A stretch of DNA of 56,867 bases from assembly GCA_947623745.1 (NCBI GenBank), contig CANQHN010000017.1, positions 1 to 56,867 on the forward strand. The letters are read 5' to 3'. Origin of the DNA: an uncultured Oscillospiraceae bacterium (GTDB lineage Bacteria; Bacillota; Clostridia; Oscillospirales; Oscillospiraceae). Of this stretch, positions 1-56,867 are shown one piece after another (the first letter of the stretch is position 1; the number at the start of each line of letters is the position of its first letter). The translations under genes and the position numbers were made by a program. The notes beneath the pieces were generated by a model, which worked only from the letters and a program-made list of their open reading frames with translations, did not search any database and had not been told where the DNA came from.

Positions 1-719
1 AGCACGCAGTCCACCATGTGCTCCAGCACCTTGGGGCCGGCGATGGAGCCCTCCTTGTTCACGTGGCCGATGACGAACACGGTGATGTTCTCCCCCTTGG
101 CCAGCTGCATCAGGGCCATGGTGCACTCCTTCACCTGGCTGACGCTGCCGGGGGCGGCGGTCAGGTCGCCGTGGTACAAGGTCTGGATGGAGTCCACGAT
201 GAGCACGTCGGGCTGAAGGGCGTGGACGGCGTCCAGCGTGTTCTCCAGGTTGGACTCCCCCAGCAGGTACAGGCCCTCCCCCCGCACCCGCAGGCGCTCG
301 GCCCGCAGCTTGATCTGCCGCTCCGACTCCTCGCCGGAGACGTAGAGCACCTTGGCGAAGCGGCACAGGTGGTCGCAGATCTGGAGCATCAGGGTGGACT
401 TGCCGATGCCCGGCGCGCCGCCCACCAGTACCAGGGAGCCGCGCACCGCGCCGCCCCCCAGCACCCGGTCCAGCTCCCCCATGCCGGTCTGGAACCGCAG
501 CTCGTCGGTGGTCTCCACCTGGGCGATGGCCCTGGGCATCCGCTCGGGCACCCCCAGGGCGGAGCCGGAGGGGCGCGCCGCGCCGGCGCGCTTGGCGGCG
601 GGCTTCTCCGCCGGGCGCTCCACCACCGTGTTCCAAGCCCCGCAGGCCGGGCATCTGCCCACCCACTTGGGGGTCTCGTTGCCGCACTCGGTACAGAAAA
701 AGAGGGTCTTGGTTTTCAT
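1..719 (-). CDS. radA: DNA repair protein RadA (Sms), N-terminal part; gene runs off the left edge
   Basis: RadA is a RecA-like ATPase that drives branch migration during recombinational repair in the cytoplasm. The ATG at 719 starts a frame that stays open to base 1. A four-cysteine zinc finger is visible at residues 9-26 (CTEC...CPAC), followed near residue 100 by the Walker A motif GGAPGIGKST. The KNRFG motif and Lon-like C-terminal domain of the family would lie outside the window, so roughly half of the usual ~450 residues is seen. The gene begins 3 bases after the stop of the upstream amidase gene, so the two are probably cotranscribed from the promoter at 1496-1524. Identity is secure; completeness cannot be judged. 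Confidence 0.95.
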   Translation of the reverse strand, partial: MKTKTLFFCTECGNETPKWVGRCPACGAWNTVVERPAEKPAAKRAGAARPSGSALGVPERMPRAIAQVETTDELRFQTGMGELDRVLGGGAVRGSLVLVGGAPGIGKSTLMLQICDHLCRFAKVLYVSGEESERQIKLRAERLRVRGEGLYLLGESNLENTLDAVHALQPDVLIVDSIQTLYHGDLTAAPGSVSQVKECTMALMQLAKGENITVFVIGHVNKEGSIAGPKVLEHMVDCV

Positions 720-722
720 CGT

Positions 723-1436
723 CTACACTCCTGTGTCCTCATTGGTAGGCCCCGGCGCGGTGAGGATGGCGCCGGCCAGGACGGCGGCCAGTCTGCGCTG
801 GTAGCCGTCCGAGCGCAGCAGGGCCTCCTCCTCCGGGTTGGTCAAAAAGCCGCACTCCACCAGGATGGCGGCGCAGTCCACGTGGTTGAGCAGGTACACG
901 CTGTCCGGGATGGGCTTGGCCTTGCGGCCGTTGTCCGGGTCCAGCCCGGCGGCCAGGGCGGCCTGGACGTGCTCGGCCACCGCTTTGGAGCCCTCCGTGG
1001 GGGCGTAGAACACCTGGGCCCCGCGGTACCTGCCGTCCGGATAGCTGTTCTGGTGGATGCTCACCAGCAGGCCGCAGCCCAGCTCCCGGATCATCCGTTC
1101 CCGGTTGTGCAGGTCGGAGACCTTCTTCTCCCGCAGGGTCTCGGACCCCACGTCGTGCAGAGACAGGTCCTCCCGCCGCAGCAGCTCCGGAGCGACCCCG
1201 TAGAAGGCCAGCACATCCTCCAGCTTCAGGGCCACGTCCAGGTTGATTTGGCTCTCCAGGGCCCCGGTGATGGAGACGGCCCCGCCGTCCTCCCCGCCGT
1301 GGCCGGCGTCGATGATCAGTGCCCCGCCCCGGAGCGCCGGCCCCATGGCCGGGGCAGCGGCCCCCCGCCAGGCCAGCAGCGCCCCGCCGCCGGCCAGGAC
1401 CGCCGCCGCCAGGGCGGCACAGAGCATTTTTTTCAC
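723..1436 (-). CDS. cwlD: N-acetylmuramoyl-L-alanine amidase, CwlD type
   Basis: Amidase_3-family hydrolase that cleaves the MurNAc-L-alanine bond; the CwlD subgroup helps make the muramic-lactam of spore cortex. The N-terminus is a signal anchor of about 20 hydrophobic residues. Zinc-binding and catalytic signatures are present: DAGHGGEDGG (His ~46), the Glu in ESQINLDVA, the His in SIHQNSY and the late Glu in ILVECGFLTN. Length (237 aa) fits CwlD. I chose the GTG at 1436 because GGAGG lies 8 bases upstream; a GTG at 1445 overlaps that ribosome-binding site. The promoter upstream looks like sigma-A rather than a sporulation type, so a vegetative role is possible. The specific CwlD assignment rests on size and spore-gene context. 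Confidence 0.82.
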   Translation of the reverse strand: MKKMLCAALAAAVLAGGGALLAWRGAAAPAMGPALRGGALIIDAGHGGEDGGAVSITGALESQINLDVALKLEDVLAFYGVAPELLRREDLSLHDVGSETLREKKVSDLHNRERMIRELGCGLLVSIHQNSYPDGRYRGAQVFYAPTEGSKAVAEHVQAALAAGLDPDNGRKAKPIPDSVYLLNHVDCAAILVECGFLTNPEEEALLRSDGYQRRLAAVLAGAILTAPGPTNEDTGV

Positions 1437-1495
1437 TCGCCACACCTCCCGGTCCAGCCTATGGGCCGGAGGGCGGTTTTATCCCTGTTTTTTGC

Positions 1496-1524
1496 AGTAT
1501 AGCACAAATGTACGACTCTGTAAA
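1496..1524 (-). promoter_or_regulatory. sigma-A-type promoter for the amidase-radA unit
   Basis: On the minus strand TTTACA (1519-1524) and TATACT (1496-1501) are separated by exactly 17 bases, about 60 bases upstream of the amidase start and just downstream of the spoIVA terminator. The fit to the housekeeping consensus is good. No operator-like repeat is evident. Confidence 0.7.
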
Positions 1525-1536
1525 GGGGGCGGGCAC

Positions 1537-1568
1537 ATAAAAAACAGGGGGATGGCCTCCCCCCTGTT
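1537..1568 (-). terminator. Rho-independent terminator of spoIVA
   Basis: Minus-strand stem AACAGGGGG pairs with CCCCCTGTT around a short loop and runs directly into a T-tract (TTTTTTA). It begins a few bases after the spoIVA stop codon. Confidence 0.85.
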
Positions 1569-1571
1569 CGG

Positions 1572-3050
1572 TCACAGGATGATGCAGATGAGCCCGCCGG
1601 ACCCCTCGTTGATGATGCGCTGGAGGGTCTCCCGCAGCTTGGCGCGGGCCTCCTCGGGCATCCGCTTGACCTTGGCGTTCAGGTCCTCCCCCACCAGCTC
1701 GTGGAAGGACTTGCCGAAGATGTTGGACTGCCAGATCTTCTGGGTGTCCCCCTCGAACTCCTGGAGCAGATAGTGGATCATGTCCTCGCTCTGCTTCTCA
1801 CTGCCCACGATGGGGGACACCTCCGTCTCGATGTCCGCGCGGATCATGTGGATGGAGGGGGCGCTGGCCTTCAGGCGCACGCCGTAGCGGCCCCCCTGCT
1901 TGACGATCTCCGGCTCCTCCAGCACCAGGGAGTCGATGGAGGGGACCACGATGCCGTAGCCGGTCTCCTCCACCTCCTTCAGGGCGCCGGCCACCTTGTC
2001 ATAGGCACTCTTCACCCCGGCCAGCTGGGTGAGCAGGCCCACCAGGTCGCCGTCGTCGGCGATCTGGAACCCGGACTGCTGGGACAGGGTGGTGTAGAAC
2101 AGCGACCGGGGCAGCTCCAGCTCACCCCGGGCCACCCCCGTACCCAGGTCGATGGCTGACACCCTGGCCGAGCTGACCTGCTCGCAGCCCCGGATGGTCC
2201 CCATGGACCCCTCCACGTCCCGGATGCGGCGCAGGCACCCCGCCCCCTCCCGGATGGCGGCGTACAGGGCGGCCTTGATGGGGTGCTCCCGGGGCAGGGC
2301 GTCCACCCAGGGAGGCAGGAACAGGTCCAGCTCCTTGATGGGGAACTCGTAGAGCACGCTCTTGAGCAGCTCGCCGATGTCCCCCTCGGACAGCTCCAGG
2401 CAGTTGGCCGCCACACAGGTCACGTCGTACCGCTTGGAGATGTCCGCCCGGATGGCCTGGGTGCGCTCGGAGGCGGGGTAGGCGGAGTTGAGCAGCACCA
2501 GGAAGGGCTTGCCCAGCTCTTTCAGCTCCGAGATGACCCGCTCCTCCGCCTCCAGGTAGTCCTCCCGGGGGATCTCGGTGATGGTGCCGTCGGTGGTCAC
2601 CACGATGCCGATGGTGGAGTGCTCGGCGATGACTTTCCGGGTGCCCACCTCCGCCGCCTCGGCCATGGGGATTGGCTGGGGAAACCAGGGGGTGGTGACC
2701 ATGCGCTCGGTCTCCCCCTCCAGGTGGCCCACCGCGCCGCTGACCATATAGCCCACGCAGTCGATGAGCCGCACCTGGAAGGCCGCCGCGCCGTCCATGG
2801 ACACCGCCACCGCCTCCTCCGGGACGAACTTGGGCTCGGCGGTCATGATGGTGCGGCCGGAGCCGCTCTGGGGCAGCTCATCCCGGGCCCGCTCCCGGCG
2901 GTAGACGTTTTCGATGTTGGGGATGACCAGGGTCTCCATGAAGCGCTTGATGAATGTGGATTTTCCCGTGCGTACCGGCCCAACCACGCCGATGTAGATA
3001 TCGCCCTCGGTGCGCAGGGCGATATCCTCATAGATTTTGCGATCTTCCAC
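1572..3050 (-). CDS. spoIVA: Stage IV sporulation protein A, spore coat ATPase
   Basis: SpoIVA hydrolyses ATP to polymerise into the basal layer of the coat around the forespore; SpoVM anchors it to the outer forespore membrane. The product is 492 aa, the same length as B. subtilis SpoIVA, with the P-loop GPVRTGKST at residues 24-32, a Walker B-like DCVGYMV near residue 97 and the conserved hydrophobic C-terminus ending ICIIL that contacts SpoVM in Bacillus. It starts at a GTG (3048-3050) preceded by GGAGGAATATCA. It has its own sigma-E-type promoter (3094-3123) and its own terminator. The neighbouring sipL and probable spoVM encode its known partners. Confidence 0.98.
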   Translation of the reverse strand: MEDRKIYEDIALRTEGDIYIGVVGPVRTGKSTFIKRFMETLVIPNIENVYRRERARDELPQSGSGRTIMTAEPKFVPEEAVAVSMDGAAAFQVRLIDCVGYMVSGAVGHLEGETERMVTTPWFPQPIPMAEAAEVGTRKVIAEHSTIGIVVTTDGTITEIPREDYLEAEERVISELKELGKPFLVLLNSAYPASERTQAIRADISKRYDVTCVAANCLELSEGDIGELLKSVLYEFPIKELDLFLPPWVDALPREHPIKAALYAAIREGAGCLRRIRDVEGSMGTIRGCEQVSSARVSAIDLGTGVARGELELPRSLFYTTLSQQSGFQIADDGDLVGLLTQLAGVKSAYDKVAGALKEVEETGYGIVVPSIDSLVLEEPEIVKQGGRYGVRLKASAPSIHMIRADIETEVSPIVGSEKQSEDMIHYLLQEFEGDTQKIWQSNIFGKSFHELVGEDLNAKVKRMPEEARAKLRETLQRIINEGSGGLICIIL

Positions 3051-3093
3051 TGATATTCCTCCTTCGGCCGCCTTCAGCCGGTCTTTTCCCTAC

Positions 3094-3123
3094 ACTATAT
3101 GGGGATAAGCTGTGGAATATGAC
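3094..3123 (-). promoter_or_regulatory. sigma-E-type (mother-cell) promoter of spoIVA
   Basis: On the minus strand GTCATATT (3116-3123) and CATATAGT (3094-3101) are separated by 14 bases. They resemble the B. subtilis sigma-E -35 (ATA core) and -10 (CATACAnT) elements at standard spacing. spoIVA is a sigma-E gene in Bacillus, which supports the reading. The -10 box differs at two positions from the consensus as I recall it. Confidence 0.72.
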
Positions 3124-3151
3124 CGCCGCGGGGGACCGTGTTCCTCCGATG

Positions 3152-3180
3152 AAAAAAGGCGCCGGCCTGCGGCCGGCGCC
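3152..3180 (-). terminator. Rho-independent terminator of sipL
   Basis: A perfect 10-bp stem GGCGCCGGCC / GGCCGGCGCC with a 3-base loop is followed on the minus strand by six T residues (3152-3157). It starts 10 bases after the sipL stop and separates sipL from the spoIVA promoter. Confidence 0.92.
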
Positions 3181-3189
3181 CGGGTCCAT

Positions 3190-4698
3190 TCAGCGCACAC
3201 GGGGGATGAGCAGCATCCTGCCAGCGGGCAGCTGGCCGTCCTCCAGCTCGTTGGCCTGGGAGATCTCCTCCTCGGTGGTGCCGTAGGCCTTGGCGATGTC
3301 CCACAGCCCCTCGCCGGGAGCGCTCATGCGCAGGACGATGGACGGCTGTCCCCCGTCCCCCGCGGTCCGCTCCTCCCCCAGGTCCGCGCCGCAGACGCCC
3401 TGGACCTGGTCGTCAGCGGTGATGAAGCTGTGGAAATCCAGGGTAAAGCGCACCTCCAGGCCGCCGGCGGCGGGGATCACGTACAGCTCCCGGGGCTGGG
3501 CGCACCAGCACTGGCACGTCCCCGCGGCGCTCTCGCAGCGGCTCTGGACGGACAGGGACTTCTCCACCCCCTGGAGCTGTCCGGCGTCATCCAGGTACAG
3601 GGCCGTGAAGCGCACCTGGGCCGTGAGCACGGTCTGCTCCCCCTCGGTGCCCCGGGCCACCTCCCCCACCTGGGCCCAGCAGCAGGGGACGGCCCGCACC
3701 GGGGTGGTGGTCTCCATCAGCTCCCGCACCGGAACGGCCCGTTCCCCCTGCTCCATGACCCGGTGCAGGCGGTAGGTCTCCATGCGGGTCTCCGTCCGGC
3801 AGCTGGTGCTGTACAGGTCCCGCAGGATGGTCACCGGCCGGTGCTCCCGGACCACGGCCTGAGCCAGCAGCTCCGCCGTCACGGTGCCGATGCTGCCCCC
3901 TTCCAGGTCCTCCAGCCGCAGCTCGGACAGGGCCGCACGCACCTGGCAGCGGCTGTCCTCCCCGACCCCGGCCACCTCCATGATCTGGGAGAAGGCCAGG
4001 CTCTGGCGCACCGTTTTCAGCTCGCCGCCGTCCCGCACCAGGGCCTCCAGCTCCAGCGCGCCCTTGAAGATGAGCTTACTGCCGATGAGCTTGCTCTCGG
4101 CGCAGCGGGGCTCGCCCCGCAGGGTGAGCACCTCCCCGTCGGAGAAGCCCAAATCAATGTCCTCCGAGAATGTAAAGGGTTTTTCCTGTACGGCTATTAC
4201 CACGTCGGCCCCGTGCTCGGTCAGCAGCTGGCGCACGCCGTTCTCCCCGTCCTCCGCCGCGCCGGAGCACAGCTCCAGCTGGGAGGGCTGCCAGGCCTGC
4301 ACCTCCACCGCAAGCTCCAGGCGCACCAAAATCTTCCGGGGGTTGAGCAGACGGGCCTCACACCAGCGCACCCGGGGGAAGGCCAGGGCGCTGCCCTGCC
4401 CGGTGAGGGCCGGGGCGTCGGCCTGGCAGGTAAAGGGCAGGTCCACCTCCATCCGGCGCACCTCCTCCCCCGCCTCGGGCAGGTAGAACACACAGGCCCG
4501 GGCCTGGCCAGTGACGCTCACCGCCCCGTCCCGCACCTGCTTGTTCGTCAAATACGCCTGTCCCTCCGCCTCCAGGATGCGCAGGATGTCCGGGCAGGCG
4601 TCGGGCACGATGGCCTCCCTCGTCTCCTCCTGACACACCGTGGCGTCCAGCGCCAGCTCATAACAGTTTACCGTATCACGCCGCAATTCCAGCTCCAT
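3190..4698 (-). CDS. sipL: SipL-like spore coat morphogenetic protein (DUF3794 repeats plus LysM)
   Basis: SipL, described in Clostridioides difficile, binds SpoIVA through its C-terminal LysM domain and is needed for coat encasement; it is the functional counterpart of Bacillus SpoVID. Most of the 502-aa product consists of DUF3794-type beta-rich repeats, and residues ~450-500 form a LysM-like module (GEGLWDIAKAYGTTEEEI...LPAGRMLLIP). No signal peptide or membrane segment is seen, consistent with a mother-cell cytosolic coat protein. The ATG at 4698 has GAGGGAG eight bases upstream and is preferred over a TTG at 4722. It lies directly upstream of its partner gene spoIVA, which strengthens the call. 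A run of AT-rich codons occurs around 4150-4200. Confidence 0.9.
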   Translation of the reverse strand: MELELRRDTVNCYELALDATVCQEETREAIVPDACPDILRILEAEGQAYLTNKQVRDGAVSVTGQARACVFYLPEAGEEVRRMEVDLPFTCQADAPALTGQGSALAFPRVRWCEARLLNPRKILVRLELAVEVQAWQPSQLELCSGAAEDGENGVRQLLTEHGADVVIAVQEKPFTFSEDIDLGFSDGEVLTLRGEPRCAESKLIGSKLIFKGALELEALVRDGGELKTVRQSLAFSQIMEVAGVGEDSRCQVRAALSELRLEDLEGGSIGTVTAELLAQAVVREHRPVTILRDLYSTSCRTETRMETYRLHRVMEQGERAVPVRELMETTTPVRAVPCCWAQVGEVARGTEGEQTVLTAQVRFTALYLDDAGQLQGVEKSLSVQSRCESAAGTCQCWCAQPRELYVIPAAGGLEVRFTLDFHSFITADDQVQGVCGADLGEERTAGDGGQPSIVLRMSAPGEGLWDIAKAYGTTEEEISQANELEDGQLPAGRMLLIPRVR

Positions 4699-4729
4699 TG
4701 TGACCGCTCCCTCATTCTTCAATGTCCGG

Positions 4730-4783
4730 CCCCGGCTCCGCCGGGGGCCCGCTTTGTGACACTGTATGCGCCGGGAGCCGGGG
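4730..4783. repeat. 10-bp inverted repeat between spoVM and sipL
   Basis: CCCCGGCTCC (4730-4739) and GGAGCCGGGG (4774-4783) are perfect reverse complements separated by 34 bases, inside the 99-base gap between the spoVM stop and the sipL start. There is no T-tract, so it is not a classical terminator. It could form an mRNA stem just ahead of the sipL ribosome-binding site. Confidence 0.5.
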
Positions 4784-4797
4784 TTATGCCCCCCGGG

Positions 4798-4872
4798 TCA
4801 CTCTTTCAGTCCAAACAGTCTGCGCAGCACACCCCGCAGCCACTTGGGGGAGCGCACCACTACGATACCCAC
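4798..4872 (-). CDS. spoVM: Probable SpoVM, 24-residue membrane-curvature-sensing spore coat anchor
   Basis: A 24-codon frame starts at GTG 4872 with AGGAGG seven bases upstream and ends TGA at 4798. Its core SPKWLRGVLRRLFG aligns without gaps to B. subtilis SpoVM (26 aa): Pro9, Lys10, Leu12, Gly14, Arg17 and Gly21 match, and hydrophobic positions 15, 16, 19 and 20 are conserved in character. SpoVM is an amphipathic helix that settles on the convex forespore membrane and recruits SpoIVA; Pro9 is critical there. Context agrees twice: sipL and spoIVA follow it, and the preceding prpC-prkC-rsgA order also leads to spoVM in B. subtilis. A sigma-E-like -10 (CATATACT, 4918-4925) lies upstream without a clear -35. 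Short length keeps some doubt. Confidence 0.8.
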   Translation of the reverse strand: MGIVVVRSPKWLRGVLRRLFGLKE

Positions 4873-4945
4873 AAGCCTTCCTCCTCTCGCCCAGACTCGG
4901 CCTTCGCCGGCTGATACAGTATATGGGATCGGGGGCCGCCGTGAC

Positions 4946-5200
4946 ACAAAAGAGGCCGGACTACCGTCCGGCCTCTGAGACTGTCGAAAAAGGCCAAGGC
5001 CTTTTCCGACAAAGGGCTGCGGCCCGCGGCAGCGCACTCGCTGCGCTCGCACGTTTGCGGGCCGAGAGGTATTTTTCCCAACGTGCATGCCGCCGGGAAA
5101 AATAGATCACACTGGATTCGCGCCTGTGGGCGCGAACTCTGCGAGGCTCTCTTGACAAACTAAGGCCGGACATTACCTGTCCGGCCTCTTTTTATTCTTA
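4946..5200. repeat. Gene-free structured interval of nested inverted repeats between rsgA and spoVM
   Basis: This 325-base gap (4873-5197) holds no convincing gene. Two similar hairpins bracket it: 4951-4976 (stem AGAGGCCGGAC, loop TACC) and 5163-5187 (stem AGGCCGGACA, loop TTACC), both followed on the plus strand by CT or CTCT. Inside are a 13/14-bp inverted repeat (4982-4995 with 4998-5011), a GGCCCGC/GCGGGCC pair (5021-5027, 5057-5063) enclosing GCAGCG/CGCTGC, a perfect 10-bp TATTTTTCCC/GGGAAAAATA pair (5070-5079, 5095-5104) and a perfect 8-bp TTCGCGCC/GGCGCGAA pair (5117-5124, 5129-5136). It could be a small mobile repeat, a structured RNA or a complex terminator. The left hairpin has a short minus-strand T-run, the right one a plus-strand CTTTTTATT. 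Confidence 0.7.
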
Positions 5201-6085
5201 TCGTTTTTCCCACTCCCAGTCCGGGATGGCCTTCACCTGCTCGTAGAGCCGCACATAGCTCTGGTGGCGGCTCCTGGGGATCTCCCCGGCCTTGACGGCG
5301 GCCAGCACGGCGCAGCCTTTCTCCTTCACGTGGGCGCAGTCCTGGAACTGGCACTTGTCCAGATAGGGCCGGAACTCCCGGAAGGTGTACTGCAGGTCCT
5401 CCCTGCGGGTGAGCTCCATGCGCTCGATATCGAAGGAGGAAAACCCGGGCGTGTCCGCCGCCACCGCCCCGCAGGACAGGCGGAACAGCTCCACGTGGCG
5501 GGTGGTGTGCCGGCCCCGGCCCAGCTTTTCGCTCACTTCCCCGGTCTGAATGGAGAACCCGGGCTCCAGGGCGTTGAGGATGCTGGACTTGCCCACGCCG
5601 GAATTTCCTGTAAAGGCCACTACCTTGCCGGCAATCAGCGCCCGGAGCTCCTCGATGCCGGCGCCGGTGGCGGCGCTGGCCAGGACGGTGGGGAACCCGG
5701 CTTTTCGGTAGATCTCCGCCAGCTCCTCCCCGGGGACCAGGTCGCACTTGTTGACGCAGATCACGCACTCACAGCCCCGGCCCTCCGCGATGGACACCAC
5801 CCGGTCGATGAGGAACGGGTCGGTCACCGGGGTGGCCCGGGAGGCAATGATCACCAGCTGGTCGATGTTGGCCACGGCGGGCCGCTGGAACTCATTTTTC
5901 CGGGGCAGGATCTCGTCCAGGGCCCCCTGCCCCCCGCCCAGGGGGGTAAAGGTCACCCGGTCCCCCACCAGGGGGGCGATCTTCCCGTAGCGGTGTCTGC
6001 CCCGGCCGCGGCAGGCGGTGATCTCCCGGCCGTCGTCCACGTAGTAGAACCCGCTCAGGGCCTTCATGATGATCCCCTGGGCCAT
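5198..6085 (-). CDS. rsgA: Ribosome small subunit-dependent GTPase RsgA (CpgA/YloQ)
   Basis: RsgA is a circularly permuted GTPase that checks late 30S subunit maturation. The 295-aa product shows an N-terminal OB-fold, then G4 (NKCDLV, ~115) ahead of G1 (GNSGVGKSS, ~165) and G3 (DTPGFSSF, ~210), the permuted order diagnostic of the family, and a C-terminal zinc knuckle with Cys and His ligands (CQFQDCAHVKEKGC). Its ATG overlaps the prkC stop (TAATG), so translation is probably coupled. In B. subtilis CpgA is itself a PrkC substrate, which suits the linkage. It is the last gene of the long run starting at cdaA. Confidence 0.97.
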   Translation of the reverse strand: MAQGIIMKALSGFYYVDDGREITACRGRGRHRYGKIAPLVGDRVTFTPLGGGQGALDEILPRKNEFQRPAVANIDQLVIIASRATPVTDPFLIDRVVSIAEGRGCECVICVNKCDLVPGEELAEIYRKAGFPTVLASAATGAGIEELRALIAGKVVAFTGNSGVGKSSILNALEPGFSIQTGEVSEKLGRGRHTTRHVELFRLSCGAVAADTPGFSSFDIERMELTRREDLQYTFREFRPYLDKCQFQDCAHVKEKGCAVLAAVKAGEIPRSRHQSYVRLYEQVKAIPDWEWEKR

Positions 6086-8088
6086 TACTCGTCAAAGTTC
6101 ACGGTCTCGTTGTGGTCCAGCACCCCGTTGTAGAACACGGTGAGCACTTTGGTGCCGCTGCCCGCCGGGGCGGATACCGTGACCTCCACGGCGGTGTCCA
6201 TCATGGGGTCCTTGATCTCGTCGTAGATGGTGTTATTGTCCATGACCACCTGCACCCGCAGGGGGGGCTCGATCTCGGGGGGCAGGCTGATGACCACGGT
6301 CTTGGTGATCTCCTCGGGCTGCGCGGAGGGGTCGGGGCCTTGGCTGACCATCAGGTTGACGGTGGTGCCGGGCTCCACCTCCTCCCCCGCCGCGGGGTTC
6401 TGGTCGATGACCTGGTTGACGGGGTGGTCGTCACTGTAGGTGGGGATGATGTGGGCCTCCAGGTTGAGCAGCTTCAGACGGCTCTCTGCCCAGCTACTGG
6501 TCTGGCCGATATAGTCCTCCACCTTGACGGTCTTGGCCTCCGGGCCCTTGCTGACCACCAGGTACACCTCGTCCCCGGGGTGCATGATGGTGCCGGGCTC
6601 CGGGGTGGCGGAGATGACCTTGCCGTTCTCCACCTCGCTGCTGTACACAAACTCCGGCTCATGGACCTTCAGGCCCATGTTCTCCAGCCTTGTGGACACC
6701 TGGTAGTACTCCAGGTTGACCACGGGGATCATCTCAAGCTCCTCCGGCCCGCCGCTGGTCACCACCACGATGGTGGTCTCCGGGTTGAGGACCTGGGTGT
6801 TGGCCACGGGGTCCTGGCTGAGGATGGTGCCCTCGGGGGAGTCGTCCGCGCGGACCTCGCCCTGCTCCAGCCTGAACTTGCCCAGCAGCTCGGTGTCCGC
6901 GGCGGCCTCGTTCAGCAGCATCCCCACTACGCTGGGCACGTCGTACTGCTGGGGCGGGGCGAGCATCTCCTGCACGAAGTTGCGGTAGACGTACATGACC
7001 ACGCCGCCGATGACCACCAGAATCAGCATCACCGCGATGACGATGGGCCAGGGGGAGCCCCGGCGGCGGTCATCGTAGTCGTCATAGTCGTCGTAATCGT
7101 CGTCGTCCTCGTACTCCGGCTCGGCCCGGCGGCGGCGGGAGGTGCCGCCGGAGGGGATGGAGCTGTGGCTGGCGGAGTAGGCGGGGCGAATCTGGGTCTT
7201 GTCCCCGTCGTCCTCCGGCTCCATGAAGTCGGCCATGTGGTACTCGAAGTTGATATTGGGGTTCTTTCGGAACTCCTCCAGGTCGTAGAGCATCTCGTCG
7301 GCGGACAGGTAGCGGTTGTCCGGGTTGGGGGCCATGGCCTTCATGGTGATCTCCTCCAGGGCCTCGGGGATGGAGGGATCGATCTCCCTGGGGGAGAGCG
7401 GGATGGAGTTGATGTGCTGGATGGCCACGGAGACGGGTGTGTCCCCCTCGAAGGGCAGGCGGCCGGTGATCATCTCGTAGAGCACCACGCCGGCGGAGTA
7501 CAGGTCGGAGCGGGAGTCGATATAGCTGCCCCGGGCCTGCTCGGGGGAGATATAGTGTACCGAGCCCAGGGCCTCCTGGGTGAGAGTGCTGTGGGTGCTG
7601 GAGGCCACCCGGGCGATGCCGAAGTCGGCCACCTTCACGCTGCCATCCCGCAGGACCATGATGTTGTGGGGTTTGATGTCCCGGTGGATGATGCCGCGGC
7701 TGTGGGCGTGGCCCAGGGCCTTGACGATCTGGGTGATGAAGTGCAGGGCCTCCCGCCAGTTGAGCTTGTTCCCCTTCTTCTGCATATACTGCTTGAGGGT
7801 GATGCCATCGATGAGCTCCATGACGATATACTCCAGCTCCGAGGAGCGGCTGACATCGTACACGGCCACGATGTTGGGGTGGGAGAGCATGGCGACAGCC
7901 TGGGACTCGTCGTGGAACCGGCGGCGGAACTCCGCGTCTTGGGACAGGTCCTCCCGCAGGACCTTGATGGCCACCAGGCGGTTGAGCCGGTGGTCCCGGG
8001 CCTTGTAGACCCGCGCCATGCCGCCGGAGCCGATGAGCTCCAGGATCTCATATCGGTTGTCGAGCAATTTACCAATACACTGATCCAT
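6085..8088 (-). CDS. prkC: Membrane Ser/Thr protein kinase with PASTA domains
   Basis: PrkC-type kinases sense muropeptides or lipid II through extracellular PASTA repeats and phosphorylate cell-wall, translation and germination targets. The kinase domain (residues ~13-270) has the glycine loop GSGGMARVY, catalytic Lys42, HRDIKPHN (Asp137) and DFG (Asp155) with a Thr/Ser-rich activation loop. A juxtamembrane linker carries a striking Asp/Tyr tract (~323-340), followed by one transmembrane helix (347-367) and three PASTA repeats to ~575. The ATG at 8088 has AAGGAGG eight bases upstream; an ATG at 8145 lacks support. It sits 13 bases after prpC, encoding its cognate phosphatase. The final ~80 residues after the PASTA repeats form a separate beta-rich tail. 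Confidence 0.96.
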   Translation of the reverse strand: MDQCIGKLLDNRYEILELIGSGGMARVYKARDHRLNRLVAIKVLREDLSQDAEFRRRFHDESQAVAMLSHPNIVAVYDVSRSSELEYIVMELIDGITLKQYMQKKGNKLNWREALHFITQIVKALGHAHSRGIIHRDIKPHNIMVLRDGSVKVADFGIARVASSTHSTLTQEALGSVHYISPEQARGSYIDSRSDLYSAGVVLYEMITGRLPFEGDTPVSVAIQHINSIPLSPREIDPSIPEALEEITMKAMAPNPDNRYLSADEMLYDLEEFRKNPNINFEYHMADFMEPEDDGDKTQIRPAYSASHSSIPSGGTSRRRRAEPEYEDDDDYDDYDDYDDRRRGSPWPIVIAVMLILVVIGGVVMYVYRNFVQEMLAPPQQYDVPSVVGMLLNEAAADTELLGKFRLEQGEVRADDSPEGTILSQDPVANTQVLNPETTIVVVTSGGPEELEMIPVVNLEYYQVSTRLENMGLKVHEPEFVYSSEVENGKVISATPEPGTIMHPGDEVYLVVSKGPEAKTVKVEDYIGQTSSWAESRLKLLNLEAHIIPTYSDDHPVNQVIDQNPAAGEEVEPGTTVNLMVSQGPDPSAQPEEITKTVVISLPPEIEPPLRVQVVMDNNTIYDEIKDPMMDTAVEVTVSAPAGSGTKVLTVFYNGVLDHNETVNFDE

Positions 8089-8101
8089 AGGTAAATCCTC
8101 C

Positions 8102-8842
8102 TTATTCCTGGTCGTAGCCGCAGCGGATGAGCACCGCGGTGACATTGTCGGGGGCGCCGCGCTCCAGCGCCAGGTCCAGCAGGCGCTGGCAGCACTCCCC
8201 GGCGGGGCCGCCGCGGATGACCTCGTACTGGAGCTCCTGCTCGGTGAGCAGGTTGCTCAGCCCGTCGCTGCACAGCAGCAGAAAACTGCCCTCCTCCAGC
8301 TCCTGGTGGAAGGCGTCGGCGCGCAGGCGGGGGTCGGTCCCCAGGGCGCGGGTGATGACGTTCTTGTGGGGGTGCCGCCTGGCCTGCTCCCGGGTCAGGT
8401 CCCCCCGCTGTACCAGGTCCTCCACCAGGGAGTGGTCCCGGGTAATCCGCCGGGCGTAGGCGGGGGTGATGTAGTAGGCGCGGCTGTCCCCCTCGTTGAG
8501 GACCAGGGCGTTGCGCCCGTCGGTCAGCACCGCCACCAGGGTGGTGCCCATGCCGGCGCACTCGGCCTGGGTGGACGCGCGGCGGTACACCTCGGCGTTG
8601 GCCCGGACGGCGGCGCGCTCCATGCGCTGCTGGTCCGTCTCGTGGAGCAGGGCCTGGCCGTGAAAGAACTCCTCCATGAATACATCCACCGCCATGGTGC
8701 TGGCAATGTTGCCGGCCCGGGCGCCGCCCATGCCGTCGCACACCAGGGCAATGATGCGGCCGTCCTCCAGCTCGCGGAAGGCGAACGCGTCCTGGTTCTG
8801 CCCTCTCACCACTCCGTGGTGGGTGATCCCCCATACGTTCAT
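8102..8842 (-). CDS. prpC: PP2C-family Ser/Thr phosphatase PrpC (Stp)
   Basis: Metal-dependent phosphatase that reverses PrkC phosphorylation in the cytoplasm. The 246-aa protein has the PP2C metal-binding motifs: the Asp in NQDAF near residue 18, DGMGG at 36-40, GDSRAYY, SDGLSNLL and the late DNVTAVLI. There is no membrane segment. It starts 6 bases after rlmN and ends 13 bases before prkC, the rlmN-prpC-prkC-rsgA order of B. subtilis. Confidence 0.96.
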   Translation of the reverse strand: MNVWGITHHGVVRGQNQDAFAFRELEDGRIIALVCDGMGGARAGNIASTMAVDVFMEEFFHGQALLHETDQQRMERAAVRANAEVYRRASTQAECAGMGTTLVAVLTDGRNALVLNEGDSRAYYITPAYARRITRDHSLVEDLVQRGDLTREQARRHPHKNVITRALGTDPRLRADAFHQELEEGSFLLLCSDGLSNLLTEQELQYEVIRGGPAGECCQRLLDLALERGAPDNVTAVLIRCGYDQE

Positions 8843-8848
8843 GGAACC

Positions 8849-9916
8849 TCAGCTTCTTTCCTCGTGGTTTTCAGAGGGGCGCTCCCCGCGCTCCCCCTGC
8901 CGCTGCATCGCCTTGCGGCGCAGCTGGCCGCAGGAGGCGTCGATATCGCCGCCCAGCTTCCGCCGGACCGTCACGGTGACGCCCCGGCGCTCCAGGCGCT
9001 TCTGGAAGGCCGCCACCCGGCGGCTTGGCTTTAACGGGCTCTCCGCCACGTCGTTGAGCGGGATCAGGTTGACGTGGCCGGGGGTCCCCCTCAAAAGGCC
9101 GGCCAGCAGGTCGGCCTGCTCGTCGGAGTCGTTCACCCCGTCGATGAGGGCGTACTCGTAGGAGATGCGCCGGCCGGTGGTCTGGAAATACCGGCGGCAG
9201 GTGTCCATCAGCTTCTCCACCCCCACGGAGCGGTTGACCGGCATGAGGCGGGAGCGGGTGGCGTCGTCCGGGGCGTGGAGGGATACCGACAGGGTCAATT
9301 GTAACCCCAACTGGGCCAGTTTGTCAATTTTCTCGACTAAACCGCAGGTGGACAGGGAGATGTGCCGCATCCCGATGTTCAGCCCCTCCGGGCTGTTGAC
9401 CAGCTGGAGGAACTTCATCACCGTGTCGAAGTTGTCCAGGGGCTCCCCGATGCCCATGAGCACGATGTTGGAGATCTCCCGGCCGCTGTCCATCTGGGTG
9501 AACAGCACCTGGTCCAGCATCTCCGCGGGGGTCAGGTCCCGGACCTTGCCCCCGATGGTGGAGGCGCAGAAGGCGCAGCCCATCCGGCACCCCACCTGGC
9601 AGGAGATGCACACGGTGTTGCCGTGTTTGTAGCCCATGAGCACCGACTCCACACAGCTGCCGTCCCCCAGGCGCCAGAGGTACTTGGTGGTGCCGTCCAG
9701 GGCGGAGACCTGCCTGCGCTCCACCGCCGGGCAGGTGATGGAGCACAGCCCGCCCAGCCGCTCCCGCAGGGGCTTGGACAGGTCGCTCATCTCGTCGAAG
9801 GAGACGGCCCCCCGGTGGAGCCAGCGAAAGACCTGTTTGGCCCGGAAGGCCGGCTCGCCCAGGTCTTTGAAGAAGGCGGACATCTCCTCCAGGGTCATAG
9901 ATTTTATGTCAACCAA
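8849..9916 (-). CDS. rlmN: Dual-specificity 23S rRNA/tRNA adenine C2-methyltransferase RlmN
   Basis: Radical-SAM enzyme that methylates A2503 of 23S rRNA and A37 of tRNAs. The 355-aa product has the N-terminal helical domain (EPAFRAKQVFRWLH), the Cx3Cx2C iron-sulfur motif in GCRMGCAFC and GIGEPLDNF for SAM binding. I start it at TTG 9916, which aligns with the family N-terminus; the stretch from the TTG onward uses AT-rich codons (GTT GAC ATA AAA) unlike the rest of the gene. A second AT-rich patch lies at 9296-9345. It follows rsmB by 6 bases. Confidence 0.96.
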   Translation of the reverse strand: MVDIKSMTLEEMSAFFKDLGEPAFRAKQVFRWLHRGAVSFDEMSDLSKPLRERLGGLCSITCPAVERRQVSALDGTTKYLWRLGDGSCVESVLMGYKHGNTVCISCQVGCRMGCAFCASTIGGKVRDLTPAEMLDQVLFTQMDSGREISNIVLMGIGEPLDNFDTVMKFLQLVNSPEGLNIGMRHISLSTCGLVEKIDKLAQLGLQLTLSVSLHAPDDATRSRLMPVNRSVGVEKLMDTCRRYFQTTGRRISYEYALIDGVNDSDEQADLLAGLLRGTPGHVNLIPLNDVAESPLKPSRRVAAFQKRLERRGVTVTVRRKLGGDIDASCGQLRRKAMQRQGERGERPSENHEERS

Positions 9917-9922
9917 AAGGGC

Positions 9923-11251
9923 TCATCCCTCTTTTCGCAGTTTGCAGATAAAAAATCCGTCGGTGCCGTGGCGCTGGGGCCACAGGGTGACCATGGGCCC
10001 GGCCGCGTCCGCCAGGGCGGCGGGCAGCGGGAACGCCTCCGTCCGGAACTCCGGGCGGCCCTCCAGAAAGCCCTGGACCACCCCCCCGTTCTCCCGCTCC
10101 AGCACGGTGCAGGTGGAGTAGAGCAGCACCCCGCCGGGCCTGACGTACCGGCCGGCGTTGTCCAGGATGGCCCGCTGCACCTCCGGCAGGCCCTCCAGGG
10201 GACCGGGGTCCTTGAACCGGATGTCCGGCTTCTTGCGGATGACCCCCAGGCCGGAACAGGGGGCGTCCACCAGCACCAGGTCGAAGGCGCCCTCCCACTC
10301 GGGGCGGAACGCCCGGCCGTCGGCGGTTTTGGGGGCGATGCAGGTCAGGCCCAGCCGGTCCGCGCCGGCCTGGATCAGCTTCTTTTTGTGGGGGTGCAGG
10401 TCGCAGGAGATCACCTCTCCCCGGTCCTCCATCTGGATGGCGGCGGCGAAGGACTTGCCCCCCGGGGCGGCGCACACGTCCAGCACCCGCATCCCCGGCT
10501 CCAGGCCCGCCGCCAGGACGGCCAGGCGGGAGGCCGGGTCCTGGACGTAAAACAGGCCCTTCTGGAAGGAGGGCAGCTTCTCCAGGTCCCCGGTGTGGGA
10601 CAGGAGCAGGCAGTCTGCCAGCCAGGGGTGGGGCTGGGCCTCCACCCCCTCCTCCGACAGCAGGTCCGTCAGAGCCTGGGCGTCCGTTTTGCACCGGTTG
10701 ACCTGGACGGCCATGGGGGGACGGCTGTTATCAGCGGCCAGGAAGGCCGCCGTCCCCTCCTGCCCCAGCTCCGGCAGCAGCTGCTCCACCAGCCACTTGG
10801 GGTGGCTGTACAGGATGGACAGGTACTCCGCCGGGTCCGTCTGGGGAATGGTGGGCAGGCGGTCCAGGCTGCGCTGGAGGCTGCGCAGGATGGCGTTGAC
10901 CATGCCGGGGGCGCGCTTGTTGGCGCTGTGGGTCTTTACCAGCTCCACACTGGAGTGGATGGCCGCGCTCTGGGGCACCTTGGTGAGGAACAACATCTGG
11001 TAGGCCCCCAGGCGCAGGGCCTGGAGCACCTTGGACTCCATGCGCTCCAGGGGGATGTTGGAGAACTTGCCCAGGTAGAAGTCTAGCAGCAGGCGGTTCT
11101 CTATCACGCCGAAGCACAGGTTGGTGGCCAGCGCCGCGTCCCGGGCGTCCAGTCCCGCGGCGGCGAGCTGCTTTTTCAGCGCGCCGTCGGACCAGCCCCC
11201 CTGGCGCTGGCAGGCGTGAAGCGTGAGCAGGGCAACTTCCCGGGCGTCCAT
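9923..11251 (-). CDS. rsmB: 16S rRNA m5C967 methyltransferase RsmB (Sun)
   Basis: SAM-dependent methyltransferase of the NOL1/NOP2/Sun family that modifies 16S rRNA C967. An N-terminal NusB-like RNA-binding domain (residues ~1-140) precedes the catalytic domain with the SAM motif DVCAAPGGKSF, DAPCSGLGVIRKKPD and the nucleophile-bearing YSTCTV. The length of 442 aa is normal. The ATG at 11251 has AGGAGG eight bases upstream. It lies 31 bases after fmt, as in the Bacillus def-fmt-rsmB series. Confidence 0.96.
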   Translation of the reverse strand: MDAREVALLTLHACQRQGGWSDGALKKQLAAAGLDARDAALATNLCFGVIENRLLLDFYLGKFSNIPLERMESKVLQALRLGAYQMLFLTKVPQSAAIHSSVELVKTHSANKRAPGMVNAILRSLQRSLDRLPTIPQTDPAEYLSILYSHPKWLVEQLLPELGQEGTAAFLAADNSRPPMAVQVNRCKTDAQALTDLLSEEGVEAQPHPWLADCLLLSHTGDLEKLPSFQKGLFYVQDPASRLAVLAAGLEPGMRVLDVCAAPGGKSFAAAIQMEDRGEVISCDLHPHKKKLIQAGADRLGLTCIAPKTADGRAFRPEWEGAFDLVLVDAPCSGLGVIRKKPDIRFKDPGPLEGLPEVQRAILDNAGRYVRPGGVLLYSTCTVLERENGGVVQGFLEGRPEFRTEAFPLPAALADAAGPMVTLWPQRHGTDGFFICKLRKEG

Positions 11252-11282
11252 AGGCGCGGCCTCCTCTCTGTATCTGCGGCGG

Positions 11283-12206
11283 TTATTTCTGGATGGGGTG
11301 CCCCCTCAAATAGTCCGCGGCGGCCATGCGGCGGCCGCCGGGGGGCTGGAGCTCCAGGATGCGCAGCACCGTCCCCTCCCCGCAGGCCACGTCGATGCCC
11401 TCCTTCCCGGCAGCCAGGACGGTGCCGGGGGCGGCGTGGTGGGTCTGCTCCAGGACGGCGGAGCGGTAGAGCTTCATGGCCTCGCCGGTGAAGAGGTCCG
11501 TGGAGGCGGCGGGCCAGGGGCACAGGCCCCGGATCTTGTTGTGGACCGCCCGGGCGGTCTGTGTCCAGTCCACGGGGGACAGTGCCTTGGACAGCATGGG
11601 CGCGTAGGTGGCCCCCGCCGGGTCCTGGGGGGTGCGGGAGGCCGTCCCGGCGTCCAGCCGGGCCACCGCCTCCACCAGCAGCTCCCCGCCCAGGGCGGCC
11701 AGCCGGTCGTGGACCGACTCCACCCCCTCGTCGGGGCCGATGGAGATGGCTCTTTGCAGGATGATGTCCCCCGCGTCCAGCTCGGAGGCCATGTGCATGA
11801 TGGTCACGCCGGTCTGCGTCTCGCCGTTGACCACCGCCCAGTTGATGGGGGCGGCCCCCCGGTACTTGGGCAGCAGGGACGAGTGGACATTGATGCAGCC
11901 CTTGGGGGGCAGGGCCAGGATGTCGTCGGGCAGGATACGGCCGTAGGCCGCCACCGCGATCAGGTCGGGGTCCAGCTCCCTCAAAAGGGCCAGGGCGGGG
12001 CCGTCCCGCAGCTTGGTGGGCTGATAGACGGGGATGCCGTGCTCCAGGGCCCGGACCTTCACCGGGGGCGGCTGGAGCTTGTTCTGGTGCCGGCCCACGG
12101 GCTTGTCCGGCTGGGTGAACACCCCGGCCACCTGGTGTCCCGCGTCCAGCAGGGCCTGGAGGGCGGGGACGGCGAAGTCGGGGGTGCCCATGAACACGAT
12201 TCTCAC
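11283..12206 (-). CDS. fmt: Methionyl-tRNA formyltransferase
   Basis: Fmt transfers a formyl group from 10-formyl-THF to initiator Met-tRNA. The 307-aa protein opens with the conserved IVFMGTPDFAVPAL and has the catalytic Asn-His-Asp set in INVHSSLLPKYRGAAPI and ELDAGDI, with the C-terminal tRNA-binding domain present. Its GTG start overlaps the def stop (GTGA), so formylase and deformylase genes are translationally coupled. GGAGG precedes the start. Confidence 0.97.
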   Translation of the reverse strand: MRIVFMGTPDFAVPALQALLDAGHQVAGVFTQPDKPVGRHQNKLQPPPVKVRALEHGIPVYQPTKLRDGPALALLRELDPDLIAVAAYGRILPDDILALPPKGCINVHSSLLPKYRGAAPINWAVVNGETQTGVTIMHMASELDAGDIILQRAISIGPDEGVESVHDRLAALGGELLVEAVARLDAGTASRTPQDPAGATYAPMLSKALSPVDWTQTARAVHNKIRGLCPWPAASTDLFTGEAMKLYRSAVLEQTHHAAPGTVLAAGKEGIDVACGEGTVLRILELQPPGGRRMAAADYLRGHPIQK

Positions 12207-12724
12207 GGCTGCTCCTCCCGCTGTTCCTCCTCCGCCTCCTGGTCCGCCATGGCGTCCAGCTCCGCGGAGGTATAGAGGCGGCCGGCCAGCTCGTCGTACA
12301 GGTGGCCGTCCAGGTGGGCCAGCTCATGGCAGAAGCACCGGGCGGAGAGGGCCTCGCCCTCGCACTCGAACCACTCCCCCATCCGGTCCTGGGCCCGGAC
12401 CTTCACCCACTCCGGGCGCTTGACGTAGCCCCACAGGCCGGGCAGGGACAGGCAGCCCTCCAGGCCGTCCTGCTCCCCCCGCTGCTCGATGATCTCGGGG
12501 TTGACCAGCTCCAGCATGGTCCCCTCGTCCAGGTCGGTCACTACCACCACCGCCCGGCGCAGGATGCCCACCTGGGGGGCGGCCAGGCCCACGCCGTTGG
12601 CCTGGGCCAAGGTGTCCTTCAGGTCGTCCAGCAGGTCCCACAGCTTCTGGTCGAACCTGGTGACGGGGTGGCACTTCTTGTGGAGGGTGGGGTCCTCCCG
12701 GGTGATGATCGTGCGAATGGCCAT
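12203..12724 (-). CDS. def: Peptide deformylase
   Basis: Removes the N-formyl group from nascent proteins using a metal centre. All three family motifs are visible in the 173-aa product: GVGLAAPQVG, EGCLSLPG (metal-ligand Cys) and HELAHLDG, an HExxH site. The ATG at 12724 with AAGGAG eight bases upstream is preferred over a frame-extending start at 12745. It begins 13 bases after priA and overlaps fmt by 4 bases. Confidence 0.97.
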   Translation of the reverse strand: MAIRTIITREDPTLHKKCHPVTRFDQKLWDLLDDLKDTLAQANGVGLAAPQVGILRRAVVVVTDLDEGTMLELVNPEIIEQRGEQDGLEGCLSLPGLWGYVKRPEWVKVRAQDRMGEWFECEGEALSARCFCHELAHLDGHLYDELAGRLYTSAELDAMADQEAEEEQREEQP

Positions 12725-12737
12725 AATCTGATCTCCT

Positions 12738-15197
12738 TTAGTCATAAGGGTTGAAATCCGCGAATACGGAGACGCCCTTGTTGTCTCTGTCCTGATGGGC
12801 CGCGCACAGCAGGCCCGCTGTGAGCCGCCGCAGGACGGCGGAGTTTTTTCCCATGAGGGTCAGCCGGTAGCGGTAGCGGTTGTTGACCTTGGCCACCGCT
12901 GCGGGGGCGGGCCCCAGCAGCTGGAAGGGCTCCCCCAGCTCCCGCAGGCCCCGCTCCAGGGCCTGGCGCAGGCGGGTGCAGCAGCGCAGCACCCCGGCCT
13001 CGCCGGGGCCGGAGGCGGTGAACACCAGCATGTCCCGGAAGGGGGGGTATCCCCTGGCCCGGCGCAGCTGGATCTCCTGGTCATAAAAGCTGTCGTAGTC
13101 CTGGCGGGCGGCGTAGCGGATGACGTCGTTGTCCGGGGTGAAGGTCTGGATGACCGCCCGGCCCAGCTTGCCGCCCCGGCCCGCCCGGCCCACCACCTGG
13201 GTGATGAGGGAGAAGGTCCGCTCCCCCGCCCGGTAGTCGTCCACATACAGGGACAGGTCGGCGGCCACCACCCCCACCAGGGTCACGTTTTCGAAGTCCA
13301 GCCCCTTGGCCACCATCTGGGTGCCCACCAGGATGGGGACCCGCTCCTTCTGAAAGCGGGAGAGGATCTTTTCGTGGGTGTTGACGGCGGACACGGTGTC
13401 CGTGTCCATGCGCAGCACCTCCTGGCCGGGGAAGGCCTCCTCCAGTTCGGCCTGCACCTTCTGAGTGCCCGCGCCGATGAAGCTCAGCGCCCCGCCGCAC
13501 ACCGGGCAGGCCGGGGGCAGGGGCTGGGAGTGGCCGCAGTAGTGGCACATGAGCCGCCCGTTGGCCGAGTGGTAGGTCAGGCGCACCGAGCACCGGGGGC
13601 AGGTGGGCACCTCGCCGCACTCGCCGCAGGTGACCATGCTGCTGGCCCCCCGGCGGTTGAGGAAGAGGATGCTCTGCTCCCCCGCCTGGAAATTCCTGCT
13701 CAGCTCCTCCCGGAGCAGAAAGCTGACGCTGGTGCCGTTGCCCTCCCGCAGGTCCTGCTTCATGTCGGCGATGAGCACCTGGGGCAGGCTGTGCTCGTTG
13801 TAGCGGCGGCGGAGGGTGAAGAGATGGTAGCTGCCCGCCTTGGCGTAGTACATGCTCTCCACCGACGGGGTGGCCGAGCCCAGCAGCAGCAGGGCGTTGT
13901 GCTGGACACAGCGGTACTTGGCCACCTCCCGGGCGTGATACCGGGGGGTGTTTTCGGATTTATAGGTGGTCTCCTGCTCCTCGTCCAAAACGATGAGGCC
14001 CAGGTCGTCCAGGGGGGCGAACACCGCCGAGCGGGTGCCGATGACCACCCGGGCCTGGCCGGAGCGGACGCGCTTCCACTCGTCGTAGCGCTCGCCGGAG
14101 CGCAGGGAGCTGTGGAGCACGGCGATCCGGCTGCCGAAGTGGGAGGCGAAGATTCGCAGCAGCTGGGGCGTCAGGGCGATCTCGGGCACCAGCACCATGG
14201 CGGTGCGGCCCCGGTCCAGCACCGACTGGATCAGACGGATATACACCTGGGTCTTTCCGCTGCCGGTGACGCCGTACAGCAGGGCGGCGGCGGGCTTCCC
14301 CTCCCGGGAGAGCTTGTCCAGCCCGTCGAAGGCCGCCTGCTGCTCGTCGTTGAGGACGGGCGGCCCGGCGGGCTCCACATCATCCAGGCTGACCCGGCGC
14401 AGCACCTCCTGCCGCTCCAGGGTCAGGATGCCGCTGCGTTCCAAACTCTTCAAAGTGGCGGAGGAGGCGCCGGTGAAGTAGCACAGCTCCTTCACCGAGG
14501 CGGCGCCCAGGGCGCACAGCAGCTCAGTCACCGCGTAGCGCAGCGGGGCGCGGCGGCGGTTGGGGGTCACTAGGGCCAGAGCCTCCTCAGCGGGGAGGGC
14601 CAGCACGGCCACCCGCTCCGTCTTGTCCCCCACCGCCCGCTGGGCACCGGTCTCCCAGTGGGCCAGACCGGCGTCCACCAGGAATCTCATGGCGGGGTTG
14701 GGGTCCTTCGTGCCGAAGGCGGCGCGGATCTGGTCCAGGTCCCCCCGGCCGTTCCAGGAGTAGAGCATATCCAGCAGCTGCGCGGCGGCGGTGTGGCCCG
14801 CCGCGGCGGCATAGGCGCTCTCCCGGTCCTGGACATCGAGCACCAGGGAGTCCTTCAGGGAGAAGTACAGCCCGGCGGGGAGCATGGCCTTCACCGCGTC
14901 GTACACCGTGCAGAAGTAGCGCTCCCGCATCCATAGGGCCAGCTGGATGCCCTCGTGGCTGAGCACCGGCTGCTCGTCCAGCTGGGCCAGGATGGCCTTG
15001 AGGGCGCGGCCCTCCTCCGCCGGACCGATGGCCAGCACCAGCCCGTCACAGCTGCGGCTGCCCGCGCCGAAGGGCACGGCCACCCGCATCCCGGGGCGCA
15101 GCTTCTCCTCCAGTTCGGGGGGCACCAGGTAGTCGTACGGTCTGTCGATGGCGTAGATCGCCTTGGACACCGCCACCTTGGCCGCTGTCCTGCCCAT
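12738..15197 (-). CDS. priA: Primosomal protein N', replication restart helicase PriA
   Basis: PriA recognises stalled forks and loads the replicative helicase. The 819-aa protein has the N-terminal 3'-binding domain, helicase motif I GVTGSGKTQVY, a DEEQ box in place of the more usual DEEH, and the zinc-binding insert with paired cysteines (CGECGEVPTCPRC...CHYCG...CPVCGG). GGGGGAG precedes the ATG. In B. subtilis coaBC separates rpoZ from priA; here the 65-base gap between rpoZ and priA contains no gene. Confidence 0.97.
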   Translation of the reverse strand: MGRTAAKVAVSKAIYAIDRPYDYLVPPELEEKLRPGMRVAVPFGAGSRSCDGLVLAIGPAEEGRALKAILAQLDEQPVLSHEGIQLALWMRERYFCTVYDAVKAMLPAGLYFSLKDSLVLDVQDRESAYAAAAGHTAAAQLLDMLYSWNGRGDLDQIRAAFGTKDPNPAMRFLVDAGLAHWETGAQRAVGDKTERVAVLALPAEEALALVTPNRRRAPLRYAVTELLCALGAASVKELCYFTGASSATLKSLERSGILTLERQEVLRRVSLDDVEPAGPPVLNDEQQAAFDGLDKLSREGKPAAALLYGVTGSGKTQVYIRLIQSVLDRGRTAMVLVPEIALTPQLLRIFASHFGSRIAVLHSSLRSGERYDEWKRVRSGQARVVIGTRSAVFAPLDDLGLIVLDEEQETTYKSENTPRYHAREVAKYRCVQHNALLLLGSATPSVESMYYAKAGSYHLFTLRRRYNEHSLPQVLIADMKQDLREGNGTSVSFLLREELSRNFQAGEQSILFLNRRGASSMVTCGECGEVPTCPRCSVRLTYHSANGRLMCHYCGHSQPLPPACPVCGGALSFIGAGTQKVQAELEEAFPGQEVLRMDTDTVSAVNTHEKILSRFQKERVPILVGTQMVAKGLDFENVTLVGVVAADLSLYVDDYRAGERTFSLITQVVGRAGRGGKLGRAVIQTFTPDNDVIRYAARQDYDSFYDQEIQLRRARGYPPFRDMLVFTASGPGEAGVLRCCTRLRQALERGLRELGEPFQLLGPAPAAVAKVNNRYRYRLTLMGKNSAVLRRLTAGLLCAAHQDRDNKGVSVFADFNPYD

Positions 15198-15262
15198 ACG
15201 TCTCCCCCTTCTTCAAAGCGCGGCGCAAGCGATGGGACCCCACCGCCTGCGTCTGCACCCTC

Positions 15263-15457
15263 TCAATACTCTGATACGTCCAGTTCGCCGTTGGCCACCT
15301 CGTGGACGGCGATGCTCACCGGCTTCTCCTCCAGGGGGACGCCGGCGGCCTGTGCCTCACTGGAGATCTGACGGGCGCGGCAGGCGACCACGTTCACCAG
15401 CTGATAGCGGCTGGGCACCTTGTCCAGCAGGTCCTTCATCGCGGGTTCGAGCATCAT
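15263..15457 (-). CDS. rpoZ: DNA-directed RNA polymerase omega subunit
   Basis: Small subunit (64 aa) that stabilises beta-prime in RNA polymerase. The core SRYQLVNVVACRARQI matches the omega signature (S/R-Y-x-L-V-x-x-x-A-x-R-A-R-Q). Its ATG overlaps the gmk stop (ATGA) and AAAGGAG lies upstream; a second ATG immediately follows and could also be used. gmk-rpoZ adjacency is typical of Firmicutes. Confidence 0.94.
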   Translation of the reverse strand: MMLEPAMKDLLDKVPSRYQLVNVVACRARQISSEAQAAGVPLEEKPVSIAVHEVANGELDVSEY

Positions 15458-16071
15458 AATGAAAGCACTCCTTTTACAATGTGATCACGGTTTTCCACGC
15501 GGCACTCCGCCGCAGTCAAAATGGCCTCGATCTCGGCCACGGCGCCGGACACCCGGTCGTTGATAACCAGGTAGTCGTAGTTTTTGACCTCCCCGATCTC
15601 CTCCCGGGCCTTTTTCAGCCGGCCCTGGATGACCTCCTCCCCGTCGGTGTTGCGGCCGTGGAGGCGGCGGGAGAGCTCCTCGAAGGAGGGCGGGGCGATA
15701 AAGATGAGGATGGCCTCCGGGCAGCGGGCGCGGACCTTGGCCGCGCCCTGGACCTCGATGTCCAGCAGCACGTCGGTCCCGGCGTCCAGCTTCTCCTGGA
15801 TGACCTTCAGGGAGGTGCCGTAGTAGTTGCCCACGTACTGGGCGTACTCCAGCAGCTCCCCGGCGGCGATCATCCGCTCGAACTCCGCCCGGCCGACGAA
15901 GTTGTAGTTCACCCCGTCCTGCTCCCCGGTCCGGGGCTCCCGGGTGGTGAAGGACACGGAGAAATACAGGTCCTCCCGCTGTCCCAGCAGCTCGGCGATG
16001 ACGGTGCTCTTGCCCACCCCGGAGGGGCCGGAGAGCACGATGAGCTGTCCGCGCTGTTTCTTCTGTGTCAT
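15454..16071 (-). CDS. gmk: Guanylate kinase
   Basis: Converts GMP to GDP, and in Firmicutes is a (p)ppGpp target. The 205-aa product has the P-loop [11 protein letters not shown], the GMP-binding segment ([19 protein letters not shown]) and the downstream R-R-L-x-x-R lid region. It overlaps remA upstream and rpoZ downstream by 4 bases each, indicating coupled translation. Confidence 0.97.
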
Positions 16072-16334
16072 GTCTCTTCCTCCTCACTGGCCGGGACGTC
16101 CTGGCCGGCGGCGCGCCCGGCCACCGTCTCCGGCTGGAGGGCCGAGAGCACCAGGCAGCCGTTGTCCATCAGCAGCACCGCCCGGGTGCGCCGGCCGTAC
16201 GTGGCGTCGATCAGGTTCCCCCGGTCCCGGACCTCCTGCACCATGCGCTTGATGGGGGCGGAGTCGGGGCTGACGATGGCGATGAGCCGCCCGGCGGACA
16301 CCATGTTCCCAAATCCGATGTTGATCAGTTTCAA
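16068..16334 (-). CDS. remA: RemA-family (DUF370) DNA-binding regulator
   Basis: RemA forms ring-like oligomers that bind DNA and activate matrix and osmoprotection genes in B. subtilis. The 88-aa product has the conserved [21 protein letters not shown]-terminus and the [12 protein letters not shown] segment thought to line the DNA-binding surface, followed by a short acidic tail. It starts at TTG 16334 with AAGGGG eight bases upstream. The yicC-remA-gmk-rpoZ order is the same as in B. subtilis. Its targets here cannot be inferred from the window. Confidence 0.92.
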
Positions 16335-16346
16335 GCCAAAGTCCCC

Positions 16347-17261
16347 TTACTCGATATTCTGGACCTGTTCGCGGATCTTCTCGATCTCCGCTTTTATGTC
16401 AACCACTACCCGGGTGATCTGGATGTCGCTGCACTTGGAGCCGATGGTGTTGGCCTCCCGGTTGAACTCCTGGATGAGGAAGTCCAGCTTGCGGCCCACC
16501 GCGCCGCCGGCGGCCAGCATCTCCCGCAGCTGGGCGATGTGGCTGCGCAGGCGCACCGTCTCCTCGTCCACCGCCACCTTGTCGGCGAAGATGGCCGCCT
16601 CGGTGAGGATGCGGCTCTCGTCGATCTGGGTGTTCTCCAGCACCTCCCGGAGGCGGGCCTCCAGCTTGGCGCGGTACTCCGCCACCGTCTGGGGGGAGCG
16701 CTCCTCCACCCGGGCCACCAGGGCCTCAATGGTCCCGGCCCGGCCCAGCACGTCGGCGGCCAGGCGGGCGCCCTCCTTCTCCCGCATGGCGTTGAAGTCG
16801 GCGATGGCCAGCTCCAGCACCTCCAGGAGGCGGGCCTTCATCTGCTCCGGGTCCTCCTCCCTCTTCTCCACGGTGAGCACGTCGGGGAACCGGGCCAGCT
16901 CCACCACGGAGCACTCGCCCTGGACCTTGATCCCCCCGCCCGCCTGGGCCGCCTGCCTCCAGGCCGCGGCGTGGACCTGCTGGAGAGCGGCGGCGTAGGT
17001 CTGGACCAGGGCCTCGTTGACGGTGACGGCCACGTCGTCCCCGCCGGTGCGGGTGAGGGTGACGAACACATCCACCTTCCCCCGGCCCACCCCGGACTGG
17101 ACCAGGGCCTTCATGGCGTCCTCCGCGAAGATGTAGCTGCGGGGCATCTTGACGGTGCAGTCCAGATAGCGGTTGTTCACGGAGCGCAGCTCGACGGTGA
17201 GCGCGAGCCCGTCGTCATAGTTTTTCTCTCCCCGGCCGTAGCCGGTCATGCTCTTTATCAT
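16347..17261 (-). CDS. yicC: YicC/YloC-family endoribonuclease
   Basis: YicC-family proteins are recently recognised endoribonucleases acting on RNAs. The 304-aa product begins with the hallmark MIKSMTGYGRGE and retains the LRSVNNRYLD segment and the C-terminal DUF1732 region ending in a helix. I start it at ATG 17261 rather than at 17285, as the family N-terminus begins there and a weak AAGGCGAG lies upstream. Near the C-terminus, codons GTT-GAC-ATA-AAA (16392-16403) stand out against GC-rich usage. It is the first gene of the part syntenic with B. subtilis. Confidence 0.94.
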   Translation of the reverse strand: MIKSMTGYGRGEKNYDDGLALTVELRSVNNRYLDCTVKMPRSYIFAEDAMKALVQSGVGRGKVDVFVTLTRTGGDDVAVTVNEALVQTYAAALQQVHAAAWRQAAQAGGGIKVQGECSVVELARFPDVLTVEKREEDPEQMKARLLEVLELAIADFNAMREKEGARLAADVLGRAGTIEALVARVEERSPQTVAEYRAKLEARLREVLENTQIDESRILTEAAIFADKVAVDEETVRLRSHIAQLREMLAAGGAVGRKLDFLIQEFNREANTIGSKCSDIQITRVVVDIKAEIEKIREQVQNIE

Positions 17262-17281
17262 TGTTTCCACTCGCCTTTCGG

Positions 17282-17815
17282 TCAAAACCTGTTTTTCCCG
17301 CCCGGAGCGATCCGGGGGAACAGGCCGAAGATCAGCCGGGTCAATCCCACGTCATACAGGACGAACACGGCGCTGCCCAGGGCGAACACCATCCAGGACG
17401 CGCTCAGCCAGGCCGGCACGCTGGGCAGGAACAGCCCCCGCAGCAAAAACCAGAACAGGGCCAGCACGGCGTTGAAGTACCCCAGCTTGCACACCCAGGC
17501 CAGCCACAGAGACAGCTGCTCCAGGCGGCTCTTCACCACCGGGTAGATGCCGAAGAAGGCCAGGTACAGCGCCGCCACCCCTTTGTCGGGCAGCAGGATC
17601 AGCCCCAGCACGCTGCCGGCGGCCCAGCATAGACAGCCCGCGCCCCGCCCCGCGGCCAGTACCGCCGCCAGGGGGAACAGGCCCGCGGCCGCGGCCAGCC
17701 CCAGCCGTCCGGAGGGGGCGATCCCCGCCAGCCACAGCAGAGCCAGACTCCCCGCGCTCAGCACACCCACCAGGGCGGTGCGGGCGGCGGGGCGTGAAAA
17801 GTCGTTTCGGGGCAT
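17282..17815 (-). CDS. Integral membrane protein of unknown function
   Basis: I do not recognise a family. The 177-aa product is dominated by about five or six hydrophobic segments (roughly 15-35, 38-55, 60-75, 78-95, 105-125 and 135-160) with a positively charged N-terminus (MPRNDFSRPAAR) and a basic C-terminus. It could be a small transporter component or membrane scaffold; no catalytic motif is visible. It begins one base after the DnaJ-like gene stop and ends 20 bases before yicC, so it belongs to the same transcription unit. The coding call rests on the tight operon fit and typical codon bias. Confidence 0.75.
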   Translation of the reverse strand: MPRNDFSRPAARTALVGVLSAGSLALLWLAGIAPSGRLGLAAAAGLFPLAAVLAAGRGAGCLCWAAGSVLGLILLPDKGVAALYLAFFGIYPVVKSRLEQLSLWLAWVCKLGYFNAVLALFWFLLRGLFLPSVPAWLSASWMVFALGSAVFVLYDVGLTRLIFGLFPRIAPGGKNRF

Positions 17816-17816
17816 T

Positions 17817-18437
17817 TCAGCACCGGCCCCCGCCGCAGCACATGTTCAGGCACAGCATGGTGGTGCAGCAGTCGCAGGCGTCTATCCCGCCGCCGGCAAA
17901 GCCGTAGGGCTGGTAGGCCCGCCCGCCCTGCTGGGACATGGCGTAGGCCTGGCGGTACTCCATGTTGTTGGGCTCCATCTGTACCGCCCGGGCGTAGTTC
18001 TGGGCGGCCTCGTCCAGCCAGCCCTTGCGGTAGGCGATGCTGCCGGTGAGGAAGTACCACTCCCCGTCCCGCTGGCTCACCTCGCTGAGCAGGCGCTCGG
18101 CGGTCTGGATGTCGCCGCCGTTGATCAGATTGCGCACCCGGATATAGGTGGGGTTGGAGCCGGCGCTGGAGTAGCTCTGGTAGCCCCCCTGATAGGCCTG
18201 CTGGTAGCCGCCGGAGGGCTGCTGATAGCCCTGGTAGCCGCCGCCGGCCTTGCGCTGCTTGGTGATCTGGTCGTAGGCCTCGTTGATCTCCTTCATCTTC
18301 TCCTCGGCCAGGTCGGCAAGGGGGTTGTTCTGGTAGTTGTCCGGGTGGTATTTGCGGGCCAGCTCCCGGTAGGCCTTCTTGACCTCCTCGTCGCTGGCAT
18401 CCTGGCTGACGCCCAGGACGCTGTACGGGTCTTTCAT
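17817..18437 (-). CDS. DnaJ-domain protein with a cysteine-rich tail
   Basis: The 206-aa product starts with a J domain ([20 protein letters not shown], then the HPD motif in RKYHPDN), so it should stimulate a DnaK-type chaperone. A Gly/Tyr/Gln-rich linker follows, then a tetratricopeptide-like region ([20 protein letters not shown]), and the last 20 residues contain seven cysteines (CDCCTTMLC...CCGGGRC). The tail could bind metal or undergo redox change; that is inference. The ATG at 18437 has GGAG upstream and overlaps the stop of the preceding DUF5685 gene (ATGA). It is not the general DnaJ: the G/F and zinc domains are absent. Confidence 0.88.
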
Positions 18438-19306
18438 CTGTCTGTTCTCCAAATCTTCTGTTTTTTGATCCTGTCCCAGCTGCCCTCAAAGACGGCGCGC
18501 TGGACCAGGGGAAGTCCCAGGTAGAGCACATTTTCCAGCACCGGGCCCCGGCATCCCGGCTCCAGCATGGCGTAGGCCGAGCGCATCAGGGCCAGGGACT
18601 GGTCCAGGGTGAGGGCCAGGGCCTCGTCGTCCCCCTCGGGGCCGTAGCGGTACACCAGGGGGTTGTAGGCCCCGGAGGCCTTGTCCCGCTCCAGGTCGTC
18701 CCTGGCGTCCAGCAGGTAGATCCACCGGCCCAGGTGGTACAGCAGCAGGCGCACCGGCCGGTCCCGGCCCGCCTCCCCCGTGGCGGGGGCGGCGGCCTGG
18801 AGCAGCTGGGCGAACGCGTCCGCCGGGCGGTCCAGGGAGGGGCACTTGTCCCGCTCCAGCCCGCTCAGGCGCTCCAGCTGTTCCCGCACCGCCCGGTCGA
18901 ACTCCGGGCGGCTTTCGGCGGCCCGCCGGTAGGCCCCCCGGAGCAGGAGCGACAGCAGCCGGGCGGGCAGGCCCTTGAAAAAGCCCTCGTCCGCTACGCT
19001 GTCCCGCAGCTTCCACCAGGCCAGGATCACGCTCTCCTCTGCGGCCAGGTCCAGCGCCTGCGAGTCCTGGCACATGGGCTGTCTGAGCAGGGGGTTGGCG
19101 TGGCACCGGCCCAGGCAGGGGGTGAAGCTCCCCTCCTCCGGGGCGAGCAGCAGGGCCAGAAAGGTGAAGTCGTAGTTGAGCAGCAGGGGGGCCAGCAGGC
19201 CGCAGCGGCGGCGCATGGCCCGGCACAGGCCGCAGTAGGTGGCGCGGTACAGGTCGAAGTCCTTGCACTTCAGCTCCCCCCGCACCGGCCGGACATAGCC
19301 GAACAT
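18434..19306 (-). CDS. DUF5685-family protein of unknown function
   Basis: The 290-aa product begins [17 protein letters not shown] and carries CGLC and several further cysteines (CLGRC, PMC, DKC, PGC), followed by a largely helical region. A conserved-looking stretch [20 protein letters not shown] is Asp-rich. No signal peptide is seen. Its ATG overlaps the rseC-like stop and its stop overlaps the DnaJ-like start (both ATGA), indicating coupled translation of three cysteine-rich proteins. A biochemical role is unknown; Asp-rich helical character is reminiscent of isoprenoid synthase folds, but I cannot support that further. Confidence 0.82.
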
Positions 19307-19719
19307 CAGGCCGTCTGGGAGCGGATGACGAACTCCGGGCGCTGCTGGCTGGACACATAGCGGTTGAGGAGCACCGCCGGGACGAAGCCCGCCAGCACCC
19401 CCAGGCCGCCCATGCCGATGGAGGCCAGCTCCCCCAGCCCCAGGGCCCCGCCCAGCAGGTAGCCCAGCACCAGGAAGATGCAGGGCAGCACCCACACCAC
19501 CACAGCGATACGGATGGAGCTGCCGGCGATGCTGTCCACCTCCACCACCTGACCCACCCGGGCGCCCCGGGCGTTGGAGGCCAGGGCGAGCAGCTCCTCG
19601 GGGGGCTGCTGGCCGCAGTTGCCGCAGTTATCGCAGTTTTTACAGTTGGTCTGGCGCAGGAGGGCCACCTGGGCCACGTCCTCACTGACCAGTTTTTTCA
19701 CAATGGCGCTCTGACTCAT
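19306..19719 (-). CDS. RseC/SoxR-reducing-system family membrane protein
   Basis: RseC-family proteins are inner-membrane partners of the Rsx/Rnf electron-transfer machinery. The 137-aa product has an N-terminal domain with the cluster CKNCDNCGNCG, a short beta region (VGQVVEVDS), then two transmembrane helices (~72-93 and ~98-116). No rnf genes are nearby. The ATG has GGAGG upstream; it starts 32 bases after cdaR and overlaps the next gene by 4 bases. Confidence 0.86.
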   Translation of the reverse strand: MSQSAIVKKLVSEDVAQVALLRQTNCKNCDNCGNCGQQPPEELLALASNARGARVGQVVEVDSIAGSSIRIAVVVWVLPCIFLVLGYLLGGALGLGELASIGMGGLGVLAGFVPAVLLNRYVSSQQRPEFVIRSQTA

Positions 19720-19751
19720 AGTCTGCCCCCTCCCAAGGGCCTGAAAGGACC

Positions 19752-20984
19752 TCAGCTGATATTGACGACGACGGAGTACTCCCCGATGACGCCCACGTTC
19801 TGCGGGGCGTTGAGGTAGACGGTGGCCTTCACAGGCAGGCCGCCGGTGGCGGTCACGTCCGACAGGTCGGCCACGATGCGGAACTGGCTGGAGTCCAGCT
19901 GTTCCAGGTCCGCCTCATGGCCGCGGACCACCACGGAGCGCACCAAGGTGACGATCTCCGCACTGCGGCCGGGGGGCACGTTGATGACCTCGATATTGTC
20001 CACATTGATGGTGCGGGTCGCCAGGTCGTCGATGGTCACGGTCACCGTGGCCTGGGCGATGCCGCTGACGTTCTCCAGGCGGGGATCCAGGTCGATGGTG
20101 AAGGTGAACGCCTTGGTGCCCACCACCTGGGCCAGATTCACGCTGCCCAGGGAGATGCTCTCCAGGCCCTCCATGTCGGCCTCCTCGCCGGAGACGGTGA
20201 TGGTCTCGGGGAAGATGATGACCTTGCCCTCCACGTCCTCCGCCGTGGCGCCGCCGCCGTCGATAAATCCGACGGTGAGGGGGATATCCCGGACCACCAC
20301 GATGGGCAGGGTGACGTAGACGGTCTCAACACTCAGCTTCACGTCCAGGTCGGTGAGCGGGTTGCCCTGGGGGTCCAGCAGGGTCAGCGGCACGTCGCCC
20401 GCCACCCGCTGGGTCAGGTTCTCGCCGGTGATGACCGCCTCCACCCCGGCCACCTGGCTGACCTGGTCAGCCGAGCCGCTGATGGTGACGGACTCCTCAC
20501 TGACGGACCACTGGCCGGCCTGATACCCGTCGGCGATGCTGCCCTGGAGCCGCGGCTGGATGGGGAAGGTGCTGGCGGTCAGCCGGCCCACCGTCACGGT
20601 GATGTCGGTGGGGTCGCGCTCCACGCCGGTCAGGTCGGCGGCGGTGACGTTGGAGGGGTAGTTGATGGTGTAGCCCAGGGGGAACTCCCCCTCCCCGGAC
20701 AGCCGGGACACGTCCACGGTGACGTTCAGGCTGCCCTGGCGCAGGCGCTCCAGCACGCTCAGCTGGGCCTCGATCCGGAGGGTGACGGAGTCCCGGGAGA
20801 CGGACTTGATGGTGAGGCCCTGCTCCTCCAGCACCCGCTCGCCGCTGAGGACCACGGGGATATTCCGGAAGGTCTGGGTCTGGCTGTAGTCCACGGTCTC
20901 CCGCACGAAGATCCAAAAGATAGTGGCCATCAGGACGGAGAGCAGCATATACAGCCATTTGCTGTCCTTCAGCTTCTGTATCAT
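19752..20984 (-). CDS. cdaR: CdaA regulatory protein CdaR (YbbR repeats)
   Basis: CdaR modulates the diadenylate cyclase CdaA from the extracytoplasmic side. The 410-aa product has one N-terminal transmembrane helix (WLYMLLSVLMATIFWIFV) followed by about four beta-rich YbbR repeats. Its ATG overlaps the cdaA stop (ATGA). The cdaA-cdaR pairing is standard in Firmicutes; the glmM that usually follows is absent here and replaced by the rseC-like gene. Confidence 0.94.
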   Translation of the reverse strand: MIQKLKDSKWLYMLLSVLMATIFWIFVRETVDYSQTQTFRNIPVVLSGERVLEEQGLTIKSVSRDSVTLRIEAQLSVLERLRQGSLNVTVDVSRLSGEGEFPLGYTINYPSNVTAADLTGVERDPTDITVTVGRLTASTFPIQPRLQGSIADGYQAGQWSVSEESVTISGSADQVSQVAGVEAVITGENLTQRVAGDVPLTLLDPQGNPLTDLDVKLSVETVYVTLPIVVVRDIPLTVGFIDGGGATAEDVEGKVIIFPETITVSGEEADMEGLESISLGSVNLAQVVGTKAFTFTIDLDPRLENVSGIAQATVTVTIDDLATRTINVDNIEVINVPPGRSAEIVTLVRSVVVRGHEADLEQLDSSQFRIVADLSDVTATGGLPVKATVYLNAPQNVGVIGEYSVVVNIS

Positions 20985-21871
20985 TCCTCGTCCCCCTCCT
21001 TCCCGGCCCGGCCGAAGAGCAGGTCAGACAGGGCCTGGGCGAAGCCGCGCTTCTCGCTCTGGGCCTGGTCGGCTATCAGCTCGTTGCGCAGCAGGCGGTC
21101 CAGGGTCTCCGGGGCCAGGTGCCGCTTGAGCATCCCGCCCACGGCGGCGGAGATGGAGCCCGTCTCCTCCGACACGATGACCACCACCGCGTCGGAGTGC
21201 TCGCTCATGCCGATGCCCGCCCGGTGGCGCATCCCCAGATCCCGGCTGATGCTCACGCTGTTGGACATGGGGAGCATACACCCCGCGGCGACGATGCGCC
21301 CGTTCCGGACGATCACCGCCCCGTCGTGGAGGGGGGCCTTGTTCCAGAAAATGTTCTTCAAAAGCTCGCTGGACACGGAGCAGTCCAGGGCGGTGCCGGT
21401 CTTGATCACATCGTCCAGCAGGTGCTGGCGCTCAAAGACCATCAGCGCGCCCACCTTGTCCCGGGACATGGAGGCGTAGGCCTCCACCGTCTCGGAGATG
21501 GCCTGGTCCAGATCGTGGGGCTGGGAGCTCTGCTGGAAGATGCCGCTGATGCCCAGGCTGCTGCCCATGCGCTCCAGGGCGCGCCGCAGCTCCGGCTGGA
21601 ACAGCACCACCAGGATCACGCCGCCCCACTCCAGGACCCGGTTGAGTAAGTAGTTGGTGGCGTACAGCCGGAAGAAGTAGCACACGAACATCGCCACCAG
21701 CAGGATCACCACGCCCCGCACCAGGCGGCCGGCGCTGGTCTTGCGCGCCACCCACAGCAGCCGGTAGAGGATGATGGAGATCAGCAGGATATCGAATATG
21801 TCGTTGATCCGAATGGTACTCAACAAGCTGCTGCCGGATTCCAGCAGCCGCTGCACCACTGCCAACTCCAT
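20981..21871 (-). CDS. cdaA: Membrane diadenylate cyclase CdaA (DAC domain)
   Basis: CdaA makes c-di-AMP from two ATP, controlling potassium and osmolyte balance and cell-wall homeostasis. Three N-terminal transmembrane helices occupy residues ~20-90, followed by the DisA_N catalytic domain with the signature DGAVIVRNGRI and the RHRAGIGMSEHSDA motif. The length of 296 aa is slightly above the Bacillus protein. It is the first gene after the sigma-A promoter at 21906-21934 and heads the 18-gene co-directional run. The ribosome-binding site (GTGGTGAT) is weak. Confidence 0.96.
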   Translation of the reverse strand: MELAVVQRLLESGSSLLSTIRINDIFDILLISIILYRLLWVARKTSAGRLVRGVVILLVAMFVCYFFRLYATNYLLNRVLEWGGVILVVLFQPELRRALERMGSSLGISGIFQQSSQPHDLDQAISETVEAYASMSRDKVGALMVFERQHLLDDVIKTGTALDCSVSSELLKNIFWNKAPLHDGAVIVRNGRIVAAGCMLPMSNSVSISRDLGMRHRAGIGMSEHSDAVVVIVSEETGSISAAVGGMLKRHLAPETLDRLLRNELIADQAQSEKRGFAQALSDLLFGRAGKEGDEE

Positions 21872-21905
21872 GGTATCACCACTTTCATAATAAGCCTATT
21901 TTAAT

Positions 21906-21934
21906 ATTATACGATATTCAGCCGGGATTGGCAA
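21906..21934 (-). promoter_or_regulatory. sigma-A-type promoter upstream of cdaA
   Basis: Minus-strand TTGCCA (21929-21934) and TATAAT (21906-21911) are 17 bases apart, 34 bases before the cdaA ATG. Its first 14 bases, TTGCCAATCC then GGC, closely resemble the promoter at 53266-53294. Confidence 0.8.
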
Positions 21935-21990
21935 CATGTTCCCCCGGATTTCAAAATGAATTTTTCATGAATTGCGCCCCGTCAGAGGAC

Positions 21991-22026
21991 AAAAAATCCC
22001 CCGAAACCACAGAGGTTTCGGGGGAT
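21991..22026 (-). terminator. Rho-independent terminator of the desulfurase-like gene
   Basis: A perfect 13-bp stem ATCCCCCGAAACC / GGTTTCGGGGGAT with a 5-base loop is followed on the minus strand by a T-tract, 17 bases after the stop codon of the gene ending at 22043. Confidence 0.93.
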
Positions 22027-22042
22027 CAGAGCCCGTCCGGCG

Positions 22043-23161
22043 TCACAGCAGGCGGCCCATCTCCTGCAGGAACCGCTGCACGTCTGTCCGGGCGGTGAAG
22101 GCGGACACGCTGGCACGCACCGTGCCCGTGTCCAGGGTTCCGGCGCTGCGGTGGGCCAGGGGGGCGCAGTGGAGCCCGGCCCGCACGGCCACGCCCCGCT
22201 CCGACAGGGCCTGGCCCAGCTCCTCGCAGTCCCGGCCGGCCACGCGGAAGGACAGCACCCCGGCCTGAGCGGAGGGGTCCGGGGCGCGGAACACCTCCGC
22301 CCCCTCCAGCCGCGCCAGACCGGCCGCCATCTGGTCCAGCAGGGCGTCCTCCCGGGCGCGGATGCGCTCCGGCCCCCGCTCCCGGACGAACCGCAGGCCC
22401 TCCAGCAGCCCGGCGATGCCGGGCATGTTGTGGGTGCCCGCCTCCAGCCGGTCGGGGAGGAAGTCCGGCATCTCCTGCTGCAGGGAGAGGCTGCCCGTCC
22501 CGCCGCAGAGCAGCGGCCGGGTCTGGGCGGCGCACAGCAGAAGCCCGGTGCCCTGGGGGCCGTAGAGCCCCTTGTGGCCCGGCATGGCCACGAAGGCCGC
22601 CCCCCAGCCCTCCAGGGACACCGGCAGGCACCCGGCGGACTGGGAGGCGTCCACGATCAGCGGCACCCCCCGCGCCCGGCACAGGGCCGCGATGTCCTCC
22701 ACCGGCAGCACGAAGCCGAACACGTTGGACACGTGGGTGGTGATGACGGCGGACACCTCCGGGCCGATGAGCCGCGCAAAGGCCGCCAGGGCCGCCTCCC
22801 GGTCAAACAGGGGGCCGGCGGCTGTTTTCACCGTCACGTCCCCTATGGCGTGGAGGGGCCGGGTGACGGCGTTGTGCTCCCAGCCGGAGATCACCACCGT
22901 GTCCCCCGGCCGGACCAGGGAGCGGATGGCCAGGTTCAGGGCGTGGGTGGCGTTGAAGGTGAACACCACCTGGTCCGGGTCGTGGACGCCGAACAGCTCC
23001 GCCGCCAGCTCCCGGCAGTCGAAGGCGGTCCGGGCCGCCGCCATGGCCCACCGGTGGCCCCCCCGGCCGGGGGTGGTCATGCCGCGGATCGCGCCGGCCG
23101 CAGCGGCGGCCACGGCGGGAGGCTTTTGCAGCGTGGTGGCCGCGCTGTCCAGATAGATCAC
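22043..23161 (-). CDS. Cysteine desulfurase family protein (class V aminotransferase fold)
   Basis: PLP enzyme predicted to release sulfur or selenium from cysteine or selenocysteine. The 372-aa product has the opening IYLDSAATT, the His-containing SGWEHNAVTRP, the PLP Lys in MPGHKGLYGPQGTG and a C-terminal Cys in RAGLHCAPLAH that fits the persulfide-carrying position. It belongs with the EF2568-like subgroup rather than the IscS/SufS housekeeping enzymes, judging from overall motifs. The GTG start at 23161 overlaps the DUF3343 stop (GTGA) with GGGAGG six bases upstream, so the two are made together. No iscU or sufBCD is near. Confidence 0.9.
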   Translation of the reverse strand: MIYLDSAATTLQKPPAVAAAAAGAIRGMTTPGRGGHRWAMAAARTAFDCRELAAELFGVHDPDQVVFTFNATHALNLAIRSLVRPGDTVVISGWEHNAVTRPLHAIGDVTVKTAAGPLFDREAALAAFARLIGPEVSAVITTHVSNVFGFVLPVEDIAALCRARGVPLIVDASQSAGCLPVSLEGWGAAFVAMPGHKGLYGPQGTGLLLCAAQTRPLLCGGTGSLSLQQEMPDFLPDRLEAGTHNMPGIAGLLEGLRFVRERGPERIRAREDALLDQMAAGLARLEGAEVFRAPDPSAQAGVLSFRVAGRDCEELGQALSERGVAVRAGLHCAPLAHRSAGTLDTGTVRASVSAFTARTDVQRFLQEMGRLL

Positions 23162-23412
23162 ATCAGCACCTCCCGATAGCTCCCGTCCCCGGCGGTGATA
23201 AAGATCTTCTTCGGGTCCAGCCCCACCCGGTGCAGCACCTGCAGGGCCGCGGTCAGGCTGCGCTGGGACACCTTCACCGAGTGGCTGCACCCCTCCCCCG
23301 CGATGCTCTTGGGGGAGCGCAGGATATGGGCAGTGATGCCCGAGCGCTCCAGCGCGGCGGCGGTGCGCTGGGCGTAGGTCAGGGATCTGCATTGAAACAG
23401 ATAGTAGAGCAT
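23158..23412 (-). CDS. DUF3343 (putative Se/S carrier) protein
   Basis: Small 84-aa protein starting MLYYLFQCRSLTYAQR and ending GSYREVLM, matching the DUF3343 family annotated as a putative selenium/sulfur carrier. A Cys near residue 8 and another in GEGCSHS are candidate sulfur-handling residues. The ATG at 23412 with AAAGGA upstream is preferred to longer frames. It is coupled to the downstream desulfurase-like gene by a 4-base overlap, suggesting donor-acceptor partnership. No clear own promoter was found in the divergent gap. Confidence 0.85.
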   Translation of the reverse strand: MLYYLFQCRSLTYAQRTAAALERSGITAHILRSPKSIAGEGCSHSVKVSQRSLTAALQVLHRVGLDPKKIFITAGDGSYREVLM

Positions 23413-23537
23413 AGCATGATTCCTTTCGGTGTGCGAGAGGGCGTCTGCCCTCATGGTCATGGTATGCGCCCGGCCCGTCCCAGGTACCGGGGCGGCCAGC
23501 TATCCATTTTTTGCAGAAGTCGATGAAAAAAGCATAT

Positions 23538-23566
23538 TTGACGGCGGGAGGAAATCCTTTTATGAT
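23538..23566 (+). promoter_or_regulatory. Strong sigma-A-type promoter of the Gfo/Idh/MocA gene
   Basis: TTGACG (23538-23543) and TATGAT (23561-23566) with a 17-base spacer, 46 bases ahead of the ATG at 23612. One of the best promoter matches in the window. Confidence 0.85.
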
Positions 23567-23611
23567 ATTAGCAACAGGATATCACACCATTTTTACAAGG
23601 AGGTCCCACAG

Positions 23612-24790
23612 ATGAAAGAACAAGTCAAGCCCGTCGTCATCGGCACCGTGGGCGCCGGCTACGCCGCCCATCTCCACGGCAATGGATACGAGAAGGTCAG
23701 CGGCGTGCCCATCCGGCTCAAGACCGTGTGCGACCTGAACCTGACCCTGGCCAACGAGGTCAAGGAGCGCTACGGCTACGAGCAGGCCATCTCCGACTTC
23801 GACGCGCTGCTCGCCGACCCGGAGATCGACGTCATCGACATCGTCACGCCTCCCTTCCTCCACTGCAACATGGCGGCCAAGGCCCTGCGGGCCGGCAAGC
23901 ACGTCATCTGCGAGAAGCCCCTCACCGGCTACTTCGGCGCGCCGGGCGAGGAGAACGTGGGCGCCACCCCCAAGTCCCAGATGTACAAGGCGGTGCTGGA
24001 GACCATGGAGGAGCTCAAGCAGGTCATGGCCACCACCGACAAGAAGTTCATGTACGCGGAGAACTTCGTCTACGCCACCCCCGTGCAGAAGGCCGCCGAG
24101 ATCATCCGCAACAAAAAGAGCAAGATCCTGTTCATGAAGGGCGAGGAGAGCCTGAAGGGCTCCAGCTCCCCGGTGGCTGGCAAGTGGAACAAGACCGGCG
24201 GCGGCATCCTGGTGCGCACCGGCACCCACCCCCTCACCGGGATGCTCTTCCTCAAGCAGCAGGAGGCCCTGGCCCGGGGAGAGGTCATCACCGTCAAGAG
24301 CGTGTCCGCCGATGTGGGCGTCACCACCGCGTGCCTCACCGAGCATGAGCACCGGCACATCGCCGCCCGCCCCGAGGACGTGGAGGACTACGCCGCCGTC
24401 ACCGTCACCTTCTCCGACGGCACCAAGTGCCTGACCATCGCCAGCGACGCCGTTCTGGGCGGCACCAAGAACTACATCGAGGTGTACAGCAACGACAGCG
24501 CCCTGATGTGCAACATCACCCCCACCGACCTGCTCAACACCTATTTCCTGGACGAGGACGGCCTGGAGGACACCTATATCTCCGAGATGCTCCCCGCCAA
24601 GCTGGGCTGGAACAAGGCCTTCGTGTCCGACGAGATCATCCGGGGCTACATGGGCGAGCTCCAGGACTTCATGGAGACCATCGCCTACGACAAGGTCCCC
24701 TCCTCCAACTTCGAGCTGGCCTACCAGACCACCAAGATCATGTACGCCGCCTACCTCTCCGCCGAGGAGGGCCGCCGGGTAGATTTCTAA
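23612..24790 (+). CDS. Gfo/Idh/MocA family NAD(P)-dependent oxidoreductase
   Basis: Cytosolic dehydrogenase of sugar or cyclitol type; the substrate is unknown. The 392-aa product has the Rossmann motif VGAGYAAHLHG near residue 13, the family hallmark CEKPL (~100) and a C-terminal alpha/beta substrate domain including a GTHPL segment where a catalytic His is expected. AAGGAGG lies 9 bases before the ATG. It is the only plus-strand gene between 1 and 53 kb, has its own strong promoter and terminator, and no sugar transporter or pathway gene accompanies it, so it behaves as an autonomous unit. Codon use resembles its neighbours. Confidence 0.92.
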   Translation: MKEQVKPVVIGTVGAGYAAHLHGNGYEKVSGVPIRLKTVCDLNLTLANEVKERYGYEQAISDFDALLADPEIDVIDIVTPPFLHCNMAAKALRAGKHVICEKPLTGYFGAPGEENVGATPKSQMYKAVLETMEELKQVMATTDKKFMYAENFVYATPVQKAAEIIRNKKSKILFMKGEESLKGSSSPVAGKWNKTGGGILVRTGTHPLTGMLFLKQQEALARGEVITVKSVSADVGVTTACLTEHEHRHIAARPEDVEDYAAVTVTFSDGTKCLTIASDAVLGGTKNYIEVYSNDSALMCNITPTDLLNTYFLDEDGLEDTYISEMLPAKLGWNKAFVSDEIIRGYMGELQDFMETIAYDKVPSSNFELAYQTTKIMYAAYLSAEEGRRVDF

Positions 24791-24794
24791 ATTA

Positions 24795-24806
24795 GTTTAC
24801 ATAAAA
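24795..24806 (+). other. GTTKACATAAAA motif copy, intergenic
   Basis: GTTTACATAAAA just after the Gfo/Idh/MocA stop. It shares 18 identical bases (AATTAGTTTACATAAAAA, 24790-24807) with the minus strand at 36654-36671 inside scpA. Related copies lie at 9902-9913 and 16392-16403 on the minus strand. Confidence 0.55.
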
Positions 24807-24837
24807 AACTCCTGTGCCTCAGGCACAGGAGTTTTTT
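24804..24837. terminator. Bidirectional terminator between the oxidoreductase gene and ispF
   Basis: Perfect stem CTCCTGTGCC / GGCACAGGAG with loop TCA, flanked by six A residues on the left and six T residues on the right, so it can stop both converging transcripts. It lies 9 bases before the ispF stop. Confidence 0.95.
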
Positions 24838-24845
24838 CTATGCGG

Positions 24846-25319
24846 TCAAAGCGGCTCGATCAGGCACACCGCGTGGGCGGCGATGCCCTCCCCCGCGCCG
24901 GTGAACCCCAGGCCCTCCTCGGTGGTGGCCTTCACGCTGACCTGGGAGGGGTCCGCCCCCATGCGCCCGGCCAGATTCTGCCGCATCTGGGGGATGTGGG
25001 GGGCCAGCTTGGGCCACTGGGCCAAAACGGTGGCGTCCACGTTGCCCACCCGCCAGCCGTGCTTCTTCAAAATTTCAGTCACCCGCTCCAGCAGGGTCAG
25101 GCTGTCCGCACCGGCGTAGGCCGGGTCGCTGTCCGGGAACCACTGGCCGATATCCCCCAGGGCGGCGGCGCCCAGCAGGGCGTCCATCACCGCGTGGGTG
25201 AGCACATCGGCGTCGGAGTGGCCCAGGAGCCCTTTCCCGTATGGGATATCCACCCCGCCCAGGATGAGCTTCCGGCCCTCCACCAGTCGGTGGACGTCGT
25301 AGCCGTGTCCGACGCGCAT
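24846..25319 (-). CDS. ispF: 2-C-methyl-D-erythritol 2,4-cyclodiphosphate synthase
   Basis: Fifth enzyme of the MEP isoprenoid pathway, forming the cyclic diphosphate with release of CMP. The 157-aa product has the zinc ligands Asp8 and His10 in GYDVHRL, the [11 protein letters not shown] motif and the C-terminal [20 protein letters not shown]. Its ATG overlaps the ispD stop (ATGA), so the two consecutive pathway genes are coupled. Confidence 0.98.
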
Positions 25320-26053
25320 CACAGCTTCCCCCTCCCCCGGGCCTCCAGGATGGCCTGGGCGAACAGCATGTCGATGGGGGTGGTGATCTTTAAATTCTCC
25401 CGGCTGCCGGGGGTGAGGACCACCTTCATGCCCATGCGTTCCACCGCGGCGCAGTCGTCGGTGAGCACCTCCCCGTCCTCCAGGGCCTTCTGGGTGGCGG
25501 CCCGGATCAGGTCGGCGTCGAACACCTGGGGGGTCTGAACGGCGAACAGGGCGCTGCGGTCCACGGTCTCCACCGCCAAATCCCCCTCCGCCCGCTTGAC
25601 GGTATCGGTGACAGGGACGGCGGGGGCGGCGGCCCCGGTTTTGGCGGCCTGCCGCACCGCCTTGGCGATGACCTTCTGGGGCACCAGGGGGCGGGCCCCG
25701 TCGTGGATGGCGATGAGCCCGGCGTCCTGCCGCACCTCCCGCAGGCCGGCCTGGACGGAGTGGATGCGCTCGGCTCCGCCGGTGACCACCTTGGTCACCT
25801 TGTCCAGGTTGAACTGCCGGCACAGCTCCCCCACCTCCACCAGCTGGTCCTCCCGGGTGACCACCACGATCTCGGTGATCTCCGGGCTGTCCTGAAAGGC
25901 GTACAGGGTGTGGAGCAGAACGGGCAGCTCGCCCAGGGGGGCGAGCACCTTGTCCTCCCCCCCCATCCGCCGGGCGCTGCCCGCGGCCACGATCACCGCG
26001 GAGCACACCTGGGCGTTTTTTTTGCGCCGGAACAGGGAAAGCAGTCCTGCCAT
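25319..26053 (-). CDS. ispD: 2-C-methyl-D-erythritol 4-phosphate cytidylyltransferase
   Basis: Third MEP-pathway enzyme, coupling CTP to MEP. The 244-aa product has the nucleotide-binding [10 protein letters not shown], the HDGARPLV segment and VPVTDTVKR. It carries a basic 15-residue N-terminal extension (LLSFRRKK-like) before the usual start of the fold. GGAGG precedes the ATG. A GGCGGACC/GGTCCGCC hairpin lies in the 5' region at 26074-26096. The gene for the intervening step, ispE, is not in the window. Confidence 0.97.
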
Positions 26054-26106
26054 ATCGTATCCCTCCTGATTTGGCGGACCAGGCTCCGGTCCGCCTGTAA
26101 AACTTG

Positions 26107-26130
26107 AAAAAAGGAGCCCTCTCAGGCTCC
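26107..26130 (-). terminator. Terminator of the CarD-family gene
   Basis: Minus-strand stem GGAGCC / GGCTCC with a 6-base loop followed by six T residues (26107-26112), about 25 bases after the stop at 26155. The stem is short but the T-tract is clear. Confidence 0.75.
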
Positions 26131-26154
26131 TTGCGCTGCTTTGCTTTTGTCTGT

Positions 26155-26631
26155 TTAGGCCAAGGCACCGTTGATGCTCCGCTCCACGTCCTCGTAGCTG
26201 CAGCTCTGGGACAGGACGATCTCGGAGATCAAAATCTGCTTGGCGGAGTGGAGCATCTTGCGCTCGCCGGTGGACAGGCCCCGCTGGTTGTCCCGGATCA
26301 TCAGACCCTTGACCACCCGGGCCACCTCGAACAGGTCGCCGCTCTTCAGTCGCTCCATGTTCTCCCGGTAGCGGCGGTTCCAGCTCTGTGTCATGTTCAC
26401 CTCGATGGACGGGAAGGCGGCCAGCACTTTTTCGGCCAGCTCACTGTCCACTACAGGGCGCACCCCGATCTCCTCGCAGTTGTCTACCGGGATCATGACC
26501 AGCATGGCACGCACAGGCAGCTTCAAGGTGTAATAGTCTCTCACCACTCCGTTGACCTTTTTCGTAACGATACTTTCTACGATGCCCGCCCCATGCATGG
26601 GGTGGACCACCTTGTCCCCTACCTGATACAC
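26155..26631 (-). CDS. CarD/CdnL-family RNA polymerase-binding regulator
   Basis: CarD-family proteins bind the beta subunit through a Tudor-like N-terminal domain and stabilise open promoter complexes. The 158-aa product begins [20 protein letters not shown] and has the helical C-terminal domain with the sequence [17 protein letters not shown]. The GTG at 26631 has AGGAGG six bases upstream. It is monocistronic with its own near-consensus promoter in a markedly AT-rich region and its own terminator. Confidence 0.93.
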
Positions 26632-26687
26632 AGCGCACCTCCTGATTTCGCCCTGCGCTCTCGACCTCCACTTCTCCTTCATGAATT

Positions 26688-26716
26688 ATTATAGCAACAC
26701 AAGTTTTCTTATGCAA
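26688..26716 (-). promoter_or_regulatory. Near-consensus sigma-A promoter of the CarD-family gene
   Basis: Minus-strand TTGCAT (26711-26716) and TATAAT (26688-26693) are separated by 17 bases. The whole gap 26700-26850 is far more AT-rich than its surroundings, including A/T runs that could act as an UP element or curved DNA. Confidence 0.88.
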
Positions 26717-26852
26717 GGAATTATTTATCAAATTTTTAAAATCTTAACATTTTCTTTATGCTATTTTTTACTTTTTTCTCCAGTTTTCCTACCTTTTCGT
26801 GAAAAATACACAGTTTTTGTCTCAAATATGACAATGCAAGTTCTCCTGCATC

Positions 26853-26886
26853 AAAAACCCGCCCGTCTCTTCCGGGACGGGCGGGT
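26853..26886 (-). terminator. Terminator of ispH-rpsA
   Basis: Minus-strand 11-bp stem ACCCGCCCGTC / GACGGGCGGGT with an 8-base loop, followed by five T residues. It begins 13 bases after the ispH-rpsA stop codon. Confidence 0.92.
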
Positions 26887-26899
26887 CTTTCACATTGGC

Positions 26900-28897
26900 T
26901 TACTCCTGGACGGGCTCCTCGGCGCTCTCCTCCGCGGCGGGCTCCTCCGCCTCGGGCTCGGGCTCCTGCGCGGGGGCGGGGGCCTCCAGCAGAGCGCGGA
27001 TGGACAGGGAGACCTTCTTGTGCTCCATATCCACGTCGGTGATCTTCACGTCCACCCGGTCGCCCTCGGCCAGCACGTCGCCGGGCTTGTCGATGCGGTG
27101 GTCGGCAATCTGGGAGATGTGGATCAGGCCGTCCACACCGGGGACGATCTCAGCGAAGGCGCCGAAGGTCATCAGCTTGACGATGCGCACGTTGGCCACG
27201 TCGCCCACCTGGTAGGTGGAGGTGAACACGGTCCAGGGCTCCTGGCTGTGGTCCTTCATGCCCAGGGAGATCTTCTTCTTCTCCTTGTCGGCGGCGATGA
27301 CGTACACCTCGACGGTGTCGCCCACCTTGACCACCTCGGAGGGGTGCTTGATGCGGCTCCAGGACAGCTCGGAGATGTGGACCATGCCGTCCACGCCGCC
27401 GATGTCCACAAAGGCGCCGTAAGAGGTGAGGGACTTGACGGTGCCGGTGTAGCGCTTGCCCTCCTCGATCTCAGCCCAGACCTTCTCGGCGGCGGCGGCG
27501 CGCTCGGCCCGCTGGACCCGGCTGATGGAACCCACCACGCGGCGGCGGGCGCGGTTGACCTCAGTGATCACCAGGCGGACGTGCTTCTTGAGCAGCTCGG
27601 TCATCGGAGTCTCGCGGGGCAGGCCGGTCTGGGACGCGGGGACGAACACGCGGATGCCCTTCACGGACACGACCACGCCGCCCTTGTTGTCCTCAGTGAC
27701 GATGCCCTCCACGGGGGTCTCGCTCTCCCGGGCGGCCTCGATCTGCTCCCAGCCCTTCACGGTGTCCAGGCGCTTCTTGGACAGCTTGACCAAGCAGTCC
27801 CGGTCGCTGACCAGCATCACGTAGGACTCGATCTCCTCGCCCACCTTCACGATGTCCTCGGGCTTGACCGTGGGATCGTCGCTCAGCTCGCTGAGGGGGA
27901 TGTAGCCGGGATACTTGATGCCCAGCTCGACCTGGATCTCGGTGGGTGTGATCGCGACCACAGTCCCGGTGACCTTATCCCCCGTATTGATAGGCTTGAT
28001 CGACTCCTCCAGCATCTCCGCAAAGGATTTTTCGATCTCCATGTTTTCTTCGCTCATTGTGTCATAGACCTCCTTTATTATCCACGTGGGGGTCGACGCC
28101 CCCGCCGTGATTCCGACAGTACCCGACTCTGGGAGGCGGGACAGGTCCAGGTCCGCCGCGCGCTCGATGAGCGCAACGTTGGGACAGACCTGGCCGCACA
28201 GCTCCGCAAGCCGCCGCGTATTGGAGCTGTGCCTATCGCCGATGACCACCATCATGCCGCACCGGGCGGCAAGACAGCGCGCCTCCTCCTGACGTGTAGA
28301 CGTCGCTCCACATATTGTATCAAAGAATTTTGCGTCTGTACACACTTTTTTTGCTTTTTTCACGCAATCTGACCAAATCTTTTTTGTAGAAGTGGTCTGG
28401 GAGACAAAAGTGAGGGGTTTTTGCGCCCGCTCAGGGTCCTCCTCCAGCCAGTTTTCCAGCTCCTGGGCCCCGCTCAGCACCACCGGACGCCGGCACCAGC
28501 CGGCGATGGCGGTCACCTCCGGGTGGTCAGGGGTGCCAATGATCACCGGCTGCCGCCCCTGCTCCTCCGCCTGCTGGACGATCTGGTGGATGTGGGTGAC
28601 GTTGGGACAGGTGGCATCCAAAATCTCCACGCCCCGGGCCCGCAGCTGCTCGTACACCGCCCGGCTCTCGCCGTGGGAACGGATGAGCACCGCGCCGCCG
28701 CTGGGGACCTGCTCCGGGCGGTCCACCGCCGTCAGGCCCTGGGCGGCCAGGCGCTCCACCACGTCCCGGTTGTGGATGATGGAGCCCAGCATGACGCAGG
28801 GCCGGCCGGAGGCCGCGGTCTGCTCCGCCAGCTCCACCGCCCGCCGCACGCCGTAGCAGAACCCGGCGGATTTGGCCAGCTCCAGCTTCCGGGCCAT
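26900..28897 (-). CDS. ispH-rpsA: Fused HMB-PP reductase (IspH) and ribosomal protein S1
   Basis: The 665-aa product joins IspH, the iron-sulfur enzyme ending the MEP pathway, to a four-repeat S1 protein that aids mRNA binding by the 30S subunit. Residues 1-~278 show IspH motifs: SAGFCYGVRRA (cluster Cys), IHNRD, RSHGE, DATCPNV, DHPEV and the third Cys in TICGATSTRQEE. S1 repeats run from ~300 to ~640, with SYGAFVDIGGVDGMVHIS and FGAFAEIVPGVDGLIHIS typical of the third and fourth, and an acidic Glu/Pro/Ala tail. Such fusions are known in Clostridia. At the junction Met281 (28057) has an upstream AAAGGAGG, and a promoter-like sequence lies at 28314-28342, so free S1 may also be made. Confidence 0.96.
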   Translation of the reverse strand: MARKLELAKSAGFCYGVRRAVELAEQTAASGRPCVMLGSIIHNRDVVERLAAQGLTAVDRPEQVPSGGAVLIRSHGESRAVYEQLRARGVEILDATCPNVTHIHQIVQQAEEQGRQPVIIGTPDHPEVTAIAGWCRRPVVLSGAQELENWLEEDPERAQKPLTFVSQTTSTKKIWSDCVKKAKKVCTDAKFFDTICGATSTRQEEARCLAARCGMMVVIGDRHSSNTRRLAELCGQVCPNVALIERAADLDLSRLPESGTVGITAGASTPTWIIKEVYDTMSEENMEIEKSFAEMLEESIKPINTGDKVTGTVVAITPTEIQVELGIKYPGYIPLSELSDDPTVKPEDIVKVGEEIESYVMLVSDRDCLVKLSKKRLDTVKGWEQIEAARESETPVEGIVTEDNKGGVVVSVKGIRVFVPASQTGLPRETPMTELLKKHVRLVITEVNRARRRVVGSISRVQRAERAAAAEKVWAEIEEGKRYTGTVKSLTSYGAFVDIGGVDGMVHISELSWSRIKHPSEVVKVGDTVEVYVIAADKEKKKISLGMKDHSQEPWTVFTSTYQVGDVANVRIVKLMTFGAFAEIVPGVDGLIHISQIADHRIDKPGDVLAEGDRVDVKITDVDMEHKKVSLSIRALLEAPAPAQEPEPEAEEPAAEESAEEPVQE
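28057..28076 (-). promoter_or_regulatory. Internal ribosome-binding site and start at the IspH/S1 junction
   Basis: Inside the fused reading frame, AAAGGAGG (28069-28076) precedes an in-frame ATG (28055-28057) by 11 bases, exactly at the domain boundary (Met281). Initiation here would give a 385-aa standalone S1 protein. Confidence 0.55.
28314..28342 (-). promoter_or_regulatory. Candidate internal promoter within the ispH part
   Basis: Minus-strand TGTACA (28337-28342) and TACAAT (28314-28319) with a 17-base spacer, inside a ~90-base AT-rich patch (28310-28400) of otherwise GC-rich coding sequence. It is positioned about 250 bases ahead of the internal S1 start. Confidence 0.45.
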
Positions 28898-29493
28898 CAG
28901 ATCCCATCCCCCAGGGCGCGGACCCGGTCCATCAGGTCCTGGGCGATGTGCTGCAGCTCCTCGGCGGTGGCCTTGCGCCCGGCCACCTGCGGGCAGTAGG
29001 GCTCCCCAATGACCACCTTCACGGGCTTAAAGAGGGGCTTGTGGGGCTGGATATACACCGGCAGCAGGGGGCGGCCGGTGCGGGTGGCGAACAGGGCGGC
29101 GCCGGCCTTGGCCTCCACGTTCTCCCCCTCCCCCACTCGGGTCCCCTCGGGGAACATCAGCAGCTTCTGGTCGTCCTTCAGGCATTTCAGGGCGGTCTTG
29201 GCGGCCTTCATGTCCGCCTTGCCCCGGTCCACGCCGAACACGCCGGCCTTGCCCAGGATCCAGCCGATCACCGGCCAGTCCAAAATCTGCTGCTTGGCCA
29301 TGGCCCACATGGTGTGCTTCCGGCCGAAGGCGAACACCACGTAGAACGGATCCCCCGCCGTGGTGTGGTTGGGGCAGATCACCGCCCCGCCCTCGGGGAT
29401 GTTCTCCCGGCCCACCGCCTGGATGGGGTGGAAGATGCGGAAAAAGGGCCAGATCACGGCGTACAGAAAGTGGTAAACGCGCTCTCGTCTCAT
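28897..29493 (-). CDS. plsC: 1-acyl-sn-glycerol-3-phosphate acyltransferase
   Basis: Adds the second acyl chain in phosphatidic acid synthesis at the membrane. The 198-aa product has a hydrophobic N-terminus, the catalytic NHTTAGDP (HX4D), FPEGTR for phosphate binding and the later LPVYIQP segment. Its stop overlaps the ispH-rpsA start (TGATG) and its start overlaps the cmk stop. Confidence 0.95.
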   Translation of the reverse strand: MRRERVYHFLYAVIWPFFRIFHPIQAVGRENIPEGGAVICPNHTTAGDPFYVVFAFGRKHTMWAMAKQQILDWPVIGWILGKAGVFGVDRGKADMKAAKTALKCLKDDQKLLMFPEGTRVGEGENVEAKAGAALFATRTGRPLLPVYIQPHKPLFKPVKVVIGEPYCPQVAGRKATAEELQHIAQDLMDRVRALGDGI

Positions 29494-30170
29494 CCCCGCA
29501 GCCTCTCCTCTATGATGTCCAGCAGGGCCCGCAGGCTCTGGGCCAGATTTAACTCAGAGGTGTCCAGCAGCACCGCGTCCTCCGCCCGGCGCAGGGGGGC
29601 AACGGGGCGGTTCTCGTCCCGGGCGTCCCGCTCCCGGATCTCCGCCAAAACGGTCTCGAATCCGGCGCTCTGGCCCCGGGCCTCCAGGTCCTTCACCCGG
29701 CGCATGGCCCGGGCCTCCGGGGCGGCGGTGAGGAACACCTTCACATCGGCATTGGGCAGCACCACGGTGCCGATGTCCCGGCCGTCCATGATCACGTCGT
29801 GCTCCCGTGCCTGCCTGCGCTGGAAGTCCAGCAGGAAGGCCCGCACCTCCGGGATGGCCGACACCTGGGAGGCCAGGCCGGACACCCGGTTCTCCCGGAT
29901 GGCCCTGGACACGTCCTCCCCGCCCAGGAACATCCGCTGCTCCCCGTCCGGGCCGTAGTCCATCCGGATGTCCAGTCCCTCCAGCAGAGGGACGACCTGG
30001 GCCGGGTCAGAGGCGTCCGCCCCGGCGCGCAGCACCCGCAGGGCCACCGTGCGGTAGATGGCCCCGGTATCCACGTATAGAAAGCCCAGCTCCCTGGCGG
30101 CCTGCCGGGCCAGGGTGCTCTTCCCGGCCCCGGCGGGGCCGTCAATGGCCACGCTCCGATATTTCTCCAC
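29490..30170 (-). CDS. cmk: Cytidylate kinase
   Basis: Phosphorylates CMP and dCMP. The 226-aa product has the P-loop AIDGPAGAGKST, YVDTGAIYR, the MDGRDIGTVV motif and the RxxxRxxRDxxR-like lid (REIRERDARDENR type). The GTG at 30170 preceded by GGGGGA is preferred; longer frames read into the upstream gap. cmk followed by plsC and ispH-rpsA is a common clostridial order. Confidence 0.96.
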   Translation of the reverse strand: MEKYRSVAIDGPAGAGKSTLARQAARELGFLYVDTGAIYRTVALRVLRAGADASDPAQVVPLLEGLDIRMDYGPDGEQRMFLGGEDVSRAIRENRVSGLASQVSAIPEVRAFLLDFQRRQAREHDVIMDGRDIGTVVLPNADVKVFLTAAPEARAMRRVKDLEARGQSAGFETVLAEIRERDARDENRPVAPLRRAEDAVLLDTSELNLAQSLRALLDIIEERLRG

Positions 30171-30198
30171 AGAGATCCCCCCGTGTCTCAAAATGGGG

Positions 30199-31446
30199 TC
30201 ACAGCCGGGACACATACTCCGCCGCGGCCTCCCCCGCCGCCCGGCCGGTGGCCCAGGCGATCTGCAGGTTGAACCCGCCGGTGTAGGCGTCCACATCCAG
30301 CAGCTCCCCGGCAAAAAACAGGCCGGGGACCTTTTTGGACATCATGGTCCTGGGGTCCACCTCCGACACCTTCACGCCGCCGGAGGTGATGATGGCCTCG
30401 GCGATGGGCCGGGGGCCGGACACCGCCACGGAGAAGCCCTTGAGGACCTCCAGCAGTCGGCGGCGCTCCCCCCGGGTCACGTCCCGGGCCTTCCGCTCCC
30501 CCGGGATACCGGCGCGCTCCAGCAGCACCGGGGCCATCAGCCGGGGGACCAGAGTGAGGGCCAGGTTGGACATGTCCCGGTTGGCTCCGCCAGACAGCTC
30601 CCGCAGCAGGCGCTCGTCCAGCTTCTGCTCGTCCAGGGCGGGCTTGAGGTCGATGAGGCAGGTGTAGCTGTCCCCCCCGAAGTCCCGCATGTGGGCGCTG
30701 GCGCTCAAAACAAGGGGGCCGGACAGGCCGAAGTGGGTGAACAGCAGCTCCCCCTGCTCCTGGTAGACCACCTTGTTCTTCCTGTTTTTTACCTTCAACA
30801 GTACATTTTTCAGGGCCAGGCCCTGCATTTTGGCGCAGTCCGGGTCCGGGGACTCCAGGGGCACCAGGGAGGGCCTGGGCGGGACCACCGTGTGGCCCAG
30901 CTCCGCCGCCAGGCGGTAGCCGTCCCCGGTGGAGCCGGTGGCCGGGTAGGACGCGCCGCCGGTGGCCAGGACCACCGCCCCGGCGTTCAAAGTCCTCCCG
31001 TCCTCCAGTTCCACGGACACCCCGTCGTCCCCGCAGGGGCGCAGGGCCGCGGCCCTGCCCTGGAGGATGGGGACCTTCCGCCGGCGCAGCTCGTTATAGA
31101 GCGCGTCGATGATATCGGCGGCCCGGTCGGACTGGGGGAACACCCGGTTCCCCCGCTCCACCTTCAGCGGCACCCCCAGGCCGGTGAAGAAGTCCTCCAC
31201 ATCGGCGGGAGAGGTGCGGCTCATGGCGCTGTATAGGAAACGGCTGTTGCGGGGAACGGCCGCCAGGGCCTCCTCCGCAGAGCAGTGGTTGGTGACGTTG
31301 CACCGGCCCTTGCCGGTGATGTAGAGCTTGCGGCCCACCTTCTGGTTGCGCTCCAGAAGGGCCGTCTCCGCCCCCAGCCGGGCGGCTGCGACAGCCGCCA
31401 TCATGCCGGCGGCCCCGCCGCCGACCACCAGCAAAGAGCTGGTCAC
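30199..31446 (-). CDS. HI0933/YhiN-family FAD-dependent oxidoreductase
   Basis: Flavoprotein of the BaiN/YhiN group, whose physiological substrates remain poorly defined (one member reduces bile-acid intermediates). The 415-aa product has an N-terminal GGGAAGMMAA dinucleotide-binding motif, the family signature KLYITGKGRCNVTN, VLATGGASYPATGSTGDG and the C-terminal TGGFNLQIAWATGRAAG. Its GTG overlaps the rpiR stop (GTGA). Confidence 0.92.
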   Translation of the reverse strand: MTSSLLVVGGGAAGMMAAVAAARLGAETALLERNQKVGRKLYITGKGRCNVTNHCSAEEALAAVPRNSRFLYSAMSRTSPADVEDFFTGLGVPLKVERGNRVFPQSDRAADIIDALYNELRRRKVPILQGRAAALRPCGDDGVSVELEDGRTLNAGAVVLATGGASYPATGSTGDGYRLAAELGHTVVPPRPSLVPLESPDPDCAKMQGLALKNVLLKVKNRKNKVVYQEQGELLFTHFGLSGPLVLSASAHMRDFGGDSYTCLIDLKPALDEQKLDERLLRELSGGANRDMSNLALTLVPRLMAPVLLERAGIPGERKARDVTRGERRRLLEVLKGFSVAVSGPRPIAEAIITSGGVKVSEVDPRTMMSKKVPGLFFAGELLDVDAYTGGFNLQIAWATGRAAGEAAAEYVSRL

Positions 31447-32306
31447 TCCTGCACCTTCTCGTACACGCCGTACTCGTCCCAGATGTCCTCCAGGGTGCGG
31501 AAGGTCTCGGACAGGTCCTTGTTCTGCTTGCGGCTGACCGCCACCAGCAGGGCGTTGATGAGGCTCAGCGGGGCCACCAGGGAGTCCACAAAGGAGGCCA
31601 TATCGCTGCGGGCGGTCAGGGCGTAGCTGGAGATGGGGGCCAGCGGGGAGCTCTCGCTGTCGGTGAGGGCGATGGTGGTGGCTCCCTGGTTCCGGGCGAA
31701 GGTCATGGCCTGGACGGTGCGGCTGGAGTAGCGGGGGAAGCTGATGCCGATGACCACGTCGCCCGGGCCCACCCGCACCAGGTTCTCGAACACCTCGCTG
31801 GCGGTGTTGGCGCCCACCAGCACCACGTTTTCAAAGATCAGGTTGCAGTAGAAGTGCAGGAACACAGCCAGGCTGGCCGCGGAGCGCACCCCCAGGATGT
31901 AGATCTTGCGGGCGGACACGATGGCGTCCACCGCGCTGCTGAAGCTCTGGCGGTCGATCTCCTCCATGGTCATGCGGATCTTCTCCATGTCCGACTGGAG
32001 CACACTGCCCAGCACGTCGTGGTCGCCGATGCGGTCGTTGGAGACCTCGATGCGCTGCACGGAGGTCAGGCGGTTGCGGATCATCTTCTGCAGGGCCTTC
32101 TGCATACTGGGGTAGCCGTCGAAGCCCAGCTCCGAGGCGAAGCGCACCACCGTGGACTCGCTGACGTTCACCGTCTTGCCCAGCTTACTGGCCGTCATAA
32201 ACGTCGCCTTGTCGTAGGACTCCAGGATGTAGTTGGCGATGCGTTTCTGCCCCTTGGAAAAGGTGGGCATGTTCTCCTGGATCACGGTCAGAATGTCTCG
32301 GCTCAT
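31443..32306 (-). CDS. MurR/RpiR-family transcriptional regulator
   Basis: The 287-aa product has an N-terminal HTH_6 domain (residues ~1-80; SKLGKTVNVSESTVVRFASELG) and a C-terminal SIS domain that binds phosphosugars (IYILGVRSAASLAVFL; GISFPRYSSRTV). Members repress or activate sugar-phosphate and amino-sugar pathways. AGGAG lies 10 bases ahead of the ATG. It is the first gene of an operon otherwise devoted to nucleotide, lipid and isoprenoid synthesis, so an autoregulatory role through the palindrome at 32414-32434 is plausible. The effector cannot be guessed. Confidence 0.93.
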   Translation of the reverse strand: MSRDILTVIQENMPTFSKGQKRIANYILESYDKATFMTASKLGKTVNVSESTVVRFASELGFDGYPSMQKALQKMIRNRLTSVQRIEVSNDRIGDHDVLGSVLQSDMEKIRMTMEEIDRQSFSSAVDAIVSARKIYILGVRSAASLAVFLHFYCNLIFENVVLVGANTASEVFENLVRVGPGDVVIGISFPRYSSRTVQAMTFARNQGATTIALTDSESSPLAPISSYALTARSDMASFVDSLVAPLSLINALLVAVSRKQNKDLSETFRTLEDIWDEYGVYEKVQE

Positions 32307-32413
32307 ATTTTGTCAACTCCTGTTTTTTCTCCCTCCGCCCGCTTGTCGGGGCGCCGGCGCACTGCATCGTCCTGACGCATATTTTGCATCAGCGCCGTCC
32401 CGCGGCGGACAAT

Positions 32414-32451
32414 AACAGGAATATGATACCTGTTCGCGCAGAAAAATGCAA
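32414..32451 (-). promoter_or_regulatory. Promoter of the rpiR-cmk-ispH operon with overlapping palindrome
   Basis: Minus-strand TTGCAT (32446-32451) and TATCAT (32423-32428) are 17 bases apart. The -10 box lies within the inverted repeat AACAGG-N9-CCTGTT (32414-32434), a good position for a repressor. A second imperfect repeat TGACGCA-N5-TGCATCA occurs at 32373-32391 in the leader. Confidence 0.72.
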
Positions 32452-32493
32452 GTGAAATCTGCAAGATTTTCCTACTGTCTTGCAAAAAATTTT

Positions 32494-33207
32494 TTACTTC
32501 TCGTCCAAAAGCGCCTTCACCTCGTCCGGCGCCAGCGCCCTCCACTTGCCGGGCGCCAGGGTGCGGTCCAGCTCCAGCGCCCCCTCCCGGATGCGCTTGA
32601 GCCGCTCCACCCTCAGCCCCGCCTTCTCGCACATGCGGCGCACCTGGCGGTTCTTCCCCTGGTGGATGGTGATGGACAGCTGGCTGACGCTGCCGCTCAC
32701 CCGGCCCCGGCGGACCCTGGCCGGGGCGATGGGCTCCCCGTCCAGCTCCATGGGGGCGCACAGGATGGGCAGCCCTCTGGCCGTGTCCCCGGTGACCCAC
32801 ACCAGGTACTCCTTCTCCACCTCGTGGCTGGGGTGGAGGAGTTTCTGGGTCAGCTCCCCGTCGTCGGTGAGGATGAGCAGGCCCTCCGAGTCCAGGTCCA
32901 GCCGGCCCACGGGCCACACCCGCCTGCCGCAGCCGGACACCAGCTGGGCCACCGTCCGGCGGCCCTTCTCGTCGGAGAGGGTGGTGACATACCCCCTGGG
33001 CTTGTTGAGCATCAGGTAGGTGCGCTCCCCCGCCGGACGCAGGGGCCTGCCGTCGATCTCGATCCTGTCCCGGTCCGGGTCGGCCCTGTCCCCCAGGCGG
33101 GCCGCGGCGCCGTTCACCGTCACCCGGCCGGCGGCGATCCACTCCTCCGCCGTCCGGCGGGACGCCTCGCCCCGCTCTGACAGCAGCTTCTGGAGCCGCT
33201 CCTCCAT
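32494..33207 (-). CDS. rluB: Pseudouridine synthase, RluB/RsuA family
   Basis: Isomerises specific uridines in rRNA; the RluB group acts on 23S rRNA. An N-terminal S4 RNA-binding domain (residues ~1-60) precedes the catalytic domain with the Asp in GRLDLDSEGLLILTDDG. The 237-aa length is typical. AGGAGG lies nine bases ahead of the ATG. It follows the dacF-like gene by 27 bases. No clear terminator follows; the downstream sequence has only a weak GCAAGA/TCTTGC hairpin. Confidence 0.93.
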   Translation of the reverse strand: MEERLQKLLSERGEASRRTAEEWIAAGRVTVNGAAARLGDRADPDRDRIEIDGRPLRPAGERTYLMLNKPRGYVTTLSDEKGRRTVAQLVSGCGRRVWPVGRLDLDSEGLLILTDDGELTQKLLHPSHEVEKEYLVWVTGDTARGLPILCAPMELDGEPIAPARVRRGRVSGSVSQLSITIHQGKNRQVRRMCEKAGLRVERLKRIREGALELDRTLAPGKWRALAPDEVKALLDEK

Positions 33208-33234
33208 TCCGGCCCGCCTCCTCTCGTTAAAGTA

Positions 33235-34329
33235 TCAGAAGATCCCGGAGAGCAGCCCCTCCAAGGGGTTCTTCGCCGGGACCGCGTCCCGGCCCGCGCT
33301 CCGGGCGGCCACCAGGGGCACCTGGCCCACCAGCTCGCCGCCGCAGCGGACCTCCAGCGTCCCCAGCCGGTCCCCCCTCTCCACGGGGGCGGACACCGCC
33401 GGGGCGTCCCACACGGTTTTCAGCTCCAACTGCTCCTCCCCGGTCACCGGGTAGAGCCAGCCGCGCTGCACCTGGGCCTCCACGAAGGGGACCAGGGAGC
33501 CGGAGACAGGGACACAGCCAAAAACGGCCCCCTCCTCCACCTCCGCCGGGGCGTAGCCGGCAAAGCCCCAGTCCAGCAGGGCGGCGTGGTCCCGCCAGTC
33601 GTCGGGGTCGTTGAGGGTGACGGCGATCAGGGTCATGCCGCCCCGGCGGGCCGCCGAGACCAGGGTGCGCCCGGCCTTCTCGGTGTAGCCCGTTTTCATC
33701 CCCACCGCCCCCTCATACCGCCAGAGCAGCTTGTTGTGGTTGGTGAGGACGCGGGAGCCCACAGTGGCCGTCTTGGTGGAGACGATGCGCAGCAGCGTCT
33801 CATTCTCCAGGCAGGCCCGGGCCAGCAGGGCCATGTCATAGGCGGAGGAGTAGTGCCCCTCCGCCGTCAGGCCGCTGGGGTTGACAAAGTGGGAGTCCGC
33901 CATGCCCAGCTCCCGGGCCTTGCGGTTCATCTCCCGGGCGAAGTCCTCCTGGCTCCCGGCGCAGCGGATGGCGATGGCCGCCGCCGCGTCGTTGCCCGAG
34001 CGGAGCAGCAGCCCGTAGAGCAGCCCCTCCAGGGTCACCCGCTCCCCGGGGCGCAGGTAGACGGAGGAGCCCTCCACCCCCACCGCCTCGTCGGGCACTG
34101 GGAACTCCTCCCCCAGGGGCACCCCGGACTCCAGGGCCACCAGGGCGGTCATCAGCTTGGTGATGGAGGCGATGTCCCGGCGGTCGTGGCTGTTGTGCTC
34201 ATAGAGCACCCGGCCGCTGGAGGCCTCCACCAAAATCGCGCTGGACGCGCTGGTGCCCACCGCCTGGGCGGTGGGCAGCCGTTGAAACATCACAATGGCG
34301 CAAAGAGCCAGGGGCAGAATACGTTTCAA
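33235..34329 (-). CDS. dacF: D-alanyl-D-alanine carboxypeptidase, DacF/PBP5 type
   Basis: Trims pentapeptides of peptidoglycan outside the membrane. The 364-aa product has a signal peptide ending near AQA and the three S11 peptidase motifs SITK (catalytic Ser), SGND and KTGYTEKAG, followed by a beta-rich C-terminal domain. It starts at TTG with AAAGGG upstream. A DacF identity, as opposed to another PBP5 paralogue, is inferred from proximity to gerW and scpAB and from the spore-forming context. Confidence 0.9.
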   Translation of the reverse strand: MKRILPLALCAIVMFQRLPTAQAVGTSASSAILVEASSGRVLYEHNSHDRRDIASITKLMTALVALESGVPLGEEFPVPDEAVGVEGSSVYLRPGERVTLEGLLYGLLLRSGNDAAAAIAIRCAGSQEDFAREMNRKARELGMADSHFVNPSGLTAEGHYSSAYDMALLARACLENETLLRIVSTKTATVGSRVLTNHNKLLWRYEGAVGMKTGYTEKAGRTLVSAARRGGMTLIAVTLNDPDDWRDHAALLDWGFAGYAPAEVEEGAVFGCVPVSGSLVPFVEAQVQRGWLYPVTGEEQLELKTVWDAPAVSAPVERGDRLGTLEVRCGGELVGQVPLVAARSAGRDAVPAKNPLEGLLSGIF

Positions 34330-34409
34330 TCCGGGACACCCTTTCCGATGTAAGTCGTCCCTAGTATTTGCCCCAAACCTCGTTTTTTGTCAGGAAATGA
34401 TAGGCAGCT

Positions 34410-34826
34410 TTACTCGGCGATGTCCGGGTCCTGGCCGGCGGCCTGCTGCTCCTTTTTCTCCTGCTGCTTCTCGATAAAGGCGGTGACCTTGTCCACCACC
34501 TCGGGCACGGTGTCGATGATCTTGCCGGCGGTGGTGGCGGGCGGCGGGATCACGGGCAGGAGCTTCACATTCTCCCCCCGGACCACCAGGAAGGCCACCG
34601 GCTCCAGCTTGGCGCTGGCGCCGCTGCCGCCGCCGAAGCTGTCGCTCCGGCTCTTGGTGGAGAAGTCGCTGCCGCCGCTGGCAAAGCCGAAGGACAGCCG
34701 GGACACGGGGATCAGGGTCACGTCTCCGGTGATGATGGGCTGCCCGATGATGGTGTTGGAGTCCACCATGGTGCGGATCTTGTCCATCGTCGTGCTCATC
34801 AGGTCGTTGATCGGGTGATTATCCAT
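34410..34826 (-). CDS. gerW: GerW-family sporulation protein (YtfJ)
   Basis: Spore protein family needed for normal germination responses in Bacillus. The 138-aa product shows HPINDLMSTTMDKIRTMVD at its start, the typical GQPI...LIPVSRLSFGFA beta segment and a Gly/Ser-rich central stretch (FGGGSGASAKLEPVAFLV). AAGGCGG lies seven bases ahead of the ATG at 34826. The neighbouring DUF2953 gene is also its neighbour in B. subtilis (ytfI-ytfJ). Confidence 0.94.
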   Translation of the reverse strand: MDNHPINDLMSTTMDKIRTMVDSNTIIGQPIITGDVTLIPVSRLSFGFASGGSDFSTKSRSDSFGGGSGASAKLEPVAFLVVRGENVKLLPVIPPPATTAGKIIDTVPEVVDKVTAFIEKQQEKKEQQAAGQDPDIAE

Positions 34827-34828
34827 CT

Positions 34829-35464
34829 TCAAACCGCCTTTCTTTTCGTCTGTTTGGCTTTTTGATTTCGCTTGAACCGAAGGAACCGGCACAGGGCCTT
34901 GACGCCGAAATAGATGCCCAGCCATAAAATCTGGCCGATGCGCAGGGACAGGGCGGCCTTGCCGTACAGGGTCATCCCCTTCGCGTCAAAGTCCAGGTAG
35001 ACGTGGGCGTGGCCGTCCACCACGTGAAACGCCTGGGTCAGCGGCCCCCACAGGGCCCCCAGGGCGGCGTTGGCCTGCCCGTAGAGCAGGGCGGCGTCCG
35101 CCGGGTCGTCGCTGCCCACGGTGAGCAGCAGCTCCAGCTCGTCCACCACCAGCTTTTTCCAGAAGCACCCCGCCGCCTCCAGGGCCAGGGGGAGGAAGGT
35201 CTTGGCCAGCTCCAGGGCGCCGCCCTTGGGCTTGGGGGCCTTCTCCCCCTCCTTGGGCTCTTTGGGGGGCTTTTTCTTCTTCTCCTTCTTGGGTTTCTCC
35301 TTTTTCTCCCTCTTGGGCAGGGGGAACACCTTGATCCGCAGCGGCCCCAGCCGGGCCCGGACGGTCAGGCCGTCCTCGGCGAACTGGGCGGCCACGCCCA
35401 CCTTGAGCCGCCCGATGAGGAACAGGACGGCCAGGACGATGAGGAGCACCACCCATCCGTTCAC
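34829..35464 (-). CDS. ytfI: DUF2953 (YtfI-like) membrane-anchored protein
   Basis: The 211-aa product has an N-terminal transmembrane helix (VVLLIVLAVLFLIG), a beta segment (VRARLGPLRIKVFPL), a highly basic Lys/Pro/Glu linker of about 35 residues, then a helical DUF2953 region. Function is unknown; sporulation is suspected from its constant pairing with gerW. The GTG start overlaps the scpB stop (GTGA) with GGAGG upstream. Confidence 0.85.
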   Translation of the reverse strand: MNGWVVLLIVLAVLFLIGRLKVGVAAQFAEDGLTVRARLGPLRIKVFPLPKREKKEKPKKEKKKKPPKEPKEGEKAPKPKGGALELAKTFLPLALEAAGCFWKKLVVDELELLLTVGSDDPADAALLYGQANAALGALWGPLTQAFHVVDGHAHVYLDFDAKGMTLYGKAALSLRIGQILWLGIYFGVKALCRFLRFKRNQKAKQTKRKAV

Positions 35465-36069
35465 GGCTCCTCCCCCCCTTCGGCCTCCTCCGCCTGCTCC
35501 TGACGCAGGCGGGCCACGGCGGCCTCCAGCTCCAGGGTCATCTGGCCGCCCTCCTTGCTGGAGTCGGGCAGTTCAGGCAGCTCCTCCAGACTGGACAGGC
35601 CGAAGGAACGCAGGAAATTCTTGGTGGTGCGGTAGAGGATGGGGCGGCCCGGCACGGCCAGCCGTCCGGCCTCCTCGATGAGCTCCCGCTCCAGCAGCAG
35701 CCCCACGGTGTAGGAGCTGTCCACCCCCCGCACCTGGTCCACGTAGGCCCGGGTGACGGGCTGGAAATAGGCGATGACGGAGAGCACCTCCAGCGCCGGC
35801 TGGGACAGCCGGGCGGGCTTGCGGTTCTCCAGAATTTTGCGCACATAGGGGGCGTATTCCGGGGAGGAGCACAGCTGGTAGCTGGTATCCAGCTTCACCA
35901 GGCGAATGCCCCGGCGCTCGTAGCTGTAACGGTCCATCAGGCGCTGGGCCACCGCGTCCATGGTGGCCCGGTCCACCTCCAGCCCCAGGCACAGCCGCTC
36001 CACGCCCACCGGCTCGCCGGCGGCGAAGAGGATGCTCTCCAGGGCGGATTCCAGTTCTTTAACGTCCAT
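35461..36069 (-). CDS. scpB: Segregation and condensation protein B
   Basis: ScpB forms a winged-helix dimer that binds ScpA in the SMC condensin complex. The 202-aa product begins MDVKELESALESILFAAGEP, the ScpB hallmark, and contains KPARLSQPALEVLSVIAYFQPVTRA-type winged-helix sequence. AGGAGG precedes the ATG at 36069. It follows scpA by 30 bases. Confidence 0.97.
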   Translation of the reverse strand: MDVKELESALESILFAAGEPVGVERLCLGLEVDRATMDAVAQRLMDRYSYERRGIRLVKLDTSYQLCSSPEYAPYVRKILENRKPARLSQPALEVLSVIAYFQPVTRAYVDQVRGVDSSYTVGLLLERELIEEAGRLAVPGRPILYRTTKNFLRSFGLSSLEELPELPDSSKEGGQMTLELEAAVARLRQEQAEEAEGGEEP

Positions 36070-36099
36070 TCGCTCCTCCTTTCCGGGGGAACCCAAAGA

Positions 36100-36897
36100 T
36101 CAGTAGGTATCGGCGGTGAACTCCCCGCCCCCATCCTCCTGGCCGGTGGAGGTGACGGTGCAGTCCTCCTCGGTGCCCGCCAGGCGCAGGCGGTGGGCCT
36201 TGCACAGCTCCAGCACCGCGATAAAGGTGGCCACCACCTCCGAGCGGCTGCGGTTGCCCTTGAACAGGGCCCGGAACCGGGTAACGCCGAAGCGCAGCAG
36301 GCGCTGGAGGATCTCGGCGGCCTTGTCCGCCACCGGGTAGGGCTCCCGGCCCACGATGCCCTGGAAGGCGGACACCGGCGGGGGCAGCTTGTCGTCCGAG
36401 CGGGAGAGCACCGCCCGCATAGCGCGGCTCAGGTCCTCCCGGCTGTGGACGTAGCGGTAGGCCCGGTCGGCCTGGACGGGCTCCGGGGCCTTGGGGATGA
36501 GGTCCCGGCCGTAGGCATAGCGCTGGTCCAGCAGAGGGACGATCTGCTTGATCTTCAGGTAGTTTTCGTTGCGCTGGTGGGCCTCCAGGGAGGCGATGAG
36601 CTGTTCCATCTCCGACAGGGCCTCCTCGTCGTGGATGGACAGCAGCATTTTTGTTTTTATGTAAACTAATTGGGCGGCCATGGTCACAAATTCGCTGGCC
36701 ACCTCCAGGTCCAGCTGTTTGCGCTGGTCCATCCACTGCATGTACTGGTCCAGGATGAGCGAGATCTGGATGTCCTTGATCTCCATCTTGTTCTTGCTCA
36801 ACAGGTGGAGGATCAGGTCCAGGGGGCCAACGAAGTCCTCCATGTCCTCCGCCCTGGCCTTCACCACCCCCTCCAGGTGGTAGATGGGGCTGTCCAA
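36100..36897 (-). CDS. scpA: Segregation and condensation protein A
   Basis: ScpA is the kleisin bridging the SMC heads. The 265-aa product has the N-terminal FVGPLDLILHLLSKNKMEI motif and a C-terminal winged-helix kleisin end (GVTRFRALFKGNRSRSEVV). The start is TTG 36897 with GGAGGTG upstream. Residues 78-81 are encoded by GTT-TAC-ATA-AAA, part of a wider AT-rich patch (36649-36671) in an otherwise GC-rich gene. Confidence 0.97.
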   Translation of the reverse strand: MDSPIYHLEGVVKARAEDMEDFVGPLDLILHLLSKNKMEIKDIQISLILDQYMQWMDQRKQLDLEVASEFVTMAAQLVYIKTKMLLSIHDEEALSEMEQLIASLEAHQRNENYLKIKQIVPLLDQRYAYGRDLIPKAPEPVQADRAYRYVHSREDLSRAMRAVLSRSDDKLPPPVSAFQGIVGREPYPVADKAAEILQRLLRFGVTRFRALFKGNRSRSEVVATFIAVLELCKAHRLRLAGTEEDCTVTSTGQEDGGGEFTADTY

Positions 36898-36918
36898 ACG
36901 CTCACCTCCAGAGCAGAA

Positions 36919-37605
36919 TCAGAAGAAGTAGTACTGGGCGATCTCGAAGGGGAAGGCGGTCGCCCGGCACAGCAGGCGGGTGACCCCCTCCATGGCCGCC
37001 CCCAGCGGGCCGCCGAAGGCCCCGGACCAGGCCAGCAGGACCACCGCCACGATCATGAACCGCTCGTAGCGCAGGATGGTCAGGTAGGCCCTGTCCGGCA
37101 GCAGGGAGAAGAGCACCTTGGAGCCGTCCAGCGGCGGGATGGGGATCAGGTTGAACAGGCCCAGCCCGACGCTGAGCACCGCCATATAGCAGAAAAACAG
37201 GATGGCGTAGGCCGCGGCCGTGCCCTGGGGAAAAACGTGATAGATCAGGGAGCACACCCCCATGGCCAGGAAGGCCAGTACGAAGTTGGACACCGGCCCG
37301 GCCAGGGCGGTGATGGCCATGTCCCGCTTGGGGTGCTTGAAGTTGCGCATATCCACCGGCACCGGCTTGGCCCAGCCCACCCGGACGGCCAGCATCAGGA
37401 ACAGGCCCACCAGGTCCACGTGGGCCAGGGGGTTGAGGGTCAGCCGGCCGTTGACCTTGGCGGTGGGGTCCCCCAGCCGGTAGGCCACCAGGCCGTGGGA
37501 CAGCTCGTGGAAGGTCAGGCAGAACAGGCTGGCCGCCGCGCCCATGACCAGCATCAGCAGCTGGAGCCAGTTCATGTGGTCGAGAAATGCCTGAATGGTG
37601 CCCAA
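36919..37605 (-). CDS. Site-2 protease family (M50) intramembrane metalloprotease
   Basis: Membrane-embedded zinc protease. The 228-aa product has about five hydrophobic segments, the zinc motif HELSH near residue 34 and the second ligand motif NLIPIPPLDGSK near residue 155. There is no PDZ domain, as in the small YwhC-like subgroup rather than RseP/SpoIVFB. The start is TTG 37605, with AGGAGG and GAAGGA upstream. It is the first gene of the scpAB-gerW-dacF-rluB unit. Confidence 0.92.
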   Translation of the reverse strand: MGTIQAFLDHMNWLQLLMLVMGAAASLFCLTFHELSHGLVAYRLGDPTAKVNGRLTLNPLAHVDLVGLFLMLAVRVGWAKPVPVDMRNFKHPKRDMAITALAGPVSNFVLAFLAMGVCSLIYHVFPQGTAAAYAILFFCYMAVLSVGLGLFNLIPIPPLDGSKVLFSLLPDRAYLTILRYERFMIVAVVLLAWSGAFGGPLGAAMEGVTRLLCRATAFPFEIAQYYFF

Positions 37606-37637
37606 CTCGATCCTTCCCTCCTAGGATAATCAAAGAA

Positions 37638-37666
37638 ATTATAGCAAAGTTTTCAGAGATTGACAA
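37638..37666 (-). promoter_or_regulatory. sigma-A promoter of the site-2 protease-scpAB-rluB operon
   Basis: Minus-strand TTGTCA (37661-37666) and TATAAT (37638-37643), spacer 17, about 32 bases ahead of the TTG start. Confidence 0.87.
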
Positions 37667-37707
37667 CTGTTTCCGGAAAAATGGGGCCGCGTTTTTCCAA
37701 AGGGCGC

Positions 37708-37739
37708 AGAAAGTCCCGGACGGCCGGGCCGTCCGGGAC
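37708..37739 (-). terminator. Probable terminator of the tig-clp-lon-engB run
   Basis: A perfect 12-bp stem GTCCCGGACGGC / GCCGTCCGGGAC with a 3-base loop lies 7 bases after the engB stop. On the minus strand it is followed only by TTTCTG, so the T-tract is weak. Confidence 0.5.
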
Positions 37740-37745
37740 CACGCT

Positions 37746-38339
37746 TCATCGTCCGATGGAGGAGAAAATGAGCTGGAGCAGCTCCTGTTTCCCGTCCCCC
37801 TTCTCCGCGGAGAAGGGCACCACGGGCACCTCCTCCCCCAGCTCCAGGGTGTCCCGGATGAGCTGGAGATTGGGGGCGATCTCACTTTTTTTCAGCTTGT
37901 CCAGCTTGTTGGCCGCCACGGCGAAGGGGCAGCCGGCATCCCGGTACCACTGGGCCATGGTGCGGTCGTTCTCGGTGGGCTTGTGCCGGGCATCCACCAC
38001 CATCACCCCGTAGGTCATCAGGCCGGGGGCGGCGAAGTAGCCCTCCATCAGCCGCGCCCACCGGTCCCGCTCGGCCTGGGAGACCTTGGCGTAGCCGTAG
38101 CCGGGCAGATCCACCAGGTAGAAGGCATTGTCCACCCGGAAGTAGTTGATGTGGGTGGTCTTGCCAGGGGCGGCGCCCACCCGGGCCAGGTTCCTCCGGC
38201 CCAGCAGGCGGTTGATCACCGAGGACTTGCCCACGTTGGACCGCCCGGCGAAGGCCACCTGGGGCAGGGCGTCCCGGATGAAGTCCTTCGGCCCGGCGGC
38301 GGAGAGGATGAACTGGGTATTCTGCAGGTTGAGGGCCAT
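37746..38339 (-). CDS. engB: Ribosome biogenesis GTPase YsxC/EngB
   Basis: Essential GTPase for 50S subunit assembly. The 197-aa product has G1 AGRSNVGKSS, G3 DLPGYGYAK and G4 NKLDKL. GGAGGG precedes the ATG. It follows lon by 16 bases; lon-engB adjacency is also found in B. subtilis (lonA-ysxC). Confidence 0.97.
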   Translation of the reverse strand: MALNLQNTQFILSAAGPKDFIRDALPQVAFAGRSNVGKSSVINRLLGRRNLARVGAAPGKTTHINYFRVDNAFYLVDLPGYGYAKVSQAERDRWARLMEGYFAAPGLMTYGVMVVDARHKPTENDRTMAQWYRDAGCPFAVAANKLDKLKKSEIAPNLQLIRDTLELGEEVPVVPFSAEKGDGKQELLQLIFSSIGR

Positions 38340-38355
38340 GTGCCGCGCCCTCCGC

Positions 38356-40770
38356 TTACAGGGCAGGGCGGACAGGGCCCCGGTTCCCCCGGTTGTCCGG
38401 GAGGCTCAGGTTGTCCTGGGCGACCTGCTGGGATTTGGCGTGGACGCCGGTGGGCAGGGCGTGGGAGAGCACCTGGTCCACCTGGTCCACCAGCACGAAC
38501 TGCAGGCTGGAGCGCACGGTCTGGTCGATGTCCTCCAGGTCCTTCTCGTTCTCGGCGGGGAGGATCACGGTCTTGATGCCGCTGCGCTTGGCGGCCATGG
38601 TCTTTTCCCGCAGGCCGCCGATGGGCAGCACCCGGCCCCGCAGGGTCACCTCGCCGGTCATGGCGATGCCCGGGCGCACGGGGGCGCCGGTGAGGGCGGA
38701 GACCATGGCGGTGGTGATGGCGATGCCGGCGGAGGGGCCGTCCTTGGGCACGGCGCCCTCGGGGAAGTGGACGTGCATATCATTGTTCTGGTAGAATTTG
38801 GGGTCGATGCCCAGCTGGGCGGAGCGGCTGCGGATATAGCTCAGGGCCGCGTGGGCGGACTCCTTCATCACGTCGCCCAAGTTGCCCGTCAGCTCCACCT
38901 TGCCGGTGCCGGGGACCACGTTGACCTCCACCTCCAGCAGCTCGCCGCCCACGCTGGTCCAGGCCAGGCCGTTGACCACGCCGACCCGCTCCTTGAGGGC
39001 CTCCCGCTCCGGGTGGTAGCGGGGCACGCCCAGGTACTCCTGCAAGTCCTTCACGTGGACCCGCACGGCGGTCTCCCCGTCGGACACCAGCTTCATGGCC
39101 GCCTTGCGGCACACTCCGGCGATGCGGCGCTCCAGGATGCGCACCCCGGACTCCCGGGTGTAGGAGGCGATCATCTCCCGGATGGCGTCGTCGGTGATCT
39201 TCAGCTGGCCCTTGGCCAAGCCGTGGCGCTTCATCTCCTTGGGGATCAGGTGGCGCTTGGCGATCTGCAGCTTCTCCTCGTCGGTGTAGCTGGGCAGCTC
39301 GATGACCTCCATCCGGTCCAGCAGGGGCCGGGGGATGGTCTCGGTGGTGTTGGCGGTGGTGATGAACAGCACGTCGGACAGGTCGAAGGGCAGCTCCAGG
39401 AAGTGGTCCCGGAAGGTGGCGTTCTGCTCGCCGTCCAGCACCTCCAGCAGGGCCGAGGCCGGGTCGCCCCGGTGGTCGTGGCCCAGCTTGTCGATCTCGT
39501 CCAGCAGCAGCAGCGGGTTGCAGCTGCCCGCCTGGTTGACGGCGGCGATGATGCGCCCGGGCATGGAGCCCACATAGGTCTTGCGGTGGCCGCGGATGTC
39601 CGCCTCGTCGCTGACGCCGCCCAGGGAAATGCGGGCCAGCTTGCGGTTCAGCGCCCCAGCCACCGACATGGCGATGGAGGTCTTGCCCACGCCCGGAGGG
39701 CCGACAAGACAGATCACCTGCCCCTTCAGCTCGGGGGCGAGCTGCTTGACGGCCAGGAACTCCAGAATGCGCTCCTTCACCTTCTGCAGGCCGTAGTGGT
39801 CCCGGTCCAGGGCCTTCCGGGCCGCCTCCACGCTGACCCGCTCCTTGGTGCGCTTGTTCCAGGGCAGCTCCAGGCAGATATCCAGATAGTTGCGCAGCAC
39901 CGAGGCCTCGGAGGAGCCGAAGGGCTGCTTGGCCAGACGGCCCACCTCCTTCTCCAGCTTCTGGCGCACCTGGTCGGGCAGGTCGGTCTCGGCGATCTTC
40001 TTGCGGTAGTCCGCGATGTCGTCGCCGTCGCCCTCCCCCAGCTCGTTCTGGATGGCCTTCATCTGCTCGCGCAGGTAGTAGTCCCGCTGGTTGTCGGCCA
40101 TCTGCTCCCGGGCCCGGTTCTGGATCTCCACGTCCACGGCCAGCACCTCCACCTCCCGGCGGAGGATCTGGTACATCCGCTCCAGGCGGCGGGCCGGGCG
40201 CAGCTCCTCCAGGATGGCCTGCTTGTCGCCGGGGCGCATGGAGATGTTCTGGGCGATATAGTCGGAGATATAGCCGGGGTCGTCGCTGGAGAGCACGTTG
40301 ACCAGCAGATCGGGGGACACCTTGGGGGCCAGCTCGGCGTAGCGCTGGAACACCTCGTAGGTGGAGCGGATCAGGGCCTCCGTCTTGGGGGCGGGCCGAC
40401 CGGCCGGCTCCGCAGGGATCTCCTGCACCTCGGTCTCCAGATAGGGGTTCCGGCGGGTCATGGCGATCAGCCGGGCCCGGCACACTCCCTCCACCATCAC
40501 CCGCACGTTGTCGCCTGGCATACGCAGCAGCTGGCGCACGTTGGAGATGGTGCCCACCTGGTACAGGTCCTCCGCGCCGGGGCGCTCCACAGAGATATCC
40601 CGCTGGGCCACCAGGAACACCGGGACGCCGGTGGACATGGCTTCCTCCAGGGCCTTGATGGAGGACTCCCGGCCCACGTCGAAGTGGATGAGCATATTGG
40701 GGAACACGGTCAGCCCCCGCAGGGCGATGGTAGGCAGGATGGAAGTTTTCATTGCGGTCTCCTTTTCCAT
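38356..40770 (-). CDS. lon: ATP-dependent protease Lon
   Basis: Cytosolic AAA+ protease degrading damaged and regulatory proteins. The 804-aa product has the N-terminal LON domain ([15 protein letters not shown]), Walker [10 protein letters not shown], sensor motifs, and the C-terminal protease domain with the catalytic Ser in KDGPSAGIA and the downstream Lys near AKRSGIKTV. The ATG at 40770 has AAAGGAGG five bases upstream; an alternative ATG six codons on also has AAGGAG. A GC-rich hairpin without T-tract lies in the 69-base gap after clpX. Confidence 0.98.
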
Positions 40771-40839
40771 AGGGACCTCCTTTCTCAGGGGACACAAGCG
40801 CCCCGGCGCCCGCTGGGAGTCAGGGCGCGGGGCGTTCGT

Positions 40840-42153
40840 TCAGCTTACGTTCTTGTTGGGGCGGCGGTCCTTGGCGTCCCGCAGGGCGGCCTTGCCCAGG
40901 CGGGGGCGCTGGGTGCGCTCCGGGTCCCGGGTGAGCTGGGGCTGGGCCTTCTCGGTCACGCACTCGGGGGTGATGGTCACCTTGACGATGGTGGGGTCGG
41001 AGGGGATGTCGTACATGATCTGGGCCATGACCTCCTCCAGGATGGCCCGCAGGCCCCGGGCGCCGATGCCCCGGGCGGAGGCCCGCTCCGCCACCGCCTC
41101 CAGGGCGGGACGGGTGAACTCCAGCTCCACCTCGTCGTACTCCAGCAGCTTCTGGTACTGCTTGACCAGGGCGTTCTTGGGCTCGGTGAGGATGCTGACC
41201 ATCTGCTCCTTGTCCAGGGACTGGAGGGTGGTGATCACCGGCAGGCGGCCCACCAGCTCGGGGATGATGCCGAATTTCAGCAGGTCCTGGGGCTGGATGT
41301 CCTTGAGCAGGTCGCCCACGTTGCGCTCCTTCTTGCTCTGGATCTCGGCGCCGAAGCCCATGCTGCGCTTGTCCAGGCGGTTCTCGATGATCTTGTCGAT
41401 GCCGTCGAAGGCGCCGCCGCAGATGAACAGGATGTTCTTGGTGTCGATCTGGATGAACTCCTGGTGGGGGTGCTTGCGCCCGCCCTGGGGCGGGACGTTG
41501 GCCACGGTGCCCTCCAGGATCTTCAGCAGGGCCTGCTGCACGCCCTCGCCGGAGACATCGCGGGTGATGGAGGTGTTCTCGCTCTTGCGGGCGATCTTGT
41601 CCATCTCGTCGATGTAGATGATGCCCCGCTCGGCCAGCTCCACGTCGTAGTCGGCGGCCTGGACCAGGCGCAGCAGGATGTTCTCCACGTCGTCGCCCAC
41701 GTAGCCGGCCTCGGTGAGGGTGGTGGCGTCGGCGATGGCGAAGGGGACCCGCAGGATGCGGGCCAGGGTCTGGGCAAAGAGGGTCTTGCCGCAGCCGGTG
41801 GGGCCCATGAGCAGGATGTTGCTCTTCTGGAGCTCCACATCCTCCGCCCCGCCGAAGTAGATGCGCTTATAGTGGTTGTACACCGCCACGGACAGGGCCA
41901 CCTTGGCCTGCTGCTGGCCGATGATATACTGGTCCAGCACCTGGTGGATCTCCTTTGGCGTGGGGATCTCGTCAGGGACGCTGGCGGAGTACTGCTCCTG
42001 TAGCTCCTCGTCGTCGTCCAGGATGCCCATGCACAGCTGGACGCACTCGTTGCAGATATAGGCGCCGGGCCCGGCGATCAGCCGCTGGACCTGGTCCTGG
42101 TGTTTGCCGCAGAAGGAGCAGCGGATGTTTCGTTTTTCGTCGTTTCTAGGCAT
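40840..42153 (-). CDS. clpX: ClpX, unfoldase subunit of ClpXP
   Basis: AAA+ unfoldase that feeds substrates to ClpP. The 437-aa product has the N-terminal four-Cys zinc domain ([11 protein letters not shown]...CNEC), Walker [13 protein letters not shown], Walker [11 protein letters not shown] and the pore motif region. The basic C-terminus ([20 protein letters not shown]) is longer than in Bacillus. GAGGTG precedes the ATG. It follows clpP by 36 bases. Confidence 0.98.
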
Positions 42154-42189
42154 AGTATGCCACCTCGTTGGAGAAAATACCCGCCGGCG

Positions 42190-42771
42190 TCAGCGTTTTT
42201 CGATGACCCGGTCGATAAGGCCGTACTCCACGGCCTGCTGGGCGGTCATGAAGTTGTCCCGCTCGCAGTCGGCGGTGACCACCTCGATGGGCTTGCCGGT
42301 GTTGTTGGCCAGGATGCGGTTCATGCGCTGCTTGATGATCTCCAGGCGCTTGAGGTGGATGGCCATATCGGTGATCTGGCCCTGGGTGCCGGCGGAGGGC
42401 TGGTGGATCATGATCTCCGCGTTGGGCAGGGCCAGGCGCTTGCCCTTAGCGCCGGAGGAGAGCAGAAACGCCCCCATGCTGGCGGCCATGCCGATGCAGA
42501 TGGTGGACACGTCGCACTTGATATACTGCATGGTGTCGTAGATGGCCATCCCCGCGGTGACGGACCCGCCGGGGCTGTTGATGTAGAACTGGATGTCCTT
42601 GTCCGGGTCCTGGGCCTCCAGGTACAGCAGCTGGGCCACCACCAGGGAGGCGGTGGTGTCGTTGACCTCCTCGGACAGCATGATGATCCGGTCGTTGAGC
42701 AGGCGGGAGAAGATGTCGTAAGACCGCTCGCCCCGGTTGGTCTGCTCCACTACATAGGGAACTAAGCTCAT
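42190..42771 (-). CDS. clpP: ATP-dependent Clp protease proteolytic subunit
   Basis: Barrel-forming serine protease. The 193-aa product has the catalytic Ser98 in GMAASMGAF, His123 in [10 protein letters not shown] and the downstream Asp, plus the oxyanion region [16 protein letters not shown] precedes the ATG. Its own -10 element and a palindrome lie in the 122-base gap after tig. Confidence 0.98.
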
Positions 42772-42790
42772 TGTCGTTCCTCCTTTATCA

Positions 42791-42810
42791 AATGGTTATG
42801 CACCATTATA
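42791..42810 (-). promoter_or_regulatory. clpP -10 element with an overlapping palindrome
   Basis: Minus-strand TATAAT (42805-42810) is followed at once by AATGGT-GCATA-ACCATT (42791-42807), a perfect 6-bp inverted repeat at the expected transcription start. No good -35 is seen 17 bases upstream, where the sequence is GC-rich, so an activator or a repressor could be involved. It does not resemble the CtsR direct repeat. Confidence 0.5.
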
Positions 42811-42893
42811 CCCGCCCGGCCGGGAAACCATTCCTGTTCCCGCCGGGATATGCGTACCCGGGACGGACTGGGCCCGCCCCGGGATGCTGTCGT

Positions 42894-44267
42894 TTACTCA
42901 GCCTTGGGCTCCTCAGCGGCCTCGGCCTTCTTCTTGCGGGTGCGCTTGGGCTTGGGCTTCTCCGCGGGAGCGGGCTCCTCGGCCTTCTTCTCGGGCTCGC
43001 CCACCACAGCGGAGTCGATGACCAGCCGGGAGGCCTTCTGCAGCAGCAGGTCCCGCTTCAGGTCCTCGGCGGCCACGGCGGCCTGGACCTGGGCCAGCTC
43101 CAGCTTATACTGGTCGGCTAGGCGCTGCTGCTCGGCCTGGATCTCCTCGTCGGAGACCTGCAGGTCCTCGGCAGCGATCACAGCGCTCAGGGCCAGCTCC
43201 ACCTGCACCTGACGCAGGGCGGTGGGACGGCTGGACTCCCGCATCCCGTTCACGTCGCCGCCCATCATCTCGGCGTAGTCCTCCAGCTTCATGCCCTGGC
43301 CGGCCAGCCGGTTGCGGAAGTCGTCCATGATGCGGTCCATCTGGACCTCCACCATGGCGTCGGGGATGTCGGCGTGCAGGTGGGCCACCAGCTGCTCCAT
43401 GACGGCGTTCTCAAAGCTGCTCTGGGCGGACTCCTTCCGGCGCTGGAGCAGCTTCTCCCCCAGGTCCTTCTTGAAGTCGGCCAGGGTCTCGAACTCGGAC
43501 ACATCCTTGGCGAACTCGTCGTCCACCACGGGGGGCTGGGACTGCTTGACCTCTTTGACCTTCACGTGGAAAACCACGGCCTTCCCGGCCAGGTCGGGGA
43601 CATAGTCGGCGGGGAAGGTGATGTCCAGGTCCTTCTCGTCGCCGGCGCTCAGGCCCACCAGCTGCTCCTCAAAGCCGGGGACAAAGGAGCCGGAGCCGAT
43701 CTGCAGGCTGTAGTTCTCGCCCTTGCCGCCCTCGAAGGGGGCGCCGTCCTTGAAGCCCTCGAAGTCGATGACAGCGGTGTCGCCGGTCTCGATGGGACGC
43801 TCCACGCTGATCAGGCGGGTGGCGCGGGTGATGTAGGGCTTGAGCTCGTTCTCCACGTCCTCGTCGGTGATAACGGGCTCCGCCTTGGGGGCCGTCAGGC
43901 CCTTGTACTGGTCCACGATGGCCTCGGGGCGCACGGACACCAGAGCCTTGAAGATCAGGCCGTCCTTGCCAACCTCCACGATCTCCATCTTGGGGTAGCC
44001 CACATCGTCCAGGCCCTGCTCCTTCACAGCCTGGTCATAGGCGCCGGGGTAGACGGCGTTGACAGCGTCCTCATAGAACACGCCGGTGCCGTACATGCCC
44101 TCGATGATCTTCCGGGGGGCCTTGCCCTTGCGGAAGCCGGGGACGTTGATGCGGGAGCGGTTCTTCAAATAGGCCTGCTGCACGGCGGCCTCAAACTCCT
44201 CGGCCTCCACCTGGATGGTGAGCTCGACCGTGCTCTTCTCTTTTTTCTCTGCGTTGGTGACCTTCAT
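42894..44267 (-). CDS. tig: Trigger factor
   Basis: Ribosome-associated chaperone with prolyl isomerase activity. The 457-aa product has the ribosome-binding GFRKGKAP loop in its N-terminal domain, an FKBP-like middle domain (GDTAVIDFEGF...GSFVPGFEEQLVGL) and a helical C-terminal chaperone domain. An extra Lys/Ala/Glu/Pro-rich tail of about 35 residues follows. AGGAGG lies nine bases ahead of the ATG. Confidence 0.97.
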   Translation of the reverse strand: MKVTNAEKKEKSTVELTIQVEAEEFEAAVQQAYLKNRSRINVPGFRKGKAPRKIIEGMYGTGVFYEDAVNAVYPGAYDQAVKEQGLDDVGYPKMEIVEVGKDGLIFKALVSVRPEAIVDQYKGLTAPKAEPVITDEDVENELKPYITRATRLISVERPIETGDTAVIDFEGFKDGAPFEGGKGENYSLQIGSGSFVPGFEEQLVGLSAGDEKDLDITFPADYVPDLAGKAVVFHVKVKEVKQSQPPVVDDEFAKDVSEFETLADFKKDLGEKLLQRRKESAQSSFENAVMEQLVAHLHADIPDAMVEVQMDRIMDDFRNRLAGQGMKLEDYAEMMGGDVNGMRESSRPTALRQVQVELALSAVIAAEDLQVSDEEIQAEQQRLADQYKLELAQVQAAVAAEDLKRDLLLQKASRLVIDSAVVGEPEKKAEEPAPAEKPKPKRTRKKKAEAAEEPKAE

Positions 44268-44340
44268 GTCATCGTTCCTCCTGTAGTCGCGGCGCTCTGT
44301 TTTGACAACGAAAGCCGCCCCTTTGTACTTGCAATGGGAT

Positions 44341-44369
44341 ATTGTAGCATATCAAAATGGATTTGGCTA
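44341..44369 (-). promoter_or_regulatory. Extended -10 promoter of tig
   Basis: Minus-strand TACAAT (44341-44346) preceded by TGC (extended -10) and, 17 bases upstream, TAGCCA (44364-44369), a partial -35. The surrounding 44330-44395 is AT-rich. Confidence 0.62.
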
Positions 44370-44382
44370 GATATATTTTACA

Positions 44383-45069
44383 CTAATCCAGAATTTTTTG
44401 GGGACGGAATCCCAGGAAATCGGCGGAGACCAGCTGGTAATCCACCCCGCCCCGCTCCCCGCGCACCGCCAGGCGGTGGCTGCCGCCGTGCAGGTGCCCG
44501 TAGAAGCAGCGCTTCACGCCGTAGCGCTCCAGCAGGTCCACGATCTGCTGGCAGCAGTAGCCCTGGTACAAAGGCGGGTAGTGGAGGAAGCACAGCTTCT
44601 CCCGCTCCCCCGCCGCCTTCAGGGACGCCTCCAGGCGGATGAGCTCCCGGTTGAAGATCTTGGCGCTGTGCTCCCCCCGGTCCTCCTCGTAGAACCAGCC
44701 CCGGGTGCCGCACAGGGCGGTCTCCCCGTAGAGCTGGCAGTTGTTGTGGAGGATGGACAGGGTGTCCAGGCCGTTGTCCCGGAAAAAGGCGTTCATCTTG
44801 GCCGCGGTGTTCCACCAGTAGTCGTGGTTGCCCTTGAGCAGGATCTTCCGTCCGGGCAGGGCGTTGAGAAAGGCAAAGTCTGGCAGCGCCTCCTCCAGGC
44901 CCATGCCCCAGGACAGGTCGCCGCACAGCACCACCGTGTCCTCCGCTGCCACATCTTCAAAGCCCGCGCGCAGCTTCTCCACGTAGCCGCTCCAGCCGCC
45001 GCCGAACACGTCCATGGGCTTGTCGCCGCCCAGGGACAGGTGGGTATCTCCAATGGCGTACAGTGCCAT
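44383..45069 (-). CDS. Calcineurin-like metallophosphoesterase
   Basis: The 228-aa product has the five metallophosphoesterase motifs: GDTHL near residue 7, GDLSWG, GNHDYWW, the His in FLHYPP and GHLHGGSH. Substrate unknown; nucleotide or phosphodiester hydrolysis is expected. It starts 3 bases after the thrC stop, with GAGG upstream, so it is probably cotranscribed with thrC. No signal peptide. Confidence 0.93.
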   Translation of the reverse strand: MALYAIGDTHLSLGGDKPMDVFGGGWSGYVEKLRAGFEDVAAEDTVVLCGDLSWGMGLEEALPDFAFLNALPGRKILLKGNHDYWWNTAAKMNAFFRDNGLDTLSILHNNCQLYGETALCGTRGWFYEEDRGEHSAKIFNRELIRLEASLKAAGEREKLCFLHYPPLYQGYCCQQIVDLLERYGVKRCFYGHLHGGSHRLAVRGERGGVDYQLVSADFLGFRPQKILD

Positions 45070-45072
45070 AGC

Positions 45073-46557
45073 TTACCTCAGCATCTGGAGCACCGCGTCC
45101 ACCATGTCCTCCTTCTCCACACACTGGGTAAAGCGCACCTGCTTGCCCCGCAGGCCGGCCAGAGGTGCGGGGGCGGAAAGGCCGGTGAGCTGGCTGAGCT
45201 GGTCCAGGGCGTCCAGGCCCTCCATGGGCCTCTCCACCCCCAGGGCGGACAGGACGCTGCCGCAGAACTTGAAGGGGCTGGCGGTGGAGACCACCACGGT
45301 GGGGGTGTAGTCGTCCGTCTCCTGGCGGTACTGGGCCAGGGCGGAGAAGGCCACGGCGGTGTGGGGGTCGATGAGATACTGGTAGCGGTGGTAGATGTAG
45401 GCGATCATCCGCTGGGTCTCCCGGTCGTCGCAGCAGTAGCCGGAGAACAGCTTCTGCAGCTTCCACGCCACCCGCTCGTTGACCTGGTAGCGCCCGGCGG
45501 CGGACAGCTGCTTCATCCAGCCCCGCACCTCCTGGTCGTCCTGGGTCAGGGCCAGCAGCAGCCGCTCCAGGTTACTGGAGATAAGGATGTCCATGGAGGG
45601 GGACATGGTATTGTAGAAGGTGCGGTTGCGGTCGTACACGCCGGTGCGGATGAAATCGGTGAGCACGTTGTTGCTGTTGGATGCGCAGAGGAGGCGCTTG
45701 ATGGGCACACCGATCTCCCGGGCGTAGTAGCCGGCCAGGATGTTGCCGAAGTTGCCCGTGGGGACGCAGACGTTGATCTCGTCCCCCGGCTGAATATACC
45801 CGTCCCGCAGCAGGTCGCAGTAGGCGGAGACATAGTAGACGATCTGGGGCAGCACCCGGCCCCAGTTGATGGAGTTGGCGGAGGAGAAGAAGTACCCCAG
45901 CCCGGCCAGCCTGGCCCGCAGCTCCTCGTCGGAGAACAGGCGCTTCACGCCGGTCTGTGCGTCGTCAAAGTTGCCGTGGACGGCGCACACGCCCACGTTG
46001 TTCCCCTCCTGGGTGACCATCTGCAGCTCCTGGACCTGGGACACGCCGTCCTTGGGGTAGAACACCAGGATGCGGGTGCCGGCCACGTCCTTGAACCCCT
46101 CCAGGGCGCCCTTGCCGGTGTCGCCGGAGGTGGCCACCAGGATACAGGCCGTTTTCTGCTCCTCGATCTTGAGCAGGGAGGCCGAGAGCAGGTGGGGCAG
46201 CATCTGCAGTGCCATGTCCTTGAAGGCGCAGGTGGGGCCGTGCCACAGCTCCAGGCAGTGGGTGCTCTCGTCCAGGGTGCGCACCGGGGCCACGGCCGGG
46301 GTGTCGAACTTCTCCGGGCCGTAGGCGGCGTTGGCGTACTCCGTCAGCTCCTTGACGGAGAACTCGTCCAAAAAGGGCTTCATGACGTAGACGGCCCGCT
46401 GCTGGTAGGACATCTCCCGCAGCTCCTCCAGCGCCTTTTTGGGCATCTTGGGCAGGTAGGCCGGGGTCATCAGGCCGCCGTCCTCCGCCAGGCCCTGGGC
46501 GATGGCCCGGGAGGCCTGGACTGCCTGGGTGTGATCCCGTGTACTCACATATTGCAT
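45073..46557 (-). CDS. thrC: Threonine synthase
   Basis: PLP enzyme converting O-phosphohomoserine to threonine. The 494-aa product begins MQYVSTRD and has the PLP Lys in TCAFKDMALQ, ATSGDTGKGALEG and VPTGNFGNILAGYYA, placing it in the longer E. coli/yeast-like class. The ATG at 46557 is preferred because it aligns with the family start; an upstream ATG at 46578 is possible. It has its own promoter and a short leader with two overlapping hairpins (46592-46620). Confidence 0.96.
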   Translation of the reverse strand: MQYVSTRDHTQAVQASRAIAQGLAEDGGLMTPAYLPKMPKKALEELREMSYQQRAVYVMKPFLDEFSVKELTEYANAAYGPEKFDTPAVAPVRTLDESTHCLELWHGPTCAFKDMALQMLPHLLSASLLKIEEQKTACILVATSGDTGKGALEGFKDVAGTRILVFYPKDGVSQVQELQMVTQEGNNVGVCAVHGNFDDAQTGVKRLFSDEELRARLAGLGYFFSSANSINWGRVLPQIVYYVSAYCDLLRDGYIQPGDEINVCVPTGNFGNILAGYYAREIGVPIKRLLCASNSNNVLTDFIRTGVYDRNRTFYNTMSPSMDILISSNLERLLLALTQDDQEVRGWMKQLSAAGRYQVNERVAWKLQKLFSGYCCDDRETQRMIAYIYHRYQYLIDPHTAVAFSALAQYRQETDDYTPTVVVSTASPFKFCGSVLSALGVERPMEGLDALDQLSQLTGLSAPAPLAGLRGKQVRFTQCVEKEDMVDAVLQMLR

Positions 46558-46591
46558 AGCACTCAGTCCCTTGCTCATTGAATTCGCAGTT

Positions 46592-46620
46592 CTCTCGCAA
46601 ATCGAGAGGTCCCGCCTCTC
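46592..46620 (-). promoter_or_regulatory. Two mutually exclusive hairpins in the thrC leader
   Basis: On the minus strand GAGAGG-N5-CCTCTC (46604-46620) and CTCTCG-N5-CGAGAG (46592-46608) share the same CTCTC, so only one can form at a time. The arrangement resembles a tiny attenuator or start-site control element, but there is no T-tract and no leader peptide that I could identify. Confidence 0.4.
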
Positions 46621-46629
46621 TAACTTTTC

Positions 46630-46658
46630 ATTATGCCAGTTTCTTGTCCCCCGGTCAA
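46630..46658 (-). promoter_or_regulatory. sigma-A promoter of thrC
   Basis: Minus-strand TTGACC (46653-46658) and CATAAT (46630-46635), spacer 17, about 70 bases ahead of the thrC ATG. Confidence 0.8.
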
Positions 46659-46693
46659 GAGATTTTGGGCAAAAACAGGATTTCCCGGGGAAA

Positions 46694-47062
46694 CTAAAAG
46701 GCGTTTTCCCAATAGACGATCTCCGGGCGGACCGTCTGCGTCCCCTGAGGGGCGTAGACCTCCGCCACGTCGAACCGGGGCTGGAGGCCGGTGGGGTGCT
46801 CCTCCAGGTAGAGCTGGGCGGCGGCGCGCAGCTTCTCCTGCTTGCGCCGGTCCACGAACTCCCGGGCCTGGGCAAAGGCGGCGTTTTTGCGCAGCTTGAC
46901 CTCCACGAAGGCCAAAAACGCCCCGTTTTGGGCCACCAAGTCCAGCTCCCCGAAGCGGCAGCGCCACCCGGCCTCCACGATCTCCCAGCCCCGCTGTCTC
47001 AAATACTCCGCCGCGGCCGCCTCCCCAAAGCGGCCCAGCGCCCTCCGGTCCCCGCCGCTCAC
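46694..47062 (-). CDS. yraN: YraN-family (UPF0102) protein
   Basis: The 122-aa product has the YraN nuclease-like fold: GRFGEAAAAEYLRQRGW, the acidic/Gln pair CRFGELDLVAQNG and FVEVKLRK, an E-x-K like endonuclease core. Physiological role is uncertain. The GTG start overlaps the rnhB stop (GTGA); rnhB-yraN pairing is common in Firmicutes. Confidence 0.92.
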   Translation of the reverse strand: MSGGDRRALGRFGEAAAAEYLRQRGWEIVEAGWRCRFGELDLVAQNGAFLAFVEVKLRKNAAFAQAREFVDRRKQEKLRAAAQLYLEEHPTGLQPRFDVAEVYAPQGTQTVRPEIVYWENAF

Positions 47063-47664
47063 AGGTTTTTCAGGAAGGTCCGGCGGTGGATGGGACTGGG
47101 GCCATAGGTGCGCAGCGCCTGGTAGTGCAGCCTGGTGCCGTAGCCCTTGTGCTGCTCAAAGCCGTACTGGGGATAATCCCTGGCCATCTCCAGCATGAAC
47201 CGATCCCGGCTCACCTTGGCCAGGATGGAGGCCGCAGCGATGGAGGCCGAAAGGCTGTCCCCCTTCACGATGCAGCGGTGGGGGGTTCGGATGGCCGCTG
47301 TCTGCCCGCGGTCCCGGTTGCCGTCGATCAGGGCAAAGCCGGGGCACACCTCCAGGGCGTCGATGGCCAGCTGCATGGCCTTCATGCGGGCGCTGAGGAT
47401 GTCGGTGGCGTCGATCTCGGCGGCGTCCACACCGGCCACCGCCCAGGCGCGGGCCGCGGCCTGGATAATGGGGAACAGGGCCTCCCGCTTCTTCTCAGTC
47501 AGCTTTTTGGAGTCGTTCAGGCCGGGGATATCCGCCCCAAGGGGGAGGATGACGGCCGCGGCGTACACCGGCCCGGCCAGAGGGCCGGCCCCGGCCTCGT
47601 CACAGCCGCACACCAGGTCATAGCCCGCCTGGGCGGCCTCCCGCTCATACTGCCACAGGTCCAT
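47059..47664 (-). CDS. rnhB: Ribonuclease HII
   Basis: Cleaves RNA at RNA-DNA junctions and removes misincorporated ribonucleotides. The 201-aa product has the catalytic Asp-Glu in CGCDEAGAGPLAGPV, DSKKLTEKKRE, LIDGNRD and the later SIAAASILAKVSRD. The usual GR(K)G motif after the first Glu reads G-A-G here, with Arg replaced by Ala. The ATG at 47664 is preferred. It follows rbgA by 11 bases, as ylqF-rnhB does in B. subtilis. Confidence 0.96.
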   Translation of the reverse strand: MDLWQYEREAAQAGYDLVCGCDEAGAGPLAGPVYAAAVILPLGADIPGLNDSKKLTEKKREALFPIIQAAARAWAVAGVDAAEIDATDILSARMKAMQLAIDALEVCPGFALIDGNRDRGQTAAIRTPHRCIVKGDSLSASIAAASILAKVSRDRFMLEMARDYPQYGFEQHKGYGTRLHYQALRTYGPSPIHRRTFLKNL

Positions 47665-47675
47665 CTTCTGCCCCC

Positions 47676-48548
47676 CTATTCCGGAAGTTCCAGTGTAAAG
47701 CGTCCTAGCTTGCCACCCCGATACTCGTCCAAAAGCACCTTGGCCATGCGCTCGGTGTCCCACTCGCCGCCGGAGATCTTCATCCCCCGGCGCTGGGCGC
47801 AGGCCTCCAGGAGTCGGTAGCCGTAGGCCACGTCGTTCTCCCCGTCCTCCCGGGCGGGCAGCTCCTTGAGCTTGTAGCCGTCCAGCAGCGCCTGGGGGTA
47901 ACGCTCCCCCATCAGGGCCATCAGGTGGCAGCCCAGGGTCTCGGCGTCCATGATCTCATCCTTCACCGCCCCGGTAAAGGCCAGGTCCATGCCGGTGCGC
48001 TCGTCCTCGAACTTGGGCCAGAGGATGCCCGGCGTGTCCAGCAGGTCCAGCATCTGGTCCACGTGGACCCACTGCTTGCCCCGGGTGACGCCGGGGCGGT
48101 CGCCGGCCCTGGCAGATTTCTTCTTCGCCACCTTGTTGATGAAGGTGGATTTGCCCACGTTGGGCACCCCCACCACCATGGCCCGCACCGGGCGGCCCAC
48201 CTGTCCCCTCTCCCGCCAGCGGGCGATCTGCTCCTTCAGCGCCCCCTGGACCGCGGCGGAGAACCGGTCCACCCCCCGGCCGGTCCTGGCGTCGGTCTCC
48301 AGCACGGCGTATCCCCGGGCACGGAACCAGTCCCCCCACACCCTGTTCTGGGCGGGGTCGGCCTGGTCGGCCCGGTTGAGGACGATGAGCCGGGGCTTGC
48401 CGGCGCAGATGGCGTCGATGTCCGGGTTGCGGCTGGACACGGGGATGCGGGCGTCGATGATCTCCGCCACGATATCCACATTTTTCAGGTCGGCCTCGAT
48501 CTGCCGGCGGGTCTTGGTCATGTGTCCGGGGTACCACTGGATGTTCAT
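47676..48548 (-). CDS. rbgA: Ribosome biogenesis GTPase RbgA (YlqF)
   Basis: Circularly permuted GTPase needed for late 50S assembly. The 290-aa product opens IQWYPGHMTKTRRQIE, has G4 LNRADQAD ahead of G1 VGVPNVGKSTFINK and G3 DTPGILWPK, and a C-terminal ANTAR-like helical domain. GTGAGG precedes the ATG. It lies after rplS and its terminator; rplS-rbgA-rnhB is the Bacillus order. Confidence 0.97.
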   Translation of the reverse strand: MNIQWYPGHMTKTRRQIEADLKNVDIVAEIIDARIPVSSRNPDIDAICAGKPRLIVLNRADQADPAQNRVWGDWFRARGYAVLETDARTGRGVDRFSAAVQGALKEQIARWRERGQVGRPVRAMVVGVPNVGKSTFINKVAKKKSARAGDRPGVTRGKQWVHVDQMLDLLDTPGILWPKFEDERTGMDLAFTGAVKDEIMDAETLGCHLMALMGERYPQALLDGYKLKELPAREDGENDVAYGYRLLEACAQRRGMKISGGEWDTERMAKVLLDEYRGGKLGRFTLELPE

Positions 48549-48581
48549 ATCGTTTCCTCACACAGTCTTGCAGCTTTTTTG

Positions 48582-48615
48582 AAAAAAAGGGAGCGGCACA
48601 GCCGCTCCCTTTTTT
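48582..48615 (-). terminator. Terminator of rplS
   Basis: Perfect stem AAAAAAGGGAGCGGC / GCCGCTCCCTTTTTT with loop ACA, nine bases after the rplS stop; A-runs on one side and T-runs on the other let it work in either direction. Read-through or a separate promoter must serve rbgA, which starts 33 bases beyond. Confidence 0.95.
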
Positions 48616-48623
48616 CGGTTGAC

Positions 48624-48965
48624 TTAAAGGGCCTCTTTGACCTTGGCGGCCTTGCCCACGCGGTCACGCAGATAGTACAGCTTGGCGCGGCGGACCTTAC
48701 CACGGCGCACGGTCTCGATCTTCTCGATGGAGGGGGCGTGGATGGGGAACACCTTCTCGACACCGACGCCGTAGGACACGCGGCGGACGGTGAAGGTCTC
48801 CTCCAGGCCGCCGTGCTTCTTGGCGATGACGGTACCCTCAAAGACCTGGATACGCTCGCGGTTGCCCTCTTTGACGCGGATGTGGACACGGACGGTGTCG
48901 CCGATGGAGACCTGGGGGGGCTCCGCCTTCTTGTACTGCTGGGTGAAAACCTGCATGAGATCCAT
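48624..48965 (-). CDS. rplS: 50S ribosomal protein L19
   Basis: The 113-aa product has the L19 signatures [21 protein letters not shown] and [16 protein letters not shown], ending in a basic [20 protein letters not shown]. It sits at the intersubunit bridge of the ribosome. AGGAGG precedes the ATG. It has its own strong promoter and a structured leader. Confidence 0.98.
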
Positions 48966-49060
48966 AACTTTTTCCTCCTGTTATATAGGCGTTCTTGCCG
49001 GTTTTCCCTGTCTCCGACCCATGCGGAGGCTCCAACAGAGGACCGCCCGTTGTTCAGACC
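48966..49060 (-). promoter_or_regulatory. Structured 5' leader of rplS, candidate L19 ribosomal-protein leader
   Basis: About 95 bases separate the predicted transcription start from the rplS ATG. On the minus strand CTCCG-N7-CGGAG (49012-49028) lies within a larger pairing of CTGT (49035-49038) with ACAG (49008-49011). Autoregulatory L19 leaders are known in Firmicutes; the match here is by position and structure only. Confidence 0.45.
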
Positions 49061-49065
49061 AAAAG

Positions 49066-49094
49066 ATGATACCACAACTTTTTCGGATTTGCAA
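49066..49094 (-). promoter_or_regulatory. sigma-A promoter of rplS
   Basis: Minus-strand TTGCAA (49089-49094) and TATCAT (49066-49071), spacer 17, in an AT-rich gap after tgt. Confidence 0.8.
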
Positions 49095-49132
49095 GCACTT
49101 TTTCAACTTTTTTCCGTTTTTCTCCGGCGGCG

Positions 49133-50269
49133 TCAGTCCTGGGCCGGCCGGCCCAGCTTTTCCGAGAACTCCACCCGGAAGGCTCCGAACCGGCCCTCGT
49201 CCAGGGCCTGCCGGATGCGCAGCGTCAGCTCGTTGTAGAACCAGAGGTTGTGCAGCACCGCCAGGCGCATGGCCAGCATCTCCCCCGCCGCGAAAAGGTG
49301 CCGCAGGTAGGCCCGGGAGAAGTTCCGGCAGGTGGGACAGCCGCAGCTGGGGCTCAGGGGCCGGGTGTCCAGCTTGTGCTTCTCGTTTTTGATGTTGATG
49401 ACGCCCTCCCAGGTAAACAGTTTGCCGTGGCGGGCGTTGCGGGCGGGCATGACGCAGTCGAAAAAGTCGATCCCCCGCCACACCCCCTCGATGATGTTGG
49501 AGGGGGTGCCCACGCCCATCAGGTAGCGGGGCTTGTCCGCCGGCATGTGGGGCTCCACCGCCTCGATGATCCGGTACATGACCTCAGTGGGCTCCCCCAC
49601 CGCCAGGCCGCCGATGGCGTAGCCGTCGCAGTCGATCCTGGCGATCTGGTCCATGTGCCAGACCCGCAGGTCCTCGTAGGTGGCCCCCTGGTTGATGCCG
49701 AAGAGCATCTGCCCCGGGTTCACGCAGTCCGGCTGGGCGTTGAGCCGGTCGTGCTCCGCCTTGCAGCGCTCCAGCCAGCGCAGGGTCCGCTCGCAGGAGG
49801 CCTTGGCGTAGTCGTAGGGGGCGGGGTTTTCCACGCACTCGTCGAAGGCCATGGCCACGTCGCTGCCCAGGTTGGACTGGATACGCATGGACTCCTCCGG
49901 GCCCATGAAGATGCGCCGGCCGTCGATGTGGGAGGCGAAGGTGACCCCCTCCTCCTTGATCTTCCGCAGGCCGGCCAGAGAGAACACCTGGAATCCCCCG
50001 GAGTCGGTGAGCATGGGGCCGTCCCAGCCCATCATTCTGTGCAGGCCGCCCAGCTGCTTCACCGCCTCGTCCCCGGGGCGCAGGTGGAGGTGGTAGGTGT
50101 TGGACAGCTCGATCTGGCAGCCGATCTCCCGCAGGTCCAGGGCGGACACCGCCCCCTTGATGGCCCCCTGAGTGCCCACGTTCATAAAGACCGGGGTCTG
50201 GGCCGTGCCGTGGGGACAGGTGAACACGCCCCGGCGGGCCCTGCCCTCCGTTTTCAGGACTTGAAACAC
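49133..50269 (-). CDS. tgt: tRNA-guanine (queuine/preQ1) transglycosylase
   Basis: Exchanges guanine-34 for preQ1 in tRNAs with GUN anticodons. The 378-aa product has the catalytic-Asp segment LTDSGGFQVFSL, FDECVENP, GGLAVGEP and the zinc site CGCPTCRNFSRAYLRHL. The GTG start follows GGAG by 7 bases. It follows queA by 15 bases, so the two tRNA queuosine steps are coexpressed. Confidence 0.98.
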   Translation of the reverse strand: MFQVLKTEGRARRGVFTCPHGTAQTPVFMNVGTQGAIKGAVSALDLREIGCQIELSNTYHLHLRPGDEAVKQLGGLHRMMGWDGPMLTDSGGFQVFSLAGLRKIKEEGVTFASHIDGRRIFMGPEESMRIQSNLGSDVAMAFDECVENPAPYDYAKASCERTLRWLERCKAEHDRLNAQPDCVNPGQMLFGINQGATYEDLRVWHMDQIARIDCDGYAIGGLAVGEPTEVMYRIIEAVEPHMPADKPRYLMGVGTPSNIIEGVWRGIDFFDCVMPARNARHGKLFTWEGVINIKNEKHKLDTRPLSPSCGCPTCRNFSRAYLRHLFAAGEMLAMRLAVLHNLWFYNELTLRIRQALDEGRFGAFRVEFSEKLGRPAQD

Positions 50270-50284
50270 AAAAAAACTCCTCTG

Positions 50285-51307
50285 TTACGAAATGAACATG
50301 GCGTCGCCGAAGGAGAAGAACCGGTAGCGCTCCCGCACCGCCTCGGCGTAGGCCGCCAGCACGTGCTCCCGGCCCGCCAGGGCGGACACCAGCATGATGA
50401 GGGTGGACTGGGGCAGGTGGAAATTGGTCACCAAGGCGTCCAGCACCTTGAATTTGTAGCCGGGGTAGATGAAGATGTTGGTCCAGCCGGAGCGCTCCGA
50501 CATCGTGCCGTCCTCGGCGGCGAAGCTCTCCACCGTGCGGCAGGAGGTGGTGCCCACGCACACCACCCGGCCGCCGCCGCGCTTGGTGCGGTTGATGGTG
50601 TCGGCCGTCTCCCGGGAGATCATGCAGAACTCCGAGTGCATCTCGTGGTCCTGAATGTCCTCCGCCTTCACCGGGCGGAAGGTGCCCAGACCCACGTGGA
50701 GGGTGACGTAGCACACGGCCACCCCCATGTCTTGGATCTTCTGGAGCAGCTCCGGGGTGAAGTGCAGCCCGGCGGTGGGGGCGGCGGCGGAGCCGCTGAC
50801 CTTGGAGTACACCGTCTGATAGCGCTCCTGGTCCTCCAGCTCCGCCTTGATATAGGGGGGCAGGGGCATCCGGCCCAGCCGCTCCAGCACCTCCAGGAAG
50901 ATACCCTCGTACTGGAAACGGACCAGCCGCTTTCCGTCCTCCAGCTCCGTCTCCACGCGGGCGGTGAGCTCCCCGTCCCCGAAGATCACCTGGGCGCCGG
51001 GCCTGAGCTTGCGGCCGGGCCGCACCAGGCACTCCCAGCAGTTCTCCCCCCTGTCGACAAGGAGAAGCACTTCACAGGCTCCCCCGGTGGGGCGGCGGCC
51101 GATGAGCCGGGCGGGCAGCACCCGGGAGTCGTTGAGCACCAGGCAGTCGCCGGGGCGTAGGAACCGGGGCAGGTCGTAGAAATGGAAGTGCCCCGTCTCC
51201 CCCGTCACCTTATCCAGGGTAAGCAGGCGGGAGGCGTCCCGCCGCTCCAGGGGGGTCTGGGCGATGAGCTCCTGGGGGAGCTCAAAATCAAAATCCGATG
51301 TCTTCAA
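50285..51307 (-). CDS. queA: S-adenosylmethionine:tRNA ribosyltransferase-isomerase
   Basis: Builds epoxyqueuosine from preQ1-modified tRNA using SAM. The 340-aa product begins [20 protein letters not shown] and has the family segments [13 protein letters not shown] and TTSCRTVES. It starts at TTG 51307 with AAGGAC upstream. It follows the SpoIID-like gene by 13 bases. Confidence 0.97.
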
Positions 51308-51320
51308 TGGGATACCGTCC

Positions 51321-53126
51321 TTACTGGTATTCTCTCACCCGCGTGCCGGGGTAGTAAAACTCCACGATCTCGTCATAGGAGAAGCCCTCCTCGGCCATGG
51401 CGTAGGCCCCCCACTGGCTCATGCCCAGCTGGTGGCCGTTGCCGGCGCCCTGCACGGTGTAGGTGCCGGCGCTCACCTTCACCACCTTGTTGACCGGGGT
51501 GGTGACCGCGGGGCCGGCGGGGGCGGAGCTGGACGCGGCGGCGTCCAAGCTGTCCACGCTGCCGCTGCCGGTGATGACGTACAGGTCCTCCGGGTCGGCC
51601 CGCCTGGTGTCGCCGTCGCCGGTGATGGTGTAGACGCGCTCGGAGGTGTCCAGCGTGCCGGTCTCATTGACCCGGACGGAGCCGCCGGAGGTCCCAAGGC
51701 CCCCGGAGCTAGAGCCGGACAGGTCCGGGACCACCGCCGTCCCGGAGTCGGCCCCCTGGCCGTTGACAGTGAAGTGGATGGACGAGACGCCGAACAGACT
51801 GCGCACCCCGAAATTATTCTTGGGGGTGAAGGTGTTGCTCTTGCCGTTGGTGTAATTCACCCGCACCTGGATGACGTTGCCCAGCTGGGAGTAGGTCAAC
51901 TCCAGAGAGGCCACCGAGGTGCCCGCCCCGTAGCCGTTGCTCTGGAGGCGCTGGGTCAGCTGGGCGGCGGTGTAGCTCTTGCTCCAGGAGGAGTAGGGGT
52001 TCTTGTCCGCCACCAGCTGCTCGTAGGGGTCCGTCACGCCGCACAGGTAGGGGTACTTCGCCTGATCGCTGCCCCACACGTTGGAGATGCTCTCGCTGGC
52101 CCCTCCGTGGGAGGCGGAGAAGTAGGCCTCGATGGGCTCGCCGTCATACAGGGCGTACATGCCCTCCGTCTCCTCCACGGCCCGGTCGGTGCGCTCATTG
52201 GCCTGATAGGAGGTGTTGTCGCTGCCGAAGCCGTTGTACACCTGGCAGTGCTCGGCGGTGCAGATGTCGAAGTGGTCGGCGCTGTGGCCCTGGACCTGGA
52301 TCTTGTTCCAGGCGTAGCTCCGGGCGGCCACGGCCTGGGCCTTCAGGGCCTCCATGGGCCAGGCGTTGTTCATCTCGTAGGGGATGACGCCCCGGACGTA
52401 GGACTCCATGTCCACAATGTTCACCACCGTCAGGTCGCCGCCGCCGATGCGCTCGTAGCGGAACCCGCCGGGGTACTTGAACCCCTTGAACCAGGTGCGC
52501 ACGTCCCGCTCCCCGGTGACGTCTGGCATGACGCCCAGGGCCAGGGACTTGCCCCCGTCGAACTGGAAGAGGATCCGGGCGCTGCCCGTCTCCACCACGT
52601 TCACCGCGTAGGTGCTGGTGCCCCTCACGTCCACGCCGCCCAGGCTGCTACAGGCGGCCCAGGCCTGCTCCGCCGTGTCGTAGGCCCCGGCGCGCACCTG
52701 ATACTCCCCCTCGATCCAGGCCACAAAGCCGCCGTCAACGCTCCGGGCCGCATCCTCGGCCTCCTCGAAATCCCGGGCGGAGCCCAGCACCACGTGGTAG
52801 CAGCCGATGGAGGTCCGGCCGGAGGAGGTGGAGTAGCCGCCGGAGGAGGTCAGATACATCTGGCTGGCCCGGAGCATGGTGATCACCGTGACGTCCTCAT
52901 CGGTGTACCCCAGCTCCTCAAAGTCCAGGTCCTCGTCGAAGTAGCCGAAGCGGTAGCCGCTGCCGTGGCCGGTGTTGTTCTGCAGGTTGGCGGCGGAGAG
53001 GGCGTTTCCCCCGTAGGCCAGGCCCACCCGGATCATCGTCTCCCCCCGCCGGGCGGCGGACACGCCGGGGACGCACAGGGAGATACACACCGCCGCTGCG
53101 GCCAATTGCAACAGAAATTTCTTCAT
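51321..53126 (-). CDS. Secreted SpoIID/LytB-domain protein
   Basis: The 601-aa product has a signal peptide (ending near VSAARR), an N-terminal repeat-like region with a possible SPOR-type segment ([17 protein letters not shown]...[14 protein letters not shown]), then the SpoIID/LytB domain ([44 protein letters not shown]). A ~90-residue Gly/Ser/Thr-rich insertion splits the domain from its final motif [15 protein letters not shown]. SpoIID itself is a lytic transglycosylase needed for engulfment, about 340 aa in Bacillus; this longer protein may be a paralogue acting in cell-wall remodelling. The ATG at 53126 has ATGGAG upstream. Confidence 0.88.
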
Positions 53127-53188
53127 TTTTGCGCTCCATTTCTCTAAATGGGCGACGCTCCACGCATTGACACCGGGAAAGCTCCATG

Positions 53189-53218
53189 CTATTATGAGAC
53201 AGCCGCACATATTATAAA
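53189..53218 (-). promoter_or_regulatory. Possible second, sigma-E-like promoter of the SpoIID-like gene
   Basis: Minus-strand TTTATAAT (53211-53218) and CATAATAG (53189-53196) are 14 bases apart, the same spacing as the spoIVA promoter. The ATA core of the -35 and CATA of the -10 match; the rest is poor. Confidence 0.35.
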
Positions 53219-53265
53219 TAGGAAGAGGGATCTCCGCCGCCGAAAACGGTCGGTCCATGTCGTAT

Positions 53266-53294
53266 ATTATAGCGATAACCGCCCGGATTGGCAA
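53266..53294 (-). promoter_or_regulatory. sigma-A promoter of the SpoIID-like-queA-tgt unit
   Basis: Minus-strand TTGCCA (53289-53294) and TATAAT (53266-53271), spacer 17. It gives a long leader of about 135 bases. Confidence 0.8.
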
Positions 53295-53359
53295 CCTCTG
53301 ATTTCTCTTTTCTTCCCCGCCAATATTTTCTTCTTCGGATACGAAAGGATCTGCTGCAC

Positions 53360-54451
53360 ATGGAAAAGTATAAAGTAGGCATCATCGGCGGCACCGGCAT
53401 GGTGGGCCAGCGGTTCGTCACCCTGATGGACGGCCACCCCTGGTTCCAGCTCACCACCATCGCCGCCAGTCCCCGCTCCGCCGGGAAAACTTACGAGCAG
53501 GCCGTTGCCGGCCGCTGGGCCATGAAAACGCCCATCCCCGAGCAGGCCAAGGACATCGTCGTGCTGGACGCCGGCGCCGACGTGGAGAAGATCGCCGCCA
53601 TGGTGGACTTCGTCTTTTGCGCCGTGGACATGAAGAAGGACGAGATCCGCGCCCTGGAGGAGCGGTACGCCAAGGCCGAGTGCCCGGTGATCTCCAACAA
53701 CTCCGCCCACCGCTGGACCCCCGACGTGCCCATGGTGGTGCCCGAGATGAACCCGGAGCACCTGGAGATCATCCCCGCCCAGCGCGCCCGCCTGGGCACC
53801 AAGCGGGGCTTCATCGCCGTCAAGTCCAACTGTTCCATCCAGTCCTACGCCCCCGCGCTCCACCCCCTGCGCAAGTACGGCATCGAGAAGGCGCTGGTCT
53901 GCACCTACCAGGCCATCTCCGGCGCGGGCAAGACCTTCGAGCGCTGGCCCGAGATGGTGGATAACCTGATCCCCTACATCGGCGGCGAGGAGGAGAAGAG
54001 CGAGCAGGAGCCCCTGAAGGTCTGGGGCCGCATCGAAAACGGCCAGATCGTCAAGGCCGAGGAGCCCTCCATCACCGCCCAGTGCCTGCGGGTGCCCGTG
54101 TCCGACGGCCACACCGCCGCGGTGTTCGTCACCTTCAAAAACAAGCCCACCATGGAGCAGATCAAGGCCGACTGGGCCGCCTTCCGGGGCCGTCCCCAGG
54201 AGCTGGAGCTGCCCTCCGCCCCCAAGCAGTTCCTCCACTACTTCGAGCAGCCCGACCGGCCCCAGGCCAGACTGGACCGGGAGCTGGAGGGCGGCATGGC
54301 CGTGTCCATGGGCCGCCTGCGCCCCGACACCCAGTACGACTACAAGTTCGTGGGCCTGAGCCACAACACCCTGCGCGGCGCCGCCGGCGGCGGTGTGCTG
54401 CTTGCGGAGCTGCTGTGCGCCGAGGGATATATTGACAGAGTGAAGAGTTGA
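53360..54451 (+). CDS. asd: Aspartate-semialdehyde dehydrogenase
   Basis: NADPH-dependent step from aspartyl phosphate to the branch point of lysine/DAP, threonine and methionine. The 363-aa product has IIGGTGMVGQRFV for NADP, the catalytic Cys in KSNCSIQSY, QAISGAGKTFE and the C-terminal VGLSHNTLRGAAGG; it is of the archaeal/fungal-like class. The ATG at 53360 has AAAGGA upstream. The last codons and stop (54440-54451) are made of the same GAGTGAAGA units that continue into the intergenic repeat, so the C-terminus may have been reshaped by it. Confidence 0.96.
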   Translation: MEKYKVGIIGGTGMVGQRFVTLMDGHPWFQLTTIAASPRSAGKTYEQAVAGRWAMKTPIPEQAKDIVVLDAGADVEKIAAMVDFVFCAVDMKKDEIRALEERYAKAECPVISNNSAHRWTPDVPMVVPEMNPEHLEIIPAQRARLGTKRGFIAVKSNCSIQSYAPALHPLRKYGIEKALVCTYQAISGAGKTFERWPEMVDNLIPYIGGEEEKSEQEPLKVWGRIENGQIVKAEEPSITAQCLRVPVSDGHTAAVFVTFKNKPTMEQIKADWAAFRGRPQELELPSAPKQFLHYFEQPDRPQARLDRELEGGMAVSMGRLRPDTQYDYKFVGLSHNTLRGAAGGGVLLAELLCAEGYIDRVKS

Positions 54452-54538
54452 GAGTGAAGAGTGAAGATTTATATCTCTATCTTCAATCTTCACTCTCCAA
54501 TCTCCACTCTCCAATCTCTACTCTCCAATCTCCAATCT
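54440..54538. repeat. Minisatellite and long hairpin between asd and dapA
   Basis: An imperfect 19-bp inverted repeat (54450-54468 with 54479-54497, 18 of 19 matching, GAGAGTGAAGAGTGAAGAT arm) is followed by three tandem 14-mers YACTCTCCAATCTC at 54491-54504, 54505-54518 and 54519-54532, plus a partial fourth. Its left end overlaps the asd stop codon. Purine-rich and pyrimidine-rich strands are strongly segregated. It could act as a terminator-like stem, a variable-length spacer or a relic of a repeat family. Confidence 0.85.
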
Positions 54539-54557
54539 TTTTGAAAGGATGTTATCT

Positions 54558-55448
54558 ATGCGAACTCCCGTCTTTACCGGCTCCTGCACCGCCCTGGTCA
54601 CCCCCTTCGACCAGAACGGCAGCATCAACTACGACGCTTTCGGCAAACTCATCGAACAGCAGATCGCCGCCGGCATCGACGCAGTGTGCGTGTGCGGCAC
54701 CACCGGCGAGTCGGCCACCATGTCCATCCGGGAGCACATCGCCGCGGTGGAGTTCTGCGTGAAGAAGGTGGACCACCGGGTGAAGGTCATCGCCGGCGCG
54801 GGCAGCAACGACACCTCCGCCGCCGTGTACCTGTCCCAGCACGCCCAGGACTCCGGGGCCGACGCCCTGCTCCATGTCACTCCCTACTACAACAAGGCCA
54901 GCCAGACCGGCCTGATCAAGCACTACGAGTACATCGCCGACCGGACCGACCTGCCCATCATCCTCTACAACGTGCCCAGCCGCACCGGCGTCTCCTTCAC
55001 CGCCGACACCTACCGGGTCCTCTCCGAGAACCCCAAAATCAACGGCGTCAAGGAGGCCAGCGGCAACTTCTCCCTGCTGGCCCACACCCGGTTCCTCTGC
55101 CCCGACGACTTCTACATCTGGTCCGGCAACGACGACCAGGTGGTGCCCATGATGGCCCTGGGGGCCAAGGGCGTCATCTCCGTGGTGGCCAACATCGCCC
55201 CTGAGGTGATGGTGAAGATGTCCCACCTGTGCCTGGACAATGACTTCGACGCCGCCTCCAAGATCCAGATCGCCTACATGGACCTGATCGACGCTTTGTT
55301 CTGCGAGGTCAACCCCATCCCCGTCAAGGCCGCCATGAACCTGATGGGCATGGAGGCCGGCCCCCTGCGCCTGCCCCTGTGCGACATCTCCGAGAAGAAC
55401 CTGGCCGTCCTGCGCGCCTCCATGGAGCGCATGGGCCTGCTGAAGTAA
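54558..55448 (+). CDS. dapA: 4-hydroxy-tetrahydrodipicolinate synthase
   Basis: Condenses aspartate semialdehyde with pyruvate, the first committed step to lysine, DAP and dipicolinate. The 296-aa product has GTTGE near residue 43, the Tyr in TPYYNK, VPSRTG and the Schiff-base Lys in NGVKEASGN. The ATG at 54558 has AAAGGA eight bases upstream; an ATG at 54549 is too close to it. Dipicolinate for spores also derives from this branch. Confidence 0.98.
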   Translation: MRTPVFTGSCTALVTPFDQNGSINYDAFGKLIEQQIAAGIDAVCVCGTTGESATMSIREHIAAVEFCVKKVDHRVKVIAGAGSNDTSAAVYLSQHAQDSGADALLHVTPYYNKASQTGLIKHYEYIADRTDLPIILYNVPSRTGVSFTADTYRVLSENPKINGVKEASGNFSLLAHTRFLCPDDFYIWSGNDDQVVPMMALGAKGVISVVANIAPEVMVKMSHLCLDNDFDAASKIQIAYMDLIDALFCEVNPIPVKAAMNLMGMEAGPLRLPLCDISEKNLAVLRASMERMGLLK

Positions 55449-55460
55449 GGAGTTTTTCTG

Positions 55461-56216
55461 ATGCTGAAGATGATCATCTCCGGCTGCAACGGCCACATGG
55501 GCCGGGTGGTGGAGCAGCTTTGCGCCGCCGACCCCGCCGTGGAGATCGCCGCCGGCTTCGACATTCTGGGCAGCGGGGAGCGGCCCTTCCCGGTGCTCTC
55601 CTCCCCCGCCCTGTTTGGGGGCGAGGCCGACGCGGTCATCGACTTCTCCTCCCCCGCCGCCCTGGACGGGCTGCTGGAGTTTGCCAGGACCCGCAGGGTC
55701 CCCCTGGTGCTGGCCACCACGGGCTACTCCCCGGAGCAGGTGGCCCAGATCGGCGCCGCCGCCCTGGAGGTGCCCATCTTCCGCTCCGCCAATATGTCCC
55801 TGGGCATCAACGTGCTGCTGGAGCTGGTGAAGAAGGCCGCCGCCGTGCTGGGGGACAGCTACGACATCGAGATCGTGGAGCGCCACCACCGCCGCAAGGT
55901 GGACGCCCCCTCCGGCACCGCCCTGATGATCGCCGACGCGGCCGCCTCCGCCTGCGGCCACGAGACGGAGTACGTCTTTGAGCGGCACTCCGTCCGCCAC
56001 CCCCGGGACAAGAGGGAGATCGGCATCTCCGCCGTCCGGGGGGGCACCATCGTGGGGGAGCATGAGATCATCTTCGCCGGCCACGACGAGGTGATGGAGA
56101 TCAAACACACGGCCCTGTCCCGGGAGATCTTCGCCCAGGGCGCCCTGGAGGCCGCCAAGTTCATGTCCACCGTCACCGCCCCCGGGCTGTACGATATGTC
56201 CATGCTGGTGAAATAA
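55461..56216 (+). CDS. dapB: 4-hydroxy-tetrahydrodipicolinate reductase
   Basis: Reduces the DapA product with NAD(P)H. The 251-aa product opens with the dinucleotide motif SGCNGHMGRV and has the catalytic segment ERHHRRKVDAPSGTA. GGAG precedes the ATG. It lies 12 bases after dapA and ends the plus-strand unit at a terminator. Confidence 0.98.
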   Translation: MLKMIISGCNGHMGRVVEQLCAADPAVEIAAGFDILGSGERPFPVLSSPALFGGEADAVIDFSSPAALDGLLEFARTRRVPLVLATTGYSPEQVAQIGAAALEVPIFRSANMSLGINVLLELVKKAAAVLGDSYDIEIVERHHRRKVDAPSGTALMIADAAASACGHETEYVFERHSVRHPRDKREIGISAVRGGTIVGEHEIIFAGHDEVMEIKHTALSREIFAQGALEAAKFMSTVTAPGLYDMSMLVK

Positions 56217-56220
56217 AGGC

Positions 56221-56253
56221 AAAAAAATCGGACGCTTCCGCGTCCGATTTTTT
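56221..56253. terminator. Bidirectional terminator between dapB and tyrS
   Basis: Stem AAATCGGACGC / GCGTCCGATTT with loop TTCC, with A-run before and T-run after. It stops both converging transcripts. Confidence 0.95.
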
Positions 56254-56261
56254 CTTCGCTT

Positions 56262-56867
56262 TTACAGGGAGGCCCGGTGGAACACCTTTTTGCCCTTTTT
56301 GATCATCAGGCCGTCCCCGGCCAGGTCCGCGGCGGTGTAGGAGGCGGTGGCGGCGGCCACCTTCTCCCCGTTGACCTCTACGCCGCCCTGCTCCACCAGG
56401 CGGCGGGCCTCCTTCTTGGAGGGGGCCAGGCCGCACTTGAGCATCAGGTCCAGCACGCCGATGGCGCCGCCGGTCAGGTCGGCCTCGGTGAGAACGGTGG
56501 CGGGCACATTGCTCGTGTCCCCGCCGGTGGAGAACAGGGCCTTGGCGGCGGCCTGGGCCTTCCGGGCCTCCTCCTCGCCGTGGACCAGCTTGGTCAGCTC
56601 GTAAGCCAAAATCTCCTTGGCGGTGTTGAGCTGGCTGCCCTCCCACTTGTCCATCTCGTCGATCTGCTCCAGGGGCAGGAAGGTGAGCATCCGCAGGCAC
56701 TTGAGCACGTCGCCGTCGCCCACGTTGCGCCAATACTGGTAGAAGTCGTAGGGGCTGGTCTTGTTAGGGTCCAGCCACACGGCGTTGCCGGCGGTCTTGC
56801 CCATCTTGTTGCCGTTGGAGTCGGTGAGCAGGGTGATGGTCATGGCGTGGGCGTCCTTGCCCAGCTT
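56262..56867 (-). CDS. tyrS: Tyrosyl-tRNA synthetase, C-terminal part; gene runs off the right edge
   Basis: The frame is open to the last base. The visible 201 residues include the second class I signature as KMGKT (KMSKS equivalent) near the edge, the LLTDSNGNKMG context of TyrRS, and a C-terminal S4-like RNA-binding domain (GLAPSKKEARRLVEQGGVEV). The Rossmann fold with HIGH motif lies outside the window. An ATG at 56843 is internal, since the family sequence continues upstream of it in frame. Confidence 0.95.
   Translation of the reverse strand, partial: KLGKDAHAMTITLLTDSNGNKMGKTAGNAVWLDPNKTSPYDFYQYWRNVGDGDVLKCLRMLTFLPLEQIDEMDKWEGSQLNTAKEILAYELTKLVHGEEEARKAQAAAKALFSTGGDTSNVPATVLTEADLTGGAIGVLDLMLKCGLAPSKKEARRLVEQGGVEVNGEKVAAATASYTAADLAGDGLMIKKGKKVFHRASL

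Follow-up and report, generated by a model that had tools for sequence, protein, structure and literature searches.

A very probable spoVM gene of 24 codons beside sipL in an uncultured Oscillospiraceae bacterium, and its counterparts through the class

The spore coat is seeded by SpoVM, an amphipathic peptide of very small size. Galperin and colleagues reported in 2012 that spoVM occurs in some, though not all, clostridia, and asked about distant, undetected versions of it (PMC3533761, in excerpt). The question raised by the present locus is whether a frame of only 24 codons, in a 56,867-nucleotide stretch of DNA from an uncultured Oscillospiraceae bacterium (the whole stretch is hereafter the window), is one such version. 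This locus and the accompanying survey reveal distant spoVM versions of that kind in many genomes of the class. In the open literature, a scope that leaves out most subscription papers, no paper was found joining SpoVM with Oscillospiraceae, Flavonifractor or rsgA, and two papers that concern Lachnospiraceae mention SpoVM once each.

The reading frame and its resemblance to SpoVM

The frame and its neighbours are arranged on one common strand as follows.

1572..3050, minus strand: spoIVA (TIGR02836, 704 bits), less than 2 kb from spoVM
3190..4698, minus strand: sipL, next downstream, with a SPOCS domain and a C-terminal LysM (Pfam SipL 3.9e-19, LysM 3e-8)
4798..4872, minus strand: very probable spoVM coding sequence, GTG start, 24 codons and TGA
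4880..4885, minus strand: Shine-Dalgarno sequence AGGAGG, 7 nt ahead of the GTG
5198..6085, minus strand: rsgA, the upstream neighbour (TIGR00157, 217 bits)

The start of sipL was set at the ATG at 4698, within a longer mechanical ORF spanning 3190-4722. Read on the minus strand of the window sequence, the GTG start of the short frame occupies 4870-4872 and the TGA stop 4798-4800, and the 24 aa product is MGIVVVRSPKWLRGVLRRLFGLKE. This reading bears out the original prediction of a 24-codon frame with a GTG start and a well-spaced AGGAGG, the spacing being 7 nt. GGAGG-type sites are found in the same place in relatives, whose SpoVM-type peptides are 21-33 aa long across the genus, order, named and class loci.

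The peptide belongs to the same length class as B. subtilis SpoVM (PDB 2mvh and 2mvj) and aligns without gaps to residues 1-21, which form the B. subtilis side of the comparison. Identities fall at M1, P9, K10, L12, G14, R17 and G21, and thus include every one of the positions predicted (Pro9, Lys10, Leu12, Gly14, Arg17 and Gly21); the two differ in that the window has Gly2 for Lys2, Val6 for Ile6, Val15 for Ile15 and a GTG start. The ungapped BLOSUM62 score of 42 was reached by 1 of 200,000 shuffles, and of all start codons in the window with 21 or more open codons behind them (3395), the spoVM start ranks first, the runner-up scoring 19. The original prediction had leaned on the ungapped match at Pro9, an argument that is weak when taken alone because Pro9 is missing from some members of the family. 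The hydrophobic moment of the helix is 0.68 for the window peptide, 0.51 for B. subtilis SpoVM and 0.42 for shuffles (P 0.12 against shuffles).

The NCBIfam model NF033436 (SpoVM_broad) aligns to the window peptide over model positions 1-23 of 26 with a score of 13 bits, below its curated cut-off of 31 bits, and would therefore leave the peptide unnamed; this cut-off is a scoring threshold and no biological feature. NF033436 gave no match at E≤10 when run against the window's own genome, despite the 13 bits on the isolated peptide. The peptide had no Pfam match at E≤1, and the window had no Rfam match at gathering score. Because 13 bits lie below the curated 31, profiles were made from relatives alone. 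A narrower profile, A1, gave no match to PDB at E≤1; at E≤10, NF033436 was matched by 34 of its 35 members, the window peptide among them. The second profile, A2, is built from 79 peptides of the window's class without any Bacillus row, four of the 59 good class-level peptides having been excluded for an extended or odd N-terminus. Against 177,635 distinct PDB sequences at E≤5, A2 returned only 2mvh (1.7e-7) and 2mvj (6.6e-5), both of them B. subtilis SpoVM, with residues 1-21 of 2mvh aligned to A2 positions 1-21. A clear spoVM elsewhere in the genome was named at the outset as evidence against the reading; in this assembly, which is 97.9% complete, A1 and A2 each match a single place, the 4798-4872 frame, and neither found a second spoVM.

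The identification of the frame as spoVM is supported by this independent profile match to PDB together with conservation and selection, gene order, and co-occurrence with SpoIVA, all described below. The frame is a real gene and a new member of the known SpoVM family, and it is very likely that 4798-4872 is spoVM itself, the gene of the coat-seeding peptide. By analogy with published work in B. subtilis and C. difficile, its product would bind the convex forespore membrane and recruit and bind SpoIVA, and its expression would be under sigma-E control. With spoVM and sipL side by side in this lineage and spoIVA next here, the three coat basement-layer genes stand together, making the locus a compact spoVM-sipL-spoIVA cluster.

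Conservation, gene order and expression signals in related genomes

A search with the peptide at E≤10 covered 60 genomes, the window's own included, and matched 53 of them, namely 34 of 37 in the genus (own included) and 19 of 23 at order level. The three genus genomes without a match in this search are 58, 80 and 75% complete. One genus match (genome G033, E 0.58) looks like chance; the weakest order-level match (locus L049 of G050), which sits inside an ABC transporter-like frame, is chance, as is L050, which falls in an unrelated frame. Weak second places besides the main match were present in G015 and G029. The frame is present in all 30 genus loci read, comprising 29 loci (the window and 28 relatives), on which the selection, promoter and synteny counts are based, and L033, which stands outside those counts. 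The order-level locus L025 was left out of genus counts, and the genus matches in G005, G006 and G021 are not among the loci read. All 30 genus loci, the window's among them, have Pro9. The prediction was to fall if close relatives lacked the frame, its start or Pro9; among the 30 genus loci the frame, the start position and Pro9 are all kept.

In the 29 genus loci, which comprise 28 distinct coding sequences, the frame has a pS of 0.408 and a pN of 0.094 (pN/pS 0.23); in both alternative frames of these loci pN exceeds pS. Between the window and the other genus loci, pS is 0.410 and pN 0.116. The mean number of distinct bases per codon position in the genus is 2.95 at third positions and 1.86 and 1.24 at the others. 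Upstream of the frame, conservation is confined to a −10-like CATA element, a partly kept AGCCG stretch and the ribosome site.

These figures bear on the alternative that best survives beside a working spoVM, namely a true spoVM orthologue that has lost most or all of its function in this lineage and persists as a relic. The excerpted text of PMC5607322 describes SpoVM as largely dispensable in C. difficile, where spoVM mutants yield only ~3-fold fewer resistant spores, so its importance here is not to be assumed; the window's species is also alone among the 30 genus loci in having a GTG start and Trp11. The purifying selection seen both across the genus and between the window and its relatives, and the retention of the frame beside sipL in every usable locus, argue against decay, and a relic is considered improbable.

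The position of the frame between rsgA and sipL-spoIVA had been taken as the place where synteny predicts spoVM. The frame does lie there in the window, but the constant neighbour proves to be sipL and not rsgA: within the genus, all 29 loci have sipL as the next gene downstream, and 14 of them have rsgA no more than 1.5 kb upstream. L033 likewise has sipL and spoIVA downstream, with rsgA absent nearby. A SipL search of named records gave 69 loci, of which L130, L139, L141 and L144 (contig end) and L145-L149 (LysM-only match) were left out, leaving 60 usable loci, each with 396 nt or more of upstream sequence. spoVM precedes sipL in 60 of these 60, and rsgA falls within the upstream stretch (at most 4 kb) in 32; some genomes contributed both to the named loci and to those of the genus peptide search, so the two sets are not independent. 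The 60 include Flavonifractor plautii ATCC 29863 (L121), Pseudoflavonifractor phocaeensis, P. capillosus, Flintibacter muris and several Intestinimonas, and many of the remainder are MAGs. The spoVM-sipL pair thus recurs in Flavonifractor, Pseudoflavonifractor and Intestinimonas.

At order level, sipL is the downstream neighbour in L032, L035 and L040 and is divergent in L036 and L045, and rsgA is a neighbour in L038, L039 and L047. In L038, L047 and L151, spoVM stands behind rsgA, with sipL absent from the stretch read. In L203, from another family of the same class, rsgA is followed by two genes, which we take to be rpe and thiN, and then by spoVM. This agrees with what is presumably the B. 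subtilis order, rsgA-rpe-thiN-spoVM, and for this reason the rsgA neighbourhood looks old; the proximity of rsgA to spoVM would then be the older arrangement and the adjoining of sipL the later one. The window resembles this presumed B. subtilis order in having rsgA upstream of spoVM, and differs in that sipL and spoIVA follow. SipL is given as conserved only in Clostridia in the excerpts of PMC5607322, which also describe a C. difficile SpoVM that is clostridial like the present one and partners SpoIVA and SipL. In that species spoVM follows CD25622, which encodes a 50-residue protein, and is cotranscribed with it (same source, in excerpt), whereas the window spoVM stands directly before sipL.

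Four candidate expression signals accompany the genes in the window.

4761..4789, minus strand: candidate sigma-E promoter of sipL, GCATAAC (4783-4789), 14 nt, CATACAGT (4761-4768)
4918..4925, minus strand: candidate sigma-E type −10 of spoVM, CATATACT, of the CATA-type pattern
4940..4946, minus strand: possible, weak −35 of spoVM, TGTCACG, 14 nt from the −10
4953..4976, minus strand: terminator-like stem-loop and T-run between rsgA and spoVM

The promoter readings follow what we take to be the sigma-E consensus. The pattern CATA[TG][AG][ACG]T, which was picked after the alignment had been seen, is present 40-125 nt upstream of the frame at 21 of the 29 genus loci, against 0.31 expected from shuffles. 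A −10-like element lies near −54 in many loci; taken alone, the spoVM promoter site of the window is not significant (P 0.58). The terminator-like stem-loop separating rsgA from spoVM points to a promoter of its own for spoVM. The sipL candidate lies past the spoVM stop and is near-consensus, its score in the window being reached by 0 of 60 shuffles; 26 of the 29 genus loci carry a looser form of the pattern (expected number 0.000). In C. difficile, spoVM, sipL and spoIVA are under sigma-E control (PMC5607322, in excerpt).

The same signals weigh on a second alternative, in which the frame serves sipL as a leader peptide or upstream regulatory ORF and resembles SpoVM by chance. Its place just ahead of sipL in every usable locus of the group would suit such a role. 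A regulatory frame of this kind is nonetheless very improbable, as sipL has its own promoter-like site past the spoVM stop in 26 of the 29 loci, the peptide is found away from sipL in other families (L203, and L038, L047 and L151 behind rsgA), and A2 picks B. subtilis SpoVM specifically from PDB. That the frame is instead the C-terminal end of a longer protein, read from an in-frame ATG at 5088 that opens 96 codons through to 4798 (more than 14 codons are likewise open upstream in 15 of 28 genus relatives), is scarcely credible, given that the long frame has no family match, that about half of its upstream part is a dispersed repeat, that a stop lies 1-14 codons upstream in 13 of the 28 relatives, and that conservation begins at the GTG or ATG with its Shine-Dalgarno site. 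All 28 relatives have an ATG at the position of the window's GTG, with a ribosome site ahead, and this common start together with the upstream stops argues that the short, GTG-started spoVM gene is the conserved unit.

SpoVM and SpoIVA through the class

A survey of 293 genomes at least 90% complete, from the class taken to be Clostridia, found SpoIVA in 219. NF033436 exceeded its curated cut-off in 11 of the 293; at E≤0.01, it matched 104 genomes and A1 124. Before profile retraining, the union of A1 and NF033436 comprised 163 genomes, made up of 157 of the 219 with SpoIVA and 6 of the 74 without. A2 matched 168 genomes, 162 of 219 with SpoIVA and 6 of 74 without, a count in which at least 55 surveyed matches contributed peptides to A2 and match by construction; the Fisher P of 1e-24 for this co-occurrence overstates independence because the surveyed genomes are related. 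The survey profile picks up SpoVM in genomes that NF033436 misses at its cut-off.

The six A2 matches in genomes without SpoIVA (L168, L185, L186, L187, L188 and L212) look like real spoVM, so SpoIVA may be missing from those six assemblies. Conversely, A2 has no match in 57 of the 219 SpoIVA genomes, including G329 of the window's own family, so that the SpoVM partner is either not universal or sometimes missed. Some of the A2-negative SpoIVA genomes match A1 or NF033436 weakly, for example G166 (frame L204). In some families A2 matched none of the SpoIVA-positive genomes sampled (f42, 9 of 9 without a match; f48, 5 of 5).

From the 163 and 168 genomes, 74 class-level loci (60 and then 14) were read, a non-random choice made for family spread. 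In 73 of the 74 there is a short frame with a start codon at, or no more than two codons from, the first model position. One of the 60 matches first read (L208, in G233) is a chance match. The places matched by A1 in G165 (E 0.002) and G298 (E 0.008) differ from those of the other profiles there, which are proper short frames (L209 and L216). Whether SpoVM is a usual partner of SpoIVA class-wide, hidden by its size and a strict threshold, with a hinge repeatedly rebuilt (to Pro8, and in one genus to Gly8-Ser9), is a proposal that we judge evenly balanced.

Hinge variants, other residues and a dispersed repeat

Substitutions and displacements of the SpoVM proline have been studied, reportedly in the first place by Kim in 2017. 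A review states that P9A abolishes curvature preference and that variants with the proline re-placed at positions 7-13 were used (PMC12004969, in excerpt), and Ribis et al. describe Pro9 as the sole fully conserved residue of SpoVM (PMC5607322, in excerpt). After alignment, position 9 is without proline in 9 of the 73 class-level frames, so Pro9 is not strictly defining for SpoVM, and these frames may be the part of the survey most surprising to a specialist. Seven of them have Pro8 instead (L192, L194, L197, L203, L210, L212 and L217), and the other two, L154 and L216, which belong to a single genus, carry Gly8-Ser9 and lack proline altogether. Sequence matches place rsgA upstream of the frame in L154, and sipL and spoIVA downstream of it; L216 shows by eye the same frames in the same order, with SpoIVA 1.8 kb downstream on the same contig. 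As the order of rsgA, sipL and spoIVA is kept around them, both frames are, judged by position, spoVM orthologues. The survey thereby yields natural hinge variants for testing curvature sensing by so short a peptide, and if the proline-free peptides still read membrane curvature, it would be the flexibility of the hinge that matters and not the proline.

Lys2 is important in B. subtilis SpoVM, and Lys2 and Ile15 are the residues of the B. subtilis-type cortex checkpoint. The window has Gly2 and Val15 at these positions. Position 2 is Gly in the window and its 28 genus relatives, Glu in L033, and Lys in many other SpoVMs. Clostridia are said to lack CmpA (PMC5607322, in excerpt), and the cortex checkpoint function is accordingly not expected here. 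At position 11 the window has Trp, 27 of the 28 genus relatives have Cys, and L021 and L033 have Phe.

The gap between rsgA and spoVM in the window (4953-5189) contains a dispersed repeat with a core at about 4977-5162. The repeat has at least 47 matches, many partial, in its own genome (40 of 67 candidates, scored). Within a copy one and the same stem-loop stands on either side of the repeat, but this stem-loop varies from copy to copy, and many copies have A-runs outside the left flank and T-runs outside the right. The flanks were compared for only those of 30 loci with matches of about 150 bases or more (17, then 16), L075, in the same place as L056, having been dropped from the counts; in 13 of the 16 distinct copies the copy's own two flanks resemble each other more closely than does any left-right pair drawn across copies. 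The repeat has the look of a mobile element that uses terminator hairpins as insertion sites, duplicating each hairpin in full, and the excerpted open literature showed nothing obviously the same. A repeat with such an apparent preference for terminators may be odder than the spoVM finding itself. Matches to the repeat, some very short, were present in 8 of 35 other genomes searched, with 19 in G016 and at least 22 in G042, which belongs to another family.
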